From positions 2,689,361 to 2,753,360 of the forward strand of contig NC_017167.1 in assembly GCF_000219875.1 (NCBI RefSeq): a stretch of 64,000 bases of DNA, read 5' to 3'. This document shows positions 1-64,000 of this stretch, piece after piece. The notes below the pieces were generated by a model, which was not told where the DNA came from, did not search any database, and was given only the letters and a program-made list of their open reading frames with translations. The position numbers and the translations under genes are program-made. The DNA is from Alicyclobacillus acidocaldarius subsp. acidocaldarius Tc-4-1. Its GTDB lineage: Bacteria; Bacillota; Bacilli; Alicyclobacillales; Alicyclobacillaceae. Position 1 is the first letter of the stretch; every line of letters begins with the position of its first letter.

Positions 1-594
1 CTGCCGCCCGACCATTGAAGATAAAGCGCTTACATTGAGGTTCGTGACGGATCCAAGCGTCACGATGGGAACGCCGAGCGCGCCGAACGCGACGGGCGCG
101 GTGTCGAAGATGAGGGCGTACGTGACCGCGTCGAGCACCGGAAAGCCGAGCCCAACCAAGAGCGCAGACGCAATGGCGACCGGCGTGCCAAAGCCCGAGA
201 TGCCTTCCATCAGCGCGCCGAAGCTGAACGCGATGATGAGCATCTGGATGCGGCGGTCCTCCGTCGCGTATCGGTACATCCAATCCCGGAACTGCGCGAA
301 CGCGCCCGTCCGCTGACTCAAGTTGTAGAGCCACATCGCATTCCACACAATCCACATGATGGGCCATAGTGCAAACACCATGCCTTCGGCCACCGAGTCG
401 AACGCCAAATGAGCAGGCATGTGCCAACCCGCCACGGCCTCGATGAGCCCCACCACGAGGCCCGACAGCGCCGCAATCCAAGCGGGTGCACGCACGACGC
501 CGAGCAACACGAGCACGATGACAATGGGAATGATGCCGACCAAAAACGAGAGGCCCGTCGAATGCCCGATGGGCGTCAGCAGTTGATGAAACAC
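1..594 (-). CDS. lldP: LctP-family lactate/glycolate permease (partial, N-terminal part)
   Basis: A membrane permease for L-lactate or glycolate, cut off by the window edge after 198 codons. The reading frame was translated by hand from the minus strand. It has several hydrophobic segments and the family signature EGISGFGTPVAI near residues 120-131, with the N-terminal pattern HQLLTPIGHSTGLSF. The GTG start at 594 follows a GGAGGG ribosome site by six bases. It is divergent from malate synthase and next to glycolate oxidase genes, so glycolate (GlcA-like role) is at least as likely a substrate as lactate. The C-terminal two thirds lie outside the window. Confidence 0.85.
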   Translation of the reverse strand, partial: MFHQLLTPIGHSTGLSFLVGIIPIVIVLVLLGVVRAPAWIAALSGLVVGLIEAVAGWHMPAHLAFDSVAEGMVFALWPIMWIVWNAMWLYNLSQRTGAFAQFRDWMYRYATEDRRIQMLIIAFSFGALMEGISGFGTPVAIASALLVGLGFPVLDAVTYALIFDTAPVAFGALGVPIVTLGSVTNLNVSALSSMVGRQ

Positions 595-971
595 AGGCTT
601 CCCTCCATCCACGGCCTTCAGGCTTCAAGCGAGTTGTTCACGTTGTAGCGCTGCTTCACTCGAGATGAGCGTCCCTCCCTCGCCCCAGGGGAGCCAATTC
701 CCCGCTTTTGAGGTCATTGTAGTCCCGGGCTTGCGCGCCTGAGAACGGGGCATGCGCGTCCTTTCAAAAGATTCTGCATCCCAGAATTCGCCCACCAAGA
801 GTTGGATGGCAAACCATCGCCCGCAGCGCAGCCCCTCTTTCGCAGCGCCGGTCACCAACACACTGCGCCACGCTGTTCTGTAATTCAGAACAGTGTTTCT
901 TCTTGCACAACGACATGCTATCATGAAAGCGTACCCAGGGTTGCGAAGTTGCGAGGGAGGAGAGATTTCGG
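595..971. other. Intergenic region between divergent permease and malate synthase genes
   Basis: A 377-base gap. The only clear element is the inverted repeat at 873-893, annotated separately. A possible -10 (TATCAT, near 918-923) lies downstream of it, but its -35 is weak. No credible open reading frame or RNA gene was seen. The permease on the minus strand would have a leader of about 280 bases if it is transcribed from near the inverted repeat. Confidence 0.6.
873..893. promoter_or_regulatory. Inverted-repeat operator, probable IclR site 1
   Basis: Perfect 8-base arms CTGTTCTG and CAGAACAG separated by five bases. It sits about 80 bases upstream of the malate synthase start. A close relative, identical at 15 of 19 positions, lies before the glycolate oxidase operon at 7672-7690. 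An IclR regulator is encoded in the same locus. Binding by that regulator is inferred; the position would suit either repression or upstream activation. Confidence 0.65.
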
Positions 972-2576
972 ATGTCGGGATCGTACGCTTGCCCACAGGG
1001 CGTGGAAATTATCGGCGAGTACAAGCCAGAATTTGCCGAGATTTTGACGACAGACGCGCTGCAATTCATCGCGGAGCTTGAGCGCCGCTTTGGGCCGCGG
1101 CGGGACGAACTGCTGCGCCTGCGCAAGGAGCGAGACGAGCGGTTGCTCGCGGGCGAGTGGCCAGACTTCTTGCCGGAGACCAAGGAGATCCGCGAGAGCG
1201 AATGGACTGTTGGGCCCATTCCTGCGGATCTGCAGGATCGGCGGGTCGAGATCACGGGGCCCAGTTCGGACCGGAAGATGGTCATCAACGCCCTGAACTC
1301 TGGCGCCAAGTGCTTCATGGCGGACTTTGAAGACGCCTGCGCACCGTCCTGGGAGAACGTCGTGCAAGGCCAGATCAACATGCGGGACGCGGTTCGCCGC
1401 ACCATCGAGTACACGAGCCCCGAGGGGAAGCATTACAAGCTGAATGACGAGGTGGCCGTGCTCATCGTGCGCCCTCGCGGCTGGCACCTGCCCGAAAAGC
1501 ACATCCGGGTGGACGGCCGGGTAGCCACGGGCGCGCTCGTCGACTTCGGGCTTTACTTCTACCACAATGCCAAGGAGCTTTTGGCGCGCGGCACCGGTCC
1601 CTACTTCTACCTGCCGAAGATGGAGAGCCACCTCGAGGCGCGGCTGTGGAACGACGTGTTCAACTACGCCCAGGACGCGCTCGGCATCCCGCGCGGCACC
1701 ATTAAGGCCACCGTGCTCATCGAGACCATCCTCGCGACGTTCGAGATGGACGAGATCCTGTACGAGCTGCGCGATCACGCCGCGGGGCTCAACTGCGGCC
1801 GCTGGGATTACATCTTCAGCTACATCAAGAAGTTCCGCAATCACCCGGAAGTCATCCTGCCCGACCGGGCGCAGGTGACGATGACGGTGCCGTTCATGCG
1901 CGCGTACACCCTGCTCACCATCCGCACGTGCCACCGGCGCAAGGCGTTCGCGATGGGCGGCATGGCGGCGCAGATTCCCATCAAGAACGACCCCAAGGCG
2001 AACGAGGAGGCGCTCGCCAAGGTGCGCGCGGACAAGGAGCGCGAGGCGCAGGACGGCCACGACGGCACCTGGGTGGCGCACCCCGGTCTCGTGCCTGTGG
2101 CGATGGAGGTGTTCAACCGCCTCATGCCCACACCGAACCAGTTGCACCGCCTGCGCGAGGACGTCCAGGTCACCGCGGCCGATCTCGTCGCGGTCCCAGA
2201 GGGCACCATCACCGAAGGCGGCCTGCGCACCAACGTGGCCGTGGCGCTTCGCTACATCGAGGCCTGGCTGCGCGGTTCCGGTGCGGTGCCCATCTTCAAC
2301 CTGATGGAAGACGCGGCGACGGCGGAGATCTCCCGCGCGCAGATCTGGCAGTGGATCCATCACCCGAAAGGCGTCCTCGACGACGGCCGCAAGGTGACGG
2401 TGGAGCTGTTCCGCCAGATTCTCGACGAGGAGTTGCGCAAGCTGAAGGACGAGATCGGCGAGGAGGCGTATGCAAAGAGCAAGTTCCCGCTCGCGGCCGA
2501 ACTGCTCGACGACATCTCGACGAGGGACGACTTCGTCGACTTCTTGACGCTGCCGGGGTACGAGCACCTCACTTGA
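972..2576 (+). CDS. aceB: Malate synthase A
   Basis: Condenses glyoxylate with acetyl-CoA to give malate in the cytoplasm. The 534-residue length matches malate synthase A. Recognisable blocks are [10 protein letters not shown] (about residues 116-125), the arginine-containing [10 protein letters not shown] (about 167-175), [13 protein letters not shown], and [18 protein letters not shown] at 972 follows GGGAGGAGAG. No isocitrate lyase is nearby. The neighbours are an LctP permease and glycolate oxidase subunits, so glyoxylate probably comes from glycolate (GlcB-like role). Transcription ends at the hairpin at 2626-2652. Confidence 0.95.
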
Positions 2577-2625
2577 CGCACATCTCGCCTCCGGGCGCGC
2601 GGCGCCTGAACCATCCCCATGTGAA

Positions 2626-2652
2626 AACCCCGCCCTACTGGCGGGGTTCTTC
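2626..2652. terminator. Bidirectional intrinsic terminator between aceB and iclR
   Basis: Nine-base arms AACCCCGCC and GGCGGGGTT with a five-base loop. TTCTTCTT follows on the plus strand and an A-rich flank makes a T-tract on the minus strand. It lies between the convergent malate synthase and IclR genes. Confidence 0.8.
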
Positions 2653-2676
2653 TTGACGCTCGTTGGATGACGCGGC

Positions 2677-3465
2677 TTAAGGCGCGACGCGCTCCCGTCG
2701 ATAGCCGAGGCGCTCCGAGATGCGCTCTCCCGCCCGCTTCACGAGCGGCACCAGCTCGACCATCCGCTCGCGCGTCATGCGCAGCGCAGGCCCCGAGACG
2801 CTCACCGCCGCCATCACGCGCCCGTCGTGCGAAAAGATGGGCGCGGCCACGCAGCACACCCCTTCCTGGTGCTCTTCCACGTCAAACGCGAAGCCGGTCG
2901 ATCTCGTCTCCTCGAGGGACGCAAAGAAGGCGCCCGGGTCCGTGATGGTGTGGGGCGTGAGGCGCGGCAGTCCGTATCGCCTGACGATGTCCTGCACCTC
3001 GCGCTTCGGCAGAAACGCGAGGATGGCCTTGCCGAGCCCCGTGGCATGGACCGGCACGCGCGTGCCGACGCGCGAGTGCATGCGGATGGTGTTGGGGCTT
3101 TCCACCTTCTCGATGTAGACCACCGATCCCCTGTCCAGGAGCGCCAAGTGCACCACCTCGCCCGAGGCGAGCGCGAGCTCCTGCAGCGCGGGCATCGCCT
3201 CGCGGCGCAGGTCGATGGACGAGAGCAGCTTCATGCCGAGATCGAGCACCGTGTAGCCAAGCTTATAACGCCCGCTCACAGGATCTTGCTCGATGTAACC
3301 GCGCCGCATCATGGTGCCGAGCAGGCGGTGCACGGTGCTTTTGTACATGCCCACCGACTGCGCCAGCTCCGTGATGGCGATACCGTCGGGGTGTTCGCTC
3401 ACCACCTCGAGCAACAGCAGCGCCTTGTCGACCGACTTGACCGTGTAGTCCTCCAAACGATTCAC
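2677..3465 (-). CDS. IclR-family transcriptional regulator
   Basis: A DNA-binding regulator of about 262 residues. An N-terminal winged helix (ITELAQSVGMYKSTVHRLL) is followed by an IclR effector domain (VVHLALLDRGSVVYIEKV, VPVHATGLGKAILAF, GVCCVAAPIF). GTG at 3465 is two bases after the glcD stop and has AAGGA upstream; TTG at 3456 after GAGGTG is an alternative. It is the last gene of the glcE-glcF-glcD operon, so it is probably co-transcribed with its targets. Likely ligands are glyoxylate or glycolate. The inverted repeats at 873-893 and 7672-7690 are its candidate sites. Confidence 0.9.
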   Translation of the reverse strand: MNRLEDYTVKSVDKALLLLEVVSEHPDGIAITELAQSVGMYKSTVHRLLGTMMRRGYIEQDPVSGRYKLGYTVLDLGMKLLSSIDLRREAMPALQELALASGEVVHLALLDRGSVVYIEKVESPNTIRMHSRVGTRVPVHATGLGKAILAFLPKREVQDIVRRYGLPRLTPHTITDPGAFFASLEETRSTGFAFDVEEHQEGVCCVAAPIFSHDGRVMAAVSVSGPALRMTRERMVELVPLVKRAGERISERLGYRRERVAP

Positions 3466-3466
3466 C

Positions 3467-4996
3467 TCATCCTTGCGCGCTCGTCGACGCTTCTCTGCCA
3501 GGCTCCTGCGCAAAGGCGCCACGGACCTGCACGGACGCCTGATCCGGGAACGAGTTGAGGATCTGCCAATTCTCTTCGATGATCTCGCGCGCCCGCTTCA
3601 CCTCGACGCACCGGCCGGGCAGCGGGATGAGCTTGCCGGCGTTCACGATGCCCTTCGGATCGAAGCAAGACTTGACCGCGCGTTGCGCGTCGATCTCGTC
3701 CTCGGAAAACATATAGGTCATTTCGCCGATCTTCTCAATGCCGACGCCGTGCTCGCCGGTGATGCTCCCGCCCGCGTCGACGCATGCCCGAAGCACCTCG
3801 GATCCGGCCCTGACCGCGCGCTCGGCCTCGCCCGGCACCCGGCTGTCGTACAGGATGAGCGGATGCAGATTGCCGTCGCCCGCGTGAAACACGTTTGCAA
3901 TCCTCAGCCCGTATCGCCGACTCACTTCGTCGATCTTCTGCAGCACTTCGGTGAGGCGCGTGCGCGGAATCACGCCGTCCTGCACGATGTAGTCGGGCGA
4001 GATGCGCCCCATGGCGCCAAACGCCATCTTGCGGCTCGACCACCAGAGCGCGCGCTCGGCGTCCGACTGCGCCACCCGCACCTCGCGCACGCGGTGACGG
4101 CGGCAGATGTCCACCACGCGCGCCATCACTTCGTCGACCCCCGCAGCGAGGCCATCCACTTCGATGAGCAACACCGCCTCGATGTCCGTCGGATACCCGA
4201 CGTGATAGTTGCTCTTGTCGACGGCCTGCATCGCGAGCTGATCCATCATCTCGATGGCGGCCGGAATGATGCCCGCCCCGATGATGTCCGTCACCGTGTC
4301 GGACGCGTCGGCGACGCGGTCGAAGTACGCGAGCGCGGTGCGCAGCGCCTGTGGCTTTTTCAGGATGCGGACCGTGATCTCCGTCGCGATGCCGAGCGTC
4401 CCCTCCGATCCGACCAAAAGCCCGAGCAGATCGTACCCCGGCGCGTCGCCAAACGGCGCGCCGACGTCGATCACGTCGCCATCCGGCAACACCACCTTGG
4501 CCGCGACCACGTGGTTGGTGGTCACGCCATACTTGAGGCAGTGGCTGCCGCCAGCGTTTTCCGCGAAGTTTCCGCCGATGGTGCAGACCGACTGGCTGGA
4601 CGGATCCGGCGCGTAGTAGCAGTCTGCGTGCGCGACCCGGCGCGTGAGCGTGAGGTTCACGAGCCCAGGCTGCACGACGGCGCGCAGGTTGTCAAAATCG
4701 ACGGCGAGGAGCTTGTTCATGCGCGCGAGGCTGATGACGACCTCGCCCCCCGTCGGCGTAGCGCCGCCCGACAGCCCCGTGCCCGCGCCCCGCGGGAGGT
4801 ACGGGATATCGTTCTCGTAGAGATAGCGGCAGATGCGCGAGACTTCGTCGGTCGTCTCCGGGAAGACCACCGCGCGCGGCAGCCCCTCTTCGGCCGTGTA
4901 GCCGTCGCACGCGTACGCCTTCACCTGGTGCGGCCGCCACAGGCAGCGCCGCTCGCCCACGATGTCCACGAGCCGGTCGATGTGGACGTCCCTCAT
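3467..4996 (-). CDS. glcD: Glycolate oxidase FAD-linked subunit GlcD
   Basis: A 509-residue FAD-dependent dehydrogenase subunit that oxidises glycolate (or D-lactate) to the keto acid. The FAD_binding_4 domain shows LPRGAGTGLSGGATP, IGGNFAENAGG and LVGSEGTLGI. The C-terminal cap has FHAGDGNLHPLI and GEHGVGIEK, typical of GlcD. The true start is ATG 4996 after GGAGGGA; the same frame stays open upstream but does not resemble the family there. It overlaps the glcF stop by ATGA, indicating translational coupling. Confidence 0.94.
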   Translation of the reverse strand: MRDVHIDRLVDIVGERRCLWRPHQVKAYACDGYTAEEGLPRAVVFPETTDEVSRICRYLYENDIPYLPRGAGTGLSGGATPTGGEVVISLARMNKLLAVDFDNLRAVVQPGLVNLTLTRRVAHADCYYAPDPSSQSVCTIGGNFAENAGGSHCLKYGVTTNHVVAAKVVLPDGDVIDVGAPFGDAPGYDLLGLLVGSEGTLGIATEITVRILKKPQALRTALAYFDRVADASDTVTDIIGAGIIPAAIEMMDQLAMQAVDKSNYHVGYPTDIEAVLLIEVDGLAAGVDEVMARVVDICRRHRVREVRVAQSDAERALWWSSRKMAFGAMGRISPDYIVQDGVIPRTRLTEVLQKIDEVSRRYGLRIANVFHAGDGNLHPLILYDSRVPGEAERAVRAGSEVLRACVDAGGSITGEHGVGIEKIGEMTYMFSEDEIDAQRAVKSCFDPKGIVNAGKLIPLPGRCVEVKRAREIIEENWQILNSFPDQASVQVRGAFAQEPGREASTSAQG

Positions 4997-6321
4997 CGCG
5001 ATCCCTCCCTCTGATAGGCGAGATCGAGCACTTCGACGGTGTGCATGACGCGCAAGGGCTGGTTCCTGCGCTTGACGCCGAGCCGGATCTGCATCATGCA
5101 GCCGGGATTGCCCATGACAATCGCCTCCACGCCCGCGGGCACGTCGTCCATCTTGCGCTCGAGCAGTTCGTTGGCCATCGCCGGATGCGTGAGATTGTAG
5201 ATGCCCGCACTGCCGCAGCAGCGGTCGGAATCCGGCATCTCGCGAAGCGTCAGGCCCGGCACCGACTTGAGGAGCGATCTCGGCTCGTACCGGATCTTCT
5301 GCGCGTGACAGAGGTGGCAGGCGTCGTGGTAGGTCACCGTCATCGGCAGCTCGGCCTTCGGCGGATCGAAGCCCACCTCGACGAGGAGTTGCGAGATGTC
5401 CCGCACGCGAGAGGAAAACTGCACGGCGCGATCCCGCCAGGCCGGATCGTCCCGGAAGAGCTCCGGGTATTCCTTCAGCGCGGCGCCGCAGCCAGCCGCG
5501 TTGATGGCAATATAGTCGGCTCCCGACTGCTCGAACACCTCGATGTTTCGCTTCGCCATCACGCGGGCCATGTCGCGATCGCCCGCGTGCACCTGGAGGG
5601 CGCCGCAGCAAAGCTGACCTTTAGGCACGCGCACCTCGACGCCATTTCGCACCAGGACGCGGGCGGTGGCCTCGTTCACGTCGGAGAAGAACACGTCCAT
5701 GACACAGCCCGTGAAAAGCGCCGCTGTGGCTTTCTTCTCTCCCTTTGGTGCCATGGTTTCCGGCAGGACGTCGATGGCGGGCCCTCGCCCGATGTCCGGA
5801 ATGACGTCTTCCATCTCGCGCATCTGCGCGGGAAGCACGTTCAGCATGCCGGTGGCGCGCGCCAAGCGCCTGAGACCCGAACGCTGGTAGAACCGCATCA
5901 GGCGGCGGATGGCGCGAAGGCGCGCAGGGCGCGGAAACACGCCGCGCAGGAAGAAGCGCATGATGGGATCCCGCTTTCCTTCCGCGTCACGCGCGTAAAA
6001 CACCTGTCCGCGTGCTTCCTCGACGAGCGCCCCCACTTGCACACCGGACGGGCACACGGTCTCGCAGGCCCGGCAGTCAAGGCAGGTAAAGACGGGATCG
6101 ATCACGCTGTCGTCGAGCGGCAGTTCACCTTCTGCGCACGCCTTAATGAGGTAGACGCGCCCGCGGGGCGAATGGTTCTCGTCGCCCCAGGCTTGATAGG
6201 TGGGGCAGACCTCCAGACAGAAGCCGCAGTGCACGCAGACGGAGTACTTTTCCTCCTCGGGCGCGTCCGGAAAGCGAAAGTCAGACCTTTTCTCCGCGAC
6301 GGCCGTGGGCTCGTTCACCAT
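4993..6321 (-). CDS. glcF: Glycolate oxidase iron-sulfur subunit GlcF
   Basis: A 442-residue subunit that passes electrons from GlcD/GlcE to the respiratory chain. Two 4Fe-4S motifs, CVHCGFCLEVCP and CLDCRACETVCP, lie near the N-terminus. C-terminal cysteine-rich CCG repeats (LCCGALQVHAG, CCGSAGIYN) follow. ATG at 6321 has GGAGGG seven bases upstream and starts one base after the glcE stop. Gene order glcE-glcF-glcD-iclR is compact, with couplings throughout. Confidence 0.93.
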   Translation of the reverse strand: MVNEPTAVAEKRSDFRFPDAPEEEKYSVCVHCGFCLEVCPTYQAWGDENHSPRGRVYLIKACAEGELPLDDSVIDPVFTCLDCRACETVCPSGVQVGALVEEARGQVFYARDAEGKRDPIMRFFLRGVFPRPARLRAIRRLMRFYQRSGLRRLARATGMLNVLPAQMREMEDVIPDIGRGPAIDVLPETMAPKGEKKATAALFTGCVMDVFFSDVNEATARVLVRNGVEVRVPKGQLCCGALQVHAGDRDMARVMAKRNIEVFEQSGADYIAINAAGCGAALKEYPELFRDDPAWRDRAVQFSSRVRDISQLLVEVGFDPPKAELPMTVTYHDACHLCHAQKIRYEPRSLLKSVPGLTLREMPDSDRCCGSAGIYNLTHPAMANELLERKMDDVPAGVEAIVMGNPGCMMQIRLGVKRRNQPLRVMHTVEVLDLAYQREGSR

Positions 6322-6322
6322 C

Positions 6323-7633
6323 TCACATCCCTCCCCAAAAGCGGCCTGGCGATAAGAGGTGGTCGGGATCAAACGTCTGTTTGAGCCGCTGCATCAGGGC
6401 GAGCGACGCGGGCGCGAAGACCGGCTGATGCTTCGCGCGGACCTCGGCGGGCGCGCGTTCCACCACCATGTCGAGCGAGGCACCGGCCGCCAGATCCGCG
6501 ATGGCGCCGAACGGCGCCTGGCGGTCAGCGATGGCGCGAGCCGGTTGGAACGCGATGCGCGCGACGCCGGTGAGCCCACCGGCGGAAAGCGTGACGCTTT
6601 CGGCTCGCTCGGCGAGTGCAGACGCCGCTTCCACCGCGCGCGGCATGGCGGCGAGAAGCGATGTGGGCGGGCCCTGTAAGCGGATACAGACCTGGCGCTC
6701 CGCGAGGCGTTGCGCGAGATCCGCCCACCATGCGTCCGCAGACTCACCTTCGACGACGTCCATGGCGAGGCCGAGATCGCGCGACATGGCGCGGATGGCG
6801 TCCGTCTGCGCTTTGGCAGAGGGTCTCGGCTCGTCGCAATCGACGGCAAGGACGAAGTCCGAGCCCAGGTCCGCATGCCACACCATTTCGAGGCGGCTTG
6901 GCACGAGCGTCGACTGCGCAATGCGCGAGCGCAGTTCGGTAAGCGATGCGGCTGGGCCGCGCACGAGAGCGGTCTCGCGGTGCATCGGCAAGGGCCGGAG
7001 TTTCAGGGTGATCTCCGTCACGACGCCGAGCGTGCCGCACGCGCCGATGAACAGCTTGGTCATGTCGTAGCCGGCGACGTTTTTCACGACCTTTGCACCC
7101 GTCCGAATGACGCGCCCATCCGCGAGGGCGACGCGGAGCGAAATGGCGAGATCGCGCAGGCTTCCGTAAAGAGCGCGGCGCGGGCCGCTGAGCCCCGCCG
7201 AGAGCAGGCCGCCCAAGGTGGCATCGGCAGGCGCGGGCGGATCGAACGGCAGCATGAGTCCGTGTTGGCCGAGAACGCTCGCCAGTTCCCCGATAGTGAT
7301 GCCGGGCTCCGCGGAGACGACGAGATCGCCCGGAGAGAAGCTCGTCACGCGGTTCATGGGCCGAAGCGTGAGCGCAAGGTCCGGGACCTCACCCGGCGGG
7401 CCGTAGGCGAGGTGGCGGCCGGACCCGTAGGGCAGCACGGTCAGCCGGTGCTCCCGAGCGAAGGCGAGCACGGCCATCACGTCCGCCTCGCAGTTGGCCT
7501 CCGCGGCGCAGGTGTCCTTGGACGACTCGCCGGGATGGACGGTGCACATGGGCACGGCGCGAGCTCGAAGCCCCGTCGCCCGGTGGAACGCATCCGCGGT
7601 TTCGACCGGCAGTGGCTTGGATTGAAGCGGCAC
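6323..7633 (-). CDS. glcE: Glycolate oxidase FAD-binding subunit GlcE
   Basis: A 436-residue homologue of the GlcD FAD-binding half, with a shorter C-terminus. FAD-domain blocks include LPYGSGRHLAYG, SAEPGITIGELA, ATLGGLLSAGLSG and GACGTLGVVTEIT. It is expected to form the oxidase with GlcD and GlcF. The GTG start at 7633 follows GGAGGCG. It is the first gene of the operon, and its promoter region holds the second IclR-like operator. The N-terminal 20 residues are less typical than the rest. Confidence 0.88.
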   Translation of the reverse strand: MPLQSKPLPVETADAFHRATGLRARAVPMCTVHPGESSKDTCAAEANCEADVMAVLAFAREHRLTVLPYGSGRHLAYGPPGEVPDLALTLRPMNRVTSFSPGDLVVSAEPGITIGELASVLGQHGLMLPFDPPAPADATLGGLLSAGLSGPRRALYGSLRDLAISLRVALADGRVIRTGAKVVKNVAGYDMTKLFIGACGTLGVVTEITLKLRPLPMHRETALVRGPAASLTELRSRIAQSTLVPSRLEMVWHADLGSDFVLAVDCDEPRPSAKAQTDAIRAMSRDLGLAMDVVEGESADAWWADLAQRLAERQVCIRLQGPPTSLLAAMPRAVEAASALAERAESVTLSAGGLTGVARIAFQPARAIADRQAPFGAIADLAAGASLDMVVERAPAEVRAKHQPVFAPASLALMQRLKQTFDPDHLLSPGRFWGGM

Positions 7634-7671
7634 GGGGTATCGCCTCCAACGGTCGCGGGAGAGGCGACCTT

Positions 7672-7704
7672 CTGTTCTGCAATACGGAATACTGTTCTGA
7701 ATTC
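7672..7704. promoter_or_regulatory. Probable IclR operator 2 plus adjacent half-site
   Basis: CTGTTCTGCAATACGGAAT at 7672-7690 matches the malate synthase site at 15 of 19 positions. A repeated half-site CTGTTCTG starts at 7692. On the minus strand these lie just downstream of a possible promoter (TTGGTC, 17 bases, TACATA) for glcE, which suits repression. Binding is inferred. Confidence 0.6.
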
Positions 7705-8017
7705 TTATATGTATTCTACGACAACGAAATGACCAAAAACAATCGGGAGATGCGGATGTCGTGTAAACAAGTTCCGCTTAGCGCCGATGGCCCGCCATCG
7801 TACGATCACTTTGGGCCCCGTTCCACCATTGCGTCGTCTTCGTCTCCGCAAATGAAAAATCCGGGCTGCCGCTTGGGCGTGTGCCGTTGGAAATGCATCG
7901 TGCACAACATATTCGTATCGAGGCTTGCGCAGCGGCTGCAAGCTCGCGCGATCCGGCGCGGGGACTCGGCCGGATCGCCGCGGTGGAAGCCCGAGTCCAG
8001 TGAGGAGCAAACGGCGC

Positions 8018-8056
8018 ATGGTCTATCATTTCTTTTCCTGTATCCCTTTGTCATGA
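8018..8056 (+). other. Possible 12-codon leader ORF or frameshift at the start of the PgaC-like gene
   Basis: ATG 8018 has GAGGAG about ten bases upstream, the only good ribosome site here. It opens a 12-codon frame ending in TGA at 8054-8056, which overlaps ATG 8053 of the glycosyltransferase as ATGA. The glycosyltransferase frame continues upstream of 8053 with family-like sequence (FLFLYPFVMSIVW) but has no usual start codon there. Either translation is coupled through this leader or one base has been lost or gained. Confidence 0.4.
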
Positions 8057-9159
8057 GCATCGTCTGGATGGTGGGCGGATGCGTCTACGCCTGGTGGCGA
8101 GAACGCCGCACCTCCCCCGAACCGCCGGATCTCCCAGAGACGCCGTTTGTGTCCATCCTCGTCCCCTGTCACAACGAAGGAGATGTCCTCGAGGACACCA
8201 TCGGCCGGATGCTTCAGTTGGATTATCCAGCGTATGAAATTGTCGCGCTGAATGACGGCAGCACAGACGACACGCGCGCGGTGCTGGAGCGCATGGCAGA
8301 CCGCGATGCCCGGGTGCGCGTGGTGAACCTGCCCGTCCAGCGCGGAAAGGCGCACGCGCTCAACGTTGGGCTCGTCGCGTCCCGAGGCGAGATCCTCGTA
8401 ACCGTGGACGCGGACGCCGTATTGGCGAAGGACGCGCTTCGGTTCCTCGTGTGGCACTTCGTGGCGCCGGGCAGCGAGCGCGTCGGCGCCGTGACGGGCA
8501 ACCCGCGCATTCGAAACCGCGGTACGTTGCTCGGTAAGATTCAGGTGCTGGAGTACGCGAGCATCATCGGGCTCATTAAGCGCGCGCAGTGCGTACTCGG
8601 CAAGATCATGACCGTCTCCGGCGTCATTGCGGCGTTCCGCAAGCGTGCCCTGGTGGACTGCGGGATGTGGGACGAGGACATGGTGACAGACGACATCGCG
8701 GTGTCGTGGAAACTCGAGCGCAGAGCCTGGGACATCCGGTACGAGCCGCGAGCGCTCTGCTTCATGTGGGCGCCCGAACGCCTGCGAAGCCTCATCCGAC
8801 AGCGCGCGCGTTGGGCGCAGGGCGGCGTAGAGGTCCTCATCCGCAACGCCTCGGTCCTTTGGACCTCGAAGAATCGGCGCATGATCCCGCTCTATGTGGA
8901 AGAACTTCTGGGCATCGCCTGGGCGTACCTTTGGGTGGTGAGCCTCGTGTGGACCCTGGCCTTTGATGCGGCGCACGGTATTCCTTGGACGTACGTGGCG
9001 GAGGCGGGGACGTGGCTCGGCCTGACCTCGCTCGTGCAGACCGCGATCGCCCTCTGGATTGAGCAGCGATACGAGCGCGACTCGCTCTGGCGCTACTATT
9101 TCTATGCCATCTGGTATCCGGCCGCGTATTGGATGATTGGCGCGTTTGTGGTGGTCTGA
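8053..9159 (+). CDS. pgaC: PgaC/IcaA-like processive GT2 glycosyltransferase
   Basis: A membrane glycosyltransferase resembling the poly-beta-1,6-N-acetylglucosamine synthase. Visible motifs are VPCHNEGDVLEDTI, LNDGSTDDT, the DADA nucleotide-sugar site, the TDDIAVSW acceptor block and QRARWAQGG (the QxxRW motif). C-terminal transmembrane segments follow. The family usually begins with a transmembrane helix like the sequence just upstream of ATG 8053, so this start may be about 12 residues short; see the leader entry. A PgaD-like gene follows. Deacetylase or export genes are not present. Confidence 0.82.
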   Translation: MSIVWMVGGCVYAWWRERRTSPEPPDLPETPFVSILVPCHNEGDVLEDTIGRMLQLDYPAYEIVALNDGSTDDTRAVLERMADRDARVRVVNLPVQRGKAHALNVGLVASRGEILVTVDADAVLAKDALRFLVWHFVAPGSERVGAVTGNPRIRNRGTLLGKIQVLEYASIIGLIKRAQCVLGKIMTVSGVIAAFRKRALVDCGMWDEDMVTDDIAVSWKLERRAWDIRYEPRALCFMWAPERLRSLIRQRARWAQGGVEVLIRNASVLWTSKNRRMIPLYVEELLGIAWAYLWVVSLVWTLAFDAAHGIPWTYVAEAGTWLGLTSLVQTAIALWIEQRYERDSLWRYYFYAIWYPAAYWMIGAFVVV

Positions 9160-9245
9160 GCCGTTCCCAAGGCGTGCTGGGCCATGTGGTCGGCTCGGCG
9201 CGGGCGGTACGCCACGTGGGAAAGCCCGAATCGGGGGGTGTCGGC

Positions 9246-9689
9246 ATGAGCCTGCCTGAGAAGTCGCGAGTGGAGTGGGATGAACTCGTTGTGCGGCGTG
9301 GGTCGCGATCGACTCGGCCGAAGCGCTGGTTCGAAACCGCGGTGACGCTGACGGGATGGCTATGGGTGGCCGTCGTGGCGGTGCAGGTCCTCACGTCCGC
9401 GCTGCTCTGGCTCCTTGGATGGCACAAGTTTCACTTGTACGTGCTCGATCTGCTGCCGAGCGCCACGCCGCTTGGCGTCCTTCGCATGGGCGTGACGGTC
9501 GCCGCGATGTCGGCCGCAGTGTTCATCGGCTGGGCCTCGTTCAACCGCCTGCGGTTCGGCCGCCTCCGCAGGCGCAGGCCACCCGCGCCCGTGTCCGACG
9601 CGGAACTGGCGGAAATGCTCGGCGTGCCTGTGGGCGAGATCGAACGGTGGCAGCGAGAAAAGGTCGTCGATTGGCCGGCAGACCGGTAA
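9246..9689 (+). CDS. pgaD: PgaD-like small membrane protein
   Basis: A 147-residue protein with two transmembrane helices (about residues 33-55 and 72-92). The following block FIGWASFNRLRFGRLRRRR resembles the conserved WxxYNxxRF/basic signature of PgaD. In the known system PgaD supports the PgaC synthase at the membrane. ATG 9246 follows GGGGGTG. It lies 86 bases after the PgaC-like gene on the same strand, supporting a two-gene synthase unit. The C-terminus (AELAEMLGVPVGEIERWQRE) looks like a short helical domain. Confidence 0.65.
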   Translation: MSLPEKSRVEWDELVVRRGSRSTRPKRWFETAVTLTGWLWVAVVAVQVLTSALLWLLGWHKFHLYVLDLLPSATPLGVLRMGVTVAAMSAAVFIGWASFNRLRFGRLRRRRPPAPVSDAELAEMLGVPVGEIERWQREKVVDWPADR

Positions 9690-9693
9690 GTGG

Positions 9694-9725
9694 AAAGGGC
9701 GCGGCGGGTTTGCCGCGCCCCTTTG
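9694..9725. terminator. Bidirectional terminator between the pgaD-like and disulfide oxidoreductase genes
   Basis: A GC-rich hairpin with arms GGGCGCGGC and GCCGCGCCC, flanked by AAA on the left and TTT on the right. It lies between convergent genes. Confidence 0.7.
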
Positions 9726-9769
9726 ATGTGTGGTTCTTTTGGGCGGAATCCCCGCCGCGACCGCGCCCT

Positions 9770-10417
9770 TCACGCCTGTGTCGCGAGGACCTGCTCCAGC
9801 AGGACGTCCTCCGGCACCGCGCCCTCCAAAGCGTACGCCTCCGAATCGTTGATGACCGTCTTCGGCACGCCATAGACGTTGAACCGCGTAGCCCACTCGG
9901 GGAACTCGGTCGCCTCAATCATGCTCGCGGTTACAAGTGGCGACTCAAACGCAAACCGGTGCGCAAGCCTGACCGCTGCCGGGCAGTACGGACACGTCGG
10001 CGTGACAAACACCTTGAGATCCACGGGCTGTTTCAGCTCCGCGAGGCGGCTCTTTGTACTCGCGGAAAGGCCCGAGTCCCCGCTTGCCATCATGCGAATG
10101 TCGTCCAAAAGCGTCGCAAATTCGTACCCCGACGGCGCCCCATAGAAGCGCACGCCGTAATCCTCGCGCAATCCGTCCGTCAACACGATGGTCGGCGCGC
10201 GGTCGACGCCGTACTTCTTGGCTTCTTCCTCATCGATGTAGAGATTGTGCACCTCAAGCGTCAGCTGATCCGACAATTCGGCGACCTGCCGCAAAAGGCT
10301 GCGAATCTCCGGGCACGTCGGACATCCGAGAGACGCCTCAAAGAACTTGATGACGACGGGCTGTTGAAGATCCGCGAGCCTTTCGCGAATCGCCGCCTGA
10401 TCCCGAGAGGACAGCAT
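9770..10417 (-). CDS. Protein disulfide oxidoreductase (double thioredoxin fold)
   Basis: A 215-residue cytoplasmic redox protein made of two thioredoxin-fold halves. Each half has a CxxC site: CPTC at residues 32-35 and CPYC at 142-145. Cis-proline signatures (APTIV and VPKTV) follow each site. This is the glutaredoxin-like PDO family best known from thermophiles. ATG 10417 follows a GGGGGGAG site. Its promoter contains an ATACCC/GGGTAT operator, which hints at control by a thiol, persulfide or metal sensor of the CsoR/CstR family. No such regulator lies in the window. Confidence 0.87.
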   Translation of the reverse strand: MLSSRDQAAIRERLADLQQPVVIKFFEASLGCPTCPEIRSLLRQVAELSDQLTLEVHNLYIDEEEAKKYGVDRAPTIVLTDGLREDYGVRFYGAPSGYEFATLLDDIRMMASGDSGLSASTKSRLAELKQPVDLKVFVTPTCPYCPAAVRLAHRFAFESPLVTASMIEATEFPEWATRFNVYGVPKTVINDSEAYALEGAVPEDVLLEQVLATQA

Positions 10418-10467
10418 TGTGACTCCCCCCTGCGCGCATTCAGATGCGTTAATACCGTTCTGATTTC

Positions 10468-10496
10468 TATATACCCATACGGGTATGTGGTGTCAA
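10468..10496 (-). promoter_or_regulatory. Sigma-A promoter with embedded ATACCC/GGGTAT operator
   Basis: On the minus strand TTGACA (10496-10491) is followed by exactly 17 bases and TATATA (10473-10468). The palindrome ATACCC-N4-GGGTAT at 10471-10486 fills the spacer and overlaps the -10. This shape is known for CsoR/CstR-type operators. It drives the disulfide oxidoreductase gene starting at 10417. Confidence 0.75.
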
Positions 10497-10620
10497 GAGC
10501 AGGCGAAGGAACTCACACTCTCCATCGTTCCACAGCAGGTCTATGACTGGGTGTCGTTTTACGAACCGTTCTGGCGTGCGCAGGTTCTAAGCCTGCAAAC
10601 GCGCGCTAGAAAGGAACGTT

Positions 10621-11040
10621 GTGAGTTGTGATATGAAGTCCCTACAGATGGAGTTTCATCTCGATGCGCCGGTGGAGGCCGTGTGGCGAGCTCTCACGGA
10701 ATCCGAGCTTTTGATTCAGTGGATGTTTTTCAAAGAGAACACGTTCCGCCCGATTGTGGGGCATCGGTTCTACTTCAAGATGCAGGGGACCGACGAGTGG
10801 AATGGCGTCGTCGAAGGTGAAGTTCTCGCCGTGGAAGCGCCACGCCGCCTTGTGTACACCTGGGAGAGCCTCGGAGAGAAAAACGAGATCGAATGGAAGC
10901 TGGAAGAAACGGCCGAAGGTACGACGAGGCTCCTTCTGGAACAGCGCAACATTCAGGCTGAACAGGCTTACCAGGGTGCTCGCATGGGCTGGGAGGCGGT
11001 GGTCCAAGCTCTGGAGCGGGTGGCCAAGGCGCTCGCATGA
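10621..11040 (+). CDS. SRPBCC/AHSA1-family protein
   Basis: A 139-residue START-like fold protein. The pattern LDAPVEAVWRALTESELLIQWM, then YTWES, then a C-terminal GARMGWEAVVQALERV helix, is characteristic of AHSA1-domain proteins. Their specific roles vary and cannot be assigned here. GTG at 10621 follows AAAGGA by five bases; ATG 10633 is an alternative without a good site. It stands alone, followed by a strong hairpin at 11058-11086. Confidence 0.82.
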   Translation: MSCDMKSLQMEFHLDAPVEAVWRALTESELLIQWMFFKENTFRPIVGHRFYFKMQGTDEWNGVVEGEVLAVEAPRRLVYTWESLGEKNEIEWKLEETAEGTTRLLLEQRNIQAEQAYQGARMGWEAVVQALERVAKALA

Positions 11041-11057
11041 CGGCGCGACGGGTGGCA

Positions 11058-11086
11058 GAGCCGGCCCAGTCCCCCCTTGGGCCGGC
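11058..11086 (+). terminator. Hairpin after the AHSA1-family gene
   Basis: Ten-base arms AGCCGGCCCA and TGGGCCGGCT around a nine-base loop. There is no T-tract, so termination is likely but not textbook. The rest of 11087-11318 shows no convincing gene. Confidence 0.45.
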
Positions 11087-11318
11087 TACTCGGCTACATG
11101 CGTGGCGCAAGCTCGTCTCGATGTTGGAACGCGACATCGCAGCCCATCGTTTCGAGTGTCGCGGTCCTCATTCGAAAGCAGGGCGCCCATGTCCGCTGGC
11201 CTATGCATCGCGAGATGTCGCGTGGCCCACATCAGCCAGGGATGGTCAGATGGACACTTCATCTCTTCTTTAGGAATGGCGACCGCGCATCACCGTTAAC
11301 CCAGGAGAAGCACCATAC

Positions 11319-11999
11319 CTAGAGAGGCCCGTACGCAAGGAGAATGGTGTCACGCAAACACTCGGCCACCCCCGCTTTCGAAATGGCGCCGGCGGCAAGC
11401 GAAGCCACTTCTTCATACGCGAGCAGAGCGGCAGACATTAAGAACAGGGGCCCAGGGCGGGATCGCAACCATTGCACAGCGGACGCAAAGGAGTGCCAGG
11501 TGTTTGTACCCAGCCCGGTGATGGCCAGGACCATCGCAACGGCGGTGACTGTGAGGGCACCGAAGTAACAGGCGCACGCGGCAACCCAAATCAAAATCTT
11601 CACAATCGAGAGCGCAGCTCGATTGCCTGACGGCATCGTCAGGTGTGCGATCTCGGCGGCACCGCCCCACACCAGAATGCCCTCAATGACCAGAGGACCG
11701 AGGGAACGCCACAGACTCGCGTGCCAACGAGGGACGCTGCGAAAATCAAAACATGTCTTTGCAGCCCACCAGTTCGCGGTCGCAACCGTGATCACGAAGA
11801 TGACGAGTACCGCGACGGCGTCCACGATGAGCGGTATGACGTGTCTGGTTGCCAGGCGATTGATCAGCCGGTCAACCGCCGAAGCAGCAGCGCTGAAAAC
11901 CAGCGTCATCAGGAGGAGCAACGTGAGTTTCAAGGGAGAAAATCGACCCCCCGTATATGAAATGACCACCGGCCAGACGAGGTCTGACACGGTGGTCAT
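11319..11999 (-). CDS. Multi-pass membrane protein of unknown function
   Basis: I do not recognise the family. The frame encodes up to 226 residues with about five hydrophobic segments, for example LKLTLLLLMTLVFSAAASA, VDAVAVLVIFVITVA and FGALTVTAVAMVLAI. The first ATG (11999) lies only four bases from the 3' end of tRNA-Gly on the same strand and has no ribosome site. GGGGGG precedes an internal TTG at a poor distance. The real start is therefore unclear, and the gene may be degenerate or co-transcribed with the tRNA. Confidence 0.5.
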   Translation of the reverse strand: MTTVSDLVWPVVISYTGGRFSPLKLTLLLLMTLVFSAAASAVDRLINRLATRHVIPLIVDAVAVLVIFVITVATANWWAAKTCFDFRSVPRWHASLWRSLGPLVIEGILVWGGAAEIAHLTMPSGNRAALSIVKILIWVAACACYFGALTVTAVAMVLAITGLGTNTWHSFASAVQWLRSRPGPLFLMSAALLAYEEVASLAAGAISKAGVAECLRDTILLAYGPL

Positions 12000-12003
12000 G
12001 CTG

Positions 12004-12077
12004 TGGAGCGGGTGAGGGGAGTCGAACCCCCGCCGCCAGCTTGGAAGGCTGGAGTTCTACCGTTGAACTACACCCGC
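12004..12077 (-). tRNA. tRNA-Gly (UCC)
   Basis: A 74-base cloverleaf with acceptor GCGGGTG/CACCCGC, the T-loop GTTCGACTC, anticodon loop CTTCCAA (anticodon TCC) and encoded CCA. The GCGGG acceptor and anticodon are typical of glycine tRNA. Confidence 0.95.
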
Positions 12078-12155
12078 ACGTCACGGCAAAGAGAATACCA
12101 GATTCGTGGGGTCGATTCAAGTGCATGCGCGAACCCGATGTCTGCGCGGGTCACG

Positions 12156-12193
12156 AAAAAAAGGCAGGCCGCATCTCCACCGAGCAGCCCGCC
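12156..12193 (-). terminator. Intrinsic terminator after the YjcZ-like gene
   Basis: On the minus strand a ten-base stem (GGCGGGCTGC with GCGGCCTGCC, two G-U pairs) has an 11-base loop and is followed by seven T residues. Confidence 0.75.
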
Positions 12194-12266
12194 GTTTCAA
12201 ATCTGCGAAGCCTGAGCATTCCATGCCGCTTGAGGTGACTGTCTACGGCGTTCTGATGGCGTCCCT

Positions 12267-12371
12267 TCAGACGCCGTTGTTGTACGCCGGCACCAATAGG
12301 AAGAACAGCACAAAGATGATCAGAAACACCACAGCCCACTGTGTGTAGGCACCAAAGCATCCGCCGTACAT
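12267..12371 (-). CDS. YjcZ-type small sporulation protein
   Basis: A 34-residue gene read directly from the sequence. ATG 12371 follows AGGAGG. The product starts MYGGCFGAYTQWAVVF, continues as one hydrophobic helix and ends VPAYNNGV. A Gly/Tyr-rich start followed by a single transmembrane helix is typical of the tiny YjcZ family found in spore formers. A terminator at 12156-12193 closes its transcript. Its precise role is not known; the sporulation link comes from the family. Confidence 0.75.
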   Translation of the reverse strand: MYGGCFGAYTQWAVVFLIIFVLFFLLVPAYNNGV

Positions 12372-12481
12372 GATGGTCCCTCCTTCCGCGAGGATCACCA
12401 CCATGCTACGGAGGAGGACACAAAAGCGACGCGGTCTTTGTCCCGGCCCGCGGGCCCGCGGTCAAGCGGGGAAATACAGCA

Positions 12482-13369
12482 TCACGCGATATGCGCTGGT
12501 CGAGTGTTAACGCGCCATACCATCCTCCAAAGAAGAGCAATGGCTACTTCGACAAGCGCCCCCAAGACACACCCCACCCAGGTCATGCATGAGACGAAAG
12601 TGAGCAAGATACCCAGGCCAATGGCGACGCCGAGCCCCCATCGGTAGAACCCAGCCCTGCTCATCTGTCCATTGGGCCGCCCAGACACGTCCCAGTGTGA
12701 CGTCACGCGATCCGGCACGCGCGTTCGGTAGCGGTGCCACATGGCCACGTGAACCAGCAGGGTCGCGGCAGAGACGACGAGCGTGACAAGACCTGCAACA
12801 GGATGAAAGGGCAAGACGCTTGTGGGCGGCACAGCGGGAACGACCCCCATGGACACATGGCGCACCAGCGCGTCGAGTCCGGGCGTGCCGAGAATGACGA
12901 GCGCGTGGCCATCCGATACGGCGAGCCGAGGCGCACCGGCAAGGACGTACACATGCGCCACCTGCCCATTGTTCAGGCGAAACAAGCCGCTCGCATACGC
13001 GCCCGCGTTCGTCCCGAGCAGTCGATCCGCCAGGCCGTAGACGCCATTCTGGGTCACCCAGGCCGCGTGCGCGCGGGCGAGATCGACCGCGGTCACACCA
13101 GCGTCTGTACGCACCTGCAGCACGCCGCCGGCGAGCCGCCACCCGCTTCGAAGACCGGAGACAATGATGTTCACCGCCAGAAGAAACGGCACACAGGCGA
13201 GGAGCAGCCAAAAGGCAGTCGCGAAACCTTTGACCCCACGCTCCAGGAAGACGCGGCGCCAAAAGAGCCCCACTGTGATGAGCAGAACGGCCATTCCAAC
13301 ACAAATCCAAAGGCTCGGTTCCTGCAGCACCTCACCCACCGGAGGCTGATACCCAACAACACTCGGCAC
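12482..13369 (-). CDS. DUF1648/bacterial-PH-domain membrane protein
   Basis: About 295 residues. Two N-terminal transmembrane helices are followed by a PH-like segment (GVLQVRTDAGVTAVDLARAHAAWV) and further helices. A DUF1648-like block, RVPDRVTSHWDVSGRPNGQ, lies before the last helices. Such proteins are often regulators or accessories at the membrane, but function is unassigned. GTG 13369 is chosen because GGGGTG lies six bases upstream; ATG 13390 lacks a site. The convergent gene orientation and GC content are unremarkable. Confidence 0.65.
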   Translation of the reverse strand: MPSVVGYQPPVGEVLQEPSLWICVGMAVLLITVGLFWRRVFLERGVKGFATAFWLLLACVPFLLAVNIIVSGLRSGWRLAGGVLQVRTDAGVTAVDLARAHAAWVTQNGVYGLADRLLGTNAGAYASGLFRLNNGQVAHVYVLAGAPRLAVSDGHALVILGTPGLDALVRHVSMGVVPAVPPTSVLPFHPVAGLVTLVVSAATLLVHVAMWHRYRTRVPDRVTSHWDVSGRPNGQMSRAGFYRWGLGVAIGLGILLTFVSCMTWVGCVLGALVEVAIALLWRMVWRVNTRPAHIA

Positions 13370-13456
13370 AGTCCTCACCCCTTCGCACATGCGCCGTGGA
13401 CAACGCACGACCTCAGCCGTACGATGCAACATCCGGTGCAGAAGGGAGGAGCAGCT

Positions 13457-13546
13457 GTGAAGCATAAGAAGCCGATTGTGGTTGTCCTCCACCCTGGACA
13501 GCGGATCTTGGTCGTGGCGCGCGGCAAGCGTCGCCATCACAAGTGA
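13457..13546 (+). CDS. Small basic protein, 29 residues, unknown
   Basis: GTG 13457 follows GGGAGGAG at good spacing and opens a 29-codon frame. The product has three parts: KHKKPI, a hydrophobic VVVLHPGQRILVVA core, and a basic RGKRRHHK tail. I do not recognise the family. It lies in the leader region opposite the DUF1648 gene. The strong ribosome site and clean composition favour a real microprotein, but its length makes this tentative. Confidence 0.5.
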   Translation: MKHKKPIVVVLHPGQRILVVARGKRRHHK

Positions 13547-13624
13547 ACCTCGGACGGCAACCGACTTGAGCGAAGAATCCCATCCTTCTGCCGCCGAGGC
13601 AACCTCCGCTCGTCCGCGGCCGCC

Positions 13625-13670
13625 AAAAAGCCGCAGCCCCGAAACGTCCCGTCGTCGGGCGTTTCGGGGC
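13625..13670 (-). terminator. Terminator after tRNA-Ile2
   Basis: Eleven-base arms GCCCCGAAACG and CGTTTCGGGGC. On the minus strand they are followed within a few bases by CTTTTT. It lies just downstream of the tRNA on the same strand. Confidence 0.6.
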
Positions 13671-13682
13671 GTCCTGCACCCG

Positions 13683-13759
13683 TGGTGGGCCCACCAGGGC
13701 TCGAACCTGGGACCAACCGGTTATGAGCCGGCCGCTCTGACCGACTGAGCTATGGGCCC
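13683..13759 (-). tRNA. tRNA-Ile2 (CAU, expected lysidine-modified)
   Basis: A 77-base cloverleaf with acceptor GGGCCCA/TGGGCCC and encoded CCA. The anticodon arm reads GGCTCATAACC with anticodon CAT. The GGRCC-type acceptor and CTCATAA loop resemble the TilS-modified isoleucine tRNA rather than elongator Met. The initiator tRNA is elsewhere (48206). Confidence 0.85.
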
Positions 13760-13869
13760 TTGCGCTTCTCTTCACAGTATATCACACGGCGACCATGTTG
13801 TCACTGTTCGGAGAAGCGCGCCGCAGGGCACCCAAAGCTACCGCGTCGCCTGTACAGCCCGTCCGCGGG

Positions 13870-14520
13870 TCAGGCGAACGTGAGAGTCCCAGGTTCAAGC
13901 CCCTCGAAGAGAATGACCCGCGCGGGCGCGGCGTCAATCCCGGAAAGTTTGAGCGGCAGCGCAATCATGAAGTACGTGCCCGCTGGCACATCCTTCAGCC
14001 GCAGCCCCTCGAGCACCACGATGTCCTTCGACAGAAGGGCTACGTGCGTCGCGTGGTCCGGTTGGGATCGCTCGACACCAAGGCCGTCCGTTCCCACGCC
14101 GCGCACGCCGATCTCGGCGAGGTAGCGGGCGCCGTCTTCCTTCAGGTAAATGAACTCGAAGTTAAACGTCTCCTCGAACGAATTGCGCGTCTTGAAGAGC
14201 AGAAACTCGCCCGCCTTCGGCGCGTGCGGCTCGAGGTCGGCGCGCGTGATGCCGTCCTGCACGCCGGTCAGGTCAATCACGCGGCACGGGCCGATGAGCT
14301 TGTCCAGTCCGACGGTCTCGATGGTCTTGCCCCCCGGCACCATGTGCAGCTCGGCGTCGATGTGCGTGCCGGTGTGGGCGTCCAGGTGCAACCGGGTCTC
14401 GTGCGCAGACCCGGTTTGGAAGTCGGACGTGGTTTCAAATTTCGGCCGCTTCTCGTCTTTATTCTTGTACACCTGCATGCCCTCGTGGATCAGCATGCTC
14501 ACGTCGTACACTTTCGGCAT
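13870..14520 (-). CDS. Metal-dependent cyclase/kynurenine formamidase-like hydrolase
   Basis: A 216-residue cyclase-family protein. The metal-binding signature HTGTHID, preceded by a strand-rich N-terminus (VYDVSMLIHEGMQVY), is typical of the family. Members include kynurenine formamidase and other hydrolases; the substrate here is unknown. ATG 14520 overlaps the zwf stop as TGATG, with GGAGGTG upstream, so it is translationally coupled to zwf. No tryptophan-degradation genes are nearby. Confidence 0.83.
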   Translation of the reverse strand: MPKVYDVSMLIHEGMQVYKNKDEKRPKFETTSDFQTGSAHETRLHLDAHTGTHIDAELHMVPGGKTIETVGLDKLIGPCRVIDLTGVQDGITRADLEPHAPKAGEFLLFKTRNSFEETFNFEFIYLKEDGARYLAEIGVRGVGTDGLGVERSQPDHATHVALLSKDIVVLEGLRLKDVPAGTYFMIALPLKLSGIDAAPARVILFEGLEPGTLTFA

Positions 14521-16082
14521 CACCGCTTCACCTCCACGAGGTGGCCGACAGCCCGTTCCAGATCCTGCATCGGCGACTCGTTCCCGTAGAGCGGCCACCA
14601 CAGGCCCGGATTCGGCTGGACGAGATCGTCCGAAGCCTTCGGGCCCCACGTGCCGGCCTTGTACGTGTCAAGCGGCACGCGGTCCTCAGCGAACGCGTTG
14701 GCAATGGGGTCGACGAACTTCCACGCGAGCGCCACCTCGTCCCAGCGCGTGAAGAACGTCGAATCTCCGTGCATCGCGTCGTGCAACAGGCGCTCGTACG
14801 CCTCGGGCGACTTGTCGGCGGGTTGGCTGAACTCGAGTGCAACCGGCACCACGACGTTCTCCGTCCCCGGCCGCTTGACGTTGAGCTGCAGGTACATGCC
14901 CTCGACCGGGTTGATACGGATGACGAGCAGGTTCGGGCCGAGCTTGCCGTCCTGGTTGAAGTACAGGTGCTCCGGCATGTTGCGGAACTGGATGACAATC
15001 TCCGTCGACTTTTTCGGCATCCGCTTGCCTGTGCGGATGTAGAAGGGCACGCCCGCCCAGCGGAAGTTGTCGATAAAGAGCTTCGCCGCGACAAAGGTCT
15101 CCGTCTTCGAGTCCGGCGCCACACCCGGCTCCTCGCGATAGCCCGGCACAGGCTTGCCGTCGATCTCGCCCGCAGCGTACTGGCCGCGCACGACGTACTG
15201 CCCGACCTCGTCCTCGCGGTAGGCGCGAAGCGACCGCAGCACCTTCACCTTCTCGTCGCGGATGGCCTCCGTGTGCAGGCGGCTCGGCGGCTCCATGGCG
15301 ACCATCATCACCATCTGCAGCATGTGGTTCTGCACCATGTCGCGCAGCGCCCCGGCTGTCTCGTAGTACGACGCCCGGTCCTCGACGCCCACCGTCTCGC
15401 TCGATGTGATCTGGACGCAGGCGATGGAACGGTTGTCCCAAAGCGGCCCGAACATCGAGTTGGCGAAGCGGATCACCTCGATGTTCTGCACCATCTCCTT
15501 GCCGAGGTAGTGATCGATGCGGAAGATCTCGTCTTCGGAAAACGCGGTCGACAGCTCCTGGTTGAGCTCTGCCGCGGACTGGTAGTCGTGGCCGAACGGC
15601 TTCTCGATGATGAGCCGACGCCAGCCCTTCGTGTCGGCAAGCCCCGCCTTCTTCAGGTTGAGCGCCGTCTCTCCGAAGAAGCGCGGCGCCATCGAGAGGT
15701 AGAACAGCCGATTCCCGCCGTGGTCTTTCTCTTTCTCGATCTCGGCCACGAAATCGGCGAGCTTCCGGAAGTCGTCCTCGTTGTCGACGTTGCCCGCGAT
15801 GTAGTGAATGCGCGGCGCGAGTCGCGACCAGACGTCCTCCTCGACTCCCTCCTTCACGAACGAATCGAGCGCCTTGCGCACCTCGTCGCGGAACGTGTCG
15901 TCCGTGTAACTGCGACGCGCGGTGCCGACAATGCTCATCCCGTCCGGCAACAGCCCCTTCTTCTCGAGCTGATACAGGGCAGGGAACAGCTTGCGGTGGG
16001 CGAGATCGCCCGTTGCGCCGAACAGCACGAAGACGTGCGGCGGCACCTGCCTGCGGGTGTTGACCTGGCTCTCCACTCCCAT
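14520..16082 (-). CDS. zwf: Glucose-6-phosphate 1-dehydrogenase
   Basis: Oxidises glucose-6-phosphate to 6-phosphogluconolactone with NADP, opening the pentose phosphate pathway. The 520-residue protein has the nucleotide site [12 protein letters not shown] near residue 20 and the active-site block [13 protein letters not shown]. The IEKPFGHD and HMLQ motifs are also present. ATG 16082 has GAGGAG and GGAG upstream. The cyclase gene is coupled downstream. No 6-phosphogluconolactonase or gnd is adjacent. Confidence 0.96.
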
Positions 16083-16150
16083 AGCACTCCATCTCCTCTT
16101 TGTATATCAGTCCGCTTCCATTCTACACAAAGTCGTCACAGACATACAGA

Positions 16151-16174
16151 GGCCGAGCGGATGCCCACTCGGCC
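16151..16174 (-). terminator. Probable terminator after prfB
   Basis: Ten-base arms GGCCGAGTGG and CCGCTCGGCC (one G-U pair) with a four-base loop. Only a weak T-rich stretch follows on the minus strand. Confidence 0.5.
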
Positions 16175-16199
16175 GTAGTCTTCGATCTTTTGCGCGATG

Positions 16200-17352
16200 T
16201 TATGTCGCGTCCCGCACGGCCTCGTTCTCGCGCTGCTGTTCGCGCGCGAGCTGCCAGCGCAGGTACGCGTGAATGAAGGGATCGATCTCGCCGTCCATGA
16301 CCGCCTGCGTGTTCGACGTCTCGTAATTCGTCCGGTGATCCTTCACGAGCGAATACGGGTGGAACACGTACGAGCGGATCTGGCTGCCCCAGGCGATTTC
16401 CTTTTGCTCGCCGCGCAGCTGCGCGAGCTCCTGCTCCCGCTCCTCCCGGCGCTTGGCCGCGAGGCGCGACTTCAGGATCTCCATTGCGCGGGCGCGGTTC
16501 TGGATCTGAGACCGCTCGCTCTGGCACGTCACGACAATCCCGGTGGGAATGTGCGTGATGCGCACCGCGGAGTCGGTGGTGTTCACGTGCTGGCCGCCGG
16601 CGCCGGTGGACCGGTACGTGTCGATGCGCAGCTCCTCCGGCCGGATCTCGATGGAGTCGTCGTCCTCGGCAATTTCAGGAATGACGTCCACCGACGCAAA
16701 AGAGGTGTGCCGTCGCCCCGACGCATCAAACGGGGAGATGCGGACCAACCGGTGCACGCCCTTCTCCGCTTTGAGATACCCGTATGCGTTGTGGCCCTTG
16801 ACGAGGAGCGTGACGCTCTTGATGCCCGCCTCTTCGCCGGGCAGGTAGTCGAGCACCTCGACCTTGTAGCCGTGATCCTCCGCCCAGCGCGTGTACATGC
16901 GCAGGAGCATCGAGGCCCAGTCCTGCGACTCGGTGCCGCCCGCGCCGGGGTGCAGCTCCAGAATGGCGTTGTTCTTGTCGTACTCGCCCGACAGCATGAG
17001 CTGCAGCTCGAACTCGTCCATCTCGGACTTCAACTGCTCCGCCAGCCGGTTGGCCTCGGCGAACAGGTCGGGATCGTCCTCCTCCTGGGCGAGCTGCAGC
17101 GCCACCTCAGCGTCCTGATGAAGCGACTCGAGCCGCTTCATCGTGTCGACGACCGACTTCACGCCGTTCATCTCCGCGATGATCTTCTGGGCGCGGTCGG
17201 GATTGTCCCAGAAGTCAGGCGCGGCCATCAGCGACTCGAGCGTCGCGATGCGGTGCTCTTTGCCCGCGACGTCAAAGAGACCTCCCGAAATCCGCCAACC
17301 TGGTGGCCATGCTCTTCAGTTCCTGGCGAAGCTCGCCGTACGTCTCTGCCAT
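16200..17352 (-). CDS. prfB: Peptide chain release factor 2, programmed +1 frameshift
   Basis: Terminates translation at UGA and UAA. The first 26 codons (from ATG 17352, beginning [19 protein letters not shown]) end at an in-frame TGA (17274-17272). The remaining 357 codons are in the +1 frame from GAC 17273. The junction CTT-TGA-C with GGGAGG three bases upstream is the classic autoregulatory site. The GGQ motif is in GAGGQHVN. The product is about 383 residues, some 15 longer at the C-terminus than B. subtilis RF2. ATG 17361 is an alternative start. secA lies upstream, as in B. subtilis. Confidence 0.93.
17271..17286 (-). promoter_or_regulatory. RF2 programmed frameshift site
   Basis: GGGAGG-TCT-CTT-TGA-C on the minus strand. 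The Shine-Dalgarno-like GGGAGG pairs with the ribosome and the slow TGA promotes slippage from CTT into the +1 frame. This is feedback control: frameshifting is frequent when RF2 is scarce. Confidence 0.92.
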
Positions 17353-17529
17353 GTAGCTCATCACTCCCTGCGGTGTTTCGGTCGTTATTGTATCAAACGG
17401 ACGGCCGCCGCGTGCGCAGGTGGGGCGGCTGTCGCCTCGGACCAGCCGGCCCGCCGGCACCATCGCGTCAAAAGCCCAGCCCGCCGCTCTCCTTTGCACG
17501 CGGGATGACACCTGTGGACGGCTACGCCA

Positions 17530-19920
17530 TCAGCCTCCCTGCACCGGCACGGCTCCGTGCGCCACCGGCTGCTGCGGGACAGCCTGGACGTTTGCCTTGA
17601 ACACGTACAGGATGACCTCTTCCTCGATGGAGTGGATCATCGCCTCGAACATCTCGAAGCCCTCTTTTTGGTAGATGACAAGCGGATCCGCCTGGCCGTA
17701 CGAGCGCAGGTGCACGCTCTGGCGGAACTGATCCATCGCGTCGATGTGATCCATCCACTTGGAGTCGACCGCGCGCAGCAGCACGAGCCGCTCGAGCTGA
17801 TGCATGATGTCGCCGAGCTCCTCGCGGCGCTTGTCGTAATTCTGTTTCCCGAGCTCGAGGAGCCGCGCCTTGATCTCGTCCCGATCCAACTTGCGCAACT
17901 CTTCCACCGTCACCTGGCCCGGGTGCAGGAAATGGTGCTCCGCGTACTGGATGAGCGCCTGCAGGTCCCAGTCTTCCGGCACCTGCTCCTCGGAGCAGTA
18001 CACCTCGAGCATGTGATCGATCAGATCCTCGAGCATACCCTCTACGATGCTGCGCAGATCCTCGCGCTCGAGGATCTGGCGGCGCTGCCGGTAGATGACC
18101 TCGCGCTGCTTGTTCAACACGTCGTCGTAGCGGAGCACGTGCTTCCGGAGATCGTAGTTGTTGCCCTCGACCTTCTTCTGCGCCCGCTCGATGGCGTTGG
18201 TCAACATCTTTTGCTCGATGGGCTGATCCTCGTCGAGGCCCAGCCGATCCATGAGCCGCTTGATGTTGTCCGATCCGAACAGGCGCAGCAGATCGTCCTC
18301 AAGCGAGAGGAAGAACTGGGAAGATCCTGGATCCCCCTGGCGCCCCGCTCGACCGCGCAGCTGGTTGTCGATCCGCCGGCTCTCGTGCCGCTCGGTGCCG
18401 ATGATGTGCAGGCCGCCGAGCTCCGCCACACCCTCGCCGAGGATGATGTCCGTGCCGCGGCCCGCCATGTTGGTGGCAATGGTCACCATGCCGCGCTGAC
18501 CGGCGAGCGCCACAATCTCCGCCTCGCGCTCGTGGTGCTTCGCGTTCAGCACCTGGTGTGGGATGCCGCGCTCGTGCAGCATGCGCGAAAGGATCTCCGA
18601 CTTCTCGATAGACGTGGTGCCGACGAGCACCGGCTGCCCCTTGGCGTGCCGGCGCGCCACCTCTTCGACCACCGCGCGGAACTTGGCCCGCTCTGTCTTG
18701 TACACGACGTCGTCGAGATCGACGCGGATCATCGGGCGGTTGGTCGGAATGACCACCACGTCCATGCCGTAGATCTCGATGAACTCCTTCTCCTCCGTCT
18801 TCGCGGTGCCCGTCATGCCGGCCAGCTTCTCGTACATGCGGAAGTAGTTCTGGAGGGTGATGGCCGCGAGCGTCTTCGATTCGTTCTGGACCTTGACACC
18901 TTCCTTCGCCTCGATGGCCTGATGCAGGCCCTCGCTGTACCGGCGCCCGTGCAGGATGCGGCCCGTGAACTCGTCGACGATGTGTACCTCGTCGCCAATC
19001 ACGACGTAATCCTTGTCGCGCTTCATGAGGCCGTGCGCCTTCAGCGCTTGCGTGATGTGGTGCATCAAGGTGACGTTTTCCGGATCAAACAGATTGTCCA
19101 CGCGGAAAAATTGCTCCGCCTTCTTCACGCCCGACTCGGTCAGGTTGGCGGTGCGCATCTTCTCGTCGACCTCATAATCCTCGCCAGGCTTCAGGCGACG
19201 CACCAGCATATCCGCGCGAAAATATAAATCGGCCGACTTTTCAGCCGGTCCCGAGATGATGAGCGGCGTCCTCGCCTCGTCGATGAGGATGGAGTCCACC
19301 TCGTCCACGATGGCGTAGTGCAATTTGCGCTGGACCATGTCCTCGAGGGACATCACCATGTTGTCGCGCAGGTAGTCGAAGCCAAACTCGTTGTTGGTTC
19401 CGTACGTGATGTCTGCGCGGTACGCCTCGCGCTTCTGCGCAGGCGTCATGTCGGGACCGTTGTAGCCGACCGTGAGGCCCAGGAACCGATGCACCTTGCC
19501 CGTGTACTCGGCGTCGCGCTTCGCCAGGTAGTCGTTGACCGTGACCACGTGCACGCCTTCGCCGGTGAGCGCGTTCAAATACGCGGGCAGCGTCGCGACG
19601 AGCGTCTTGCCTTCGCCCGTCTTCATCTCGGCCACGCGGCCCTCGTGCAGAACAATGCCGCCCATGAGCTGCACGTCGAAGTGGCGCTGGCCGAGCACGC
19701 GCTTCGCGGCCTCGCGCACGACGGCAAACGCTTCAAACAGCAGATTGTCCAACTTTTCGCCGTTCGCCAGCCGCTCGCGGAATTTGGCCGTCATCGAGCG
19801 CAGCTCGTCGTCCGACATCTTTTCAAATTCAGGTTCTAATGCATTGATCCGATCCACCATGCGGCGCAATCGGGCAATTTCACGTTCGTTCGAGTTGAAG
19901 ACCTGTTTGAGGAGTCCCAC
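17530..19920 (-). CDS. secA: Protein translocase ATPase SecA (short, no C-terminal zinc motif)
   Basis: Drives preproteins through SecYEG with ATP. Walker A is MKTGEGKTL (about residue 100) and the DEAD-like motif is [24 protein letters not shown] and [13 protein letters not shown] are in NBD2, followed by the helical scaffold and wing. At 796 residues it ends at [15 protein letters not shown] and lacks the usual C-terminal CxCGSGKKYKxC zinc tail. GTG 19920 is chosen because the family starts near [12 protein letters not shown] and GGGGGTG precedes it by about ten bases. It sits between hpf and prfB, matching B. subtilis order. Confidence 0.96.
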
Positions 19921-19962
19921 CGAACGGTTACACCCCCATATGCGGTGAACTTCTAACGATTT

Positions 19963-19991
19963 ATTGTACCGCACGGAAGGGGCCGGGACAA
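19963..19991 (-). promoter_or_regulatory. Probable sigma-A promoter of secA
   Basis: TTGTCC (19991-19986), 17 bases and TACAAT (19968-19963) on the minus strand. It lies 43 bases before the secA GTG and after the hpf terminator. Confidence 0.6.
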
Positions 19992-20033
19992 TATAGAGAT
20001 TGGAAATGGCAAGCGGAGGGACCTATCTGGAGG

Positions 20034-20062
20034 AAAAGGGGCGCTAACGCGCACAGCGCCCC
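20034..20062 (-). terminator. Intrinsic terminator after hpf
   Basis: Eight-base arms GGGGCGCT and AGCGCCCC with a nine-base loop, followed by TTTT on the minus strand. It separates hpf from secA. Confidence 0.8.
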
Positions 20063-20070
20063 TGCGGTCG

Positions 20071-20612
20071 TCAGATCTGCGGCTCGATGAGCCCGTAGTC
20101 GCCGCTCCTGCGGCGGTACACGACGTTTACTTCTTCGGTCTCGGCGTTCATGAAGACAAAAAGTCGTGCCCAAGCAGCTCCATCTGCAGGACGGCTTCCT
20201 CGACGTCCATCGGCTTAATGGGGAACCGCTTGACCCGCACGACCTTGATCTCGTCGTCCGTTTCCGCCACGGCGTCGCGATCGGCCGCTTTCAACTGGGG
20301 ACGCGGCCCGCGCGCGCGAAACCTCCGGTTCAGTTTTTCTTTATACCGATGAATTTGCTCTTCCAGCTTATCCGTCGCCAAGTCGATGGATGCATACATG
20401 TCAGGCGATTTTTCTTCCGCCCGGAAAATCACGCCGTTGACGAACACGGTCATCTCCACGCGGTGATCCAAGCCCTCGACAGCCATGGTGACGTAGATTT
20501 GCTTGTCCGCCTCTCGATCAAAGTAGCGAGTGAAGCGCGCGATCTTTTTGTCCACGTACTCTTGCAGTGCGGCTGTGACGGCGATGTTGTCGCCATGAAC
20601 CTGTGCCTTCAT
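20071..20612 (-). CDS. hpf: Ribosome hibernation promoting factor, long form, with a frameshift near the 3' end
   Basis: Binds the 30S subunit and, through its C-terminal domain, dimerises ribosomes into 100S particles in stationary phase. The N-terminal domain begins MKAQVHGDNIAVTAAL. The C-terminal domain starts RVKRFPIKPMDVEEAVLQ and reaches LLGHDF. There a run of five Ts (20162-20158) leaves the frame reading LSS-stop at 20148. With one extra T the frame continues into NAETEEVNVVYRRRSGDYG and stops at 20071, as expected. ATG 20612 follows AAGGAGG; a TATAAT box lies at 20646-20641. This is a real mutation, slippage-corrected expression, or a sequencing error. Confidence 0.85.
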
Positions 20613-20758
20613 CGACAACCCCTCCTTCGTGGGTGCATCCATTATAACGCGATTGCCCCACGAAGAATTTGAAATTTTGTAGCCATGGGTTGACGATGCA
20701 CGAGGAAGTCCTGCAGAGCGCGAGGCACTAGCGAAGGCCGTCCTCCGCATCGTTCGAC

Positions 20759-21883
20759 TCAGCAAAGCGCCACGCCCAGGAAGGGCGGAAACGCCTTCGG
20801 CTGATACAGAGCACGCACCGCGCAGAGCGCCTCCTCCATGCGGTCGATCACGGCGTCCGTCCGATACCGCTCCACGGAATGAACACACACGTCCTGTGCT
20901 GGCAACTGGAGATGGCCGCGCGCGAGCCGGTCGAGAAGTGCCGCCAATTCATCTGAACGCCCGGGTTCGAACAGCCAACCATTGTGCCCATCCTGGACGA
21001 TTTCCACAGGACCTGAACAGCGCGTCGCGACGACGGGGATGCCCCGTGCCAGCGCCTCCACGAGCACCATGCCGAAGCCCTCGACATCTGACGTTAAGAG
21101 GAGCAGCGAAGCTTCGCCGACGCACGACCACGGATCATCCAGCCAACCCACCCATCGCACCCGCGCTCCAAGGCCAAGCTCCTGGGCGAGCCTTTCGAGC
21201 GCCTCCCGGTCCGGTCCGTCTCCGATGATGGTCAAGCGAAAATTCATCTGCGTTCGGGCGAGCGCCTGAAACATCACGTCGAGCCGCTTGTGGAGGTTGT
21301 CCATTCTCCCGATGGACAGAAGCTCCCAGCGGTCCTTCGGGCGCGCGACCTGTCGTACCCCTTCCCGAGTCACCGGATTCCCAATGGAAAACACAGGTGC
21401 ATCGTCGGACACGTACCGGCGAAGGGACGCCTCGACGCCCTTTGAGATCGCGAGGTGCCCATCCGCATACGCGAGGAGCTCTCCTCCGCCGTATGCCTCC
21501 GCGGGTCCATGAAGCCACGAGATGATAGGCGGTCTCCGCTCGCCAAACACGGCAACGGCCAGGTGCGCAAGGAGCGACAAATAAGGCGTATGGGTCGCGA
21601 GCAAGACGTCGGGCGGGCCGAGCTCGAGTATCTTCCTGCGATAGCCCAGTGCTTGGCGAAAGATGGGAACTTCACCTGGAAAAGTTCGTTCCTGACCAGC
21701 TGCGACGGGATCGTAAAAGTGCATCTCGGGCAAGGTGGACACCCACTCCGGATGCTGTGGAGGTTCAAATTGAAACATCCTGACGCGATGGCCCCTCTGC
21801 TGCAGCGCCTGGCTGACAGTCGTGAGCACGGACTCCAAACCACCGCGGCCGAGCGCGCGACCGAGCACAATATCGATGACCAA
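20759..21883 (-). CDS. GT4-family glycosyltransferase (first of tandem pair)
   Basis: About 374 residues with the GT-B fold. The N-terminal glycine block GRALGRGGLESVLTTVSQAL and the C-terminal GT4 signature (LLLLTSDVEGFGMVLVEALARG, then VVATRCSGPVEIV) are clear. TTG 21883 is chosen because GGGAGGTG lies six bases upstream and the family starts there. It begins five bases after the stop of a homologous GT4 gene. The pair resembles a tandem duplication. Placement beside flagellar genes suggests flagellin glycan synthesis; a cell-surface glycan is the alternative. Confidence 0.82.
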   Translation of the reverse strand: MVIDIVLGRALGRGGLESVLTTVSQALQQRGHRVRMFQFEPPQHPEWVSTLPEMHFYDPVAAGQERTFPGEVPIFRQALGYRRKILELGPPDVLLATHTPYLSLLAHLAVAVFGERRPPIISWLHGPAEAYGGGELLAYADGHLAISKGVEASLRRYVSDDAPVFSIGNPVTREGVRQVARPKDRWELLSIGRMDNLHKRLDVMFQALARTQMNFRLTIIGDGPDREALERLAQELGLGARVRWVGWLDDPWSCVGEASLLLLTSDVEGFGMVLVEALARGIPVVATRCSGPVEIVQDGHNGWLFEPGRSDELAALLDRLARGHLQLPAQDVCVHSVERYRTDAVIDRMEEALCAVRALYQPKAFPPFLGVALC

Positions 21884-21888
21884 CGCAC

Positions 21889-22962
21889 TCACCTCCCGAC
21901 CTTTAGGCACGCTGAAAGCGAAGCCAGCATCCGCCCCACGACGCGATCGACGGAAAATTTCTGCACGCTCTGGACGGCGATCTCGGCCATGCGTTCACGC
22001 TCGGTGTCGGACCGCGAGAGTAACAGCGACAACTTTCGGCGCAAGTCGAGGGAGTCGCCACTTCGAAACAAATAACCGTTTGCGCCGTCCTCGACGAGAT
22101 CGCGCGGGCCGGTGGGACAATCCGACGCAACAACGGGAACACCGCGAGCCAGTGCCTCGGCGAGCACCATGCCGAAACCTTCGATATCCGACGTGAGCAG
22201 GAGTGCGGATGCCTCGCTCACTCTCTCCCACGGAGACGGCACGTAGCCATGCCATGTGATCCGTCCGTCGATACCGAGGCTTTCCGCCCAGTCCTTGACC
22301 AATCCACGATCGGGTCCGTCCCCGTAGACGTCGAGGTGCCAGTCCTCGTCGAGTTGGCTTAGGCCGTGGAGCAGCACATCCAAGCGCTTCTGACCATTTT
22401 CGAGTCGTCCCATGTAGAGAAAGCGTGGCTTCCCCTTGGGCGCGGGAACCCTTGACACGTCGATTCGCACCGGATTTCCAATCCAGTGAACATGCGCCGC
22501 CCCACCGACGAGCTCCGCGATAGATGACGCAATCCCCGACGAAATACACCAGTGAAGATCCGCGTATTGGACCAGATGGGGCTCGGCGAAGAGTTGTAGC
22601 GGAGCGTGGAGCCAGGACACAACGGGGACACCGCGCAAATGGCCATAGGCCATCCTGGCGTAGAGCGCGGTGTGCGGCACGTGCGTCGCGACCACCACAT
22701 CCGGCTGCGGCAGAAGGCTTGCCGTGTGGCACAAGCCAATGATGCGGGTGGCGACGTGGTCCAGCGCAGACCTCGGCGGGGGTGCGGACATCGCGTAGTA
22801 CACCGTGCAAAGTGGAGCTTCCCAGGCCGGATTGTCACTGGGATGGGGCATTAACAGCACGACCTCGTGTCCCTTGTCGCGAAGGTACGTGCTCACCGTG
22901 GTGAGGACGGACTCCACGCCGCCCTGTCCCCCGAGGTGTTCTAAAACAAAGAACCATCGCAT
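21889..22962 (-). CDS. GT4-family glycosyltransferase (second of tandem pair)
   Basis: About 357 residues, starting MRWFFVLEHLGGQGGVESV at ATG 22962 after GGAGGA. The C-terminal signature LLLTSDIEGFGMVLAEALARG is nearly the same as in the downstream paralogue. The conserved ESVLTTVS block in both genes supports duplication and divergence. It is the first gene of the pair and is divergent from the methyltransferase at 23122, sharing a 159-base intergenic region. Probable substrate is a nucleotide sugar; acceptor unknown. Confidence 0.83.
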   Translation of the reverse strand: MRWFFVLEHLGGQGGVESVLTTVSTYLRDKGHEVVLLMPHPSDNPAWEAPLCTVYYAMSAPPPRSALDHVATRIIGLCHTASLLPQPDVVVATHVPHTALYARMAYGHLRGVPVVSWLHAPLQLFAEPHLVQYADLHWCISSGIASSIAELVGGAAHVHWIGNPVRIDVSRVPAPKGKPRFLYMGRLENGQKRLDVLLHGLSQLDEDWHLDVYGDGPDRGLVKDWAESLGIDGRITWHGYVPSPWERVSEASALLLTSDIEGFGMVLAEALARGVPVVASDCPTGPRDLVEDGANGYLFRSGDSLDLRRKLSLLLSRSDTERERMAEIAVQSVQKFSVDRVVGRMLASLSACLKVGR

Positions 22963-23121
22963 ACGGATTCCTCCGCTCAAATCGTCACACAGGCACCCCC
23001 GCGCGCCATGCACATGCTACACTCAATGAAGGCCAGTAGTTCGACGAAGTGCAACCGAAAAACGGCGCACAAGTCGGACGGCCATCTCACTCCAGCTGAC
23101 GGGGAGCGTTGAACGAAGTTG

Positions 23122-23976
23122 ATGGACCAAGCCTTCCAAGTCATTGATGACGTCATGAAGACGTATGTTTCGCGGGAAGATGTCCCCAACCGATGGCTTA
23201 TTCACCAAACGCTCGCCACGGCAGCTATACGCCGAGCCGTCCTCCGCGCGCTGCCCATCCGCGCCGGGATGCGTGTCCTTGACATCGGCTGCGGATTCGG
23301 CGCCCTCACCTTTGACATCGCGGCGCTTTATGCCGTGCAGCTGACAGGCATCGACCGATCATCCACAGCGCTCGCGGTGGCAAAGCGCGTGGAACACGAC
23401 CTCAGGAACGCGGGCGCAATAGCCGCGGGATGCGCCATCGAGTGGAAGACGGGCGACGCGGAGGCGCTGCCGCTCCCAGACAACGATGCCGATGTCGCGG
23501 TTTCGCGCTTCTTATTCCAGCACCTCACGAATCCGAATGCAGCCGTTCGGGAGATCTTCCGCGTTTTGAAGCCGGGTGGCTTCACGTGCCTGATAGACGC
23601 CGACGACGCGCTGAGCCTCGAATATCCCGTCGATCCCGTCGCCGCCGAGGTCAAGGACGCCCTGAGCAGACTACAGCAAACAAACGGAGGCGACAGACAC
23701 ATGGGAAGGAAACTCGCCAGCCTGCTCGCAGGAGCTGGCCTCTCCGTCGTCCAGACGTTTGTCGTGCCTCAAGCGCACTATGCAGAAACACCCAGTCGCC
23801 TTGCTCGCCTTACGCTCCTCGAACAACTGCGGGAACGCCGCGCTGGGCTCATCGAAACCGGTATCATCAGCCAAGCGTCGTATGAAGCGCTCGCAAGACG
23901 CTTGCAGCAAGAACCGGAACAGCCGCAGTTTTCCATGCACGCGGAAGTCGCCGTGATCGCGAAGAAGCCGGCCTGA
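23122..23976 (+). CDS. SAM-dependent class I methyltransferase
   Basis: About 284 residues. The SAM site VLDIGCGFGALTFD (about residues 53-66), the acidic strand-2 end TGIDRSS, GDAEALPLPDNDADVA and FRVLKPGGF are typical of the Methyltransf_11/25 fold. ATG 23122 lacks a strong ribosome site; a TTG directly precedes it. It is the only plus-strand gene in the 20.7-36 kb block and converges on the GT2-FliS gene with overlapping hairpin. Methylation of a flagellin sugar is a reasonable guess from context only. Confidence 0.78.
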   Translation: MDQAFQVIDDVMKTYVSREDVPNRWLIHQTLATAAIRRAVLRALPIRAGMRVLDIGCGFGALTFDIAALYAVQLTGIDRSSTALAVAKRVEHDLRNAGAIAAGCAIEWKTGDAEALPLPDNDADVAVSRFLFQHLTNPNAAVREIFRVLKPGGFTCLIDADDALSLEYPVDPVAAEVKDALSRLQQTNGGDRHMGRKLASLLAGAGLSVVQTFVVPQAHYAETPSRLARLTLLEQLRERRAGLIETGIISQASYEALARRLQQEPEQPQFSMHAEVAVIAKKPA

Positions 23977-23990
23977 ACAGCGTTCAGGCC
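23970..23990. terminator. Hairpin spanning both convergent stop codons
   Basis: Perfect nine-base arms GGCCTGAAC and GTTCAGGCC with a three-base loop. It covers the methyltransferase stop and the GT2-FliS stop. No T-tract, so efficiency is uncertain. Confidence 0.4.
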
Positions 23991-26248
23991 TGCACCTTGG
24001 CCCACGTGTCGGCCCAGGACTGCCAGAACTGCCGCATCTCTTGGTATTCGTCTGCCACCCGCGCAGGCTGGAGAAACCAGCCAACGAGCATTTTATAGAA
24101 ATAGCCGTAAGATGCATTGGCAGCCTTCCCCGCCTCGGTGGACACGTCGAGATTGCTGCGCAGGAACGTGATGATGTCCTGCACATATTGGATGTACGTG
24201 CGCGCTCCCATGATGTCCCCCTGCTTCACAAGCTCCATCACCTGATCCACGCACTCGACAGCGCGCTCGTGCAGTTTCACAATCTTCACTTTGAGCGGCA
24301 TGGTCGCCACGGACATTTGATAGGCCCGGTGTGGGTTCATGGTCGTTCCCTCCTCGAGCAGTTCATCCAAGGAACGCGCTTGGCGCTCCGTCACATGCAG
24401 GCGCTCCTCGATGTGTCGCAGAATGTCTGATGACGGAAACCAGGCCCTGGCCTGTCGAACGACCGTGCTGGCGTGATCCACGTTTCGATGTGCCAGGGCT
24501 AGGTCAGCCTCCATCACTGCGCGGCGGACCGTGGGTTCGTACGCCAAGCCGCGCTCAAGCCATTTGAGGCTCGTGGCGATGTCGCGGCGGTGAAATGCGG
24601 CTGTGGCGAGAAAGTCACACTCCCAGCCCCGCTCCCCTCTCCATGCGACGTGATGGAGCATATCGCGGAGCGGCGAGGCGAGCACACGCGATAGCACTTC
24701 GTCGCGATCCGCCGCCTGGGGGAGAGACTGCAAAAGCAACCGATGAGCGCGGACAAGCAGAAGCTCATCAAGGAGCGGCCCGATGTGCAATGGGGTCCCG
24801 CCGGATAGCCACGGTTCAAGTTGTGCGAGTCGTTCAGGCTGATCTTGCAAAAGGGACCGCGCCAGATCCCCTTCCCTCCGGTTGATCGCCAACAGGGCCT
24901 GAAACCAGCGCTGCTCTAGCTTTGCAGCGGGCTCGTCCGGCAAGGAAGATGGTTCCAACTTCCCCAATGCCACACCAGATGCCCTGAGCTTTGCGAGAAT
25001 CGGAGACGTCACTGGCGTGTGATCGATTTCGTTCAGCGCGGACCAGACCCAGTCCTGACGCCACATCGCGCCAGCGATGGCGAGGTACGCAAGGCAGACC
25101 GGGTCGTGCTCGGCGGCGCGCCAGAGTTGGGACCACACGGGCGCCTCCCCCAGCGGCAAGAGCGATGCCAGAAAGAAGAACACACCCTCCTGGCGGGGAT
25201 TCGCGCGCAGGCTCTGCACAAAGTAGTCGCGCGCGCGTTCCACATCGCCTTCGAGCAGCCAAAGTTCCCCAAGCTTCGCGGCTGCGACGAACGAACCCGC
25301 GCCAGCGATGGTATCTACAATCTCGGACCGCACGGGGCCAATCTCGAGGCATCGCTCAAATAAACGGATGGCCTTGTGCCACCTGCCTTGCTTCATCTCA
25401 TACACGCCATGGATAAAAGGCAGGTCAGGGATGGACGGAAAGAGTTGTTCGCCTTCCGACGCGAGACGCTCGAGGCGGTTCGAATCGCCGATATCGCCGT
25501 AGGCCGCAGCGAGCATGCGGTATAGCCGCAGGACGAGGTGCGGTTCCGTCACGAGGTGCGACGCCGCGATGGCATAAGCCCGTTCTCCCACCTCGATGAC
25601 GCGCTCAGGCTGATTGATCCTGGCGTATTCAGCCATGAGGTTGGTGAGATGAAACAGGTTTTCGGGATCCTGATCCAGCACCTGCTTGAGTATGGAAAGG
25701 TTTCGATCCGGCTTTCCCTTCATGGCAACAAATTCTGCGAGATAGCCGAGATGGTGCAACTCCACATCGAGCACCTGGACGCGGCCGCCCCGCGCCGCAA
25801 TTTGCGGCAATATCTGTTCGTGAATCGTCCCCTGATAGGTAAAGCCTCGCCGGAACACGCGCACAACTCGCACGCCGGGAGCGCGCACGAAGCGAGCGAC
25901 GGAGCCGACATAATTGACGAGATCGACCGTATAAGCGTCCGCTTCGCCGGCTTCGATGGCGCGCCGCAGCCGCTTGCCATCCTCTTGGGGAAGAAATTCA
26001 TCGGCGTCAATGACGAGCACATAGTCGCCCTGCGCGTGCTGGAGCGACCGGTTCCTGGCCTCTCCGAAGTCTCCTGTCCAGGGCGCTTGGTAAACACGTG
26101 CACCAAATGCTGCCGCGATGCGCGGCGTATCATCCGTGGAACCGGTGTCCACGACGATAATCTCGTCCGCCACGCCCTCAAGCGACTTCAGACATCGCTC
26201 GATGACATGCGCTTCATTTTTGACGATGAGACATGCGGAAAGCAACAC
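23984..26248 (-). CDS. GT2 glycosyltransferase - TPR-like region - FliS flagellin chaperone fusion
   Basis: A 754-residue three-part protein. Residues 1-230 are a GT2 domain of the SunS-like type: LSACLIVKNEAHVIERCL, VVDTGSTDDT and the metal site VIDADEFLP. A long helical, TPR-like region follows to about 630. Residues 637-754 align with FliS: NPHRAYQ start, VQDIITFLRSNLD, ASYGYFYKMLVGWFL, WADTWAKVQA. There is no stop between the parts. GAGGAGGGA lies seven bases before the internal ATG (24340), so free FliS could also be made. GTG 26248 follows AAGGCGG. It occupies the fliS position after fliD. Inferred role: glycosylate flagellin held by the chaperone. Confidence 0.88.
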   Translation of the reverse strand: MLLSACLIVKNEAHVIERCLKSLEGVADEIIVVDTGSTDDTPRIAAAFGARVYQAPWTGDFGEARNRSLQHAQGDYVLVIDADEFLPQEDGKRLRRAIEAGEADAYTVDLVNYVGSVARFVRAPGVRVVRVFRRGFTYQGTIHEQILPQIAARGGRVQVLDVELHHLGYLAEFVAMKGKPDRNLSILKQVLDQDPENLFHLTNLMAEYARINQPERVIEVGERAYAIAASHLVTEPHLVLRLYRMLAAAYGDIGDSNRLERLASEGEQLFPSIPDLPFIHGVYEMKQGRWHKAIRLFERCLEIGPVRSEIVDTIAGAGSFVAAAKLGELWLLEGDVERARDYFVQSLRANPRQEGVFFFLASLLPLGEAPVWSQLWRAAEHDPVCLAYLAIAGAMWRQDWVWSALNEIDHTPVTSPILAKLRASGVALGKLEPSSLPDEPAAKLEQRWFQALLAINRREGDLARSLLQDQPERLAQLEPWLSGGTPLHIGPLLDELLLVRAHRLLLQSLPQAADRDEVLSRVLASPLRDMLHHVAWRGERGWECDFLATAAFHRRDIATSLKWLERGLAYEPTVRRAVMEADLALAHRNVDHASTVVRQARAWFPSSDILRHIEERLHVTERQARSLDELLEEGTTMNPHRAYQMSVATMPLKVKIVKLHERAVECVDQVMELVKQGDIMGARTYIQYVQDIITFLRSNLDVSTEAGKAANASYGYFYKMLVGWFLQPARVADEYQEMRQFWQSWADTWAKVQA

Positions 26249-26600
26249 GCGAATCCGCCTTTCGATTCGATGATGTCGCTGCGTGCGCCTGACTGGCCGC
26301 GTAGGCGCGGATGACCGGCCAAGCCGCCAAAACCCGGTCGCGATCCTTGGTCAAGGACCTGTGTTTTTCCTCCGCCGCGATGCGAATCGCTTCCGTCTGG
26401 GCCATGAGGCGGCACATCCACACCTCGGAGACGCCTCGATGCCCGTCCAAGCAAACGGCGAGCACCTCGGCCCGGTGCTGCATGATAGCCGCGGCCTCAT
26501 GCAAACAATTTGACGCAAGAAGCGACAAGACCTCGTGGCCCAAGTTCCAGGCCTTTTCGATTTCGCGGCACCCCGCCTGCAGAGCGTCGTGGAGTGGCAT
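26214..26600 (-). CDS. FliT-like flagellar chaperone (putative)
   Basis: A 128-residue, mostly helical protein: AGCREIEKAWNLGHEVLSLL, HRAEVLAVCLDGH, then EAIRIAAEEKHRSLTKDRDRVL. This resembles FliT/FlgN-type chaperones, which bind the filament cap FliD and other late substrates. ATG 26600 follows GAGGTGA. It begins 13 bases after the fliD stop, the normal place for fliT or fliS, and its end overlaps the GT2-FliS gene by 35 bases. Similarity is structural rather than clear-cut, so the name is tentative. Confidence 0.6.
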   Translation of the reverse strand: MPLHDALQAGCREIEKAWNLGHEVLSLLASNCLHEAAAIMQHRAEVLAVCLDGHRGVSEVWMCRLMAQTEAIRIAAEEKHRSLTKDRDRVLAAWPVIRAYAASQAHAATSSNRKADSRVAFRMSHRQK

Positions 26601-26613
26601 GCGCTCACCTCGC

Positions 26614-28143
26614 TTAGCCATTGGACGAAGACGTCTTGAACATCGCGGACAATTGCTGCATCTGCGCCTGTGCCTGCTGCATGACCTCATTCAGCCTGTT
26701 CAATTGATCGGTGTACTGCTGCACCCGATATTGAATCTGCTGATCGACCAGGTTGAGATAATTCTGAAGCGACGTCTTTTCGTCACCAAGCGCGTTGATT
26801 TCCGCCTGAATGGGCGACTGCCCTGTGCCGTTCGGATTCCCCACGAGCATCGTGCTCAGGAAGTTATAAAGGTTCCCAAGCACGCCGGACGTTGGAACAG
26901 CCTGCGACGCTGTGGTGTTGACGACGCCGAACAGCTGCTCCACGTTCGAGAGGCTCGAGGTCAGTGCGTTCTGGAAGATGCTTTGCCCATCCGGCAGCGT
27001 TCCCGACGCAGAGCTGAACCCCGAAGCGGACTGGAATTCGAGGTGACCGGTCGATGGGTCGAGGACGATGCCAATCGACGCGAGCGAATTGTACGGCGAT
27101 GTGGCGCCACTAACGACGCTTGAGACCGCCGCAGGAAGGGCCTGCAATAGCTCCTCCGCGAGCGGATCCCCGAAGAGGGGGCCGGCCTGCCCAGCGCTCG
27201 TACCTGTCCCCGGCGTATAGGCGGTGTCCTGCCGGATGGTGTCAATGAGCGTGTTGTATGCGCTCATCCACGTCTGAACCGCCTTCAGCGCCCCGCTCGT
27301 ATCCTGTGACACGGTGACAGTCGCCGTGCCTTTTGAATTCACCTGGAGCGTCAGGCCGGGAATATAATTGGCAAACGTGTTAGTAGGAGATGAAAGCGTC
27401 TGACCGCCGACGGAGATCTGGGCATCTTGAGCCTGGGTATCGGTCTGGAACGTTAGCGCGTCTCCGGAGGAGCCAACATTCGTCTCCGTGACGTCAAACC
27501 CGTACGCGGCTCCCGTCTGTACTGATGAAAGGGCGAGGAAATACGACTGCCCTGTTGAGAGAACGGATGCGGCGACACCCGTTTGACTCGTGTATTGGTT
27601 GATGGCATTGGCAATGCTTTGTAACGATTCATTCTGGGCTATGCTGATGGAAACCGATTGCCCTTGATTCAGTGTATGCGGCGTGATGACAAGGGTTCCA
27701 CTCGCCAACGTGGAAGCCCCGGTGGCACTTGTTTGAAGCGCGGAATTTTGAAACATCGTCTGCGCGTAAGCTAACTGACTGACACTTATTTGATAGGTGC
27801 CAATGTTCGCACCCGCGGAGGCCGTTACGGAAAGCACGCTCGAGTCGCTGCTCGACGCCTGTACCGTGCTCCAGCTCTGGAGGCTGGCAAGCGTTTCGGT
27901 CGCTTGTTGAAACGCCTGAAGCGCCGACTGAAGGGACGTCAGCGCGGACTGTTGGGACGAGAGCGAGGAGATTTGATTTTGAATGGGCTTTTCGAGTTCC
28001 TGTTGAAGAATCGTTTGCAGATCCTGAACGTACTGGCTAACAGGCAGGCCGGTGCCAGATGGGTTGGAGACCGTATTCAGTTGCTGCAGCAGGCTGGCGG
28101 CCGTCTGCAAATTGGTCGACATGCTTGTGGAGTTCACCGACAC
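26614..28143 (-). CDS. fliD: Flagellar filament cap protein FliD
   Basis: Caps the growing filament and helps insert flagellin. The 509-residue protein has a FliD N-domain (STNLQTAASLLQQLNTV, VQDLQTILQQELEKPIQ, SALTSLQSALQAFQQ). Central beta-rich repeats contain ASAGANIGTYQISVSQLA. The C-terminal coiled coil is YTDQLNRLNEVMQQAQAQM. GTG 28143 follows a perfect AAAGGAGGAG at six bases. It lies downstream of flagellin, separated by a hairpin. flaG, usual between hag and fliD in Bacillus, is absent. Confidence 0.92.
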   Translation of the reverse strand: MSVNSTSMSTNLQTAASLLQQLNTVSNPSGTGLPVSQYVQDLQTILQQELEKPIQNQISSLSSQQSALTSLQSALQAFQQATETLASLQSWSTVQASSSDSSVLSVTASAGANIGTYQISVSQLAYAQTMFQNSALQTSATGASTLASGTLVITPHTLNQGQSVSISIAQNESLQSIANAINQYTSQTGVAASVLSTGQSYFLALSSVQTGAAYGFDVTETNVGSSGDALTFQTDTQAQDAQISVGGQTLSSPTNTFANYIPGLTLQVNSKGTATVTVSQDTSGALKAVQTWMSAYNTLIDTIRQDTAYTPGTGTSAGQAGPLFGDPLAEELLQALPAAVSSVVSGATSPYNSLASIGIVLDPSTGHLEFQSASGFSSASGTLPDGQSIFQNALTSSLSNVEQLFGVVNTTASQAVPTSGVLGNLYNFLSTMLVGNPNGTGQSPIQAEINALGDEKTSLQNYLNLVDQQIQYRVQQYTDQLNRLNEVMQQAQAQMQQLSAMFKTSSSNG

Positions 28144-28159
28144 AGTGGGCTCCTCCTTT

Positions 28160-28189
28160 GAGAAAGCCCCAGCCAAGCCGGCCGGGGCT
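28160..28189 (-). terminator. Terminator/attenuator between flagellin and fliD
   Basis: Ten-base arms AGCCCCGGCC and GGCTGGGGCT (one G-U pair) around a five-base loop, followed by TTTCTC on the minus strand. It probably lowers fliD expression relative to the abundant flagellin. Confidence 0.7.
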
Positions 28190-28204
28190 CAAAAATCGGG
28201 CGGG

Positions 28205-29059
28205 TTATTGCAACAGCTTCAGGATAGCATCAGGCTGCTGGTCTGCTTGCGCCAGCATCGCCAAGCCGACTTGCTGCAGAACCTGCTGCTGGCTGAATTC
28301 AGTATAGGCCTTCGCCATGTCTGTGTTGGTGATGGTCGACTCGGCATTCTGCAGGTTGTCGGCCGTGTTCTGCAGGTTCGAGACGGTGTAGTTCAGCTGA
28401 TCTTCCACGGCGCCCACCTGGGCCTGGTACGCCGACAGGCTCGTGATGGCCGCCTGGACAACGGAAATTGCCTGCTGCGCGAGCGTCTGCGATGTGATGT
28501 GCAGATATCCTCCGGACAGAACAGCCGAACTGAAGAGCGCCCCGATGCTGACCGCGGCGATGGTCACGGTGAGCTGGGAGTTGGTCGTGCTGTCGGTGTT
28601 GATCTGGAATACGACACCACTGCTTGCAAACGAACCATCGAGCAGCGTCATGGTGTTGAACTTCGTCTGGCTCGCGATGTTGTTGATCTGGTTCTGCAGG
28701 GCGACGAATTCCTGATCCAGGTTGCTCAGGTCCGTCGAATTCTCCGTGCCGTTGGCCGCCTCGACGGCGAGCGTGTTCATGGTCTGCAGAATCGAGGTGA
28801 CTTGGTTCATGGCGCCGGACGCGGTCTGCAACATGCTGATGCCGTTTTGCGCGTTTTGAATGGCCTGGTTGAGCGCGTTCACCTGAGCGGTCATCTGCTG
28901 TGCAATCGCGTATCCCGCCGGATCGTCAGCGGCGCTGTTGATTCGGTTGCCAGTCGACAGTTGCTGATATGATGTGTTGATTTCGTTGTTGACGTACTGC
29001 AGGTTCGAAAGAATGCTTGCGGCGGACGCATTGTTGTTTACACTGAAATTGAGGGACAT
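28205..29059 (-). CDS. hag: Flagellin
   Basis: The filament subunit, 284 residues, close to the short Bacillus-type flagellins. The N-terminal D0/D1 helix block has QLSTGNRINSAADDPAGYAI. The C-terminal block has AQVGAVEDQLNYTVSNLQNT and QQVLQQVGLAMLAQADQ. The central variable region is short and Ser/Thr-rich (SFASSGVVF, NTDSTTNSQ), offering O-glycosylation sites; there is no cysteine. ATG 29059 follows GGAGGAGG. No clear sigma-28 promoter was seen upstream. The chaperone-glycosyltransferase fusion nearby is its predicted modifier. Confidence 0.95.
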   Translation of the reverse strand: MSLNFSVNNNASAASILSNLQYVNNEINTSYQQLSTGNRINSAADDPAGYAIAQQMTAQVNALNQAIQNAQNGISMLQTASGAMNQVTSILQTMNTLAVEAANGTENSTDLSNLDQEFVALQNQINNIASQTKFNTMTLLDGSFASSGVVFQINTDSTTNSQLTVTIAAVSIGALFSSAVLSGGYLHITSQTLAQQAISVVQAAITSLSAYQAQVGAVEDQLNYTVSNLQNTADNLQNAESTITNTDMAKAYTEFSQQQVLQQVGLAMLAQADQQPDAILKLLQ

Positions 29060-29098
29060 CTCACGTTCCTCCTCCGTTTTTCAAATGTCGTGTCTTGG

Positions 29099-29122
29099 GC
29101 GCCTCGCGGCGCCTCTTTTTTG
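29099..29122 (+). terminator. Plus-strand terminator-like hairpin antisense to the flgL-hag junction
   Basis: GGCGCC-TCGC-GGCGCC followed by TCTTTTTT on the plus strand. All neighbouring genes are on the minus strand, where the A-run precedes the hairpin. It would stop antisense transcripts, or may simply form a leader stem upstream of hag. Confidence 0.45.
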
Positions 29123-29166
29123 CGTGCACGGATGCCTCACGTCCCTTGCGCGGGGCACCCAGCAGC

Positions 29167-30135
29167 TCAACTCGGCAGATAGCTCACCAATGTGGGGAGC
29201 AGAATCTGAGCGCCCATCTGCAGCGCAGCCTCGTAGATCACCTGATCTGTGGAGAACTGCGTCATGACCTGGGCCATATCCGCCCCTTCAATCCCCCCTT
29301 TCAAGTTGCTGAGATTGGTCTGATATTGGGTCAACTGGTTTTGCGCAGCGGTCATGCGCTGAATGCGCGCCCCGAGCGCCGCGTTCAGGTTAATAACCTG
29401 ATTCAAGTTGGCCTGGAGGTTCGTCAGGTCCTGCTTCAAGCCGGCCGTGTTCCCGCTTTGCAGGTCAGTTTGAATGTCGTTCAGCGTATCCTGCAAGTTT
29501 GGGCCACCGCCAGGCGACGTGAGGAAGATGTCGTAAGCAGTGACGGTTACACGAATGGAAACCTGATTCCCGATGATCTGGTTCACGTTTGGCGGACTCG
29601 CGTTGGCGTCGTCAAACGGATTGTAAGGCGTCGACTGCGGCCCGGCGCCCGGCGGAATCACCTGCGGGGTCCCGTTGGGGGACGTTTTGAGGTACGTGGT
29701 AGGTGCCACGTTGTCCGCTTGACCTCCGAACAAGTAGCGGCTGCCGACGGTCTGGTCGGCAATCTGGTACACACCCTGAATGAGCTGCGCGATGGTCTCG
29801 GCATAGCCCTGGAGTCCCGCGCTGCTCTGGTTGGATGTGTTCATCGCAGCCACCAAGTTGGATTGAATCTGCTGAAGTTGGGTCACCATCCCTTGCATCG
29901 CGGACTGCGTCGCGTTCATCCAGGAAAGGCCGGAAGAAATCGTCGACAGATTCGCAGAGATCTGCGAAATCTCGCTTGCCAAATCCATATCTTGCGATAC
30001 AGCGACAGGATCGTCCTGCGGGAGGTTGAGGACTTTGCCGGTGGACAGCTGCTCCTGCACGTTCTGCATCGCAGTGTTGATGTTCTCAAGGTTGTACAGG
30101 AACTGCTGCTGCTCCATCGCCGTTGTAATCCGCAC
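29167..30135 (-). CDS. flgL: Flagellar hook-filament junction protein FlgL
   Basis: Joins the hook to the filament beside FlgK. About 322 residues with flagellin-like ends: RITTAMEQQQFLYNLENINTA and LSTGKVLNLPQDDPVAV at the start, GADMAQVMTQFSTDQVIYEA at the end. GTG 30135 is chosen because GGAGGTG lies six bases upstream and FlgL proteins begin MRIT/MRVT; the upstream GTG 30144 is too close to the site. It starts 18 bases after the flgK stop, in the order flgK-flgL. The usual next genes fliW and csrA are missing before hag. Confidence 0.93.
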   Translation of the reverse strand: MRITTAMEQQQFLYNLENINTAMQNVQEQLSTGKVLNLPQDDPVAVSQDMDLASEISQISANLSTISSGLSWMNATQSAMQGMVTQLQQIQSNLVAAMNTSNQSSAGLQGYAETIAQLIQGVYQIADQTVGSRYLFGGQADNVAPTTYLKTSPNGTPQVIPPGAGPQSTPYNPFDDANASPPNVNQIIGNQVSIRVTVTAYDIFLTSPGGGPNLQDTLNDIQTDLQSGNTAGLKQDLTNLQANLNQVINLNAALGARIQRMTAAQNQLTQYQTNLSNLKGGIEGADMAQVMTQFSTDQVIYEAALQMGAQILLPTLVSYLPS

Positions 30136-30153
30136 CTTCGTCACCTCCGCCGC

Positions 30154-31617
30154 TTACGGTTGAACCATGTTCAACAAGGCGTTCAACATCGTCTGAAACG
30201 TCGCGATATATTTGGCCGCAGCCGCGTACGCATTTTGAAACGCAATCATGTAGGATGCCTGCTCGTCAATCGAGACCCCCGAAATCGACTGCCGCAATTG
30301 GGAGCTCTGTTGAAGAAGCGCGTCTGCCGTCTTTTCTCCCGCCGCCACACCGGAAGCCGTCATGCCGACTTGAGACACCATGCTTGCGAGCAGTTGATCG
30401 AACGTCCCCGTCGCGGATTGCGAATTGCCGCTGCCGTCAATCCATGTAATGGACTGCGCCTGCGTCTGCAGGTTGATGACATTCACGGCGTACGTATTGT
30501 CTCCCGCGACATACGTGGAAGATCCGGGAGGACCGCCCGGCCCGAGCGCGAGCGTTGCGCTGGTCATCTTGACATCGACGCCAAACGGGCTCGTGTCAAA
30601 GAACGTCTGTCCGCCCAGCGCGGAGTTAATTTGCGTCGCAAGTTGGGACGTGAAAGCATTCAAATTGTTCAAGAGACCTGTGAGTTCCGTAAAACCCTGG
30701 GCGTTTCCCGCAATTTGTCCGCCGGAGACAACGGACGAAAGCGAGTACGTCTGTGTATTGGAGCCGGAACCCACACGCAGAACGAGGACGCCGTTGCTGC
30801 CTTCCGTCACCGACGCCTGAGTCAACGCGTTAAGCGGTATCACCGTGCCCGAAGAGCCGCCTGGCCCGATGGAGACGGATATGGTTCCATCTTGGTTTTG
30901 CGATAGCGTTAAGTTTGCCAACTTCGACATTTCGTCGATGATAGCAGCCTGCTGGTCGAGTAGCTCGTTTGGGTTTTCCACAGCGGACGATGACGCCCCA
31001 CCCGCTCCCACGTTGCTCTGCGATATCGCTGCAATTTGTGCCTGCACCGCGGAAAGTTCTTGCGCATATTGTTCCAGCTGCTGAAATTGATCATTAATTT
31101 GGCTCAGAACATTCGATTGCAAAGTTTGGAGTTGCGACGTCACCGTGTTTGCGGTCTGCGCCAATACCTGCCCCTGGGTGATCACCGCCTGGCGCGCCGC
31201 CGTATTCGACGGATCCGTGGAGAGCGTCTGCCACGCGCCGAAGAACTGGTCGAGCGCGTTTTGAATCCCATTCGAGCTTGGTTCGCTTAGAATGCCTTGG
31301 ACCTGCGTGAGGATAGAACTGTACGTTGAATACATCTGATAGGTACTCTGGTTCTGCCAGTCCTGGCGGTCATAGAACCAACTGTCCTGACGAGTGACGG
31401 ACTGCACCGACACACCTTGACCGTATTGGCCTCCAATCATCGGGCCGTCGCCAGGCACCGGCGGATACGGATGGCCTTCGACCAAATTCACGCTTTCCTG
31501 CGCGTAACCCGGCGTGTTGGCGTTATCGATGTTGTTGCCAACCACACTTTCCGCCTCTTGCATCGCCTGAAGTCCCGACAACCCTATGTACAGAGGGGAG
31601 AATGTCGGCGTCCCCAT
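30154..31617 (-). CDS. flgK: Flagellar hook-associated protein FlgK
   Basis: First hook-filament junction protein, 487 residues. The N-terminal rod-family block reads LYIGLSGLQAMQEAESVVGNN, followed by IDNANTPGYAQE. A FlgK-type LDQFFGAWQTLSTDPSNTAAR segment follows. The C-terminus carries GVSIDEQASYMIAFQNAYAA with a final helix. ATG 31617 is six bases after GAGGTGA. It follows the FlgN-like gene by 18 bases in the same operon. Confidence 0.94.
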   Translation of the reverse strand: MGTPTFSPLYIGLSGLQAMQEAESVVGNNIDNANTPGYAQESVNLVEGHPYPPVPGDGPMIGGQYGQGVSVQSVTRQDSWFYDRQDWQNQSTYQMYSTYSSILTQVQGILSEPSSNGIQNALDQFFGAWQTLSTDPSNTAARQAVITQGQVLAQTANTVTSQLQTLQSNVLSQINDQFQQLEQYAQELSAVQAQIAAISQSNVGAGGASSSAVENPNELLDQQAAIIDEMSKLANLTLSQNQDGTISVSIGPGGSSGTVIPLNALTQASVTEGSNGVLVLRVGSGSNTQTYSLSSVVSGGQIAGNAQGFTELTGLLNNLNAFTSQLATQINSALGGQTFFDTSPFGVDVKMTSATLALGPGGPPGSSTYVAGDNTYAVNVINLQTQAQSITWIDGSGNSQSATGTFDQLLASMVSQVGMTASGVAAGEKTADALLQQSSQLRQSISGVSIDEQASYMIAFQNAYAAAAKYIATFQTMLNALLNMVQP

Positions 31618-31635
31618 CACACGTCACCTCATCCA

Positions 31636-31926
31636 TCAAGCCCAACTCAAAAAGCCGTTACGTTGATAAATTCGTCCTAGAAACGCCTGCGAAAGACCCA
31701 GGCCCTGTTGAATCAGTTGCTGTTGCAACATGGCCCGCTCTGCAATTAGCCTTAACCGCTCCCCGTGTGCCTCAAGCGAGACACCATCCAATTTTTGCAA
31801 ACATTCACACTGCGCCGACATGAGCGGCAACAACTCTGCGGTCTCGCCGCGGATCAGGCCGTCCAGCACCTGGTCCACAAGGCTTTCCAAGCGCGCCAAC
31901 AGACTGTCCACGTCAGTCACGCTCAT
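31636..31926 (-). CDS. flgN: FlgN-like chaperone for FlgK/FlgL
   Basis: A 96-residue helical protein. Its pattern (LLARLESLVDQVLDGLIRGE, MSAQCECLQKLDG, then an L-rich helix with QQQLIQQGLGLSQAFL) fits the FlgN family, which escorts FlgK and FlgL to the export gate. ATG 31926 follows GAGGCG by six bases and overlaps the flgM end by 14 bases. Position between flgM and flgK matches B. subtilis yvyG. Confidence 0.78.
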   Translation of the reverse strand: MSVTDVDSLLARLESLVDQVLDGLIRGETAELLPLMSAQCECLQKLDGVSLEAHGERLRLIAERAMLQQQLIQQGLGLSQAFLGRIYQRNGFLSWA

Positions 31927-32110
31927 TGAACACGCCTCGCTCCACCATGACTTGTGCGATGCGTTCAAGATTCACCTCGTAGGTTCCATCGTGCACAGCT
32001 TGCTGCAGTTGCTGAAGCCGATCCGATTTCACCTGATCCACCGTCGAGCGGAAGGTCCCGTCGTTCGCTGGATTGGGTGAAACGGGAAATGAACTCGGCG
32101 GTATGGCCAT
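31913..32110 (-). CDS. flgM: Anti-sigma-28 factor FlgM
   Basis: Holds the flagellar sigma factor inactive until the hook is finished and FlgM is exported. The 65-residue protein has a disordered Pro/Ser-rich N-terminus and the conserved C-terminal helix pair VKSDRLQQLQQAVHDGTYEV, then LERIAQVMVERGVF. ATG 32110 follows AGGGGGG by six bases. Unusually, a compact FliA-like sigma gene lies directly upstream, giving an adjacent sigma/anti-sigma pair. Confidence 0.88.
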   Translation of the reverse strand: MAIPPSSFPVSPNPANDGTFRSTVDQVKSDRLQQLQQAVHDGTYEVNLERIAQVMVERGVFNERD

Positions 32111-32157
32111 CCGAAGCCCCCCTTGTCCCTTCACTTGTTACAACGTCCGGTTTTGTC

Positions 32158-32184
32158 GAATCGTTCGTCGCAGGAGAAAATTTT
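32158..32184 (-). promoter_or_regulatory. Possible sigma-28-type promoter before flgM
   Basis: On the minus strand AAAA, 15 bases, then AACGATTC, compared with the sigma-28 pattern TAAA-N15-GCCGATAA. Only the CGAT core is well matched. It lies about 50 bases before flgM and after the hairpin at 32202-32236. Confidence 0.25.
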
Positions 32185-32201
32185 TTTGCAAACGCGATGA
32201 A

Positions 32202-32236
32202 GGGGCGGTGCGAGAGATTTTTCTCACACCGCCCCG
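32202..32236 (-). terminator. Strong hairpin between the sigma factor gene and flgM
   Basis: Fourteen-base arms (GGGGCGGTGTGAGA paired with TCTCGCACCGCCCC, one G-U pair) around a short A/T-rich loop. Only two T residues follow on the minus strand. It probably separates the upstream com/sigma transcript from the flgM operon. Confidence 0.55.
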
Positions 32237-32254
32237 CGCAGCATCAACAACCAT

Positions 32255-32809
32255 TCAAGCCCAGATTTCCTTGTCAGCGGAAAGCCCCAACTTTACACGC
32301 AGCTCCTTCAGAATGGCCCGATATCGGTGGTACACCTGTGACTTGGTGAGTCCGAGCACCGTCGCGACATCTTGAAAGCTGAGTGACTGTTCAAAGACGA
32401 GTGACAACAAGATCTGGTCTTGTCGCGGCAGTTCGGCCATTTTCGACACAATCTCGCGCACGAGCTCGTCCTGCTCCCACTGCTCAATGGGATTGCCTGC
32501 TGGCACGCGCTCCAGCTCGTCAGCGCTTTTCGCCTTCTGGTAGGCCTCGATGGCCTGCGCCATGGGCACGGAACGAGGCATTTTCAGCAAAGATGAATTT
32601 CTCAGCAGCGTGAGCATGGCATACTTGATGATCTGCTTGGCATACTTCTCGTCCAGCGCCTGTTCACGACCGCGCTGCCAGAGCGCGCTCATCGCGACCG
32701 AAACCAAGTCTTGCTCATCGACCATCGCACTCCTGCGGTACCGGACGAGGCGTTGAGCAAGCCTGTAGATGTACGGTATGTACTGCTCGAATGCCGGCGA
32801 ACTCCCCAA
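32255..32809 (-). CDS. Compact FliA-like sigma-70 family factor
   Basis: A 184-residue sigma factor. Region 2 is FEQYIPYIYRLAQRL, then MVDEQDLVSVAMSALW, and a FliA-like MPRSV motif. A short linker leads to region 4: KMAELPRQDQILLSLVFEQ with the helix-turn-helix LSFQDVATVLGLTKSQVYHR. Usual FliA is about 240 residues, so the region 2-3 part is reduced. TTG 32809 is the only plausible start, with GAGGAG about ten bases upstream. Being next to flgM suggests it is the sigma controlled by FlgM, but another role cannot be excluded. Confidence 0.78.
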   Translation of the reverse strand: MGSSPAFEQYIPYIYRLAQRLVRYRRSAMVDEQDLVSVAMSALWQRGREQALDEKYAKQIIKYAMLTLLRNSSLLKMPRSVPMAQAIEAYQKAKSADELERVPAGNPIEQWEQDELVREIVSKMAELPRQDQILLSLVFEQSLSFQDVATVLGLTKSQVYHRYRAILKELRVKLGLSADKEIWA

Positions 32810-32834
32810 GAGCCCTCAACTCCTCGACGGCTCA

Positions 32835-33236
32835 TCAAGATTTGCTGTAGTATCCCTTGCCGCGCCCCTGGTCGTTGGCCTCGAGTCCCCGGTCGTCTCG
32901 CGCCCGCATGTCCCGCTCCAACGCCCGCCCCATCTCCTTCGCGCAGTTCGCGCAGAGCCTGCCCGACTGCGTCGGCGTGCCACAGCGCTCGCACGGGTAC
33001 ACCATGTTCGGGTTGTTGCGCAACAAGAGCCGCCCGTCGCGGATGAATTGGACAATCTCGTCATACGACACGTCCGTCCCCTTCGCGACTTCGTAGATGT
33101 TGGCGAGAGGGTGTTGGCGCAGATACGCCCGGATGGTCGCGAGTTTCTCGTCCTCGTCTTTGACGCACGCCGGACAGATGTCGCGCCCCACGCGGTTGAA
33201 GAGCCTCCCGCATCGGCGGCAATTGGCAATGGCCAC
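32835..33236 (-). CDS. yvyF: YvyF-family flagellar operon protein
   Basis: A 133-residue protein with two zinc-ribbon-like parts: CRRCGRLF with CPAC near the start, and CERCGTPTQSGRLCANC near the end. Between them is a helix-turn-helix-like segment, IYEVAKGTDVSYDEIVQFIRDG. This matches B. subtilis YvyF, which lies between comFC and flgM. GTG 33236 is chosen because GGAGGG is six bases upstream; ATG 33242 abuts that site. Function is not established, though a role in flagellar gene control is suspected. Confidence 0.85.
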   Translation of the reverse strand: MAIANCRRCGRLFNRVGRDICPACVKDEDEKLATIRAYLRQHPLANIYEVAKGTDVSYDEIVQFIRDGRLLLRNNPNMVYPCERCGTPTQSGRLCANCAKEMGRALERDMRARDDRGLEANDQGRGKGYYSKS

Positions 33237-33291
33237 GGTCATCCCTCCACCGTCATGATTCGCGGTTCCTCGACAAAATCCTGCCACGCCC

Positions 33292-34029
33292 TCACTCCAC
33301 CCGCGCCATCACGACGGCGTGCACCGCGCCCGCCCCCGCCCCGTACAACGCCTGGGCGCACGTCACGAGCGTCGCGCCGGTCGTCATCACGTCGTCCACA
33401 AGCAGCACGCGCCGCCCCCGAATGGCACTGAGGTCCGCGGCGACAAACTGGCCCGCGAGTTCGCGCAGGCGGCGGGATTTGTCTTTCGAGGTCTGCGAGC
33501 GGGTATGGCCAGATGTGCCGAGGCGCGCAAGCGCTCGCGCACACGGCAACCCTTCCGCGCGGGCGAAGGACGAGGCCACGAGCAGGACGTGATCGTACCC
33601 CCGCATGCGGAGCCTGTCCGGCGCGGTCGGCACGGGCACCACGACATCCGCCGGTGGATGGGCGCCACGCGTGGCGGCGAGCGCGGAGGTGAAGAAAGGG
33701 GCGATCTCGACGACGCGATCGTACTTGTACGCGCGGATAAGCGTGCGGACGAAGTGATCGTAGACGAGGGCGCTCGCGACCATCATCGGGCGCCCGGCGG
33801 CGCGAAGCCGGGTATGTTGCACCCGGATGGGCACGAGCGCGAGATTTTGCTGGCAGAAGGCGCAGAGCCGCCCCATCGCGCCACGCTTCCCGGGTCGGGA
33901 CTCGGCGAACTCGGGCGGGATGAGTCGACTGCAAACGGGGCAAAGTTCATCATTCGAGGGAAAAATCCAGTTGAGCGTCTGCCGCACGAAGCGTTGCACG
34001 AGGAACGACGGCGTGTACGCGCGAGGCAC
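33292..34029 (-). CDS. comFC: ComFC-family phosphoribosyltransferase-like competence protein
   Basis: About 245 residues. Two N-terminal zinc-type CxxC pairs (LCPVCSRLI and LCAFCQQNL) are followed by YKYDRVVEIAPFF, the RMRGYDHV block and the PRPP-site VLLVDDVMTTGATL. ComFC acts with ComFA in DNA uptake in B. subtilis. Here comFA and comFB are missing; the gene follows the histidine kinase by 27 bases instead. GTG 34029 follows GGGAGG at seven bases. Confidence 0.9.
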   Translation of the reverse strand: MPRAYTPSFLVQRFVRQTLNWIFPSNDELCPVCSRLIPPEFAESRPGKRGAMGRLCAFCQQNLALVPIRVQHTRLRAAGRPMMVASALVYDHFVRTLIRAYKYDRVVEIAPFFTSALAATRGAHPPADVVVPVPTAPDRLRMRGYDHVLLVASSFARAEGLPCARALARLGTSGHTRSQTSKDKSRRLRELAGQFVAADLSAIRGRRVLLVDDVMTTGATLVTCAQALYGAGAGAVHAVVMARVE

Positions 34030-34056
34030 GGGCGCGCCTCCCCTCCTATTAGGCCA

Positions 34057-35346
34057 TCACGGACGCGCGTCGAGCCTGGAGAGCGTGAACCAGAAGTCGC
34101 TGCCCTTGCCCTCCTCGCTCTCGACGCCCACCTCGCCGCCGAGCGCGGTGACGATGTGCTTGACGATGGCGAGCCCGAGTCCCGTCCCGCCGGAGGCCCG
34201 ACTGCGGTCCTTGTGCACGCGGTAAAACCGCTCGAACACCCGCGGCAAGGACTCCTTGGGAATCCCGATGCCGTTGTCCTTCACGTGCACCTTCACGCGA
34301 TCCACCAGGACGTCCCAGGTCACGCAGACGCGGCTCTTGGGCGGCGAGTAGTGGATGGCATTCGTCAGCAGGTTGAGAAACACCTGCAGCAGGAGATCCG
34401 GCTCGGCCCAGACGTGCAAGCGCTGCTCGCGCGGCAACTCGATGGTGATTTCCTTTTCGTCCGCGACAGGCCTCACGCGATCCACGGCGCGCACGAGCAC
34501 CTCGTACAGGTCCACGGCGACGGGATCGACGTGACTGTCGCTCGCCTCCAGCTTCGAGAGCTCGAGCAGGTCCGAGACGAGGTTGCCCATGCGGAGCGAC
34601 TCCTCATAGATGGTGCGCAGAAACTTTTCGCGCGCCTCCTCGTCCACTTCGCCGTCGAGCAGCGTCTCGGCGAAGCCGCGAATCGCGGCGATGGGCGTCT
34701 TCAGCTCGTGCGAGACGTTGGCGACGAAGTCGCTCCGCATGCGCTCGAGGCGGCGCCACTCGGAGACATCGTTCACGAGCATAAGCACGTCGTGCCGACC
34801 GTCGGCCTTGCTGCGCATGCGGGGCGCCGCAGAGATGGGCACGAGGCGCACGGCGACGGTGACGCCCTCGCGGACCTGGAACTCCCCGGACCAGGGCGTA
34901 CCGAAGAGAAGGGCGTGATCAATCGCCGAGCCGAGCTGGTAGTTGCGGAAGACGGTCCAATGGTCCCGGTCCTTCCACTGCTCCGCAGGCCGGCGGAACA
35001 GACGTTCGGCGGCGTGGTTGACCATCTGCACCTGGCCGTCGCTTCTCAGGTAGATGACGCCAGTGGTCATGTTCTGCAGGATATGCCGAAGAATATCCCG
35101 CTCCTGCGACAGATCCGCGAGCGTCTCCTGGATGCGCTCGGCCATGCGGTTGAAGTGGCGGAAGATGGCGATCTCGGCGGGGCGGCTCCGATACTCGTAC
35201 ATGCGCACGTCGTAGCGGCCCTGAACAATGGCGTCCATGGCGTCGAGCAGGTAGCGCCGGAGGCTGCGAAACCAGCTCATCTGCCAGATTGCGAACAGCC
35301 CGCCGATGGCGAGGCCGACGCCGAGCCCGATGGCAAACGCGATCAT
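34057..35346 (-). CDS. PhoR-like sensor histidine kinase without an extracellular domain
   Basis: A 429-residue kinase. One hydrophobic segment (residues 2-22) is followed by a HAMP-like stretch, a PAS domain (about 85-195), the HisKA box FVANVSHELKTPIAAI with His213, and the ATPase motifs DNGIGIP and GTGLGLAIVKHI. PhoR and WalK normally have a second helix and an external domain; these are absent, so sensing is likely internal or through partners. ATG 35346 overlaps the response regulator stop as ATGA. comFC follows. A phosphate role is possible but not shown. Confidence 0.88.
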   Translation of the reverse strand: MIAFAIGLGVGLAIGGLFAIWQMSWFRSLRRYLLDAMDAIVQGRYDVRMYEYRSRPAEIAIFRHFNRMAERIQETLADLSQERDILRHILQNMTTGVIYLRSDGQVQMVNHAAERLFRRPAEQWKDRDHWTVFRNYQLGSAIDHALLFGTPWSGEFQVREGVTVAVRLVPISAAPRMRSKADGRHDVLMLVNDVSEWRRLERMRSDFVANVSHELKTPIAAIRGFAETLLDGEVDEEAREKFLRTIYEESLRMGNLVSDLLELSKLEASDSHVDPVAVDLYEVLVRAVDRVRPVADEKEITIELPREQRLHVWAEPDLLLQVFLNLLTNAIHYSPPKSRVCVTWDVLVDRVKVHVKDNGIGIPKESLPRVFERFYRVHKDRSRASGGTGLGLAIVKHIVTALGGEVGVESEEGKGSDFWFTLSRLDARP

Positions 35347-36062
35347 GACCCGGACGTGCCTTCCGTGAACTTGTATCCAATGCCCCGCACGGTGCGAATG
35401 TACTTGGGATTCTTGGAATCCTCCTCAATCTTTTCGCGAAGATGCGAGACATGGACGTCGACGATACGGGTGTCCGTGGCCGCGCTGTAGCCCCAGACCC
35501 GGTCCAGAAGCTGATCTCTCGACAGCACGTGCTCCGGATTCTCCATGAAATATTGCAGAAGTTCGAATTCCTTGGGCGTAAATTCCACGAGTTGCCCCCG
35601 TACCCGGACCTCGTGGCGCGCCACGTCCATCACGATGTTGCCCGCGCGCAGCACCTTTCCGCTCGATGCGGGCTGGGTATCCTCTTCTCGGCTCTCGGTG
35701 CGGCGCAGCACCGCCCTGGCTCGCGCGACGAGCTCCCGCGGGCTGAACGGCTTGGTGACGTAGTCGTCCGCGCCGAGCTCGAGGCCGAGCACGAGATCCA
35801 CCTCCTCGTCCCGCGCGGTCAGGAGGATGATGGGGATCTTGACGCCCTCCTGGCGCAGGCGCCGGCACACTTCGAGGCCGTCCATCCCCGGCAGCATCAG
35901 GTCGAGCACGACGAGATCATACTTCGACGCACCCTGCTTCAGCTTCTCGTACGCGACGCGGCCGTCGTCCACCGTTTCCACGTCAAACCCCGAGCGACTG
36001 AAGTTGTATTCCACCAAGGTGCGAATGGACGCCTCGTCGTCCACCACCAACACGGTAGGCAC
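35343..36062 (-). CDS. OmpR/PhoB-family response regulator (PhoP/WalR-like)
   Basis: A 239-residue regulator. The receiver domain has acidic D9/D10, phosphorylation site D54 in VVLDLMLPGM and K106 in VTKPFSPREL. The winged helix shows EFTPKEFELLQYFMENP, LSRDQLLDRVWGY and IRTVRGIGYKF. GTG 36062 follows GGAGGG. It is the first gene of a long co-directional block that runs into the flagellar genes, and is coupled to its kinase. PhoP and WalR both fit; neither is certain. Confidence 0.9.
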   Translation of the reverse strand: MPTVLVVDDEASIRTLVEYNFSRSGFDVETVDDGRVAYEKLKQGASKYDLVVLDLMLPGMDGLEVCRRLRQEGVKIPIILLTARDEEVDLVLGLELGADDYVTKPFSPRELVARARAVLRRTESREEDTQPASSGKVLRAGNIVMDVARHEVRVRGQLVEFTPKEFELLQYFMENPEHVLSRDQLLDRVWGYSAATDTRIVDVHVSHLREKIEEDSKNPKYIRTVRGIGYKFTEGTSGS

Positions 36063-36208
36063 ACGTTTTCCCTCCGCTCACTGGTACTGGTCTTATTGTA
36101 GCAAGAAGCGACAGACCGAGGCCACGATCAGGATGGAGAATTCCTTTGAATCTTGTCAAATCCATGCCAATATGTGAAACTTAATGTCGGAAGCTAGAGG
36201 AAGTGGGT

Positions 36209-37636
36209 GTGGACGTGTCGATAGGAGAAGCCATCCGAACCCTCCGCACAGCGCGCGGACTGAGCCAGGCGGATCTGGCGGATGATCTCGCCAGCCCAGA
36301 CCTGATCGACGAACTCGAATCGGGCCGAGCCCTTGCACCGTACTCGCTCCTCATCCGAGTGGCGGATCGCCTCGGCGAGCCCATCGACAAGCTGGTGGCC
36401 GGCGCGGATCCGCACGCCCTGCTCCAGGCGGCCATCCGCGTCGCCCAGTACGACGTGGCCGCGGGACACCCGCATCGCGCGCGCGACATCCTCACGCATT
36501 TGCCGGAGGCGTCGTTCCACACGCGCAGCCTGAGTGAATACCGGCTCACGCTCGCGCGCGCCCTGCGAGGCCTCGGCGAAGAGGAAGAGGCGGTGGCGCT
36601 GCTCATCCCGCTCGCCGAGGCGGCGCAAGGCGCGAACGATCCGCGCATCGCGTTTTACGCCTTGCGGGAACTCGGCTTTGCGGAGTGCGATCGCGGCAAC
36701 GTCCCCGGCGCCGTGCGCCTGTGGAAGGACGCCCTCGCGCGCGTCGACGCCCTTGCGGCCACGCACGCCATTCCGTGGCACGAGCTCCACGCACTGGCGC
36801 TGGAACTGTACCTCCACCTCGACGATCTCGACCCCCACGACGAGGGCTTCGACATCCCGTGGCGGCGCACGAGCTTCGACCCGCAGCCGCGCCTGCGGGC
36901 CGAATTTGCGCCTGCGGACGCCGCTCTGCCGGTGTCCAAGCCCCCATCGGCGCCTACGGATAGGCCCTACCTCGCCGCGGCGGAGCGGATGGCAGCCTCG
37001 GCGCCGGCGCTTTTCGTCGTGTCCGAGCAGCTCATCGCGGACGCGCTGTGTCACCTCGCCGTCGATCCCGCGCAGGCGAAGGCGCTCGCGGAGCAGGCAT
37101 CGACCCTGCTGTTTGTCGGGCGGCTCGCCGAGGCCCAAGCGTCGCTGCACGCGCGCCTGTTTGCGAGGGACCGTGCCGCGGTGAGCTTGTCCACCCGGCT
37201 CCGGCACGCGTACCTCATGACCGCCGTCTCGCCCGGGCGCGATCTCGCCGCGTTCGCTGACGAGATCGCCCGCCTGTTGGACGAGGGCGAGATCGACCGC
37301 GCGGCGACGTTGCTCGAGAGCGCGAAGGCCATTGCGGCCGAACTGCCAGACCTTGAGGACCTCACCGCGAAGCGGGCGCGGCTCAAGCTCAACCTCCTCG
37401 ACATGGAGGCCGCCTACGCCAAGCGGCCGCGCGAGCGGGCGTCGCTGCGCAAACGGCTCATCGCCTACGAGCAGTCGTTCCCCGACTGGGGCGATGCAGC
37501 CCTCCACCGCCGGGCCTGCCAGCTGCTCATCCGCTGGCTCGCGGAGGCGCGCGAGTTCGAACTCGCGCTTCGCTATGTGCAGAAGCTCGACGTGTTGAGC
37601 CGCGAGCCGCGCCCGCCGGTGCCGTTTGTCTTCTGA
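36209..37636 (+). CDS. XRE-family helix-turn-helix regulator with TPR-like C-terminus
   Basis: About 475 residues. An N-terminal XRE domain (IGEAIRTLRTARGLSQADLA, LIDELESGRALAPYSLLIRVADRLG) is followed by some 400 residues of Ala/Leu-rich helices with TPR character. This layout resembles peptide-sensing or partner-sensing regulators such as the RRNPP group, but no peptide gene is visible. GTG 36209 is six bases after AGAGGAA; the earlier GTG 36203 is too close. It is divergent from the PhoP-like operon and convergent with a small gene one base away. Confidence 0.75.
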   Translation: MDVSIGEAIRTLRTARGLSQADLADDLASPDLIDELESGRALAPYSLLIRVADRLGEPIDKLVAGADPHALLQAAIRVAQYDVAAGHPHRARDILTHLPEASFHTRSLSEYRLTLARALRGLGEEEEAVALLIPLAEAAQGANDPRIAFYALRELGFAECDRGNVPGAVRLWKDALARVDALAATHAIPWHELHALALELYLHLDDLDPHDEGFDIPWRRTSFDPQPRLRAEFAPADAALPVSKPPSAPTDRPYLAAAERMAASAPALFVVSEQLIADALCHLAVDPAQAKALAEQASTLLFVGRLAEAQASLHARLFARDRAAVSLSTRLRHAYLMTAVSPGRDLAAFADEIARLLDEGEIDRAATLLESAKAIAAELPDLEDLTAKRARLKLNLLDMEAAYAKRPRERASLRKRLIAYEQSFPDWGDAALHRRACQLLIRWLAEAREFELALRYVQKLDVLSREPRPPVPFVF

Positions 37637-37637
37637 C

Positions 37638-38048
37638 TCAAAGCGCGGCGCAGGTGCGAATGACGCCGCCCACCACGTGGATCACGTGGACGCGCACGTC
37701 CGGCGCGGAACCCAGGCGGATGGCGGCCACCTCTCGGTCCGCCTCCGCCCAGTTCGCCACCGCGAGATACACCACCTCGTAGGCCATCTTCGGCGCCAAC
37801 CGCTCGACGATGGCCCGCGCCTCATCCGCAGGCGCCACGTCGATCACGACCACGCACGATATTGGGCGCCGCCACCGCGCACACGCCCTCCGCAACACGC
37901 CCTCCACGGCGCCGCCGCAGCCCTCGGCCACTAGGACAAGCCACTCGCTCTCCTGCGCCCCAGCCGTCGCCCCGCCCGCCCAGTGTCCCGCCAGCGCGCA
38001 TGCCAAATACACGGCCACCGCCGCGGCAAACGCTATCGCCACCCACAT
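37638..38048 (-). CDS. Hypothetical single-helix membrane protein
   Basis: A 136-residue protein I do not recognise. One N-terminal hydrophobic helix (WVAIAFAAAVAVYLACALAG) is followed by a soluble domain with alternating strand-like stretches (CVVVIDVAP, YEVVYLAVANWA, VRVHVIHVVGG). ATG 38048 follows GGGGTGAG. It lies downstream of the NarL-type regulator on the same strand, 66 bases away, and may share its transcript. Confidence 0.6.
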   Translation of the reverse strand: MWVAIAFAAAVAVYLACALAGHWAGGATAGAQESEWLVLVAEGCGGAVEGVLRRACARWRRPISCVVVIDVAPADEARAIVERLAPKMAYEVVYLAVANWAEADREVAAIRLGSAPDVRVHVIHVVGGVIRTCAAL

Positions 38049-38114
38049 GCGGGCTCACCCCCTTGCCCCAGCGTATGCACCGGAGCGAGAGGGGGCCCTT
38101 GCGGCCTTCCACTT

Positions 38115-38780
38115 TCAAAGCTGATCCGGCAGGATCCACCGCTCCCTATACGCGTGCAGCACCGCCTGACTCCTGTCCGACACGTGGAGCTTCGCCAGAA
38201 TGTGCGACACGTGATTTTTCGCCGTCTTGAGCGTGATGTGAAGCGACTCCGCAATCTGTTCGTTCGACTTGCCCGCGGCCATCTGGCACAGCACGTCAAA
38301 CTCGCGCGCCGTCAGAAGGTCCTTCCATCCGTCGTTCGGCTTGGCGTACCGTTCGATCTCGCCGAGCACCGCGCGCATCACCTGCGGGTGCACCATGGCG
38401 CGGCCCTCGTGCGCCTCGCGGATGGCGCGCAGCAGGTCCTCCATCGGCGCGTCCTTCACGATGTAGCCGCTCACCCCTGCACGCACCGCCTCGAGCACCA
38501 CGGGCGACTGCTCGTGCATGGTCAACACCACAATTTTTGGGCGCCAGGCGAGCAGAGGCGCGGCCTTGAGCACGCAGAGGCCGTCGACCTCAGGCATCGT
38601 GATGTCAAGCAGCAGCACATCCGGGCGTACATGCTCGACGTCGCGCAACACCTCGTGGCCGTTCGCCCAAACGGCCACCACCTCCATATCCGGTTCGTAC
38701 GCCAACAAGTCCGCCAAGGTCAGGCGGTATTCCGCATTGTCGTCCGCAATGGCAACGCGGATGGGCAGTTCGTTGGTCAT
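38115..38780 (-). CDS. NarL/FixJ-family response regulator (orphan)
   Basis: A 221-residue regulator. The receiver domain has D13/D14, phosphorylation site D59 in VLLLDITMPEVDG and GYIVKDAP near the end. The LuxR-type helix-turn-helix reads LTAREFDVLCQMAAGKSNEQ, then IAESLHITLKTAKNHVSHIL. ATG 38780 follows GGGGGATGGA. No histidine kinase is adjacent, so its partner is elsewhere. It is separated from metK by a strong terminator. Confidence 0.88.
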   Translation of the reverse strand: MTNELPIRVAIADDNAEYRLTLADLLAYEPDMEVVAVWANGHEVLRDVEHVRPDVLLLDITMPEVDGLCVLKAAPLLAWRPKIVVLTMHEQSPVVLEAVRAGVSGYIVKDAPMEDLLRAIREAHEGRAMVHPQVMRAVLGEIERYAKPNDGWKDLLTAREFDVLCQMAAGKSNEQIAESLHITLKTAKNHVSHILAKLHVSDRSQAVLHAYRERWILPDQL

Positions 38781-38870
38781 TCCATCCCCCTTGCTTGCAA
38801 TGAGCCCCGAATGTCCAATCTCTCCTTCAGCTCGATGATACCAGATTCCCGCCCAGGCGCGCGCGACGGC

Positions 38871-38903
38871 AAAAAAATGCCCTCCGGCATACGGCCGGAA
38901 GGC
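38871..38903 (-). terminator. Intrinsic terminator downstream of metK
   Basis: Ten-base arms GCCTTCCGGC and GCCGGAGGGC (one G-U pair) with a five-base loop, followed by ATTTTTTT on the minus strand. Confidence 0.88.
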
Positions 38904-39023
38904 ACACATCATGGGGTGTAAGGGTGATGTCACATACATTCGATGCCAAAAGCGGTGTTTGTGAGGGTCCACTGGCGCCGCGACAAACTTTTGTCAGCGT
39001 CGGCAACGCGCCCGGCTCGCCGC

Positions 39024-40211
39024 TCAGCTCAGCGCGAGGCGGCGGATCTCCTCCACCTTGTCCGTGCGCTCCCACGGGAGATCGATGTCCGTGCGGCCGA
39101 AATGGCCATACGCCGCCGTCTGGCGGTAGATAGGCCGGCGCAGGTCGAGATCGCGAATGATGGCGGCCGGGCGAAGGTCAAACACCTCGCGGACAATCTC
39201 GACGATTTTCTCGTCGCTCACCTGCCCGGTTCCGTAGGTGTCCACCGAGATGGACACGGGCCGCGCGACGCCGATGGCGTACGCGAGCTGGATCTCGCAC
39301 TTCCTTGCGAGCCCGGCCGCGACGATGTTCTTCGCGACGTAACGAGCCGCATATGCGGCGCTGCGGTCGACCTTCGTCGGATCCTTGCCCGAGAAAGCGC
39401 CGCCGCCGTGGCGCGCGTACCCGCCGTACGTGTCGACGATGATCTTGCGGCCCGTGAGCCCAGCGTCGCCCTGCGGCCCGCCAATCACAAACCGGCCCGT
39501 CGGGTTGATGAGGTACTTCGTGTTCTCGTCCAGCCACTCCGGCGGGACAATCGGGCGAATGACGCGCTCAATCATGTCGCGTTCGACGGTCTGAAGCGTG
39601 GTCTGCTCGTCGTGCTGCGTGGAGATGACAATCGTGTCCACCCGCACGGGCCGATCGCCCTCGTACTCGATGGTCACCTGCGTCTTGCCGTCGGGCCGCA
39701 GGTAGGTGAGCTCGCCGCTCTTCCGCACTTCCGCGAGGCGGCGCGCCAGCCGGTGCGCGAGCGAGATGGGCAGCGGCATGAGTTCGGGCGTCTCATCGCA
39801 CGCGAAGCCGAACATGAGCCCCTGATCGCCCGCGCCAATCTCGTCGATCTGCGCGTCCGTCATGTGCCGAACCTCGAGGGCGCGGTCCACGCCTTGGGCG
39901 ATGTCCGGCGACTGCTCGTCGATGGACGTGATGACGGCGCACGTCTCGGCGTCGAACCCGAATTTCGCGCGGGTGTAGCCAATCTCCGAGATGGTGCGGC
40001 GCACCACCTTCGGGATGTCCACGTAGCAGTTGGTGGTGATCTCGCCGATGACGAGCACAAGCCCCGTCGTCACGGACGTCTCGCACGCGACGCGCGCGAG
40101 CGGATCATATGTCAAAATCTCGTCCAACACCGCGTCGGAGATCTGATCGCAAATCTTGTCCGGATGGCCTTCCGTCACGGATTCCGAGGTAAACAGGCGT
40201 CGCTGTGCCAA
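39024..40211 (-). CDS. metK: S-adenosylmethionine synthase
   Basis: Makes SAM from methionine and ATP. The 395-residue protein has the N-terminal [32 protein letters not shown], the P-loop-like [16 protein letters not shown] and [19 protein letters not shown] 40211 is chosen because AAAGGAGG precedes it by seven bases; the in-frame upstream sequence is unlike the family. A TTGACT-17-TACGAT promoter lies at 40314-40286. The leader of about 70 bases is too short for a SAM-I riboswitch, and none was seen. Confidence 0.96.
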
Positions 40212-40285
40212 TCTGGAGCCTCCTTTGGCGCACAGAGGATTTGGCAAGCCAGGGGATCCCGCTTGTCCATCGCAAAACAAACCCT

Positions 40286-40314
40286 ATCGTAGTCGATGGC
40301 CTCTGGGCAGTCAA
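40286..40314 (-). promoter_or_regulatory. Sigma-A promoter of metK
   Basis: TTGACT (40314-40309), 17 bases, TACGAT (40291-40286) on the minus strand. Confidence 0.65.
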
Positions 40315-40349
40315 GGATTTTTCCTTGACAATGTTGAGGAAGGCTGCGA

Positions 40350-41111
40350 TCACGGCGCCTCGCGCTTCGCCGGCGACGAGATGACCTTCAAGGCGAACCT
40401 CGGCAGCGCGAGCTGTCGCCGAAACCGCCTGGGCTCCGTGATGAGCCGGTACAGCCACTCCAGGTTCATGCGGCGAAACGCCTCTGGGGCCCGGCGCACG
40501 GTGCCGCCCCAGACGTCGATGGAACCGCCCACGCCCATTCCCACGAGCGGCGGTAGCTTCCCCATCACGTCTCGCAGGAACAGCTCCTGACGCGGTTGCC
40601 CCATTCCAACGAGCAAAAGATGCGGGCGAAACGCTCGGATCTCTTCGAGAATCCGCCCAAGATCCGGATGTTGAAAATACCCGTGATGTCCCGCAAACGC
40701 GTGCGCGGGGTACATAGCCCTGAGTTTCCCCAGGCACGCAGCGAGCGACGATTCGGTGGCCCCGAGCAGGTACACCCTGAGCGGCCGATTTCGCCGCATG
40801 GCCTCGGACAGCACCTGAGGCACGAGTTCCACGCCTGTCACGCGCTCGGGCACTGGGCGCCCCTGCCTGCGAGCCGCCCAGACGACGCCGATGCCGTCTG
40901 CGGTGACGAGATCAGCCGAATTGACGAGGCGCAGGAGCGCCTCCTGGCGCTGGCACTGCATGACAAATTCCGGCCCCGCCGTCACCACCAGGTGATGGCC
41001 GCCGTCCTCCGTCCAGAAGAGGATCTTCTCCACCGCCTCCGCCATGGTGACGCGGTGGAACCTGACGCCGAGCACGTCCACGACGTCCTTGGCAAATCCC
41101 TGCACAGCCAC
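40350..41111 (-). CDS. WecG/TagA/CpsF-family glycosyltransferase
   Basis: A 253-residue GT26 enzyme that typically adds N-acetylmannosamine or a related sugar to a lipid-linked acceptor at the inner face of the membrane. Motifs are VVTAGPEFVMQCQ, the TADGIGVVWAAR block, YLLGATESSLAAC, LLLVGMGQPRQELFL and VGMGVGGSIDVWGGTVRRAP. GTG 41111 has GGAGG nine bases upstream. Wall teichoic acid or another surface glycan are the likely pathways; the rest of the pathway is not in the window. Confidence 0.9.
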   Translation of the reverse strand: MAVQGFAKDVVDVLGVRFHRVTMAEAVEKILFWTEDGGHHLVVTAGPEFVMQCQRQEALLRLVNSADLVTADGIGVVWAARRQGRPVPERVTGVELVPQVLSEAMRRNRPLRVYLLGATESSLAACLGKLRAMYPAHAFAGHHGYFQHPDLGRILEEIRAFRPHLLLVGMGQPRQELFLRDVMGKLPPLVGMGVGGSIDVWGGTVRRAPEAFRRMNLEWLYRLITEPRRFRRQLALPRFALKVISSPAKREAP

Positions 41112-41168
41112 TGGCCTATGCCTCCATCATTCGTTGACGTGTGCCGCCCCGCTCGCCCGGCCGCACCC

Positions 41169-41288
41169 TCACGCCAGCAACCGGCGCACGGCAAGCTCCA
41201 GCGCGATGGCCACCAGGCTGATGGCCGTGCACGCAAGCATGACGCTGGCGATGACGAGGTGAACTACGCGCACCAACCGCGCCTTCAC
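41169..41288 (-). CDS. Short single-helix membrane protein, 39 residues
   Basis: Read by eye: GTG 41288 follows GGAGG by seven bases. The product begins with basic KARLVRVV, has one hydrophobic helix (VIASVMLACTAISLVAIAL) and ends with RRLLA. It fills the gap between the MFS exporter and the TagA-family gene on the same strand. I do not recognise a family. The good ribosome site and helix support it; the length does not. Confidence 0.4.
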   Translation of the reverse strand: MKARLVRVVHLVIASVMLACTAISLVAIALELAVRRLLA

Positions 41289-41345
41289 CGTTCCGCCTCC
41301 CCGCCCCATCCAGTTGGCCACCATCATGGCCAGTTTCGGGCGAGC

Positions 41346-42533
41346 CTAAACCTCCTCGGCGCCCTGAGGCGCAAGCCGCCGCCGATTCGCCGCGATCACG
41401 GCCGCGTTCAGGAGCAGAAGCACCATGGTCACGTAGAACACCGAGCGGATCCCGTACGTCGCGGCGACCTGCCCACCGATGAGCGGCCCGACGAGGTTGC
41501 CGAAGAAGGTCGCGCTCGAGTTCAGGCCATACGCGGTCGCCTGCTTGTCTTCCGGCGCGAGCTTGCGCACGAGCGCCTGCAGCGACGGCAGCATGCCGCC
41601 GACAAAAAGCCCCAGACAAAACCGACCCAAAAGCAAAAGCCAAAGCGCGTGCGCGAGAGCCTGCGGCACAAACGCGCAGGCGGCGCCGAAGAGCGCGAGC
41701 AGCAGAACCCGCTCTTGTCCGACGCGATCGCCCACCCGTCCCAAAGTCGGCGTGCCGATGAGATTCGCAATGCCGCTCGTCGCCACGACAAGCCCTGCGG
41801 CAAGGGTGAGGTGCGCGCCGTGGTAGATGCTGCGAGTGAAGATGGTCACAATGGGCTCGATGCTCATCATGGCGAGCTGAGTCATGAACGAGCCAAGAAA
41901 TACCGGCCAGAGCCCCACGAGGCTTTCCCAGGATCCCCGGGCCTTCGCCCGCGCTCGCCGCGCCCCTTTCGGCTCGTGCACGAACAGGAGCACAATGAGG
42001 CTCGCCAGAACGAGCATCGCGCCCGTGAAAAAGAAGCAGCCGCGAAAACCCAGCCATTCGGCCAAGAGTCCCCCCACGAGCGGCCCGATGAGCGATCCGG
42101 CGATGTTGCCGGTCTGAAGCGTGCCGAGCGCGCGCCCGGCGTTCTCCGCCGGTGTCACCGAGGCCTGAAGCGAGATGGCCATGGCGATGAACCCGGAGAA
42201 CACGCCGTTCACGAGCCGGAGAACTAAAAGCTGCCACGGGGCCCCGACGAGCCCCATGAGCGCCGTCATCACGCCCATGCCGAAGCCGGCGCGCAACAGC
42301 ATCGGCTTGCGCCCATACCGGTCCGCGAGCGAGCCCCAGATGGGCTGAAACATGAACGAGGTGACGAACTGCGCGGAAAAAACCCAGCTCGCCCAGTGAT
42401 CGATGCTCCGCTCTGTGTGAAGCCCAAGCTCGGCCAGGTAGAGCGGAATGAACGGGATGATCTGGCTCATGCCGGCCGCGGCGCAGAAGTTCGCGCACCA
42501 CAGGATGACAAGCGTCCGCCGCCAAGCTGTCAT
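41346..42533 (-). CDS. MFS efflux transporter
   Basis: A 395-residue, 12-helix major facilitator. Motif A-like GSLADRYGRKPMLLRAG lies in the first cytoplasmic loop, with a second copy, GRVGDRVGQERVLL, in the C-terminal half. LVNGVFSGFIAMAI and the overall pattern resemble multidrug efflux pumps of Gram-positive bacteria. ATG 42533 overlaps the phosphoglucomutase stop as ATGA. Substrate unknown. Confidence 0.87.
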   Translation of the reverse strand: MTAWRRTLVILWCANFCAAAGMSQIIPFIPLYLAELGLHTERSIDHWASWVFSAQFVTSFMFQPIWGSLADRYGRKPMLLRAGFGMGVMTALMGLVGAPWQLLVLRLVNGVFSGFIAMAISLQASVTPAENAGRALGTLQTGNIAGSLIGPLVGGLLAEWLGFRGCFFFTGAMLVLASLIVLLFVHEPKGARRARAKARGSWESLVGLWPVFLGSFMTQLAMMSIEPIVTIFTRSIYHGAHLTLAAGLVVATSGIANLIGTPTLGRVGDRVGQERVLLLALFGAACAFVPQALAHALWLLLLGRFCLGLFVGGMLPSLQALVRKLAPEDKQATAYGLNSSATFFGNLVGPLIGGQVAATYGIRSVFYVTMVLLLLNAAVIAANRRRLAPQGAEEV

Positions 42534-44263
42534 TCCATGCGCGCCCTCGCCGTGAGCGCCTGGACCAGCTTGTCCAACAGCTCGTCCCGCTCTGCCTCGC
42601 TCCTTCCGCGCACGCCGAAGTACATCTTCATCTTCGGCTCCGTGCCCGACGGGCGAATGGCCGCCCAGTGACCGCCTTCATAGATAAATTTCTGCACGTC
42701 CGATACCGGCAGCGTCAAGGGCTCCACGCGATCCGTCCCCGGGAAGCGCCGCTCCCTCGCGAGATAGTCCTCCACGGCGACGAGCGCGAGCCCCGGCACT
42801 TCGAGCGGGCGCTCCCGCAGATCCTGGAGCGCGCGCTTCATGCGCTCCACGCCGTCGTGGCCCTCGAGCTCCACGTTGACGAGCTTGTCCCCGTACCAGC
42901 CGTATTGCTCATACAAGGAGCGCAACACATCCACGAGCGTCCGGCCGTGCGCCAGGTGCCAGGCCGCCATCTCGGCGATGACGAGCGCGCCCTGCACACC
43001 GTCCTTGTCGCGGACGATGGGCGACACGAGGTACCCGTAGCTTTCCTCATAGCCCGCAAGCAAGCGGTACGATCCGTCCGCCTCGTGGCGCGTGACGCGA
43101 TCGCCAATGTACTTGAAGCCCGTGAGCGTCTCTTCCACATGAACGCCGTACGATTCCGCGATGTGCTTGCCCATGTCGGACGTGACAATGGTCTTGAACA
43201 CGATGGGCGGAAGTTGAGCCCCGCCCGTGTCGCGATGACGCTCGCACAGGTAGTGGACGATGAGCGCGCCCACCTGGTTGCCGGTCAAAAGCTGCATGCG
43301 CCCGGACGCGTCGCGCACGGCGATCCCGACGCGATCGCAATCGGGGTCATTGCCCATGACGAGATGCGCGCCGACCTCCTCCGCGAGCTTCACGCCGAGC
43401 GAGAGCGCCTCCTGTTCCTCCGGATTCGGGCTCTTCACCGTCGAGAAGTCGCCGTCCGGCTGGACCTGCGCCTCGACGAGGTGGACGTCCGTGTAGCCCG
43501 CCGCAGAAAGCGCCTCTCGCACCGGGATGTTGCCCGTGCCGTGAAGCGGCGTGTAGACGATGGACAGGCGGGATCGCTCGTCGCCAAGGCGCGGATCTCG
43601 GACTTCGCGCACCACCGCCTCGACGTACTTTGCGCGAAGCGACGCTGGAATGAGGGCGAAAAGTCCGCGCGCCTCCGCCTCGTCCCGAGCGAGGTGCGGA
43701 ACCGCGAATAGATCCTGAATCGTCTCCATACGCGCCTTGATGTCCCGGGCGTCGTCCTCGAGGATCTGCCCTCCGTGCTCGTTGTACACCTTGTAGCCGT
43801 TGTACTTGGGCGGGTTGTGGCTGGCGGTGATCATGACGCCCGCCGCGCAGCCGAGTTCGCGAACGGCAAACGAAAGCTCCGGGGTCGGGCAGACGACTGG
43901 CATCAGGTGCGCCCGTATGCCGTACGCCGCGAGCGTCAGGGCCACCGCCTCGGCGAACGTGGCGGAGTTGTGCCGCACGTCGTACCCAATGGCCACGCCT
44001 CGCGTAGCCGCGTCCTCGCCAAAGCGCTCCTTCAAGTGAAGCGCCAGGCCCGCCGTGGCGCGCCGCACTGTGTACACGTTCATCCGGTTTAGCCCCGCGC
44101 CCATGATGCCGCGAAGCCCACCCGTGCCAAAATCGAGGTCCGTTCCGAAGCGTTCCTCGATCTCGGCATCGTTGCCGCGAATGCGCTCGAGTTCCGCGCG
44201 GAGATCCTCAGGCAGATGCGGTTGTTGCAACCACTGTTCATACGCCTGCTGCGCCTTTGTCAC
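42530..44263 (-). CDS. pgcA: Alpha-phosphoglucomutase/phosphomannomutase family
   Basis: Interconverts glucose-1-phosphate and glucose-6-phosphate, feeding surface polysaccharide synthesis. The protein of about 577 residues has FGTGGLRGIMGAGLNRMN, the phosphoserine loop ITASHNPPKYNGYKVY, metal site GNDPDCDRVGIA, and the phosphate-binding AIRPSGTEPKMKMYF. GTG 44263 is chosen because GGAGGG lies eight bases upstream; ATG 44272 abuts it. The length matches B. subtilis PgcA. It is coupled to the MFS gene downstream. Confidence 0.92.
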   Translation of the reverse strand: MTKAQQAYEQWLQQPHLPEDLRAELERIRGNDAEIEERFGTDLDFGTGGLRGIMGAGLNRMNVYTVRRATAGLALHLKERFGEDAATRGVAIGYDVRHNSATFAEAVALTLAAYGIRAHLMPVVCPTPELSFAVRELGCAAGVMITASHNPPKYNGYKVYNEHGGQILEDDARDIKARMETIQDLFAVPHLARDEAEARGLFALIPASLRAKYVEAVVREVRDPRLGDERSRLSIVYTPLHGTGNIPVREALSAAGYTDVHLVEAQVQPDGDFSTVKSPNPEEQEALSLGVKLAEEVGAHLVMGNDPDCDRVGIAVRDASGRMQLLTGNQVGALIVHYLCERHRDTGGAQLPPIVFKTIVTSDMGKHIAESYGVHVEETLTGFKYIGDRVTRHEADGSYRLLAGYEESYGYLVSPIVRDKDGVQGALVIAEMAAWHLAHGRTLVDVLRSLYEQYGWYGDKLVNVELEGHDGVERMKRALQDLRERPLEVPGLALVAVEDYLARERRFPGTDRVEPLTLPVSDVQKFIYEGGHWAAIRPSGTEPKMKMYFGVRGRSEAERDELLDKLVQALTARARME

Positions 44264-44307
44264 CGTTTCCATCCCTCCCAAATTCCGCGCTCCTACGCGC
44301 GGCGAAT

Positions 44308-45129
44308 TCATACGCCCCCAGTCACCTGGTTGAAGAACGTGAGGACTTCCGCGAAGGCCGACCGCGCCGCCCGCGGATGGTAAGACGCCCGCGTGTCGTT
44401 GAAGAACGCATGATGCGCGCCTTCGTACACGCGGTACTGAAAGTCCTTCCCCGCCTTTTTCATCTCTTCGGCAAACGCCGGAACCGCGTCCGTGATGCGC
44501 GGATCGAGCGATGCGTAGAAGCCGCGCACCGGGCACTGGATGTTGGGAATGCGGTCCGCGCTCGGAGCCTGCCCGTAAAAAATGACCGCGCCCGCGAGCT
44601 TCGCATCGAGCGTCGCCAGCCTCGCGGACAGGCCGCCGCCCATGCAGAACCCAACGGAGACCACCGGTTGCCCCTTCGTCATGCGGTACGTGTCTCGCAA
44701 AAAGCTCGCGGCAGCCAGCAGATGGTCGTTGTACGCGTCCAGATTCAAACCGCCGAACAGCTGTCCAAACGTGTGGCGAACCGTCGTCCGCTCCGGCTCG
44801 GGCAGCGTCTCCAGGGCGCGCTCTCGCTCGGACGCGTCGTGCCACGCCTGAGGCGGTACCGAATCCAGAAACCGCTTCACCGCCTCGATGGCCTCCGGCT
44901 CAAGTCCCGGCTTGCGCTTCCCGCCTTCCGCGTACAGGTCCGGCGCGAGCGCCACGTATCCTGCCCGGGCAAACCGCTCCACGACGTCCCGGATGTGGTC
45001 GTCCACGCCCCAGATCTCCTGAAGCACGATGACGGCCGGTTGTCCATCCGACAACCTGTCGTGATGGGCCAAATACCCCAAATACTTCCCGTTTTCGCCG
45101 TATCGAACCCATTCCGTGTGCAGTGCCAC
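44308..45129 (-). CDS. Dienelactone hydrolase family protein
   Basis: A 273-residue alpha/beta hydrolase. The triad is visible: Cys162 in GFCMGGG, Asp209 in SLDPR and His239/240 in GAHHAFF. VIVLQEIWGVDDHIRDVVERF and YVALAPDLYAE are typical of the family. GTG 45129 follows GGAGGTG by six bases. True substrate unknown; the family cleaves dienelactones and related esters. It is the first gene in the block leading to pgcA and the MFS exporter. Confidence 0.88.
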   Translation of the reverse strand: MALHTEWVRYGENGKYLGYLAHHDRLSDGQPAVIVLQEIWGVDDHIRDVVERFARAGYVALAPDLYAEGGKRKPGLEPEAIEAVKRFLDSVPPQAWHDASERERALETLPEPERTTVRHTFGQLFGGLNLDAYNDHLLAAASFLRDTYRMTKGQPVVSVGFCMGGGLSARLATLDAKLAGAVIFYGQAPSADRIPNIQCPVRGFYASLDPRITDAVPAFAEEMKKAGKDFQYRVYEGAHHAFFNDTRASYHPRAARSAFAEVLTFFNQVTGGV

Positions 45130-45218
45130 GTTTGCCACCTCCACGGTTATTGTGTCACAGTGAGAGGAGAGGCTCAACATGGAAGCGTATGGATTACACT
45201 GCACAGAGGAGGTAAAAC

Positions 45219-45713
45219 ATGGACACCATGCGCACGGCCGCCGTGATCACTGTGAGCGACTCCGCGAGTCGAGGCGAGCGCCAAGACGAGAGTGGGCCGC
45301 TCCTCGCATCGTTGCTCCGCGAGGCGGGGTTTGACGTGCGCCACGCCGTCGTGGTGCCGGACGATCGAGCCCGCATCGCCGCGCGCCTGCGCGCGCTCGC
45401 GCTCGAAGGCGTGCATCTCGTCGCCACCACAGGCGGGACGGGCCTCGGCCCGCGCGACGTGACGCCGGAGGCGACGCGGGACGTGATCGAGCGGGAGATC
45501 CCGGGTATCGGCGAGGCGATGCGCGCCTCCGCCTGGCCCAACAAGCCGCACGCCATGCTCTCCCGCCAGACGGCTGGCATCCGCGGCCAGACGCTCATCG
45601 TCAACTTCCCGGGCAGCCCTCGCGCCGTGGAGGAGGGGTTCCAAGTGATTGCGCCCATTCTCCGTCACGCGCTCGATCTCGTCGCAGGCATCACCGAGCA
45701 TCGGCCAAACTGA
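45219..45713 (+). CDS. MoaB/MogA-family molybdenum cofactor protein
   Basis: A 164-residue protein expected to adenylylate molybdopterin. Motifs are VITVSDSASRGERQDESGP, TTGGTGLGPRDVTPEAT, and LIVNFPGSPRAVEEGF near the end. ATG 45219 follows GGAGG. It stands alone and no other molybdenum cofactor genes are in the window. B. subtilis MoaB is the closest named relative by recall. Confidence 0.9.
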   Translation: MDTMRTAAVITVSDSASRGERQDESGPLLASLLREAGFDVRHAVVVPDDRARIAARLRALALEGVHLVATTGGTGLGPRDVTPEATRDVIEREIPGIGEAMRASAWPNKPHAMLSRQTAGIRGQTLIVNFPGSPRAVEEGFQVIAPILRHALDLVAGITEHRPN

Positions 45714-45739
45714 AGCGTCAGAGGGCCTGGGGCCAAGCC

Positions 45740-46558
45740 TCAGCCCTCGCGCGTGTACTCGCGCCCCATCTCCTCCGCACGGACAGCCGCCCGCCTCACC
45801 GCCTCGACGATGGCCTGATACACGCCCTGCGACTGCATCACCTCGACGCCGGCGTGCGTGGTGCCGTTCGGCGACGTCACGCGGCGGCGCAATTCGCTCG
45901 GGCTCAGGTTCCACTCGCGCAGGACGTGCGCCGTGCCGATGACCGTCTGCACCAGAAGCTTTCGCGCGAGTTCCGGCGCAAAGCCGAGTTCCACCGCCGC
46001 CTGCTCCATCGCCTCGAGGAGATAGCTGATGAACCCTGGCCCGCTGCCGGAAAACGCGGTGGCAGCGTCCATCAGTCCCTCCTCAATCTCCACCACCTGC
46101 CCGAGGCCAGCCAACATCTCGACGACTCGGCGAAGCTTGTCCCGCGGCACCGTCGAAGGCGCCGACAGCGCGATGGCGCCCATGCCAACCGCCACCGGCA
46201 CGTTCGGCATGGTGCGGACGATGTACGGATGCCCTCCCGTCGCGCGCTGCATGGCTTCAATGGGAACGCCTGCGGCGAACGACAAGAGCACCTGATCCGA
46301 CAGATAAGGCCGCAGTTGCTTTAAAACCTCCATCATGTCGTACGGCTTCACCGCGAGAATGACGAGGTCCGCGTCCGCCGCCCGCGCCATCGAGTGGGCG
46401 GGCGTGATGCCATACCATTCGCTCAATTCCAATAATCGCTCGCGGCGCGATCGGTTGCAGACGAAGATGTCCCGCGGATCGATCACGCCCTCTTCCACGA
46501 TCCCTTTGATAAACGACTCGGCCATCGAACCGGCGCCGAGGATAAAAAGCCGCTTCAA
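45740..46558 (-). CDS. proC: Pyrroline-5-carboxylate reductase
   Basis: Last step of proline synthesis, NAD(P)H-dependent. The 272-residue protein has the Rossmann start FILGAGSMAESFIKG, VILAVKPYDMMEVL, VRTMPNVPVAVGMGA, and the active-site region AATAFSGSGPGFISYLLEA. The C-terminal VTSPNGTTHAGVEVM is diagnostic. TTG 46558 is six bases after GGAGGT. It follows an alpha/beta hydrolase by 25 bases on the same strand. Confidence 0.94.
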   Translation of the reverse strand: MKRLFILGAGSMAESFIKGIVEEGVIDPRDIFVCNRSRRERLLELSEWYGITPAHSMARAADADLVILAVKPYDMMEVLKQLRPYLSDQVLLSFAAGVPIEAMQRATGGHPYIVRTMPNVPVAVGMGAIALSAPSTVPRDKLRRVVEMLAGLGQVVEIEEGLMDAATAFSGSGPGFISYLLEAMEQAAVELGFAPELARKLLVQTVIGTAHVLREWNLSPSELRRRVTSPNGTTHAGVEVMQSQGVYQAIVEAVRRAAVRAEEMGREYTREG

Positions 46559-46583
46559 CCCTCCACCTCCCGTGGGCGCGCGG

Positions 46584-47360
46584 TCATTGCGACCGGTCCA
46601 CGTCCGTCAAAAACCGCACGGTTTCCCGAATGACCTCGGCCTCCCAGTGCCGGTTGTTGAACGTGTGATCCGCCTCTTCGATCAGATGAAGCCGCGCGCG
46701 CTCGCCGTAGACTTCGTTCTGGTACTTTAGGGACACCTCGTATGGGACGGCCTGATCCTCCATCCCGTGGATGATGAGCACCTTGCCGCGAAACGGCTTG
46801 GCTCGCTCAAACGCGTCGATTTGTTTGAGATCTTCGTACAGTCGACGGCCCACGAGATTTCCGCCGAGATCCACGACGTCCGCGTCGGCTGCAGCGCCGA
46901 GCGCCTCTGCCTGCTTCTCTGCGATATCGGCCATGTTGCCCGCCGGCGCAAGCAGCACGAGCTTATCCACTTTGTTCGGCTCGTCCCCAGCCACGATGGA
47001 CGCGACGTAGCCCCCCATGCTGAGGCCGATAAGGCTTACGCGGTCCGGGTCAATGCGGGGATCTCGTCTCACCCAGTCCAAGATGGCCTTCGCGTCTCGG
47101 ATCTCCGAGGAAGCCGTCATGTCTTGAAACTCACCGTCGGAGTCTCCGCTACCGGCGAAATCGAGGCGGAACGCCGCCACGCCCTCGGCCTCGAGCGCGC
47201 GGCTGAGTTTGACGAACAACTGATGAGGCTCGATGTGAGTTCCCGTAAAGCCGTGAAACAAAATCGCGGCAGGCACGGGTCGGTTCGCTGACTCGTCCGG
47301 CACGTGCTCCATCCCGCGAAGGACGAGCCCTTCCACTTCGAGCTCAACGGCTCTCTGCAT
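46584..47360 (-). CDS. Alpha/beta hydrolase (acyl esterase-like)
   Basis: A 258-residue hydrolase. The oxyanion region ILFHGFTGTHIEPH, the nucleophile Ser114 in GLSMGGYVA, an acid in IIHGMEDQAVPYEV, and the catalytic His in EEADHTFNN are in order. These resemble cinnamoyl or feruloyl esterase-type serine hydrolases. ATG 47360 follows GGGAGCG by seven bases. It is probably co-transcribed with proC. The physiological substrate is not known. Confidence 0.85.
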   Translation of the reverse strand: MQRAVELEVEGLVLRGMEHVPDESANRPVPAAILFHGFTGTHIEPHQLFVKLSRALEAEGVAAFRLDFAGSGDSDGEFQDMTASSEIRDAKAILDWVRRDPRIDPDRVSLIGLSMGGYVASIVAGDEPNKVDKLVLLAPAGNMADIAEKQAEALGAAADADVVDLGGNLVGRRLYEDLKQIDAFERAKPFRGKVLIIHGMEDQAVPYEVSLKYQNEVYGERARLHLIEEADHTFNNRHWEAEVIRETVRFLTDVDRSQ

Positions 47361-47486
47361 CCCAACACGCTCCCTTGACGGAATCGCCATGGATTTCCCC
47401 GAATGGGACAGTTTCCGCACACCATGTTACCACGAAACCGCCGGTCACGCTGGCCACCGCGGACGCAAAAAATCTACGGCGAAGAC

Positions 47487-47516
47487 TTGACTTCACGCGC
47501 GGGACCATGGTAATGT
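47487..47516 (+). promoter_or_regulatory. Sigma-A promoter of the tRNA operon
   Basis: TTGACT (47487-47492), 18 bases, TAATGT (47511-47516), 51 bases before tRNA-Tyr. Confidence 0.65.
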
Positions 47517-47567
47517 ACTGAATGCGCGCGGGGCCATCTTCCTCGATGGAACACCGGCGCAGGTCGC

Positions 47568-47652
47568 GGAGGGGTACCAAAGTGGCCAAATGGGGCGGAC
47601 TGTAAATCCGTTGCGTAATGCTTCGCAGGTTCGAATCCTGCCCCCTCCACCA
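47568..47652 (+). tRNA. tRNA-Tyr (GUA)
   Basis: An 85-base class II tRNA with a long variable arm. Acceptor GGAGGGG/CCCCTCC, anticodon loop ACTGTAAAT, T-loop GTTCGAATC and encoded CCA. First of eight tRNA genes. Confidence 0.96.
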
Positions 47653-47699
47653 GCCCAACGCTTTGGCGTTGGAGTTTGCTTTCCCTTTGATCTCGTGTG

Positions 47700-47775
47700 G
47701 TGAGTGTGGCGAAGGGGTTAACGCACCGGATTGTGGTTCCGGCATGCATGGGTTCGAATCCCATCACTCACCCCA
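47700..47775 (+). tRNA. tRNA-His (GUG)
   Basis: Acceptor GTGAGTG/CACTCAC with discriminator C and encoded CCA. The anticodon loop reads TTGTGGT. A G lies at 47699 and would serve as the extra G-1 of histidine tRNA. Confidence 0.95.
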
Positions 47776-47780
47776 AATGC

Positions 47781-47854
47781 TGGGGAATAGCCAAGTGGTA
47801 AGGCAGCGGTTTTTGGTACCGCGATCGAAGGTTCGAATCCTTCTTCCCCAGCCA
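47781..47854 (+). tRNA. tRNA-Gln (UUG)
   Basis: Starts TGGGGAA, as usual for glutamine tRNA, and ends TTCCCCAGCCA. The anticodon loop is TTTTGGT (anticodon TTG). Confidence 0.95.
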
Positions 47855-47908
47855 TTCACGGCGCAGCGAGGACGCGCCCTTCGGCGCCGCCGGGGGCGCG
47901 TCCTTTGT

Positions 47909-47984
47909 GGGGGTATAGCTCAGTTGGGAGAGCACCTGCCTTGCAAGCAGGGGGTCGTCGGTTCGAATCCGGCTACCTCCACCA
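47909..47984 (+). tRNA. tRNA-Ala (UGC)
   Basis: Acceptor GGGGGTA/TACCTCC with the G3-U70 pair that identifies alanine tRNA. Anticodon loop CTTGCAA, encoded CCA. Confidence 0.96.
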
Positions 47985-47989
47985 CCCGT

Positions 47990-48064
47990 TCCTCGATAGC
48001 TCAGCGGTAGAGCATCCGGCTGTTAACCGGAGGGTCGCAGGTTCGAATCCTGCTCGGGGAGCCA
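47990..48064 (+). tRNA. tRNA-Asn (GUU)
   Basis: Acceptor TCCTCGA/TCGGGGA with discriminator G. Anticodon loop CTGTTAA, encoded CCA. Confidence 0.95.
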
Positions 48065-48068
48065 GCTC

Positions 48069-48143
48069 GGCCCCATGGTCAAGTGGTTAAGACACCACCC
48101 TTTCACGGTGGTAACGGGGGTTCGAATCCCCCTGGGGTCACCA
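48069..48143 (+). tRNA. tRNA-Glu (UUC)
   Basis: Acceptor GGCCCCA/TGGGGTC. Anticodon loop CTTTCAC (anticodon TTC), T-loop GTTCGAATC, encoded CCA. Confidence 0.95.
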
Positions 48144-48205
48144 GTGCCCAGGCATGTTCCATGCCTGGGCGTCCGTTTCTCCAACGAGCCATCGCGGAAA
48201 AGCGG

Positions 48206-48281
48206 CGCGGGGTGGAGCAGTCGGCAGCTCGTCGGGCTCATAACCCGAAGGTCGCAGGTTCGAGTCCTGCCCCCGCAACCA
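48206..48281 (+). tRNA. Initiator tRNA-fMet (CAU)
   Basis: Acceptor CGCGGGG/CCCCGCA leaves the C1-A72 mismatch of initiator tRNA. Three G-C pairs (GGG/CCC) flank the anticodon loop CTCATAA. CCA is encoded. Confidence 0.96.
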
Positions 48282-48284
48282 TGC

Positions 48285-48360
<76 letters not shown>

Positions 48361-48372
48361 CTCGTTTTTCCC

Positions 48373-48570
48373 TCACCGCCTTCGGACCAGGTTGTACGCC
48401 ACAGGCCCTTCCGGCGTCTGGATGACGTCAAACGCGACGTGATCGCCCGGGCGCACGCGGCCCAGTCCGGGACAATCTGCGGCGTCAAACGGCAAATCCC
48501 CTCCCCCGTGCACGCGGAGTATCCCTTGTCGGCCATTCGGATGCACCAGGCAGATGACGCCCCGCTGCAT
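48373..48570 (-). CDS. Cold-shock-domain-like small protein
   Basis: A 65-residue single OB-fold protein. RGVICLVHPNGRQGILRV, then a loop, and VRPGDHVAFDVIQTPEGPVA follow the CSD pattern (G-x-V at the start, GdxVxFxvxxtxxGxxA at the end). The aromatic RNA-binding motifs of true Csp proteins are weak, so nucleic-acid binding is uncertain. ATG 48570 follows GGGGGTG. Convergent with the tRNA cluster. Confidence 0.7.
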   Translation of the reverse strand: MQRGVICLVHPNGRQGILRVHGGGDLPFDAADCPGLGRVRPGDHVAFDVIQTPEGPVAYNLVRRR

Positions 48571-48666
48571 CGTTACACCCCCTTCTTTTCCCGCGCGTGT
48601 CGTCTACAATATTCCCGTTCCATCACGATTCCCTTCGATCACGCTTCAGGGGCGAGGAGGCTAGCC

Positions 48667-49008
48667 ATGGGCACACGGACAGATCAATCGGAAGGATGGA
48701 AGCGCTGCGTGGAAGCCGTGCGAGAGGCCGCGGATATCGCGTCGACGTTCGATGGCCGTCTGTCGCACGAGCCCATGGACGGCGGCGTCAGGCTCGTGTT
48801 TTCACACCCCGGGCGACCCATACGCTCGTTCACCCTCGCGGTGAGCGGACATGCAGGCGAAGTGCGCGTCGACGCGCGCGCTGAGGAGGACAAAGCGAGG
48901 GTCTGCGTCTATGAAGGGCCGCCCAAACCGGCGTCCGTGATGCAGGCGGCCATGCAGGCCATTGGGCGGTGGTACGGCGGAGAAGTGCGGCGGTTGGGAA
49001 CCACGTAA
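48667..49008 (+). CDS. Hypothetical protein, 113 residues
   Basis: I do not recognise this protein. It is soluble and mixed alpha/beta: an N-terminal helix (WKRCVEAVREAADIASTF), a beta-rich middle (GGVRLVFSHPGRPIRSFTLAV, EVRVDARAEED) and a C-terminal helix (VMQAAMQAIGRWYG). ATG 48667 has a perfect GAGGAGG six bases upstream. It stands between a cold-shock-like gene and phzF with no clear operon partner. Confidence 0.6.
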   Translation: MGTRTDQSEGWKRCVEAVREAADIASTFDGRLSHEPMDGGVRLVFSHPGRPIRSFTLAVSGHAGEVRVDARAEEDKARVCVYEGPPKPASVMQAAMQAIGRWYGGEVRRLGTT

Positions 49009-49088
49009 ACTCGGCCGTCGACGCCCCGCGCGGCAGCCGGGAATGGCGCGGCATGCTCCCCCCTCCCCCCCGCGGCGCGTATCCCCGC

Positions 49089-49961
49089 TTATTTGGCCAC
49101 GCGCATCTCGCCGCGGAGCACGGTGACCGCGTGACCGCCCACCCAGGCGCGCATCGGCGGACCCGCTTCCACGCGCGTCAGGATGACGCCCGGGCGCCCG
49201 AGATTGGCGCCCTGTTCGAACGCCATCTCGCCCGCCTGGACCACACCGCGATCCGCCAGCAGACACGCCAGCGCGCCCGCCGCCGTGCCCGTATGCGGGT
49301 CTTCCGCGACGCCGACCGCAGGCGCGAAATCGCGGGCCACGGCCACAGCCGACGGATGGGCCGGATCGAGCGCGTACACGTGGACGCAGATGGCTCCAAG
49401 CCGCCTCGACACGTCGCGCAGGCGCAACGTGTCCGGTGTCAGGGCGAACAGGGCGTCGCGGGATTTCACGGGCACCATCACCTGCCAAATCCCGGTTGAC
49501 GCGAGGGCAAACGGCAGCTCTCCGTCGAGATCGTCCTCGCGAAGCCCAAGTGCCTCGAGCAGAACCGGGCGGGCATCGTCCGGCACCTCGCGGAACTTCG
49601 GCTCGGCCTGACGCATCCAGACCGGCCCTTCCTCGTCAAGCCGCATGGGCAAGATGCCCGCCCTCGTCTCCGCCACGATGTCGCCGACGATGTCTTGTCG
49701 CTCGCGCAGCAGATGGAGCGCAGCGATGGTCGCGTGCCCGCAGAGGTCCACCTCCGCCTCCGGCGTATGGTACTGGAAACGGAACCGATCCCGCTCGTAC
49801 TGGACCACAAACGCCGTCTCCGAGCAGTTCATCTCGCGCGCGATGCGCTGGCGCAGATCGCGCGGCAAGTCTCCCCCGTCGATCACGACCCCGGCGGGAT
49901 TGCCCGAAAAAGGCTCTTCGGTGAACGCATCCACCTGGAACACTTCGATCTCTCGCACCAC
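49089..49961 (-). CDS. PhzF-family isomerase
   Basis: A 290-residue protein of the PhzF/diaminopimelate-epimerase fold. Motifs are VDAFTEEPFSGNPAGVV, NCSETAFV, the TPEAEVDLCGHATIAA block, and EDPHTGTAAGALA. E47 in the SETAF motif corresponds to the PhzF catalytic glutamate. Substrate unknown; there are no phenazine genes. GTG 49961 has GAGGAG six bases upstream. It follows the ABC1 kinase gene on the same strand by 14 bases. Confidence 0.9.
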   Translation of the reverse strand: MVREIEVFQVDAFTEEPFSGNPAGVVIDGGDLPRDLRQRIAREMNCSETAFVVQYERDRFRFQYHTPEAEVDLCGHATIAALHLLRERQDIVGDIVAETRAGILPMRLDEEGPVWMRQAEPKFREVPDDARPVLLEALGLREDDLDGELPFALASTGIWQVMVPVKSRDALFALTPDTLRLRDVSRRLGAICVHVYALDPAHPSAVAVARDFAPAVGVAEDPHTGTAAGALACLLADRGVVQAGEMAFEQGANLGRPGVILTRVEAGPPMRAWVGGHAVTVLRGEMRVAK

Positions 49962-49975
49962 CTATCGCTCCTCGG

Positions 49976-51664
49976 TCATTTGTTTGAACGCCAGATCGAA
50001 AGGATCAGCAAAAAGAGCAGAAACAGGCCGACGGCCACGCCGACTTCGGTCGTGGGAAAGGACCAAAGCCCCGCAGGCGATTTCTTCAGCACCGTCGCGA
50101 TGAGAAGCCCAGTCATAAAGATGCTGAATGCGAGCAGCGTGATGCTAAACGACAGCCGGTTCCCAATGCGCACCAACTGCCGGGTCAGCGCGTCCAGTTC
50201 AGCCATTTCGAGCTCGATGCGGATTTTCCCTTGTCGCCAGTGGCGCAGAATGTCCATGACGTGGCGGGGCACGTCGCTCAGAAACTCCAGCCCTTCGACG
50301 GCGCCGCGGGCGAGGTACGAGGCGAACTGTCGAGGCCGTGCGCGCTCCTTGAGCAGTGCGCGGCCGAACGGTTCTGCGATGTTGAGGATGCGGAAGGACG
50401 GATCGAGCCCTTCCACGACGCCCTCGACGGTCACGAGCGCCTTGCCGACGAGGGCGAGATCGGCGGGAATGCGGACGCGATGGCGATAGGCGACGGCAAA
50501 CAGCTCGCTCACCGCCTCGCCGAGGCTGATCTGGGTGAGCGGAATCTCGTAATACTTTTCGCGCAGGTGATCCACGTCGCGATACAACCGATGTTCATCG
50601 ATGTCGTGCGGCACCACACCCATTCGGTTGAGCACGCGGAGAATGGCGCGCGTGTCCCGGCGCATCAGCGCAATGACGAGCCCGGCCAGGTGCTGCTTCA
50701 TGTCGGCCGACAGCCGGCCCACCATGCCGAAGTCCATGAAAAGGATGCTGTGGTCCGGCAGCACAGCGAGATTGCCCGGATGCGGATCCGCGTGAAACAC
50801 GCCGTGCACCAACATCTGCGTGAGCACGGCGTGCGTCACGCGCCTGGCGATCTCGTCTGTCCGGTATCCCTTCGCGATGAGCTCGTCCCGATGCTGGAGC
50901 TTGATACCCCGCACGTACTCCATGGTGAGCACGCGGGGCGTCGTGTACTCCCAGTAAATCTCCGGAATCCGCACGTACGAATCGCCCTCGTGGACGCGCC
51001 GGAGGCGATCCGCGTTGTGCGCCTCAACCGTGTAATTCAGCTCGTTGAGGAGCGTGTGCCGGAATTCTTCGACCACGCCCGTCAACTCGTAGTGCGCGGC
51101 CCACTCAAAATGGCGCTCGGCCAGGCGGGCGAGATCCATGAGAATGTCGAGATCGATCTCAATTTTCCGCCGAATATCCGGGCGCTGAACCTTGACGGCC
51201 ACCTCGTCGCCATTCCGGAGCTCCGCGCGGTGCACCTGGCCGATGGACGCCGAACCGACCGGCTCCTCGTCAAACGCTCGGAAGACCTCGTCGAGTGGCT
51301 GGCCGAGCTCATCTTCCACAATCTTTCGAACCTCAGCAAACGCCACGGGAGGCACGTCGTCCTGGAGCTTGGCAAGCTGCTCGATGAGCTCGGGCGGAAA
51401 GACGTCCGCGCGCAAGCTGGCGATTTGACCCAGCTTGACAAACGTCGGCCCGAGCTTCTCGAGCACCACCCGGACGCGCTCGTAGGTCGAGAGCGACTCC
51501 CGATCCTCTCGCCCCGAAAACAGTCGACGAGGCAGCGAAAGCAGATCGAAGAGCCCTATCTCGTCGATGAACCAGCCGAAGCCATTGGCCACCAAGATCT
51601 GCGCGATGTCCTTGTAGCGAGACAGATGGCGCACCCGTCTGCCGAGCATGTGTCCTCCGACCAT
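49976..51664 (-). CDS. ABC1/UbiB-family atypical kinase
   Basis: A 562-residue UbiB-like protein. Diagnostic motifs are the KxGQ block KLGPTFVKLGQIASLRAD, the Ala-rich loop VGSASIGQVHRA, VAVKVQRP (the lysine), VFHADPHPGNLA (catalytic Asp) and ILFMDFGMVGRL. Two C-terminal hydrophobic helices anchor it in the membrane. Relatives support quinone metabolism; here menaquinone is the likely quinone. ATG 51664 follows GGAG by six bases. It lies next to a phasin-like coiled-coil gene. Confidence 0.9.
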   Translation of the reverse strand: MVGGHMLGRRVRHLSRYKDIAQILVANGFGWFIDEIGLFDLLSLPRRLFSGREDRESLSTYERVRVVLEKLGPTFVKLGQIASLRADVFPPELIEQLAKLQDDVPPVAFAEVRKIVEDELGQPLDEVFRAFDEEPVGSASIGQVHRAELRNGDEVAVKVQRPDIRRKIEIDLDILMDLARLAERHFEWAAHYELTGVVEEFRHTLLNELNYTVEAHNADRLRRVHEGDSYVRIPEIYWEYTTPRVLTMEYVRGIKLQHRDELIAKGYRTDEIARRVTHAVLTQMLVHGVFHADPHPGNLAVLPDHSILFMDFGMVGRLSADMKQHLAGLVIALMRRDTRAILRVLNRMGVVPHDIDEHRLYRDVDHLREKYYEIPLTQISLGEAVSELFAVAYRHRVRIPADLALVGKALVTVEGVVEGLDPSFRILNIAEPFGRALLKERARPRQFASYLARGAVEGLEFLSDVPRHVMDILRHWRQGKIRIELEMAELDALTRQLVRIGNRLSFSITLLAFSIFMTGLLIATVLKKSPAGLWSFPTTEVGVAVGLFLLFLLILSIWRSNK

Positions 51665-51721
51665 GGTCTACTCCTTTGCGGCGAAAAGACGAAAAGAAAG
51701 GTTGCGCCAACGCGCCGGCGC

Positions 51722-52078
51722 TCACGCCTGCGGCTCACCAGGATTGCCTAGCCGTGCCTCGAGTTCCGCCACGCGCGCGTCGAGCCGCTCGATCATCGCC
51801 CGAAGCTGTCGGATCTCGGCCCGCAGCGCCTCCTGATCCTCCCGGATGCCGAGCCTCGTGAGCGTGCGCTGTACGCTCTCCTGGATGGAGTTCTGAAATT
51901 CCGCGCGCTCCTTCTCTCCGCGCTCCACCAGCTCTTGCACGAACTCCTTGGTCTGTTGGGGCGTCATGCGCTTCTCCTCGGCCCATTGCCGAGCTGCCTC
52001 GGCAATTTTCTCGCTGCTGTACGTGATGAGCCCAATGCCTAAGTCCACCATCTTGCGGAACTGATCTTCGACGTCCAT
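51722..52078 (-). CDS. Phasin-like coiled-coil protein
   Basis: A 118-residue helical protein. The N-terminal part (FRKMVDLGIGLITYSSEKIAEAARQ), then RMTPQQTKEFVQELVERGEK resembles phasin/PhaF-type granule-associated proteins, and the C-terminus (LRAEIRQLRAMIERLDARVAELEARLG) is a clear leucine-rich coiled coil. ATG 52078 follows GGAGGTG by six bases. Such genes are commonly found beside ABC1 kinase genes, as here. Function is unknown. Confidence 0.72.
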   Translation of the reverse strand: MDVEDQFRKMVDLGIGLITYSSEKIAEAARQWAEEKRMTPQQTKEFVQELVERGEKERAEFQNSIQESVQRTLTRLGIREDQEALRAEIRQLRAMIERLDARVAELEARLGNPGEPQA

Positions 52079-52165
52079 CTCGTGCACCTCCACCGGCATG
52101 CTTTTCCTCACCAGGTTTTCTTTTAAGTGTACCACGCGAACCTCGCGTTCGCTTCGAAAAGACGC

Positions 52166-52903
52166 CTATCTTTCGCCTCTTCCGTCGTAGGCGCGAAGCG
52201 CCTCGATCTCTTCCTCCGTCAGCCGGCGGTACTCGCCAGGCTTTAAGGCCGGATCGAGCGACAAAGGGCCCATGCTGATGCGTTTCAGGAAGGTCACGCG
52301 CTTGCCGAGCGAGGCGAACATCCGCTTCACTTGGTGGTATTTGCCCTCGTATACCTGGATGACGGCCTCTGACTCCGCGCCGGATCGCAGAATCTCAAGC
52401 TCGGCGGGCATCGCCTTATACCCGTCGTCGAGCACCACGCCCTCAGCGAGCGCCCGCGCGTCATCTTCCCCAAGCGCGCCCCGCACGCGGACGAAGTAGC
52501 GCTTGGGCACGTGGCGCCGGGGCGCGAGCAGGCGATGGGCCAGCGCGCCGTCGTTGGTGAGCAGGAGAAGCCCTTCGGCGTCCTTGTCGAGGCGCCCGAC
52601 GGGAAACACGTCCCGCCAGATATCCTCCTCGTCCAGCAGTTCCAGGACAACCGGATCGCGCGGGTCTTCCGTGCTGGACACGTAACCAGGCGGCTTGTAC
52701 ATCATGAAGTAGACGAGCGGCTCGTACGGCACCCATTCCCCGTCCACCTCGAGCACGTCCACGGCTGGATCCGCGTGCTTCGCAGCGTCTTTCACCGTTG
52801 CGCCGTTCAGGAGAACGCGGCCGGCGCGGCAAAGCTTTTTGACTTCGCTGCGCGATCCATACCCGGCCGTGGTCAGCCATTTGTCCACTCGAATGGTTGC
52901 CAT
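52166..52903 (-). CDS. RsuA/RluB-family pseudouridine synthase
   Basis: Modifies uridine in ribosomal RNA. The 245-residue protein starts with an S4 RNA-binding domain (RVDKWLTTAGYGSRSEVKKL, CRAGRVLLNG). The catalytic motif GRLDKDAEGLLLLTNDG contains the essential Asp, and YHQVKRMFASLGKRV is near the end. ATG 52903 follows GGGGG at seven bases. The same frame runs open for 100 codons upstream but lacks family features. The exact rRNA site is not predictable from this alone. Confidence 0.92.
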   Translation of the reverse strand: MATIRVDKWLTTAGYGSRSEVKKLCRAGRVLLNGATVKDAAKHADPAVDVLEVDGEWVPYEPLVYFMMYKPPGYVSSTEDPRDPVVLELLDEEDIWRDVFPVGRLDKDAEGLLLLTNDGALAHRLLAPRRHVPKRYFVRVRGALGEDDARALAEGVVLDDGYKAMPAELEILRSGAESEAVIQVYEGKYHQVKRMFASLGKRVTFLKRISMGPLSLDPALKPGEYRRLTEEEIEALRAYDGRGER

Positions 52904-52939
52904 GGTTCTGCCCCCATCGCATCGCTCTGCGTGAGCGGG

Positions 52940-52967
52940 TTGTGTCTTGCACTCGAAGCGGTACAAT
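52940..52967 (+). promoter_or_regulatory. Probable sigma-A promoter
   Basis: TTGTGT (52940-52945), 16 bases, TACAAT (52962-52967), upstream of the small membrane protein gene at 53015. Confidence 0.5.
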
Positions 52968-53014
52968 AAGGTTAGCTCGTTCGCTTGGTGCGAACGGAAA
53001 GCGAGGTGTTGGCC

Positions 53015-53224
53015 ATGCATGTGGCGACCATTGTCCTCATTGCGCTGCTGGCCGTCGTGGCTGTGTTTCTCGGCGTGATTGCGTTTGTCGCGCTCACGGT
53101 GTGGTGGACGTTCAAGCCTATTCTGGACGTGCTCGGCAAGATTGCGCTCGCGCTCGATCTCGGCCGTTTCCTTTACCGCCACAACCGATGGCAAGTCTTT
53201 CGCCGCGCACGGCATCACGAATAA
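53015..53224 (+). CDS. Small membrane protein, 69 residues
   Basis: One strongly hydrophobic region (VATIVLIALLAVVAVFLGVI, then AFVALTVWWTF) forms one or two helices. A basic cytoplasmic-looking tail (RFLYRHNRWQVFRRARHH) follows. I do not recognise a family. ATG 53015 follows GAGGTG by six bases. A promoter lies at 52940-52967 and a strong terminator at 53238-53262, so it is a complete single-gene unit. Confidence 0.65.
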   Translation: MHVATIVLIALLAVVAVFLGVIAFVALTVWWTFKPILDVLGKIALALDLGRFLYRHNRWQVFRRARHHE

Positions 53225-53237
53225 CCAAGAAGCATTC

Positions 53238-53262
53238 GGCGCGCCTTAGGGCGCGCCTTTTT
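53238..53262. terminator. Bidirectional terminator
   Basis: Eight-base arms GGCGCGCC and GGCGCGCC (self-complementary) with a four-base loop, followed by TTTTT on the plus strand. It lies between convergent genes and overlaps the stop codon of the DUF1450 gene. Confidence 0.85.
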
Positions 53263-53518
53263 CGTCCTCTCCTGAGGTGAGCCACCGAAGCACCGCGCGA
53301 GCCTCGTCCTCAATCTTCTCCACACACCTCGCTGGATCCGGGTCATGCACGAGCTTGCCGTTCACGTACGCAAACGCGTGCACCTGGCAGAGGCCGCAGG
53401 TGTTGGTGCAATCTGTCTCCAGCACCGTCGCACCCGGCACGCGCCGCTCCGTCTCGCCAAGCCAGCCGCCATGAAGCCGGTTGTTGGCACAGACCTCGAT
53501 CACGACAAGCCCCTCCAT
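53246..53518 (-). CDS. DUF1450/YuzB-family protein
   Basis: A 90-residue protein with cysteines in the pattern VCANN near the start and DCTNTCGLCQVHAFAYVNGK in the middle. This C-x3-C-x2-C arrangement with a following A-x-V-N-G matches YuzB-like small proteins, possibly metal or iron-sulfur binding. ATG 53518 has GGGAGG eight bases upstream; an internal GTG with GGAGGGG is an alternative start. Function is not established. Confidence 0.75.
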   Translation of the reverse strand: MEGLVVIEVCANNRLHGGWLGETERRVPGATVLETDCTNTCGLCQVHAFAYVNGKLVHDPDPARCVEKIEDEARAVLRWLTSGEDEKGAP

Positions 53519-53699
53519 GAGCCTTCCCTCCCGATATCTCTACGAAGTCCATTGTACACCGGTGCGACCCCGTTCTGCCCGAGTGCGTATCCACGCTCGT
53601 CCTAGTATGCTCTTTCCCACGCGCAGCGCCCTCTCCAATGAAAATTCAAGGTCGGCATGGAACACTGCGGATGAAGACGAGATAGCAGGAGGTTAGACC

Positions 53700-54464
53700 A
53701 TGACGCCAGATGACAAGAAGCTTGCCAAGCTGGCGCGCGAGCGAAAGATGCACCGCTGGCTCACGGCGCTGTCCTGGTCCGTCCCCGCCGTGTCCTTTGG
53801 TGGCATGTTTACGATATGGCACGCCATCGCGAAAAGCCCGGCCTCCACTGCGGCCAAGTCGCCATCCACCCAGTCCGCTCAGACGGGAGGCACGCATGTG
53901 ACCTCGGCGACGGGCCGGGCGACGATTCGGACCTCGGCGGCCGCGGATCCCGTAGTGCTCCAGCAGGGTGACAAGGGCAGCAAGGTGGCCGCTCTCCAGC
54001 AGGCCCTTTCGACCCTCGGCTTCTTCAACTACGCCATCACGGGAACCTATGGCCCCATCACGGCGGCGGCCGTCGAAGCGTTCCAGGCCGCGGAAGGGCT
54101 GACGCCCACCGGCGTGGTGGACGAGCGCACGCTCACGGCGTTGCAACAAGCCGTGAAGGCACACGCCACAAGCGCACTGACAGGCAGCGGCTCATCCAGC
54201 AGCGGTTCATCCAGCAGCGGTTCATCCAGCAGCGGTTCATCCAGCAGCGGTTCATCCAGCAGCGGTTCATCCAGCAGCGGTTCATCCAGCAGCGGTTCAT
54301 CCAGCAGCGGTTCATCCAGCAGCGGTTCATCCAGCAGCGGCTCATCCAGCAGCGGCTCATCCAGCAGCGGCTCATCCAGCAGCGGCTCATCCAGCAGCGG
54401 CTCATCCAGCAGCGGCGGCAGCACCATGCCGAGCTTTCCGGGCCCTGTGACGTCCGCCTCTTGA
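53700..54464 (+). CDS. Peptidoglycan-binding protein with a (GSSSS)15 linker
   Basis: A 254-residue envelope protein. A basic cytoplasmic start leads to one transmembrane helix (about residues 21-43, [19 protein letters not shown]). A PG_binding_1 domain follows ([20 protein letters not shown], then [20 protein letters not shown]). Then comes a flexible tail of exactly 15 GSSSS repeats and a short end, [13 protein letters not shown] 53700 follows GGAGG. It is ten bases before apbE, whose ribosome site overlaps its stop. It probably tethers to the cell wall; the tail may carry modifications or span the wall. Confidence 0.82.
54189..54413 (+). repeat. 15 tandem copies of a 15-base repeat encoding GSSSS
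   Basis: Unit GGYTCATCCAGCAGC repeated 15 times without interruption. Unit 1 has GGC, units 2-10 have GGT and units 11-15 have GGC as the glycine codon; all other bases are identical. The blocks show recent expansion. Copy number is likely to vary between strains and keeps the reading frame. Confidence 0.97.
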
Positions 54465-54473
54465 GGTGATGCG

Positions 54474-55382
54474 ATGCAATCCACTGCATTTCGCGCCATG
54501 GGCACCGACGTCGAGCTGTTCGTCGACGACTGGCTGACCGGCCCCGAACTCTCGAGCCTCGCCTGCCAACTTGAGGCTTCCATTCGGCGTTATGAGCGGA
54601 TCTTCTCTCGGTTCGATCCGGCAAGCCATCTCTCGCGCCTCAATCGACAGGCGGGATGGTGGGTGACGGTCCCTGCCGAACTCTACGAGGTTCTGAAGCT
54701 CGCGGCGCACTGGTTTGAGCAGACCCGCGGCTATTTTGACCCGTTTATCGGCGAGGACATGCGCCGCATCGGCTACAGCGTGAGCTTTGATCGACTCGAC
54801 GTCACCGTTGAGCCCGTCCTCGCCTCCAGGCGCGTGCCGCCCGTAATACCGCCCATCGAATTCCGACCAGACTGCACCGTGCGGCTGCAGCCCGGCTATG
54901 AGGTTGATCTTGGTGGAATTGCCAAAGGCTTCATCGTCGCGCGCTGCGCCGAGGAGCTTCGCGCCCAGGGTCTCCGCAATTTCGCGCTGTCCGCGGGCGG
55001 CGACGTTCTGGTGACGAGCGACGCTGAGCCCTGGCCGGTCCGCGTGGCGAATCCGTTCGGCGGCGCGGAACCGGTGGGCACGCTCTACGTGAAACAAGGC
55101 GGCGTCGCGACGAGCGGCACGTACAAGCGCCGGTGGCAAACTCCAACCGGCCGGGTGATGCACCACCTCATCGATCCCTTCACCGGGCTGCCGGCCGACA
55201 CCGATGTCGTGTCCGTGTCCGTCTGCGCCGACGAACTCACAACCGCCGAGGTGCTGGCCAAGGTCGCGCTGCTCCTCGGGGCGGAGCGGGGCACGCCATA
55301 TCTTTGTGCCGCGCGCGAAGCGGGCATCTGTTCTTCCTTTCTCCTCGCCACCACGAAAGGAGCTGTGATCCCATGCAATTGA
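54474..55382 (+). CDS. apbE: FAD:protein FMN transferase ApbE (module 1)
   Basis: Attaches FMN covalently to threonine of target proteins. The 302-residue protein shows ApbE features: FRAMGTDVELFV, RYERIFSRFDPASHLSRLN, YFDPFIGEDM, VDLGGIAKGFIV, LSAGGDVLVTS and the C-terminal metal-site block DELTTAEVLAKVALLLG. There is no signal peptide or lipobox. ATG 54474 follows GAGGTGA. Its end overlaps the ferric-reductase-like gene by 10 bases. No FMN-binding target is adjacent; the second module at 61-63 kb carries one. Confidence 0.9.
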   Translation: MQSTAFRAMGTDVELFVDDWLTGPELSSLACQLEASIRRYERIFSRFDPASHLSRLNRQAGWWVTVPAELYEVLKLAAHWFEQTRGYFDPFIGEDMRRIGYSVSFDRLDVTVEPVLASRRVPPVIPPIEFRPDCTVRLQPGYEVDLGGIAKGFIVARCAEELRAQGLRNFALSAGGDVLVTSDAEPWPVRVANPFGGAEPVGTLYVKQGGVATSGTYKRRWQTPTGRVMHHLIDPFTGLPADTDVVSVSVCADELTTAEVLAKVALLLGAERGTPYLCAAREAGICSSFLLATTKGAVIPCN

Positions 55383-56041
55383 TGGCGAAACCGCAGCGAT
55401 GGCCGTTCTTGTACACGTGGATCGTGATCCTCGGGATGGTCTTCGCGTCGTACGCGCTCACGGTCCTGACGAACCCGGCGCCTGCCACCGCCAATCTGAC
55501 CCACTGGTACATGGCGCGAGCCGCGGGGATGACGGCGTACCTGCTCCTGTCGCTCACGGCGTTCCTCGGTGTCACCACGACGAGCGGCGTATGGGACAAG
55601 TTGAAGCTCAGGAAGCTCGTAACGCAACTGCATCAGTTCTCCGCGATGCTCGTACTCCCGTTTGTGTTCTTTCACCTGTGGGGTTTATACGAGGATAGGA
55701 CGGTCCCGTTTTCGATCTCGGCTCTCTTCGTCCCGTTCGCGGATACCTACCGGCCCACCGCGGTCGCGCTCGGCATCTTGAGTCTGTACACCTGGGTCCT
55801 GCTCGTCCTGACATCCTACCTTCGAGAGCGGCTGAACGCCACGGCGTGGCGCCGCATCCACCTGCTCGCGTTCCCGATGTTCGCGGCGGTGACGCTGCAC
55901 GGCCTGTTGGCGGGATCCGACAGCCACACCGCCTGGGCGAAGCTCGTGTACGCGGTGCCGAGCGCGCTCATCTTGGCTGCGTCGGTCGCGCGGTGGCGAA
56001 AGGCGAGAACGAAGGCCGGCCGCCAGCCGTCAGCGGCGTGA
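55373..56041 (+). CDS. Ferric-reductase-like transmembrane protein
   Basis: A 222-residue protein with about six transmembrane helices. The family pattern is HWYMARAAGMTAYLLLSLTAFLG, with histidines at HQFSAMLVLPFVFFHLWGLY and RRIHLLAFPMFAAVTLHGLLAG suited to bind two hemes b. This resembles the FRD/MsrQ domain that moves electrons across the membrane. ATG 55373 has AAAGGAG ten bases upstream and overlaps apbE. Together with ApbE it suggests electron export to a flavinylated partner. Written fragments here are split for clarity. Confidence 0.82.
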   Translation: MQLMAKPQRWPFLYTWIVILGMVFASYALTVLTNPAPATANLTHWYMARAAGMTAYLLLSLTAFLGVTTTSGVWDKLKLRKLVTQLHQFSAMLVLPFVFFHLWGLYEDRTVPFSISALFVPFADTYRPTAVALGILSLYTWVLLVLTSYLRERLNATAWRRIHLLAFPMFAAVTLHGLLAGSDSHTAWAKLVYAVPSALILAASVARWRKARTKAGRQPSAA

Positions 56042-56044
56042 GGC

Positions 56045-57064
56045 TCATCCGCCCATTCGCGCGACGCTCTCCCGCGAGACCAATTCCACGGGAATGGTAA
56101 TGACGCGCGGAGGGCGATTCGGATTCTGCATGAGGTCAAGGAGTTCGCGCGCCGCCTCCTCGCCCATGGCACGCGTGTTCTGCCGGATGGTCGTCAGGGC
56201 GGGCGTCACAAGCCGGGCAATCGCCACGTCGTCAAAGCCGACGAGCGAAATGTCCCGGCCAGGCTCAAGCCCCCTTTGGCGCAGCGCCTTCATCGCGCCG
56301 ATGGCCATCATATCCGAAGCGAAAAAGACGGCGGTCGGCCACTCGCGTGCCTCGAGAATCCGGTGCATGGCCTCTTCGCCCGACTCCTCCATGAAATCTC
56401 CTTCCGCGACCCACTCGCTTCGAAACGTGAGTCCCAACTCCTGCATGGCCATGTGATAGCCGAGCGCGCGGTCCTGGCCCGGCTTGGTTCCGTAGCGATC
56501 GCCGACAAAGCCGATCTTGGTGTGCCCCATGGCAGCGAGGTGCTCGACGGCGAGCCGCGCCCCGCCGACGTTGTCGGAAGACAGCCAGCTTGCCCGCGGG
56601 CCGAACAGGTCGAGATCGACCGACACGACGGGAATGCGACTGCGGACAAGCGAAGGCAGGCCTGGCGACGTGCGCGGAATGCCGAGCAGGAACAGGCCGT
56701 CCACGCCGCGATGGCGGGCCCGCGCCTCAAAACCCTGGGGCGCGTGGGGAGGTGTGGTCCGGGAGAAGAAGAGGAGATCGTAGCCGCTTTCGCCGACGAC
56801 ATCCTGGAAGCTGGCGACGATATCGTGGAGGAACGGATGCCGAAAACCCATTCGGGCGTCGTCTTGAAAGAACACGCCGATGGACATGGAGCGGCGCGTG
56901 ACGAGGCCGCGAGCCGCCGCGTTTGGCTGATACCCCAATTCGCGCGTGATGCGCTGCACCTTCTCGCGAGTCTTTTGGCTCACGTCGGGATAGCCGTTCA
57001 GCACCTTGGACACCGTGGTGGCGGACACGCCAGCCCGGCGCGCGATATCGTAAATGGTGGTCAT
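56045..57064 (-). CDS. LacI-family transcriptional regulator
   Basis: A 339-residue repressor. The N-terminal HTH and hinge read TIYDIARRAGVSATTVSKVL, then NGYPDVSQKTREKV and YQPNAAARGL. The periplasmic-binding-like sugar domain contains IGVFFQDD, GVDGLFLLGIP, SSDNVGGARLAVEHLAAMGH and PTAVFFASDMMAIGAM. ATG 57064 follows AAAAGGTG. It is divergent from an aldo/keto reductase and has a near-perfect LacI-type operator 42 bases upstream. A sugar or sugar-acid ligand is likely. Confidence 0.92.
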   Translation of the reverse strand: MTTIYDIARRAGVSATTVSKVLNGYPDVSQKTREKVQRITRELGYQPNAAARGLVTRRSMSIGVFFQDDARMGFRHPFLHDIVASFQDVVGESGYDLLFFSRTTPPHAPQGFEARARHRGVDGLFLLGIPRTSPGLPSLVRSRIPVVSVDLDLFGPRASWLSSDNVGGARLAVEHLAAMGHTKIGFVGDRYGTKPGQDRALGYHMAMQELGLTFRSEWVAEGDFMEESGEEAMHRILEAREWPTAVFFASDMMAIGAMKALRQRGLEPGRDISLVGFDDVAIARLVTPALTTIRQNTRAMGEEAARELLDLMQNPNRPPRVITIPVELVSRESVARMGG

Positions 57065-57105
57065 CGGACAACACCTTTTCTCGCGGCGAAAGGGCCGCGA
57101 CGTGA

Positions 57106-57121
57106 TCGAAAGCGTTTTCGA
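57106..57121. promoter_or_regulatory. LacI-family operator (autoregulatory)
   Basis: TCGAAAGCGTTTTCGA is palindromic except at one pair and contains the LacI/CcpA-type core GAAA-CG-TTTC. It lies 42 bases upstream of the lacI-type start. Confidence 0.75.
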
Positions 57122-57321
57122 CACAAGCTGAACACGTGTACGAATGACCGTTCTCACCGCCTATTGTACGTTGGCGCATCCAAGGCCGCAAGAGGTGAAC
57201 GGCGGATCGAAAGCCTTGGACGAATTTCGCCCCGTGTCCGTCGCATGCCGCGCCAAAAAGGCATTCCACGCCTGCTTCGAAACACGCTCGATGGACGTTT
57301 TCGCGCCGGATTCGAAAATCC

Positions 57322-57341
57322 CAAACGGTTTGAAAGCGTTG
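57322..57341. promoter_or_regulatory. Second candidate LacI-type operator, near the aldo/keto reductase
   Basis: CAAACGGTTTG (arms CAAAC/GTTTG) followed by TGAAAGCGTT, which repeats the left half of the main operator. It lies about 60 bases before the reductase start. Confidence 0.4.
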
Positions 57342-57397
57342 CCGCAACGTGATATGAATCATAGCGTGAGGACAACCGCAAAGGAGTGTGGTCTCAA

Positions 57398-58375
57398 GTG
57401 CAGTACACGACACTCGGCCGATCCGGCCTCAAAGTGAGCCGCCTCTGCCTCGGCACGATGAACTTTGGGCCCGAGACGGAGGAGAAGGAAGCCTTCCGGA
57501 TCATGGACGCCGCGCTCGATGCAGGCATCAACTTCTTCGACACGGCCAACGTGTACGGCGGACCAGGCCATCGCGGCTGGACCGAGGAGATCATCGGCCG
57601 CTGGTTCGCGCAGGGCGGCGGTCGCCGCGAGCGCGTCGTTTTGGCCACGAAAGTGTACAACCCCATGGAGGACCCGCTCGACGGCCCGAACGATGGCCGC
57701 GGCCTGTCCGCGTACAAGATTCGCCGTCACCTGGAGGGATCGCTCAGGCGTCTCCAGACGGATCACATCGAGCTGTATCAGATGCATCACGTGGACCTCT
57801 CGGTCTCGTGGGACGAACTGTGGGAAGCATTTGAGGTCGCTCGATATCAGGGGAAGATTGACTACGTGGGCGCGTCCAACTTCGCGGGATGGCACCTCGC
57901 GGTGGCGCAGGCGGCCGCCAAGGCGCGCAATTTCTTCGGACTCGTTTCCGAGCAGCACAAGTACCACCTGCTCTGCCGCGAGCCAGAGCTCGAGGTCTTG
58001 CCTTGCGCGCAGGCGCACGGCATTGGCGTCATCCCGTGGAGCCCGCTCGCCGGAGGCCTCCTCGGGCGCAACGCGCTGACGGGATCCGGGCAGCGCACGG
58101 CGCGCGCGAAAGACGAGATTGAGCGGCTGCGTCCGAAACTGGAGGCGTTTAAGAAGTTGTGCGACGAGATTGGCGAGCCGCAGGACGTGGTGGCCTTGGC
58201 GTGGCTGTTGCACAATCCGGCCGTGACGGCGCCCATCATCGGGCCACGCACGCTGGATCAACTGGAGGCCAACCTGCGCGCGCTTGAAGTCAAGCTCGAC
58301 GACGAAGTGCTGAAGCGCCTGGACGAGATTTTCCCTGGGCCTGGCGGTCCCGCGCCGGAAGCATATGCCTGGTGA
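57398..58375 (+). CDS. Aldo/keto reductase
   Basis: An NADPH-dependent oxidoreductase of about 325 residues with the TIM-barrel fold. It shows LGRSGLKVSRLCLGTMNFG, catalytic Asp and Tyr in FFDTANVYGG, Lys in LATKVYNP and His in YQMHHVD. The cofactor end is IIGPRTLDQLEANL. GTG 57398 fits the family start; AAAGGAG is about 11 bases upstream, and GTG 57386 abuts that site. Divergent LacI-type regulator and shared operators suggest a sugar-related substrate. Confidence 0.92.
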   Translation: MQYTTLGRSGLKVSRLCLGTMNFGPETEEKEAFRIMDAALDAGINFFDTANVYGGPGHRGWTEEIIGRWFAQGGGRRERVVLATKVYNPMEDPLDGPNDGRGLSAYKIRRHLEGSLRRLQTDHIELYQMHHVDLSVSWDELWEAFEVARYQGKIDYVGASNFAGWHLAVAQAAAKARNFFGLVSEQHKYHLLCREPELEVLPCAQAHGIGVIPWSPLAGGLLGRNALTGSGQRTARAKDEIERLRPKLEAFKKLCDEIGEPQDVVALAWLLHNPAVTAPIIGPRTLDQLEANLRALEVKLDDEVLKRLDEIFPGPGGPAPEAYAW

Positions 58376-58417
58376 ACGGCGAGATGTGGGCAGGGGCACC
58401 ACGGCCCTTGCCCGCCC

Positions 58418-59137
58418 TCATCCCCCTCCAACCCACTGCCCTAGCATTTGCACCGCGCCACTCACGCGCTCGATGCCGTGCGTCACGAGCAGGATTCCCA
58501 TGAGGACAAGCAGATAACCGCTCACCCGCGAGATCCACACACTGTAGCGAGCCATGCCGCGCAGGCGGCCGAGAGACGCGAATGCGCCCGCGATGGCGAG
58601 AAACGGTATCGAGAAGCCGATGACGTACGCGGAAATAAGCGGAAGGCCAAGCGCGGCGTGCGTTGCCGTGAGTACGAGCACGGAGGACAGAATCGGCCCG
58701 ATGCAGGGCGTCCATCCGGCTGAGAATGTCACGCCGACGAGAAATGATCCAAGGTAGCTCACACCTCTGCTGTGACCGCGCAACTTCCATTCGCGCATCA
58801 GCATGGATGGCTTCAGGACGCCCGCCAACACCAGCCCCATGCCGATGATCAGGAAACCACCCGCGACGCGAAGGATGCCCCGATACTGGATGAACGCGCG
58901 GCCCAACGCGCTCGCGGATAGGCCAAGCGCGAAGAAGATGACAGAGAAACCGAGCACAAAGAACAGCGCGTGAGAAACCACACGGATGCGGGCGCGCCAA
59001 GTCAGGAGCTGCTCGTCGGCCGGGCGGAGCGATACGCCGGACAGATAGGACAGGTACGATGGGTAAAGCGGCAGGACACAAGGCGAGAAGAAGGAAACCA
59101 GCCCAGCTACGAACGAGATCCAAACACTCGGTGTCAT
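58418..59137 (-). CDS. ccdA: CcdA-family thiol-disulfide transporter
   Basis: Carries reducing equivalents from cytoplasmic thioredoxin across the membrane. The 239-residue protein has six helices. One redox cysteine is in FFSPCVLPLYPSYLSYLSG and the other in SAGWTPCIGPILSS, each followed by proline as in CcdA/DsbD. ATG 59137 follows GAGGAGG. It lies 35 bases after a TlpA-like lipoprotein gene, its likely redox partner for cytochrome c maturation or envelope thiol reduction. Confidence 0.92.
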   Translation of the reverse strand: MTPSVWISFVAGLVSFFSPCVLPLYPSYLSYLSGVSLRPADEQLLTWRARIRVVSHALFFVLGFSVIFFALGLSASALGRAFIQYRGILRVAGGFLIIGMGLVLAGVLKPSMLMREWKLRGHSRGVSYLGSFLVGVTFSAGWTPCIGPILSSVLVLTATHAALGLPLISAYVIGFSIPFLAIAGAFASLGRLRGMARYSVWISRVSGYLLVLMGILLVTHGIERVSGAVQMLGQWVGGG

Positions 59138-59172
59138 GGCGCCTCCTCGTTCTTCCGCGCCCTGCGCCGCGA

Positions 59173-59802
59173 TCAGCGGCTCGCGAGGGCCTGTCCCACG
59201 ACGGCCCGAAGCTCCGACGCGGAGAGCGCTCCCACATGGATAGAAACCACCTTACCGGTTTTGCTGATGACGTAGGTCATGGGCTCGGCAATTACGCTGT
59301 AGGCGCGATAGAAGTCTCCCTGCGTGTCGAAGAGAACGGGGTATGGGATCTGATAGCGGCGGACGAACGCCTCGGCGGCCGGGACGCTGTCGAGCGAGGT
59401 CAGGTTGACCCCGAGAAACTGGACTTTAGACCCGTAAGTCCGGTACATGGAGACGAAATGGGGCGTCTCTTCCCGACACGGCGGACACCACGACGCCCAA
59501 GCGTTGAGGACCACCGGTTTCTTCCCCAGGTAGGCGGACAGCCACACGCGCTTACCGCTCGGCTCCGCGGTCAAAAGCACATCTGGCGCCAAAGCGCCGG
59601 GCACCAGGACCTGCCCGCCGGTCATGGACGCGACGTCGTTCGCGGAACGATGGGCCGTGCCGTAAGCCCCGTTACGCGTCACGGCGGGATTTTGCGATCC
59701 GGCATGCGCCAAAGCCGGCTGCGGGGAGGAAAGCCCACAACCGCTGAGGCCGAACGACAGTAAGAAGATGATCGCAGAGACACCCCACGGTTTACGCCTC
59801 AT
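59173..59802 (-). CDS. TlpA/ResA-like thioredoxin-fold lipoprotein
   Basis: About 209 residues. A signal peptide ends in the lipobox LSGC, so the protein is lipid-anchored outside the membrane. The thioredoxin domain has NAWASWCPPCREETPHF (active CPPC) and the cis-proline near IAEPMTYVI. ATG 59802 has GGGAG six bases upstream; ATG 59808 is an alternative. It is expected to receive electrons from CcdA. Targets may include apocytochromes or the nearby flavin system. Confidence 0.88.
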   Translation of the reverse strand: MRRKPWGVSAIIFLLSFGLSGCGLSSPQPALAHAGSQNPAVTRNGAYGTAHRSANDVASMTGGQVLVPGALAPDVLLTAEPSGKRVWLSAYLGKKPVVLNAWASWCPPCREETPHFVSMYRTYGSKVQFLGVNLTSLDSVPAAEAFVRRYQIPYPVLFDTQGDFYRAYSVIAEPMTYVISKTGKVVSIHVGALSASELRAVVGQALASR

Positions 59803-59973
59803 GTTCATCTCCCTGCCCTCCCACGCCGGTTCTCCACCTGTACCTCCTAGGGTATCATAGAAGTGTGCGGAAATGTACCTCTCGCGCAACCAACGCGACA
59901 GGTTTCGTCGGCACCCACGCGTCCGGTAAGATCACTGAACAGAGCGTTGGAACCACTTCCCAGGGAGGATAAC

Positions 59974-60474
59974 ATGAAGCCGAATCGTATCCTTGCGTGG
60001 ACCGCGATGGTCCTATTGGCCGCATGCGCAGTGGGCTGCGGGACGCCGCATATCGCGAAGCCCGCGGCTCCCCCGCCGTCGACTCCGCCCAGCAGTTCGC
60101 CGGTCATCATCGCAGAGGCACAGCTCAGTCCTCGATCCAAGGACGCCATCAACGCGTCGGCGACGCTCGTTGTCAACCGAGAGAATCAGACGCTCACGGT
60201 GTCGGTGGACGCCGTGCGCCTGGCGCCGCACCGCAAATACGGCGTGGTGCTCGTCGCGGCGCCAGGCGCGGAAGGCCCGTCGCGATGGCTCGGGACCTTC
60301 CAGGCTGACGCGCACGGCGAGGCCGCATACATGGCCGTTGTACAGCAGGTCACGAGCATTCCGGCTTCCGGCTGGCAGGTCGAACTCACGTCCGGCTCTA
60401 GCGTGCTGGCCGCAGGCGACGTGCACTTGGTGCCCATAAGCAACCAACTGCCGAAAAGCCTGCCCACGAATTGA
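59974..60474 (+). CDS. Putative lipoprotein of unknown function
   Basis: A 166-residue secreted protein. The signal peptide has a lipobox-like AACAVGC, then a Pro/Ser-rich linker (PAAPPPSTPPSSSP) and one beta-rich domain (INASATLVVNRENQTLTVSV, YGVVLVAAPG, WQVELTSGSS). The domain resembles small anti-sigma or CHRD-like envelope modules only loosely; I do not assign a family. ATG 59974 follows AGGGAGG. It is divergent from the TlpA-like gene. Confidence 0.7.
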   Translation: MKPNRILAWTAMVLLAACAVGCGTPHIAKPAAPPPSTPPSSSPVIIAEAQLSPRSKDAINASATLVVNRENQTLTVSVDAVRLAPHRKYGVVLVAAPGAEGPSRWLGTFQADAHGEAAYMAVVQQVTSIPASGWQVELTSGSSVLAAGDVHLVPISNQLPKSLPTN

Positions 60475-60505
60475 CCCCGCGCGCCCGGATCCGCACCTCG
60501 CGGCC

Positions 60506-61147
60506 TCACAGCGCCCCGACGGCGTTGAGAAACGCGCGCGCGATGACGAGGTGGCCGTTCAAATAGGGATGCACCCGATCCGGCGCCAACACCCAGGTGT
60601 TGAGGTGCGCGAGAAGGCGATCGAACTCGGCCTGCACGTCGACAAACGGGACGCGTTCGCTCGCCGCGACGTCGCGCATCGCCTCGATATACGCGTCCAC
60701 AGCCTTTCGCATCGGATCGCTGCGATTGGGCTCAAGGTAAAACGGACTCAGGAGAAACATCTCGCGCACGCGCGGCTTCGTCGTCTCAACGAGGCGTCGC
60801 AGCGTGTCCCGGTATTCGTCGATCCCGACGTGACGCTCAACGACGAGCGGCATGTCAAACTGGCGCCACACGTCGTTCACGCCGATCATGAGGCTCACGT
60901 AATCCGGCTGAAGCGCCATCACCTCGCCCTCCCAGCGCTGCGCCACGTCCGCCACCGTGTTGCCGCTTGTGCCCACATTCACCACGCGGATGCGCCAGTC
61001 GGGGTGAAGCGCTTGCAGATGCGCGTCCACAAGGGCGACGTAGCCGTTTCCGAGCCCACCGCGCGGCGCCTCGCCCACCGGATGCGCCCTGCCGCAGTCG
61101 GTAATGGAATCTCCCACCATCACGAGCTTAGACCCTGGTTCGATCAC
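60506..61147 (-). CDS. SGNH/GDSL-family hydrolase
   Basis: A 213-residue esterase. The four SGNH blocks are visible: the nucleophile Ser14 in MVGDSITDCGR, GTSGNT, GVNDVW and DRVHPYLNGH. Substrates of the family include acetylated sugars and lipids. GTG 61147 overlaps the stop of the RnfD-like gene as GTGA and follows GGAGGAG. Being last in the flavin operon suggests co-expression rather than a shared reaction. Confidence 0.88.
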   Translation of the reverse strand: MIEPGSKLVMVGDSITDCGRAHPVGEAPRGGLGNGYVALVDAHLQALHPDWRIRVVNVGTSGNTVADVAQRWEGEVMALQPDYVSLMIGVNDVWRQFDMPLVVERHVGIDEYRDTLRRLVETTKPRVREMFLLSPFYLEPNRSDPMRKAVDAYIEAMRDVAASERVPFVDVQAEFDRLLAHLNTWVLAPDRVHPYLNGHLVIARAFLNAVGAL

Positions 61148-61983
61148 GGCCTCTCCTCCCTCCGCGCCGATTGTAGCACATGGCGGCGCGCGCGGACGGC
61201 CGCGTAGGCGGCGTTCGCAGCGAGCAAGCCTAGGAAAGGATACAATAGCCCGCTCACGGCGAGGTAGACCGCCGCTGAGATACTCGCCGCCGCAGCGCCA
61301 AACGCCACCTGCTCCCACAGGCGGGACGGTGATGTCGGCGGATCGCTCGCCATGAAGCCCGCCGCGAAGAGCGTCGAATTGAAGATGGGATTGTGAAACG
61401 CGTCGGCGCCAAGGGCGCTGTGCATCGCGCCGGCGGCGAAGCAGATGGCGAGAAACACCGCCATATACGCAAAGAACGACGCAAACTTGCGGGCGCGCCA
61501 AAGGACCCCATACATCAAGGCGACGAGGATCGCGACATAGGCTGGGGGAAGCCCGCCGAGATCGCCCCACCAACTTTCGCTCGCGCCTGCTGCCGCGGAG
61601 AGGAGGAGGCCGACGGCGGCCGGATTGAAGACGTGCCGACGGCGAAGCCGAATCACATGTTTGGAGGCGACGGAGACGGCAGCCGTGGCTGGAGCGAGCC
61701 ACAGCGGGCTGTCCACAGCCAGCACCATGCCCACAATGGCCCCCGTGACGAGCGCCCCTTCCGGCACCGCGGGTCGAAGACCGCGGGCGCGCCGCAAGGC
61801 GAGATCGCACAGGACCGCAACGACCGTGGCCATCGCCATTTGAAGCAGCCCGCGCGGAGATCCGCTGCCCACGGCTGCCACAAGACCAAGCGCCCAGAGC
61901 GCCGCAGCGCAGACCGGCTTTGGCCTGCGCAGAAGCGCGCGCAGGCGCCGCCACGGCCACTTCGCCGCGTCACTCGAGCACAT
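61144..61983 (-). CDS. RnfD/NqrB-like membrane protein
   Basis: A 279-residue protein with eight to nine hydrophobic helices. HVFNPAAVGLLLSAA and FMASDPPTSPSRLWEQ match blocks of the RnfD/NqrB family, which moves electrons through membrane flavin. The usual SGAT flavinylation motif of RnfD was not seen here. ATG 61983 follows GGTGGAG and overlaps the upstream apbE by 14 bases. The order FMN-binding protein, ApbE, RnfD-like fits an envelope flavin electron-transfer system. Confidence 0.8.
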   Translation of the reverse strand: MCSSDAAKWPWRRLRALLRRPKPVCAAALWALGLVAAVGSGSPRGLLQMAMATVVAVLCDLALRRARGLRPAVPEGALVTGAIVGMVLAVDSPLWLAPATAAVSVASKHVIRLRRRHVFNPAAVGLLLSAAAGASESWWGDLGGLPPAYVAILVALMYGVLWRARKFASFFAYMAVFLAICFAAGAMHSALGADAFHNPIFNSTLFAAGFMASDPPTSPSRLWEQVAFGAAAASISAAVYLAVSGLLYPFLGLLAANAAYAAVRARRHVLQSARREERP

Positions 61984-62875
61984 GGATTCTCCACCCCCTC
62001 GTCTCCACGGATGTGCCGTCCTCGTACCACACCTTGGCCTGCGCGCCCGCCTCCTCGCACAGCGGCTCAAGCTCGTCCGGTTCCACCAACATGCAGGCCG
62101 TGGCGAGGCCGTCCGCCATCATGGCGTACGGCGCAACGACGGTCGCCGCCAGGGCCTGGGCTCGTCCGGGGCGCGGATACCACAGGTGAGAGGCCCCACG
62201 GGGGCTCCGCCGCGCGTACAGCCCGGACGAACACACGCTGCCCGAAGCCAAAGAAAATACCATCGGCACAAAGCCCGGGATCTCGTGGCGGACCTCAACC
62301 TCCCACGGACCGCCGCCTGGTGCGGAGCCAAACGCGGCCAGATCGCCGCCCGCGTTGACGAGCGCGCCGTCGAGAAGGGCGCCGCGAAGCCGCGCAAGGG
62401 CGAGATCCACCGCATAGCCCTTCGCCACGGCGCCGAGATCGAGGAGCAGGGGGCGGCGCGTTCGCACGGCTTGGCGCGCCGGGTCGAGGTCCACGTCGCG
62501 AAACGTCGCATCCGGCGAGCACTCGGGCCAAGCAAGTCGTTCGCCCGTCTGATAATCCCGATCAAAGCCGAGCGCGGCCAGGCGATGGCCGCATGCTGGA
62601 TCGAAGCGGCCGCCGGTCCACTCGGCGAGCCAGAGGGCAACCTGCAGCGGGTACCAGACGTGCGGCGACACGGGCACCCACACTCCGGGCGTCGCAGCGA
62701 TGCGCGCGACGTCGCTGTCCAGGCGAAACCGAGTCGCCACGGCCTCCACCTCGTAGAAGACGCCCGCCGCGTCGTCGAGCGCCCGCACCAGATCCTCCTC
62801 GCGCGCGCCCTCCCGCCACGCGGCCATGTCGATGCGCGTGTCCATAGCCATATACGCGCGGCGGACGTAGGTCAT
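61970..62875 (-). CDS. apbE: FAD:protein FMN transferase ApbE (module 2)
   Basis: A 301-residue ApbE paralogue. It shows MAMDTRIDMAAW, ATRFRLDSDVARI, FDPACGHRLAALG, LDLGAVAKGYAVD, VNAGGDLAAFG and the C-terminal ADGLATACML. No signal peptide is visible. ATG 62875 overlaps the FMN-binding gene stop as ATGA, with GGGGGAGA upstream. The adjacent SGAT protein is its obvious substrate. It differs clearly from the module 1 ApbE, so this is not a recent duplication. Confidence 0.9.
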   Translation of the reverse strand: MTYVRRAYMAMDTRIDMAAWREGAREEDLVRALDDAAGVFYEVEAVATRFRLDSDVARIAATPGVWVPVSPHVWYPLQVALWLAEWTGGRFDPACGHRLAALGFDRDYQTGERLAWPECSPDATFRDVDLDPARQAVRTRRPLLLDLGAVAKGYAVDLALARLRGALLDGALVNAGGDLAAFGSAPGGGPWEVEVRHEIPGFVPMVFSLASGSVCSSGLYARRSPRGASHLWYPRPGRAQALAATVVAPYAMMADGLATACMLVEPDELEPLCEEAGAQAKVWYEDGTSVETRGWRIHVLE

Positions 62876-63342
62876 GCGTCTCCCCCCGCAGAGCCCGGAT
62901 TTTTGGCCTCGTCAAGGGCCTGTTGCACGGCGAGCGCGAACGCGAAAGACGACAACGTTGCGCCGGAGACGAAGCGGATGTTGGCGGATTGCGCCTTCGT
63001 CACCTCGTCGGGCAGGGCGGGATCGATGTCGCTCTGCGGGTAATGCGTGTTGCAGCGGGTGATGACCACCTTGGCGATCCGCCCGCCGGCAATGGTGACC
63101 TCCACGTCGATGGTGCCGATTTGATCCGAACCGGACCCTCGATAGACGCCATCTCGATACCGCGTGCTCACCGTCCCCCGTTTTCCTTCACCCGCGTGTC
63201 GCTGGGAAGATGTCGGTGGAGAACCCTGTGACGCGCGGTGTGCGTAAGGCTCCGTGATGACGTAGCCGGCGGCGTACGCCGCCGCGAGGGCCGCGGTGCA
63301 GATGGCGACAAGCGGCGCGCGGCCCAACTTTCCCACGGACAT
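62872..63342 (-). CDS. FMN-binding domain protein, predicted flavinylation target
   Basis: A 156-residue protein. One N-terminal helix (VAICTAALAAAYAAGYVI) is followed by a polar linker and an FMN_bind domain: YRDGVYRGSG, IDVEVTIAGGRIAKVVI. The motif VSGATLSS near residue 128 is the ApbE target; the Thr is the expected FMN attachment site. ATG 63342 has AAGGAG three bases upstream; an in-frame GTG at 63336 has better spacing. It is first in an operon with apbE and an RnfD-like gene. FMN is predicted to face outward. Confidence 0.88.
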   Translation of the reverse strand: MSVGKLGRAPLVAICTAALAAAYAAGYVITEPYAHRASQGSPPTSSQRHAGEGKRGTVSTRYRDGVYRGSGSDQIGTIDVEVTIAGGRIAKVVITRCNTHYPQSDIDPALPDEVTKAQSANIRFVSGATLSSFAFALAVQQALDEAKNPGSAGGDA

Positions 63343-63398
63343 CTACTCCTTCGAGAAACCTCTGTCCGCAGTATAACCGTTCTCTCTGAAAGACGAAT

Positions 63399-63420
63399 GG
63401 AGCCAGCCCGGGCTGGCTCC
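63399..63420 (-). terminator. Perfect 22-base palindrome, probable terminator
   Basis: Arms GGAGCCAGCCC and GGGCTGGCTCC with no spacer. It lies after the small gene at 63437-63649 and before the FMN-binding operon. The minus-strand flank ATTCGTCTTTC is only moderately T-rich. Confidence 0.5.
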
Positions 63421-63436
63421 AACATTCATCCTTTGT

Positions 63437-63649
63437 TCACTCCTCCGCGCACGCGCCGCGGTTGTAGCCAAGCACCAGGTACGTCCGCCCGTCCACTGCG
63501 GACACCTCCTGATACCCGTGGGTCAGGAGCGTGTACACAGCGTCGCGGGCGAGCTCTCCCCGATGGATGTCCGGCGCACCCGCGCTCTTCACCACCCGCA
63601 CCACGCGATTCGTGCGCTTGTCGATGGTGAGAACCACGACATGCTCCAC
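63437..63649 (-). CDS. Hypothetical protein, 70 residues
   Basis: I do not recognise the family. The small soluble protein starts VEHVVVLTIDKRTNRVVRVV and contains HRGELARDAVYTLLTHGYQE, then a final strand YLVLGYN. GTG 63649 is preceded by GAGGTGA at five bases. The frame continues upstream without family-like sequence. It lies between two terminators on the minus strand and so is probably its own unit. Confidence 0.5.
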   Translation of the reverse strand: MEHVVVLTIDKRTNRVVRVVKSAGAPDIHRGELARDAVYTLLTHGYQEVSAVDGRTYLVLGYNRGACAEE

Positions 63650-63805
63650 GCCTCTCACCTCGCTTCCAGAGAGCGGTGTGTCCGCGCGGACACCGTATCG
63701 TGTGCGAGGCGAGGCTTGCGCGGCATGGACAAAAGGTCCGCCAGGCGCAAAAAGGGGCCCCGGCCGCGAACGCGCCGCGGCGAGGAGCCCGCCTATGCTC
63801 ACGCG

Positions 63806-63833
63806 AAAGGCCGATCGCGAGTCGCGATCGGCC
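63806..63833 (-). terminator. Intrinsic terminator at the right end
   Basis: Eleven-base arms GGCCGATCGCG and CGCGATCGGCC with a three-base loop, followed by TTT on the minus strand. It ends the partial gene at the window edge. Confidence 0.75.
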
Positions 63834-63845
63834 CTGTTCAGCGAT

Positions 63846-64000
63846 TCACGCGATCTCATCCGGGACGATGGTCGCTCGCAAATCCCGCAGGTGCCCATCC
63901 GGCGTGTACAGGATGGCATCGGCCGTCCCGGCCTGATACGCGTCCTGCACCTGCGCTTTGGTCAGGCTGAGCCCGTCGCTCGCTTCCTCGAGCCCGAGGG
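63846..64000 (-). CDS. C-terminal part of an unidentified gene (partial)
   Basis: The last 50 codons of a gene that enters from beyond the window. The readable end contains LTKAQVQDAYQAGTADAILY, then TPDGHLRDLRATIVPDEIA and a TGA stop. I do not recognise it. The terminator at 63806-63833 follows directly, which supports a real gene end. Confidence 0.55.
   Translation of the reverse strand, partial: LGLEEASDGLSLTKAQVQDAYQAGTADAILYTPDGHLRDLRATIVPDEIA

Follow-up and report, generated by a model that had tools for sequence, protein, structure and literature searches.

A glycosyltransferase joined to the flagellin chaperone FliS in Alicyclobacillus acidocaldarius, with a conserved internal start that probably yields free FliS

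The window analysed here, 64,000 nucleotides of the Alicyclobacillus acidocaldarius subsp. acidocaldarius Tc-4-1 genome, encodes one protein that, as read from its sequence, joins a GmaR-like GT2 glycosyltransferase to a TPR solenoid and to the flagellin chaperone FliS. The overall reading that we consider probable is that this fusion binds the flagellin C-terminus via FliS and O-glycosylates flagellin in the cytoplasm before export, and that a conserved internal start gives free FliS. The fusion, its intact DxD motif, its conservation in 21 genomes and the conserved internal start-type codon with its ribosome site are sequence-based, and the FliS fold of the C-terminal part is predicted. The gene and its parts are as follows:

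23984..26248, minus strand: fused gene GT2-TPR-FliS, 754 aa, GTG start (Pfam; fused homologues P0003-P0024 aligned with P0001)
25664..26248, minus strand: GT2 (GT-A) glycosyltransferase domain, about residues 1-195, GmaR/SunS fold
26000..26008, minus strand: DxD motif D81-A-D83, from an alignment of 23 fused proteins, pairing with the DAD of GmaR and SunS
25814..25822, minus strand: H143-E144-Q145, pairing with the IHEQ of GmaR
24350..25663, minus strand: TPR-like helical solenoid, about residues 196-633 (Pfam TPR matches and AlphaFold2 model)
24314..24349, minus strand: low-confidence linker spanning the internal start, residues 634-645 (AlphaFold2 pLDDT <50)
23984..24340, minus strand: FliS domain, also the predicted free FliS, residues 637-754 (Pfam PF02561; FliS structures by sequence and fold)

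The earlier note on this DNA had described a single open frame with three parts, and Pfam places all three on 754 codons that hold no internal stop: Glycos_transf_2 matches residues 4-126 (E 1.3e-23), TPR matches are confined to residues 281-352, and FliS matches residues 642-752 (E 1.4e-9 in the full protein), which cover profile positions 3-114 of 115 and so agree with the note's view of a C-terminus that follows FliS from end to end. Translation from ATG 24340 improves the FliS match to E 6e-11. The Pfam cut-offs are surpassed by GT2, TPR_2 and FliS alike, PF02561 scoring 38.7 bits in the fused protein and 43.1 in the FliS part alone against a gathering threshold of 26.7; the NCBIfam fliS equivalog, with a cut-off of 53.75 bits, matches below it (fused protein 19.6, FliS part 24.0) because the FliS of the fused gene is divergent and falls in a separate sub-clade. 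The fused gene is the one FliS match in the source genome, a single contig that is 99.99% complete. A whole-protein AlphaFold2 model built from the 23 aligned fused proteins (mean pLDDT 89, pTM 0.85) renders the solenoid region as nearly all helix and leaves residues 634-645, at the FliS border, as the sole segment with pLDDT below 50. Since the structure-match list for the full protein spans residues 1-576 only, the FliS part was folded and searched separately (pLDDT 87). Modelling of this part with flagellin had been suggested; the predicted model of the part alone superposes on the flagellin-bound FliS of B. subtilis (5maw; TM 0.84/0.88, rmsd 1.7 A), and also matches FliS entries of A. aeolicus and H. 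pylori.

The gene does lie, as had been claimed, in the fliS position of a late flagellar block, the same-strand order being flgK, flgL, flagellin, fliD, a small gene and the fused GT/TPR-fliS:

30154..31620, minus strand: flgK (Pfam FlgK_D1)
29167..30144, minus strand: flgL (Pfam flagellin-type N/C domains and position after flgK)
28205..29059, minus strand: flagellin, the presumed substrate, 284 aa, no Cys (Pfam Flagellin_N/C)
26614..28176, minus strand: fliD, filament cap (Pfam FliD_N/FliD_C)
26214..26600, minus strand: small gene in the fliT position, 128 aa, overlapping the start of the fused gene (position only)

A Pfam search gives this last gene no match and hence no name; together with 31636-31968 and 32255-32809 it makes up the small genes of the flagellar block, two of which (110 and 128 aa) are without a Pfam match, the third encoding a short sigma-70-like protein of 184 aa upstream of flgK. 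The fused gene is followed by two GT4 glycosyltransferases and a convergent methyltransferase (20759-23013 and 23119-23976), and the GT4 pair and methyltransferase recur after the fused gene in the A. sendaiensis genome (G009). A further GT2-type match, in some cases with TPR matches, lies downstream of fliS in ten genomes (L069, L073, L076, L077, L078, L080, L081, L084, L086 and L087), which suggests additional glycan steps. A FliW match is missing from all 59 genomes of the order, with B. subtilis and T. maritima positive as controls; most of these 59 genomes do have FliS, and flagellin homeostasis may proceed without FliW in this order.

Fusion of these parts is not peculiar to one strain. 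Of the 59 genomes of the order, 21, from two families, carry it in an open frame of 756-819 codons, so that a strain accident, a sequencing error or a local stop loss can be set aside; no stop or frameshift separates the GT and FliS parts in these genomes, and the GT2-TPR-FliS architecture that the earlier note had proposed to look for in relatives persists down to 30% identity. The fused relatives P0003-P0024 are 30-68% identical to the query protein (P0002, at 99%, is the query's own cluster), and the closest named relative found, Alicyclobacillus sendaiensis, is 99% identical. Other named carriers are A. mali, A. sacchari, A. montanus, A. tengchongensis and A. hesperidum, and separate, unfused forms include those of A. 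fastidiosus and Sulfoacidibacillus thermotolerans. A profile of the FliS subclass matches 32 of the 59 genomes, 21 fused and 11 with separate frames. The FliS parts of two of the fused genes (G030 and G035) fall under the Pfam FliS cut-off, yet G035, at Pfam E 0.00136, reaches 1.4e-44 with the subclass profile, in whose building it was not used. Matches to FliS at E 4e-4 or worse, in open frames of roughly 1190-1370 aa and other atypical ones, were discounted as chance hits. In a phylum sample of 398 genomes the subclass profile (E<=1e-12) matches the source genome, which is the sole fused match, and three others, where the subclass FliS is a separate frame of 136-147 aa. Run against proteins of 0.55-1.75 times the length (32 candidates, from close relatives), the FliS part gave eight matches, query included; all eight were GT2-TPR-FliS proteins, and none joined FliS to another partner. 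In keeping with the earlier note, which knew of no described system with this layout, no published description of the fusion was found in the open-licence literature; the architecture is already on record by machine, the public annotation of relative P0023 reading 'glycosyltransferase involved in cell wall biosynthesis/flagellin-specific chaperone FliS'. The FliC-FliS protein 4iwb is also FliS in a fusion, but its partner is flagellin, not an enzyme, and we take it to be a laboratory construct made for crystallography. The phrase 'FliS fusion' led to one paper, the accessible part of which has a table row on 4iwb and gives its origin as Aquifex (PMC7693769).

The enzyme had been labelled SunS-like, a label that we replace. 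By sequence, its best solved match is the GmaR GT domain (22ao, an entry whose species is not displayed in the match list; E 3.6e-32 from the single sequence), followed by ThuS and SunS; with a family profile the match to GmaR reaches E 2.4e-55, and the SunS model NCBIfam TIGR04195 gives 73 bits against a cut-off of 350. DxD and IHEQ motifs like those of GmaR are present in the GT2 domain, D81, D83, E84 and H143-E144-Q145 being invariant in all 23 aligned fused proteins; H143-E144-Q145, like IHEQ, presumably has an active-site role. Among the best 50 matches of a fold search SunS leads and 22ao is absent, and the GmaR entry 7x9r stands at rank 11. By sequence, 7x9r aligns to residues 139-365 only of a chain that ends in FliS; this entry is without the GT domain, according to the accessible part of PMC9638930. 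From the same portion of that paper, Listeria GmaR, a GT2-TPR flagellin O-GlcNAc transferase and MogR antirepressor whose GT domain transfers GlcNAc to flagellin, resembles the fusion in having GT2 and then TPR and in length (637 residues, against 636 for the enzyme part of the fusion), whereas its C-terminus is an antirepressor domain and that of the fusion is FliS. MogR had no match in the source genome, which says little because the control matched in no genome. The peptide S-glycosyltransferases SunS and ThuS, farther in sequence than GmaR, form S-linkages, whereas the flagellins located in 20 of the 21 fused loci (the contig of G030 is cut) contain no cysteine (20 of 20), and a sulphur-linked glycosylation of flagellin is judged unlikely for this reason. 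Absence of Cys is no special trait of fused loci, as all 17 flagellins from other loci lack it too; both counts cover the flagellins in the loci examined. The 20 flagellins of fused loci have 272-314 residues, lengths that are upper bounds counted from the first Met of the open frame. It would be possible, albeit most improbable, that the enzyme acts on some other flagellar or surface protein and that FliS merely brings it to the export gate, in which case the additional glycosyltransferases nearby (20759-23013) would find a place; solved complexes, however, show FliS bound to flagellin, and the nearest relative, GmaR, glycosylates flagellin (PMC9638930, in the part available). Flagellin stays the presumed substrate.

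PF01973, which we take to be the Maf family, matches neither the fused protein nor anything in the source genome, and is present elsewhere in the genome in one of the 21 fused genomes (G029). In two canonical-FliS relatives, G023 and G031, a PF01973 gene occupies the same slot, directly before fliS or overlapping it (the two genes are L098:6192-8099 and L100:8423-10420), as a separate gene of another enzyme family, and coordinates only suggest the same for G022 and G024. The position before fliS resembles a site for flagellin glycosyltransferases in which one enzyme can replace another.

The FliS of the fused genes belongs to a distinct group. It resembles the FliS export chaperone in predicted fold, operon place and single copy, but differs in being fused, in forming a strongly supported separate clade and in five replaced signature positions. 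In a FliS tree, 27 rows of the fused-gene type and four intermediates split from 28 canonical rows with 100/99 support, the program warning of long branches for G054, G031 and G023. The 59 rows of this tree and of the residue comparison comprise 41 loci of the order (10 of the 20 canonical-FliS genomes and 31 of the 32 subclass genomes, G053 being left out) and 18 class loci (of 19 tried, from 30; L022 was dropped); the class rows were retained only with an LYDG/LHE-type motif, so that only the ten canonical rows of the order give unbiased motif counts. Of the residues that are near-invariant in canonical FliS, the subclass replaces Y24 with His, G26 with Arg, Gln or Lys, A88 with Trp (Ile or Leu in the intermediates), N89 with Phe or Tyr and R110 mostly with Ala, and because of these replacements its contacts with flagellin or the export gate may be changed; Tyr7, Leu23, Ile56, Leu60, Tyr78 and Trp113 are largely retained. 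The loss of canonical signature residues in the 27 subclass rows would also suit a FliS that serves the long product as a docking or regulatory module, for example in GmaR-like transcription control, with flagellin glycosylated independently of the FliS domain. This is improbable, as the same FliS is the only one found in each fused genome and its predicted fold matches flagellin-bound FliS; binding of flagellin is the function we favour. A GT2-TPR frame lies upstream of the subclass FliS in 30 of 31 loci (a contig end cuts the remaining one) and upstream of canonical FliS in one of ten (G017), and the enzyme therefore does not require a subclass FliS; in G016 and G037 the GT2-TPR frame lies farther upstream of fliS, with other genes intervening. 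Sorted by eye, flagellin C-termini fall into classes that match the FliS type, a match that common descent of the entire cassette could explain as well as co-evolution. Within one genus, six canonical-FliS species (G001, G004, G005, G007, G010 and G012) have late flagellar genes of another type (FlgK segments 27-40% identical against G000), as though this cassette had been swapped in one piece.

A second FliS is absent at E<=0.001 from every one of the 21 fused genomes, and an internal start could supply the free chaperone. Its elements are:

24347-24355, minus strand: internal Shine-Dalgarno motif GAGGAGGGA, duplex energy -12.3, the best of the gene's 64 in-frame start-type codons
24338-24340, minus strand: internal start codon ATG, predicted start of a 118-aa free FliS

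The earlier note had placed this motif before ATG 24340 at a spacing of seven bases; the motif is there, and the spacing is six. The earlier interpretation is partly supported: the fusion, the FliS part and the internal site stand, and the SunS-like label and the seven-base spacing do not. Picked by a residue motif that is blind to start-codon identity (the codon before Asn-Pro or its counterpart), the FliS-opening codon is a start-type codon in all 21 fused genes (ATG in 16, GTG in four and TTG in one, TTG being 12% of the Leu codons of that gene), and the column holds M, V or L in 23 of 23 aligned proteins. Over the 21 genes the mean ribosome-site energy is -9.5 here and -2.1 at other in-frame start-type codons; by this energy the internal start comes first in 11 genes and no lower than third in 19, whereas the other two genes place it 4th of 68 and 7th of 62. 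Synonymous shuffling with the protein held fixed gave single-gene p values from 0.0003 to 0.68, combining to about 1e-3 over all 21 genes and 7e-4 over 14 representatives. In most single genes the site is not clearly above random synonymous choices, and part of the signal could for that reason come from the Glu/Gly-rich linker. Linker residues vary by lineage and the ribosome-site motif persists, which favours selection acting on the RNA, if not fully separable from constraint on the linker protein. Given the start codon kept in 21 of 21 genes and the ribosome site in the top three in 19, one gene probably makes both the tethered enzyme and free FliS.

The origin of this start is suggested by relatives in which the two genes are separate. 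In all five with abutting separate genes (G008, G020, G042, G043 and G044) the stop of the enzyme gene and the start of fliS share four bases (GTGA, TTGA or ATGA), exactly at the place of the internal start in the fused genes, and the FliS start codon inside the fused gene is for this reason best read as the former gene start. G055, with a TPR-like end about 210 bases before fliS and a contig that ends before any GT2 domain, was on account of that gap counted as separate, not overlapping. A tree of the enzyme part (31 rows) has a branch that separates the 21 fusions from the five overlapping pairs and five outgroup rows, with support of 94/92, just short of the program's mark for strong support, and with warnings of long branches for G041, G047 and G054; the tree of the short FliS alignment requires two changes between fused and separate. 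A single fusion event is accordingly favoured over more, but unproven. These overlaps bear on a rather unlikely alternative, in which the enzyme and free FliS are the working products and their covalent link adds only co-expression: the four-base overlap in relatives outside the fused group would already couple translation, and the internal start-type codon is retained in every fused gene. However, 21 genomes keep the frame open, to 30% identity, though a single frameshift or stop in the linker, which is poorly conserved among fused proteins, would undo the fusion, and within the fused group of the enzyme tree there is no separate pair (the FliS tree does not show this). We prefer the reading in which the long product itself works as a tethered enzyme.

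The model proposes that the FliS part would catch the flagellin C-terminus, supply substrate recognition and keep the chain near the enzyme, and that the solenoid and flexible linker would present the chain to the GT2 site, where a sugar would be added to Ser/Thr of the small flagellin's filament domain before export. The free FliS that the internal start is predicted to supply, best read as the ancestral separate gene kept within the fusion, would account for most deliveries to the export gate, as a 754-residue chaperone would be bulky there. Whether one gene thus provides a chaperone-tethered glycosyltransferase and the free chaperone, with glycosylation on chaperone-bound flagellin, a rewired FliS and an order the reverse of that in Aeromonas, is to our judgement evenly balanced. 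A point against the favoured reading is that in Aeromonas, by the account in the available part of PMC4065374, Maf acts before chaperone binding and modifies flagellin independently of the chaperone, which itself prefers glycosylated flagellin; Campylobacter FliS has likewise been described to prefer the glycosylated form (PMC5466977, accessible part).

The order of flagellin modification and export is known from few systems, and how the sugar can be sensed by a chaperone whose contact is with an unglycosylated end is named as an open question in the accessible part of PMC4065374. A natural covalent enzyme-chaperone would make the link between modification and export testable with one purified protein, and would suggest a tool for tethered glycosylation. 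With its internal start, the gene would be a bacterial case in which one gene makes a fusion protein and that protein's own C-terminal domain. If the reading is true, glycosylation and export of flagellin would be welded into one handover.
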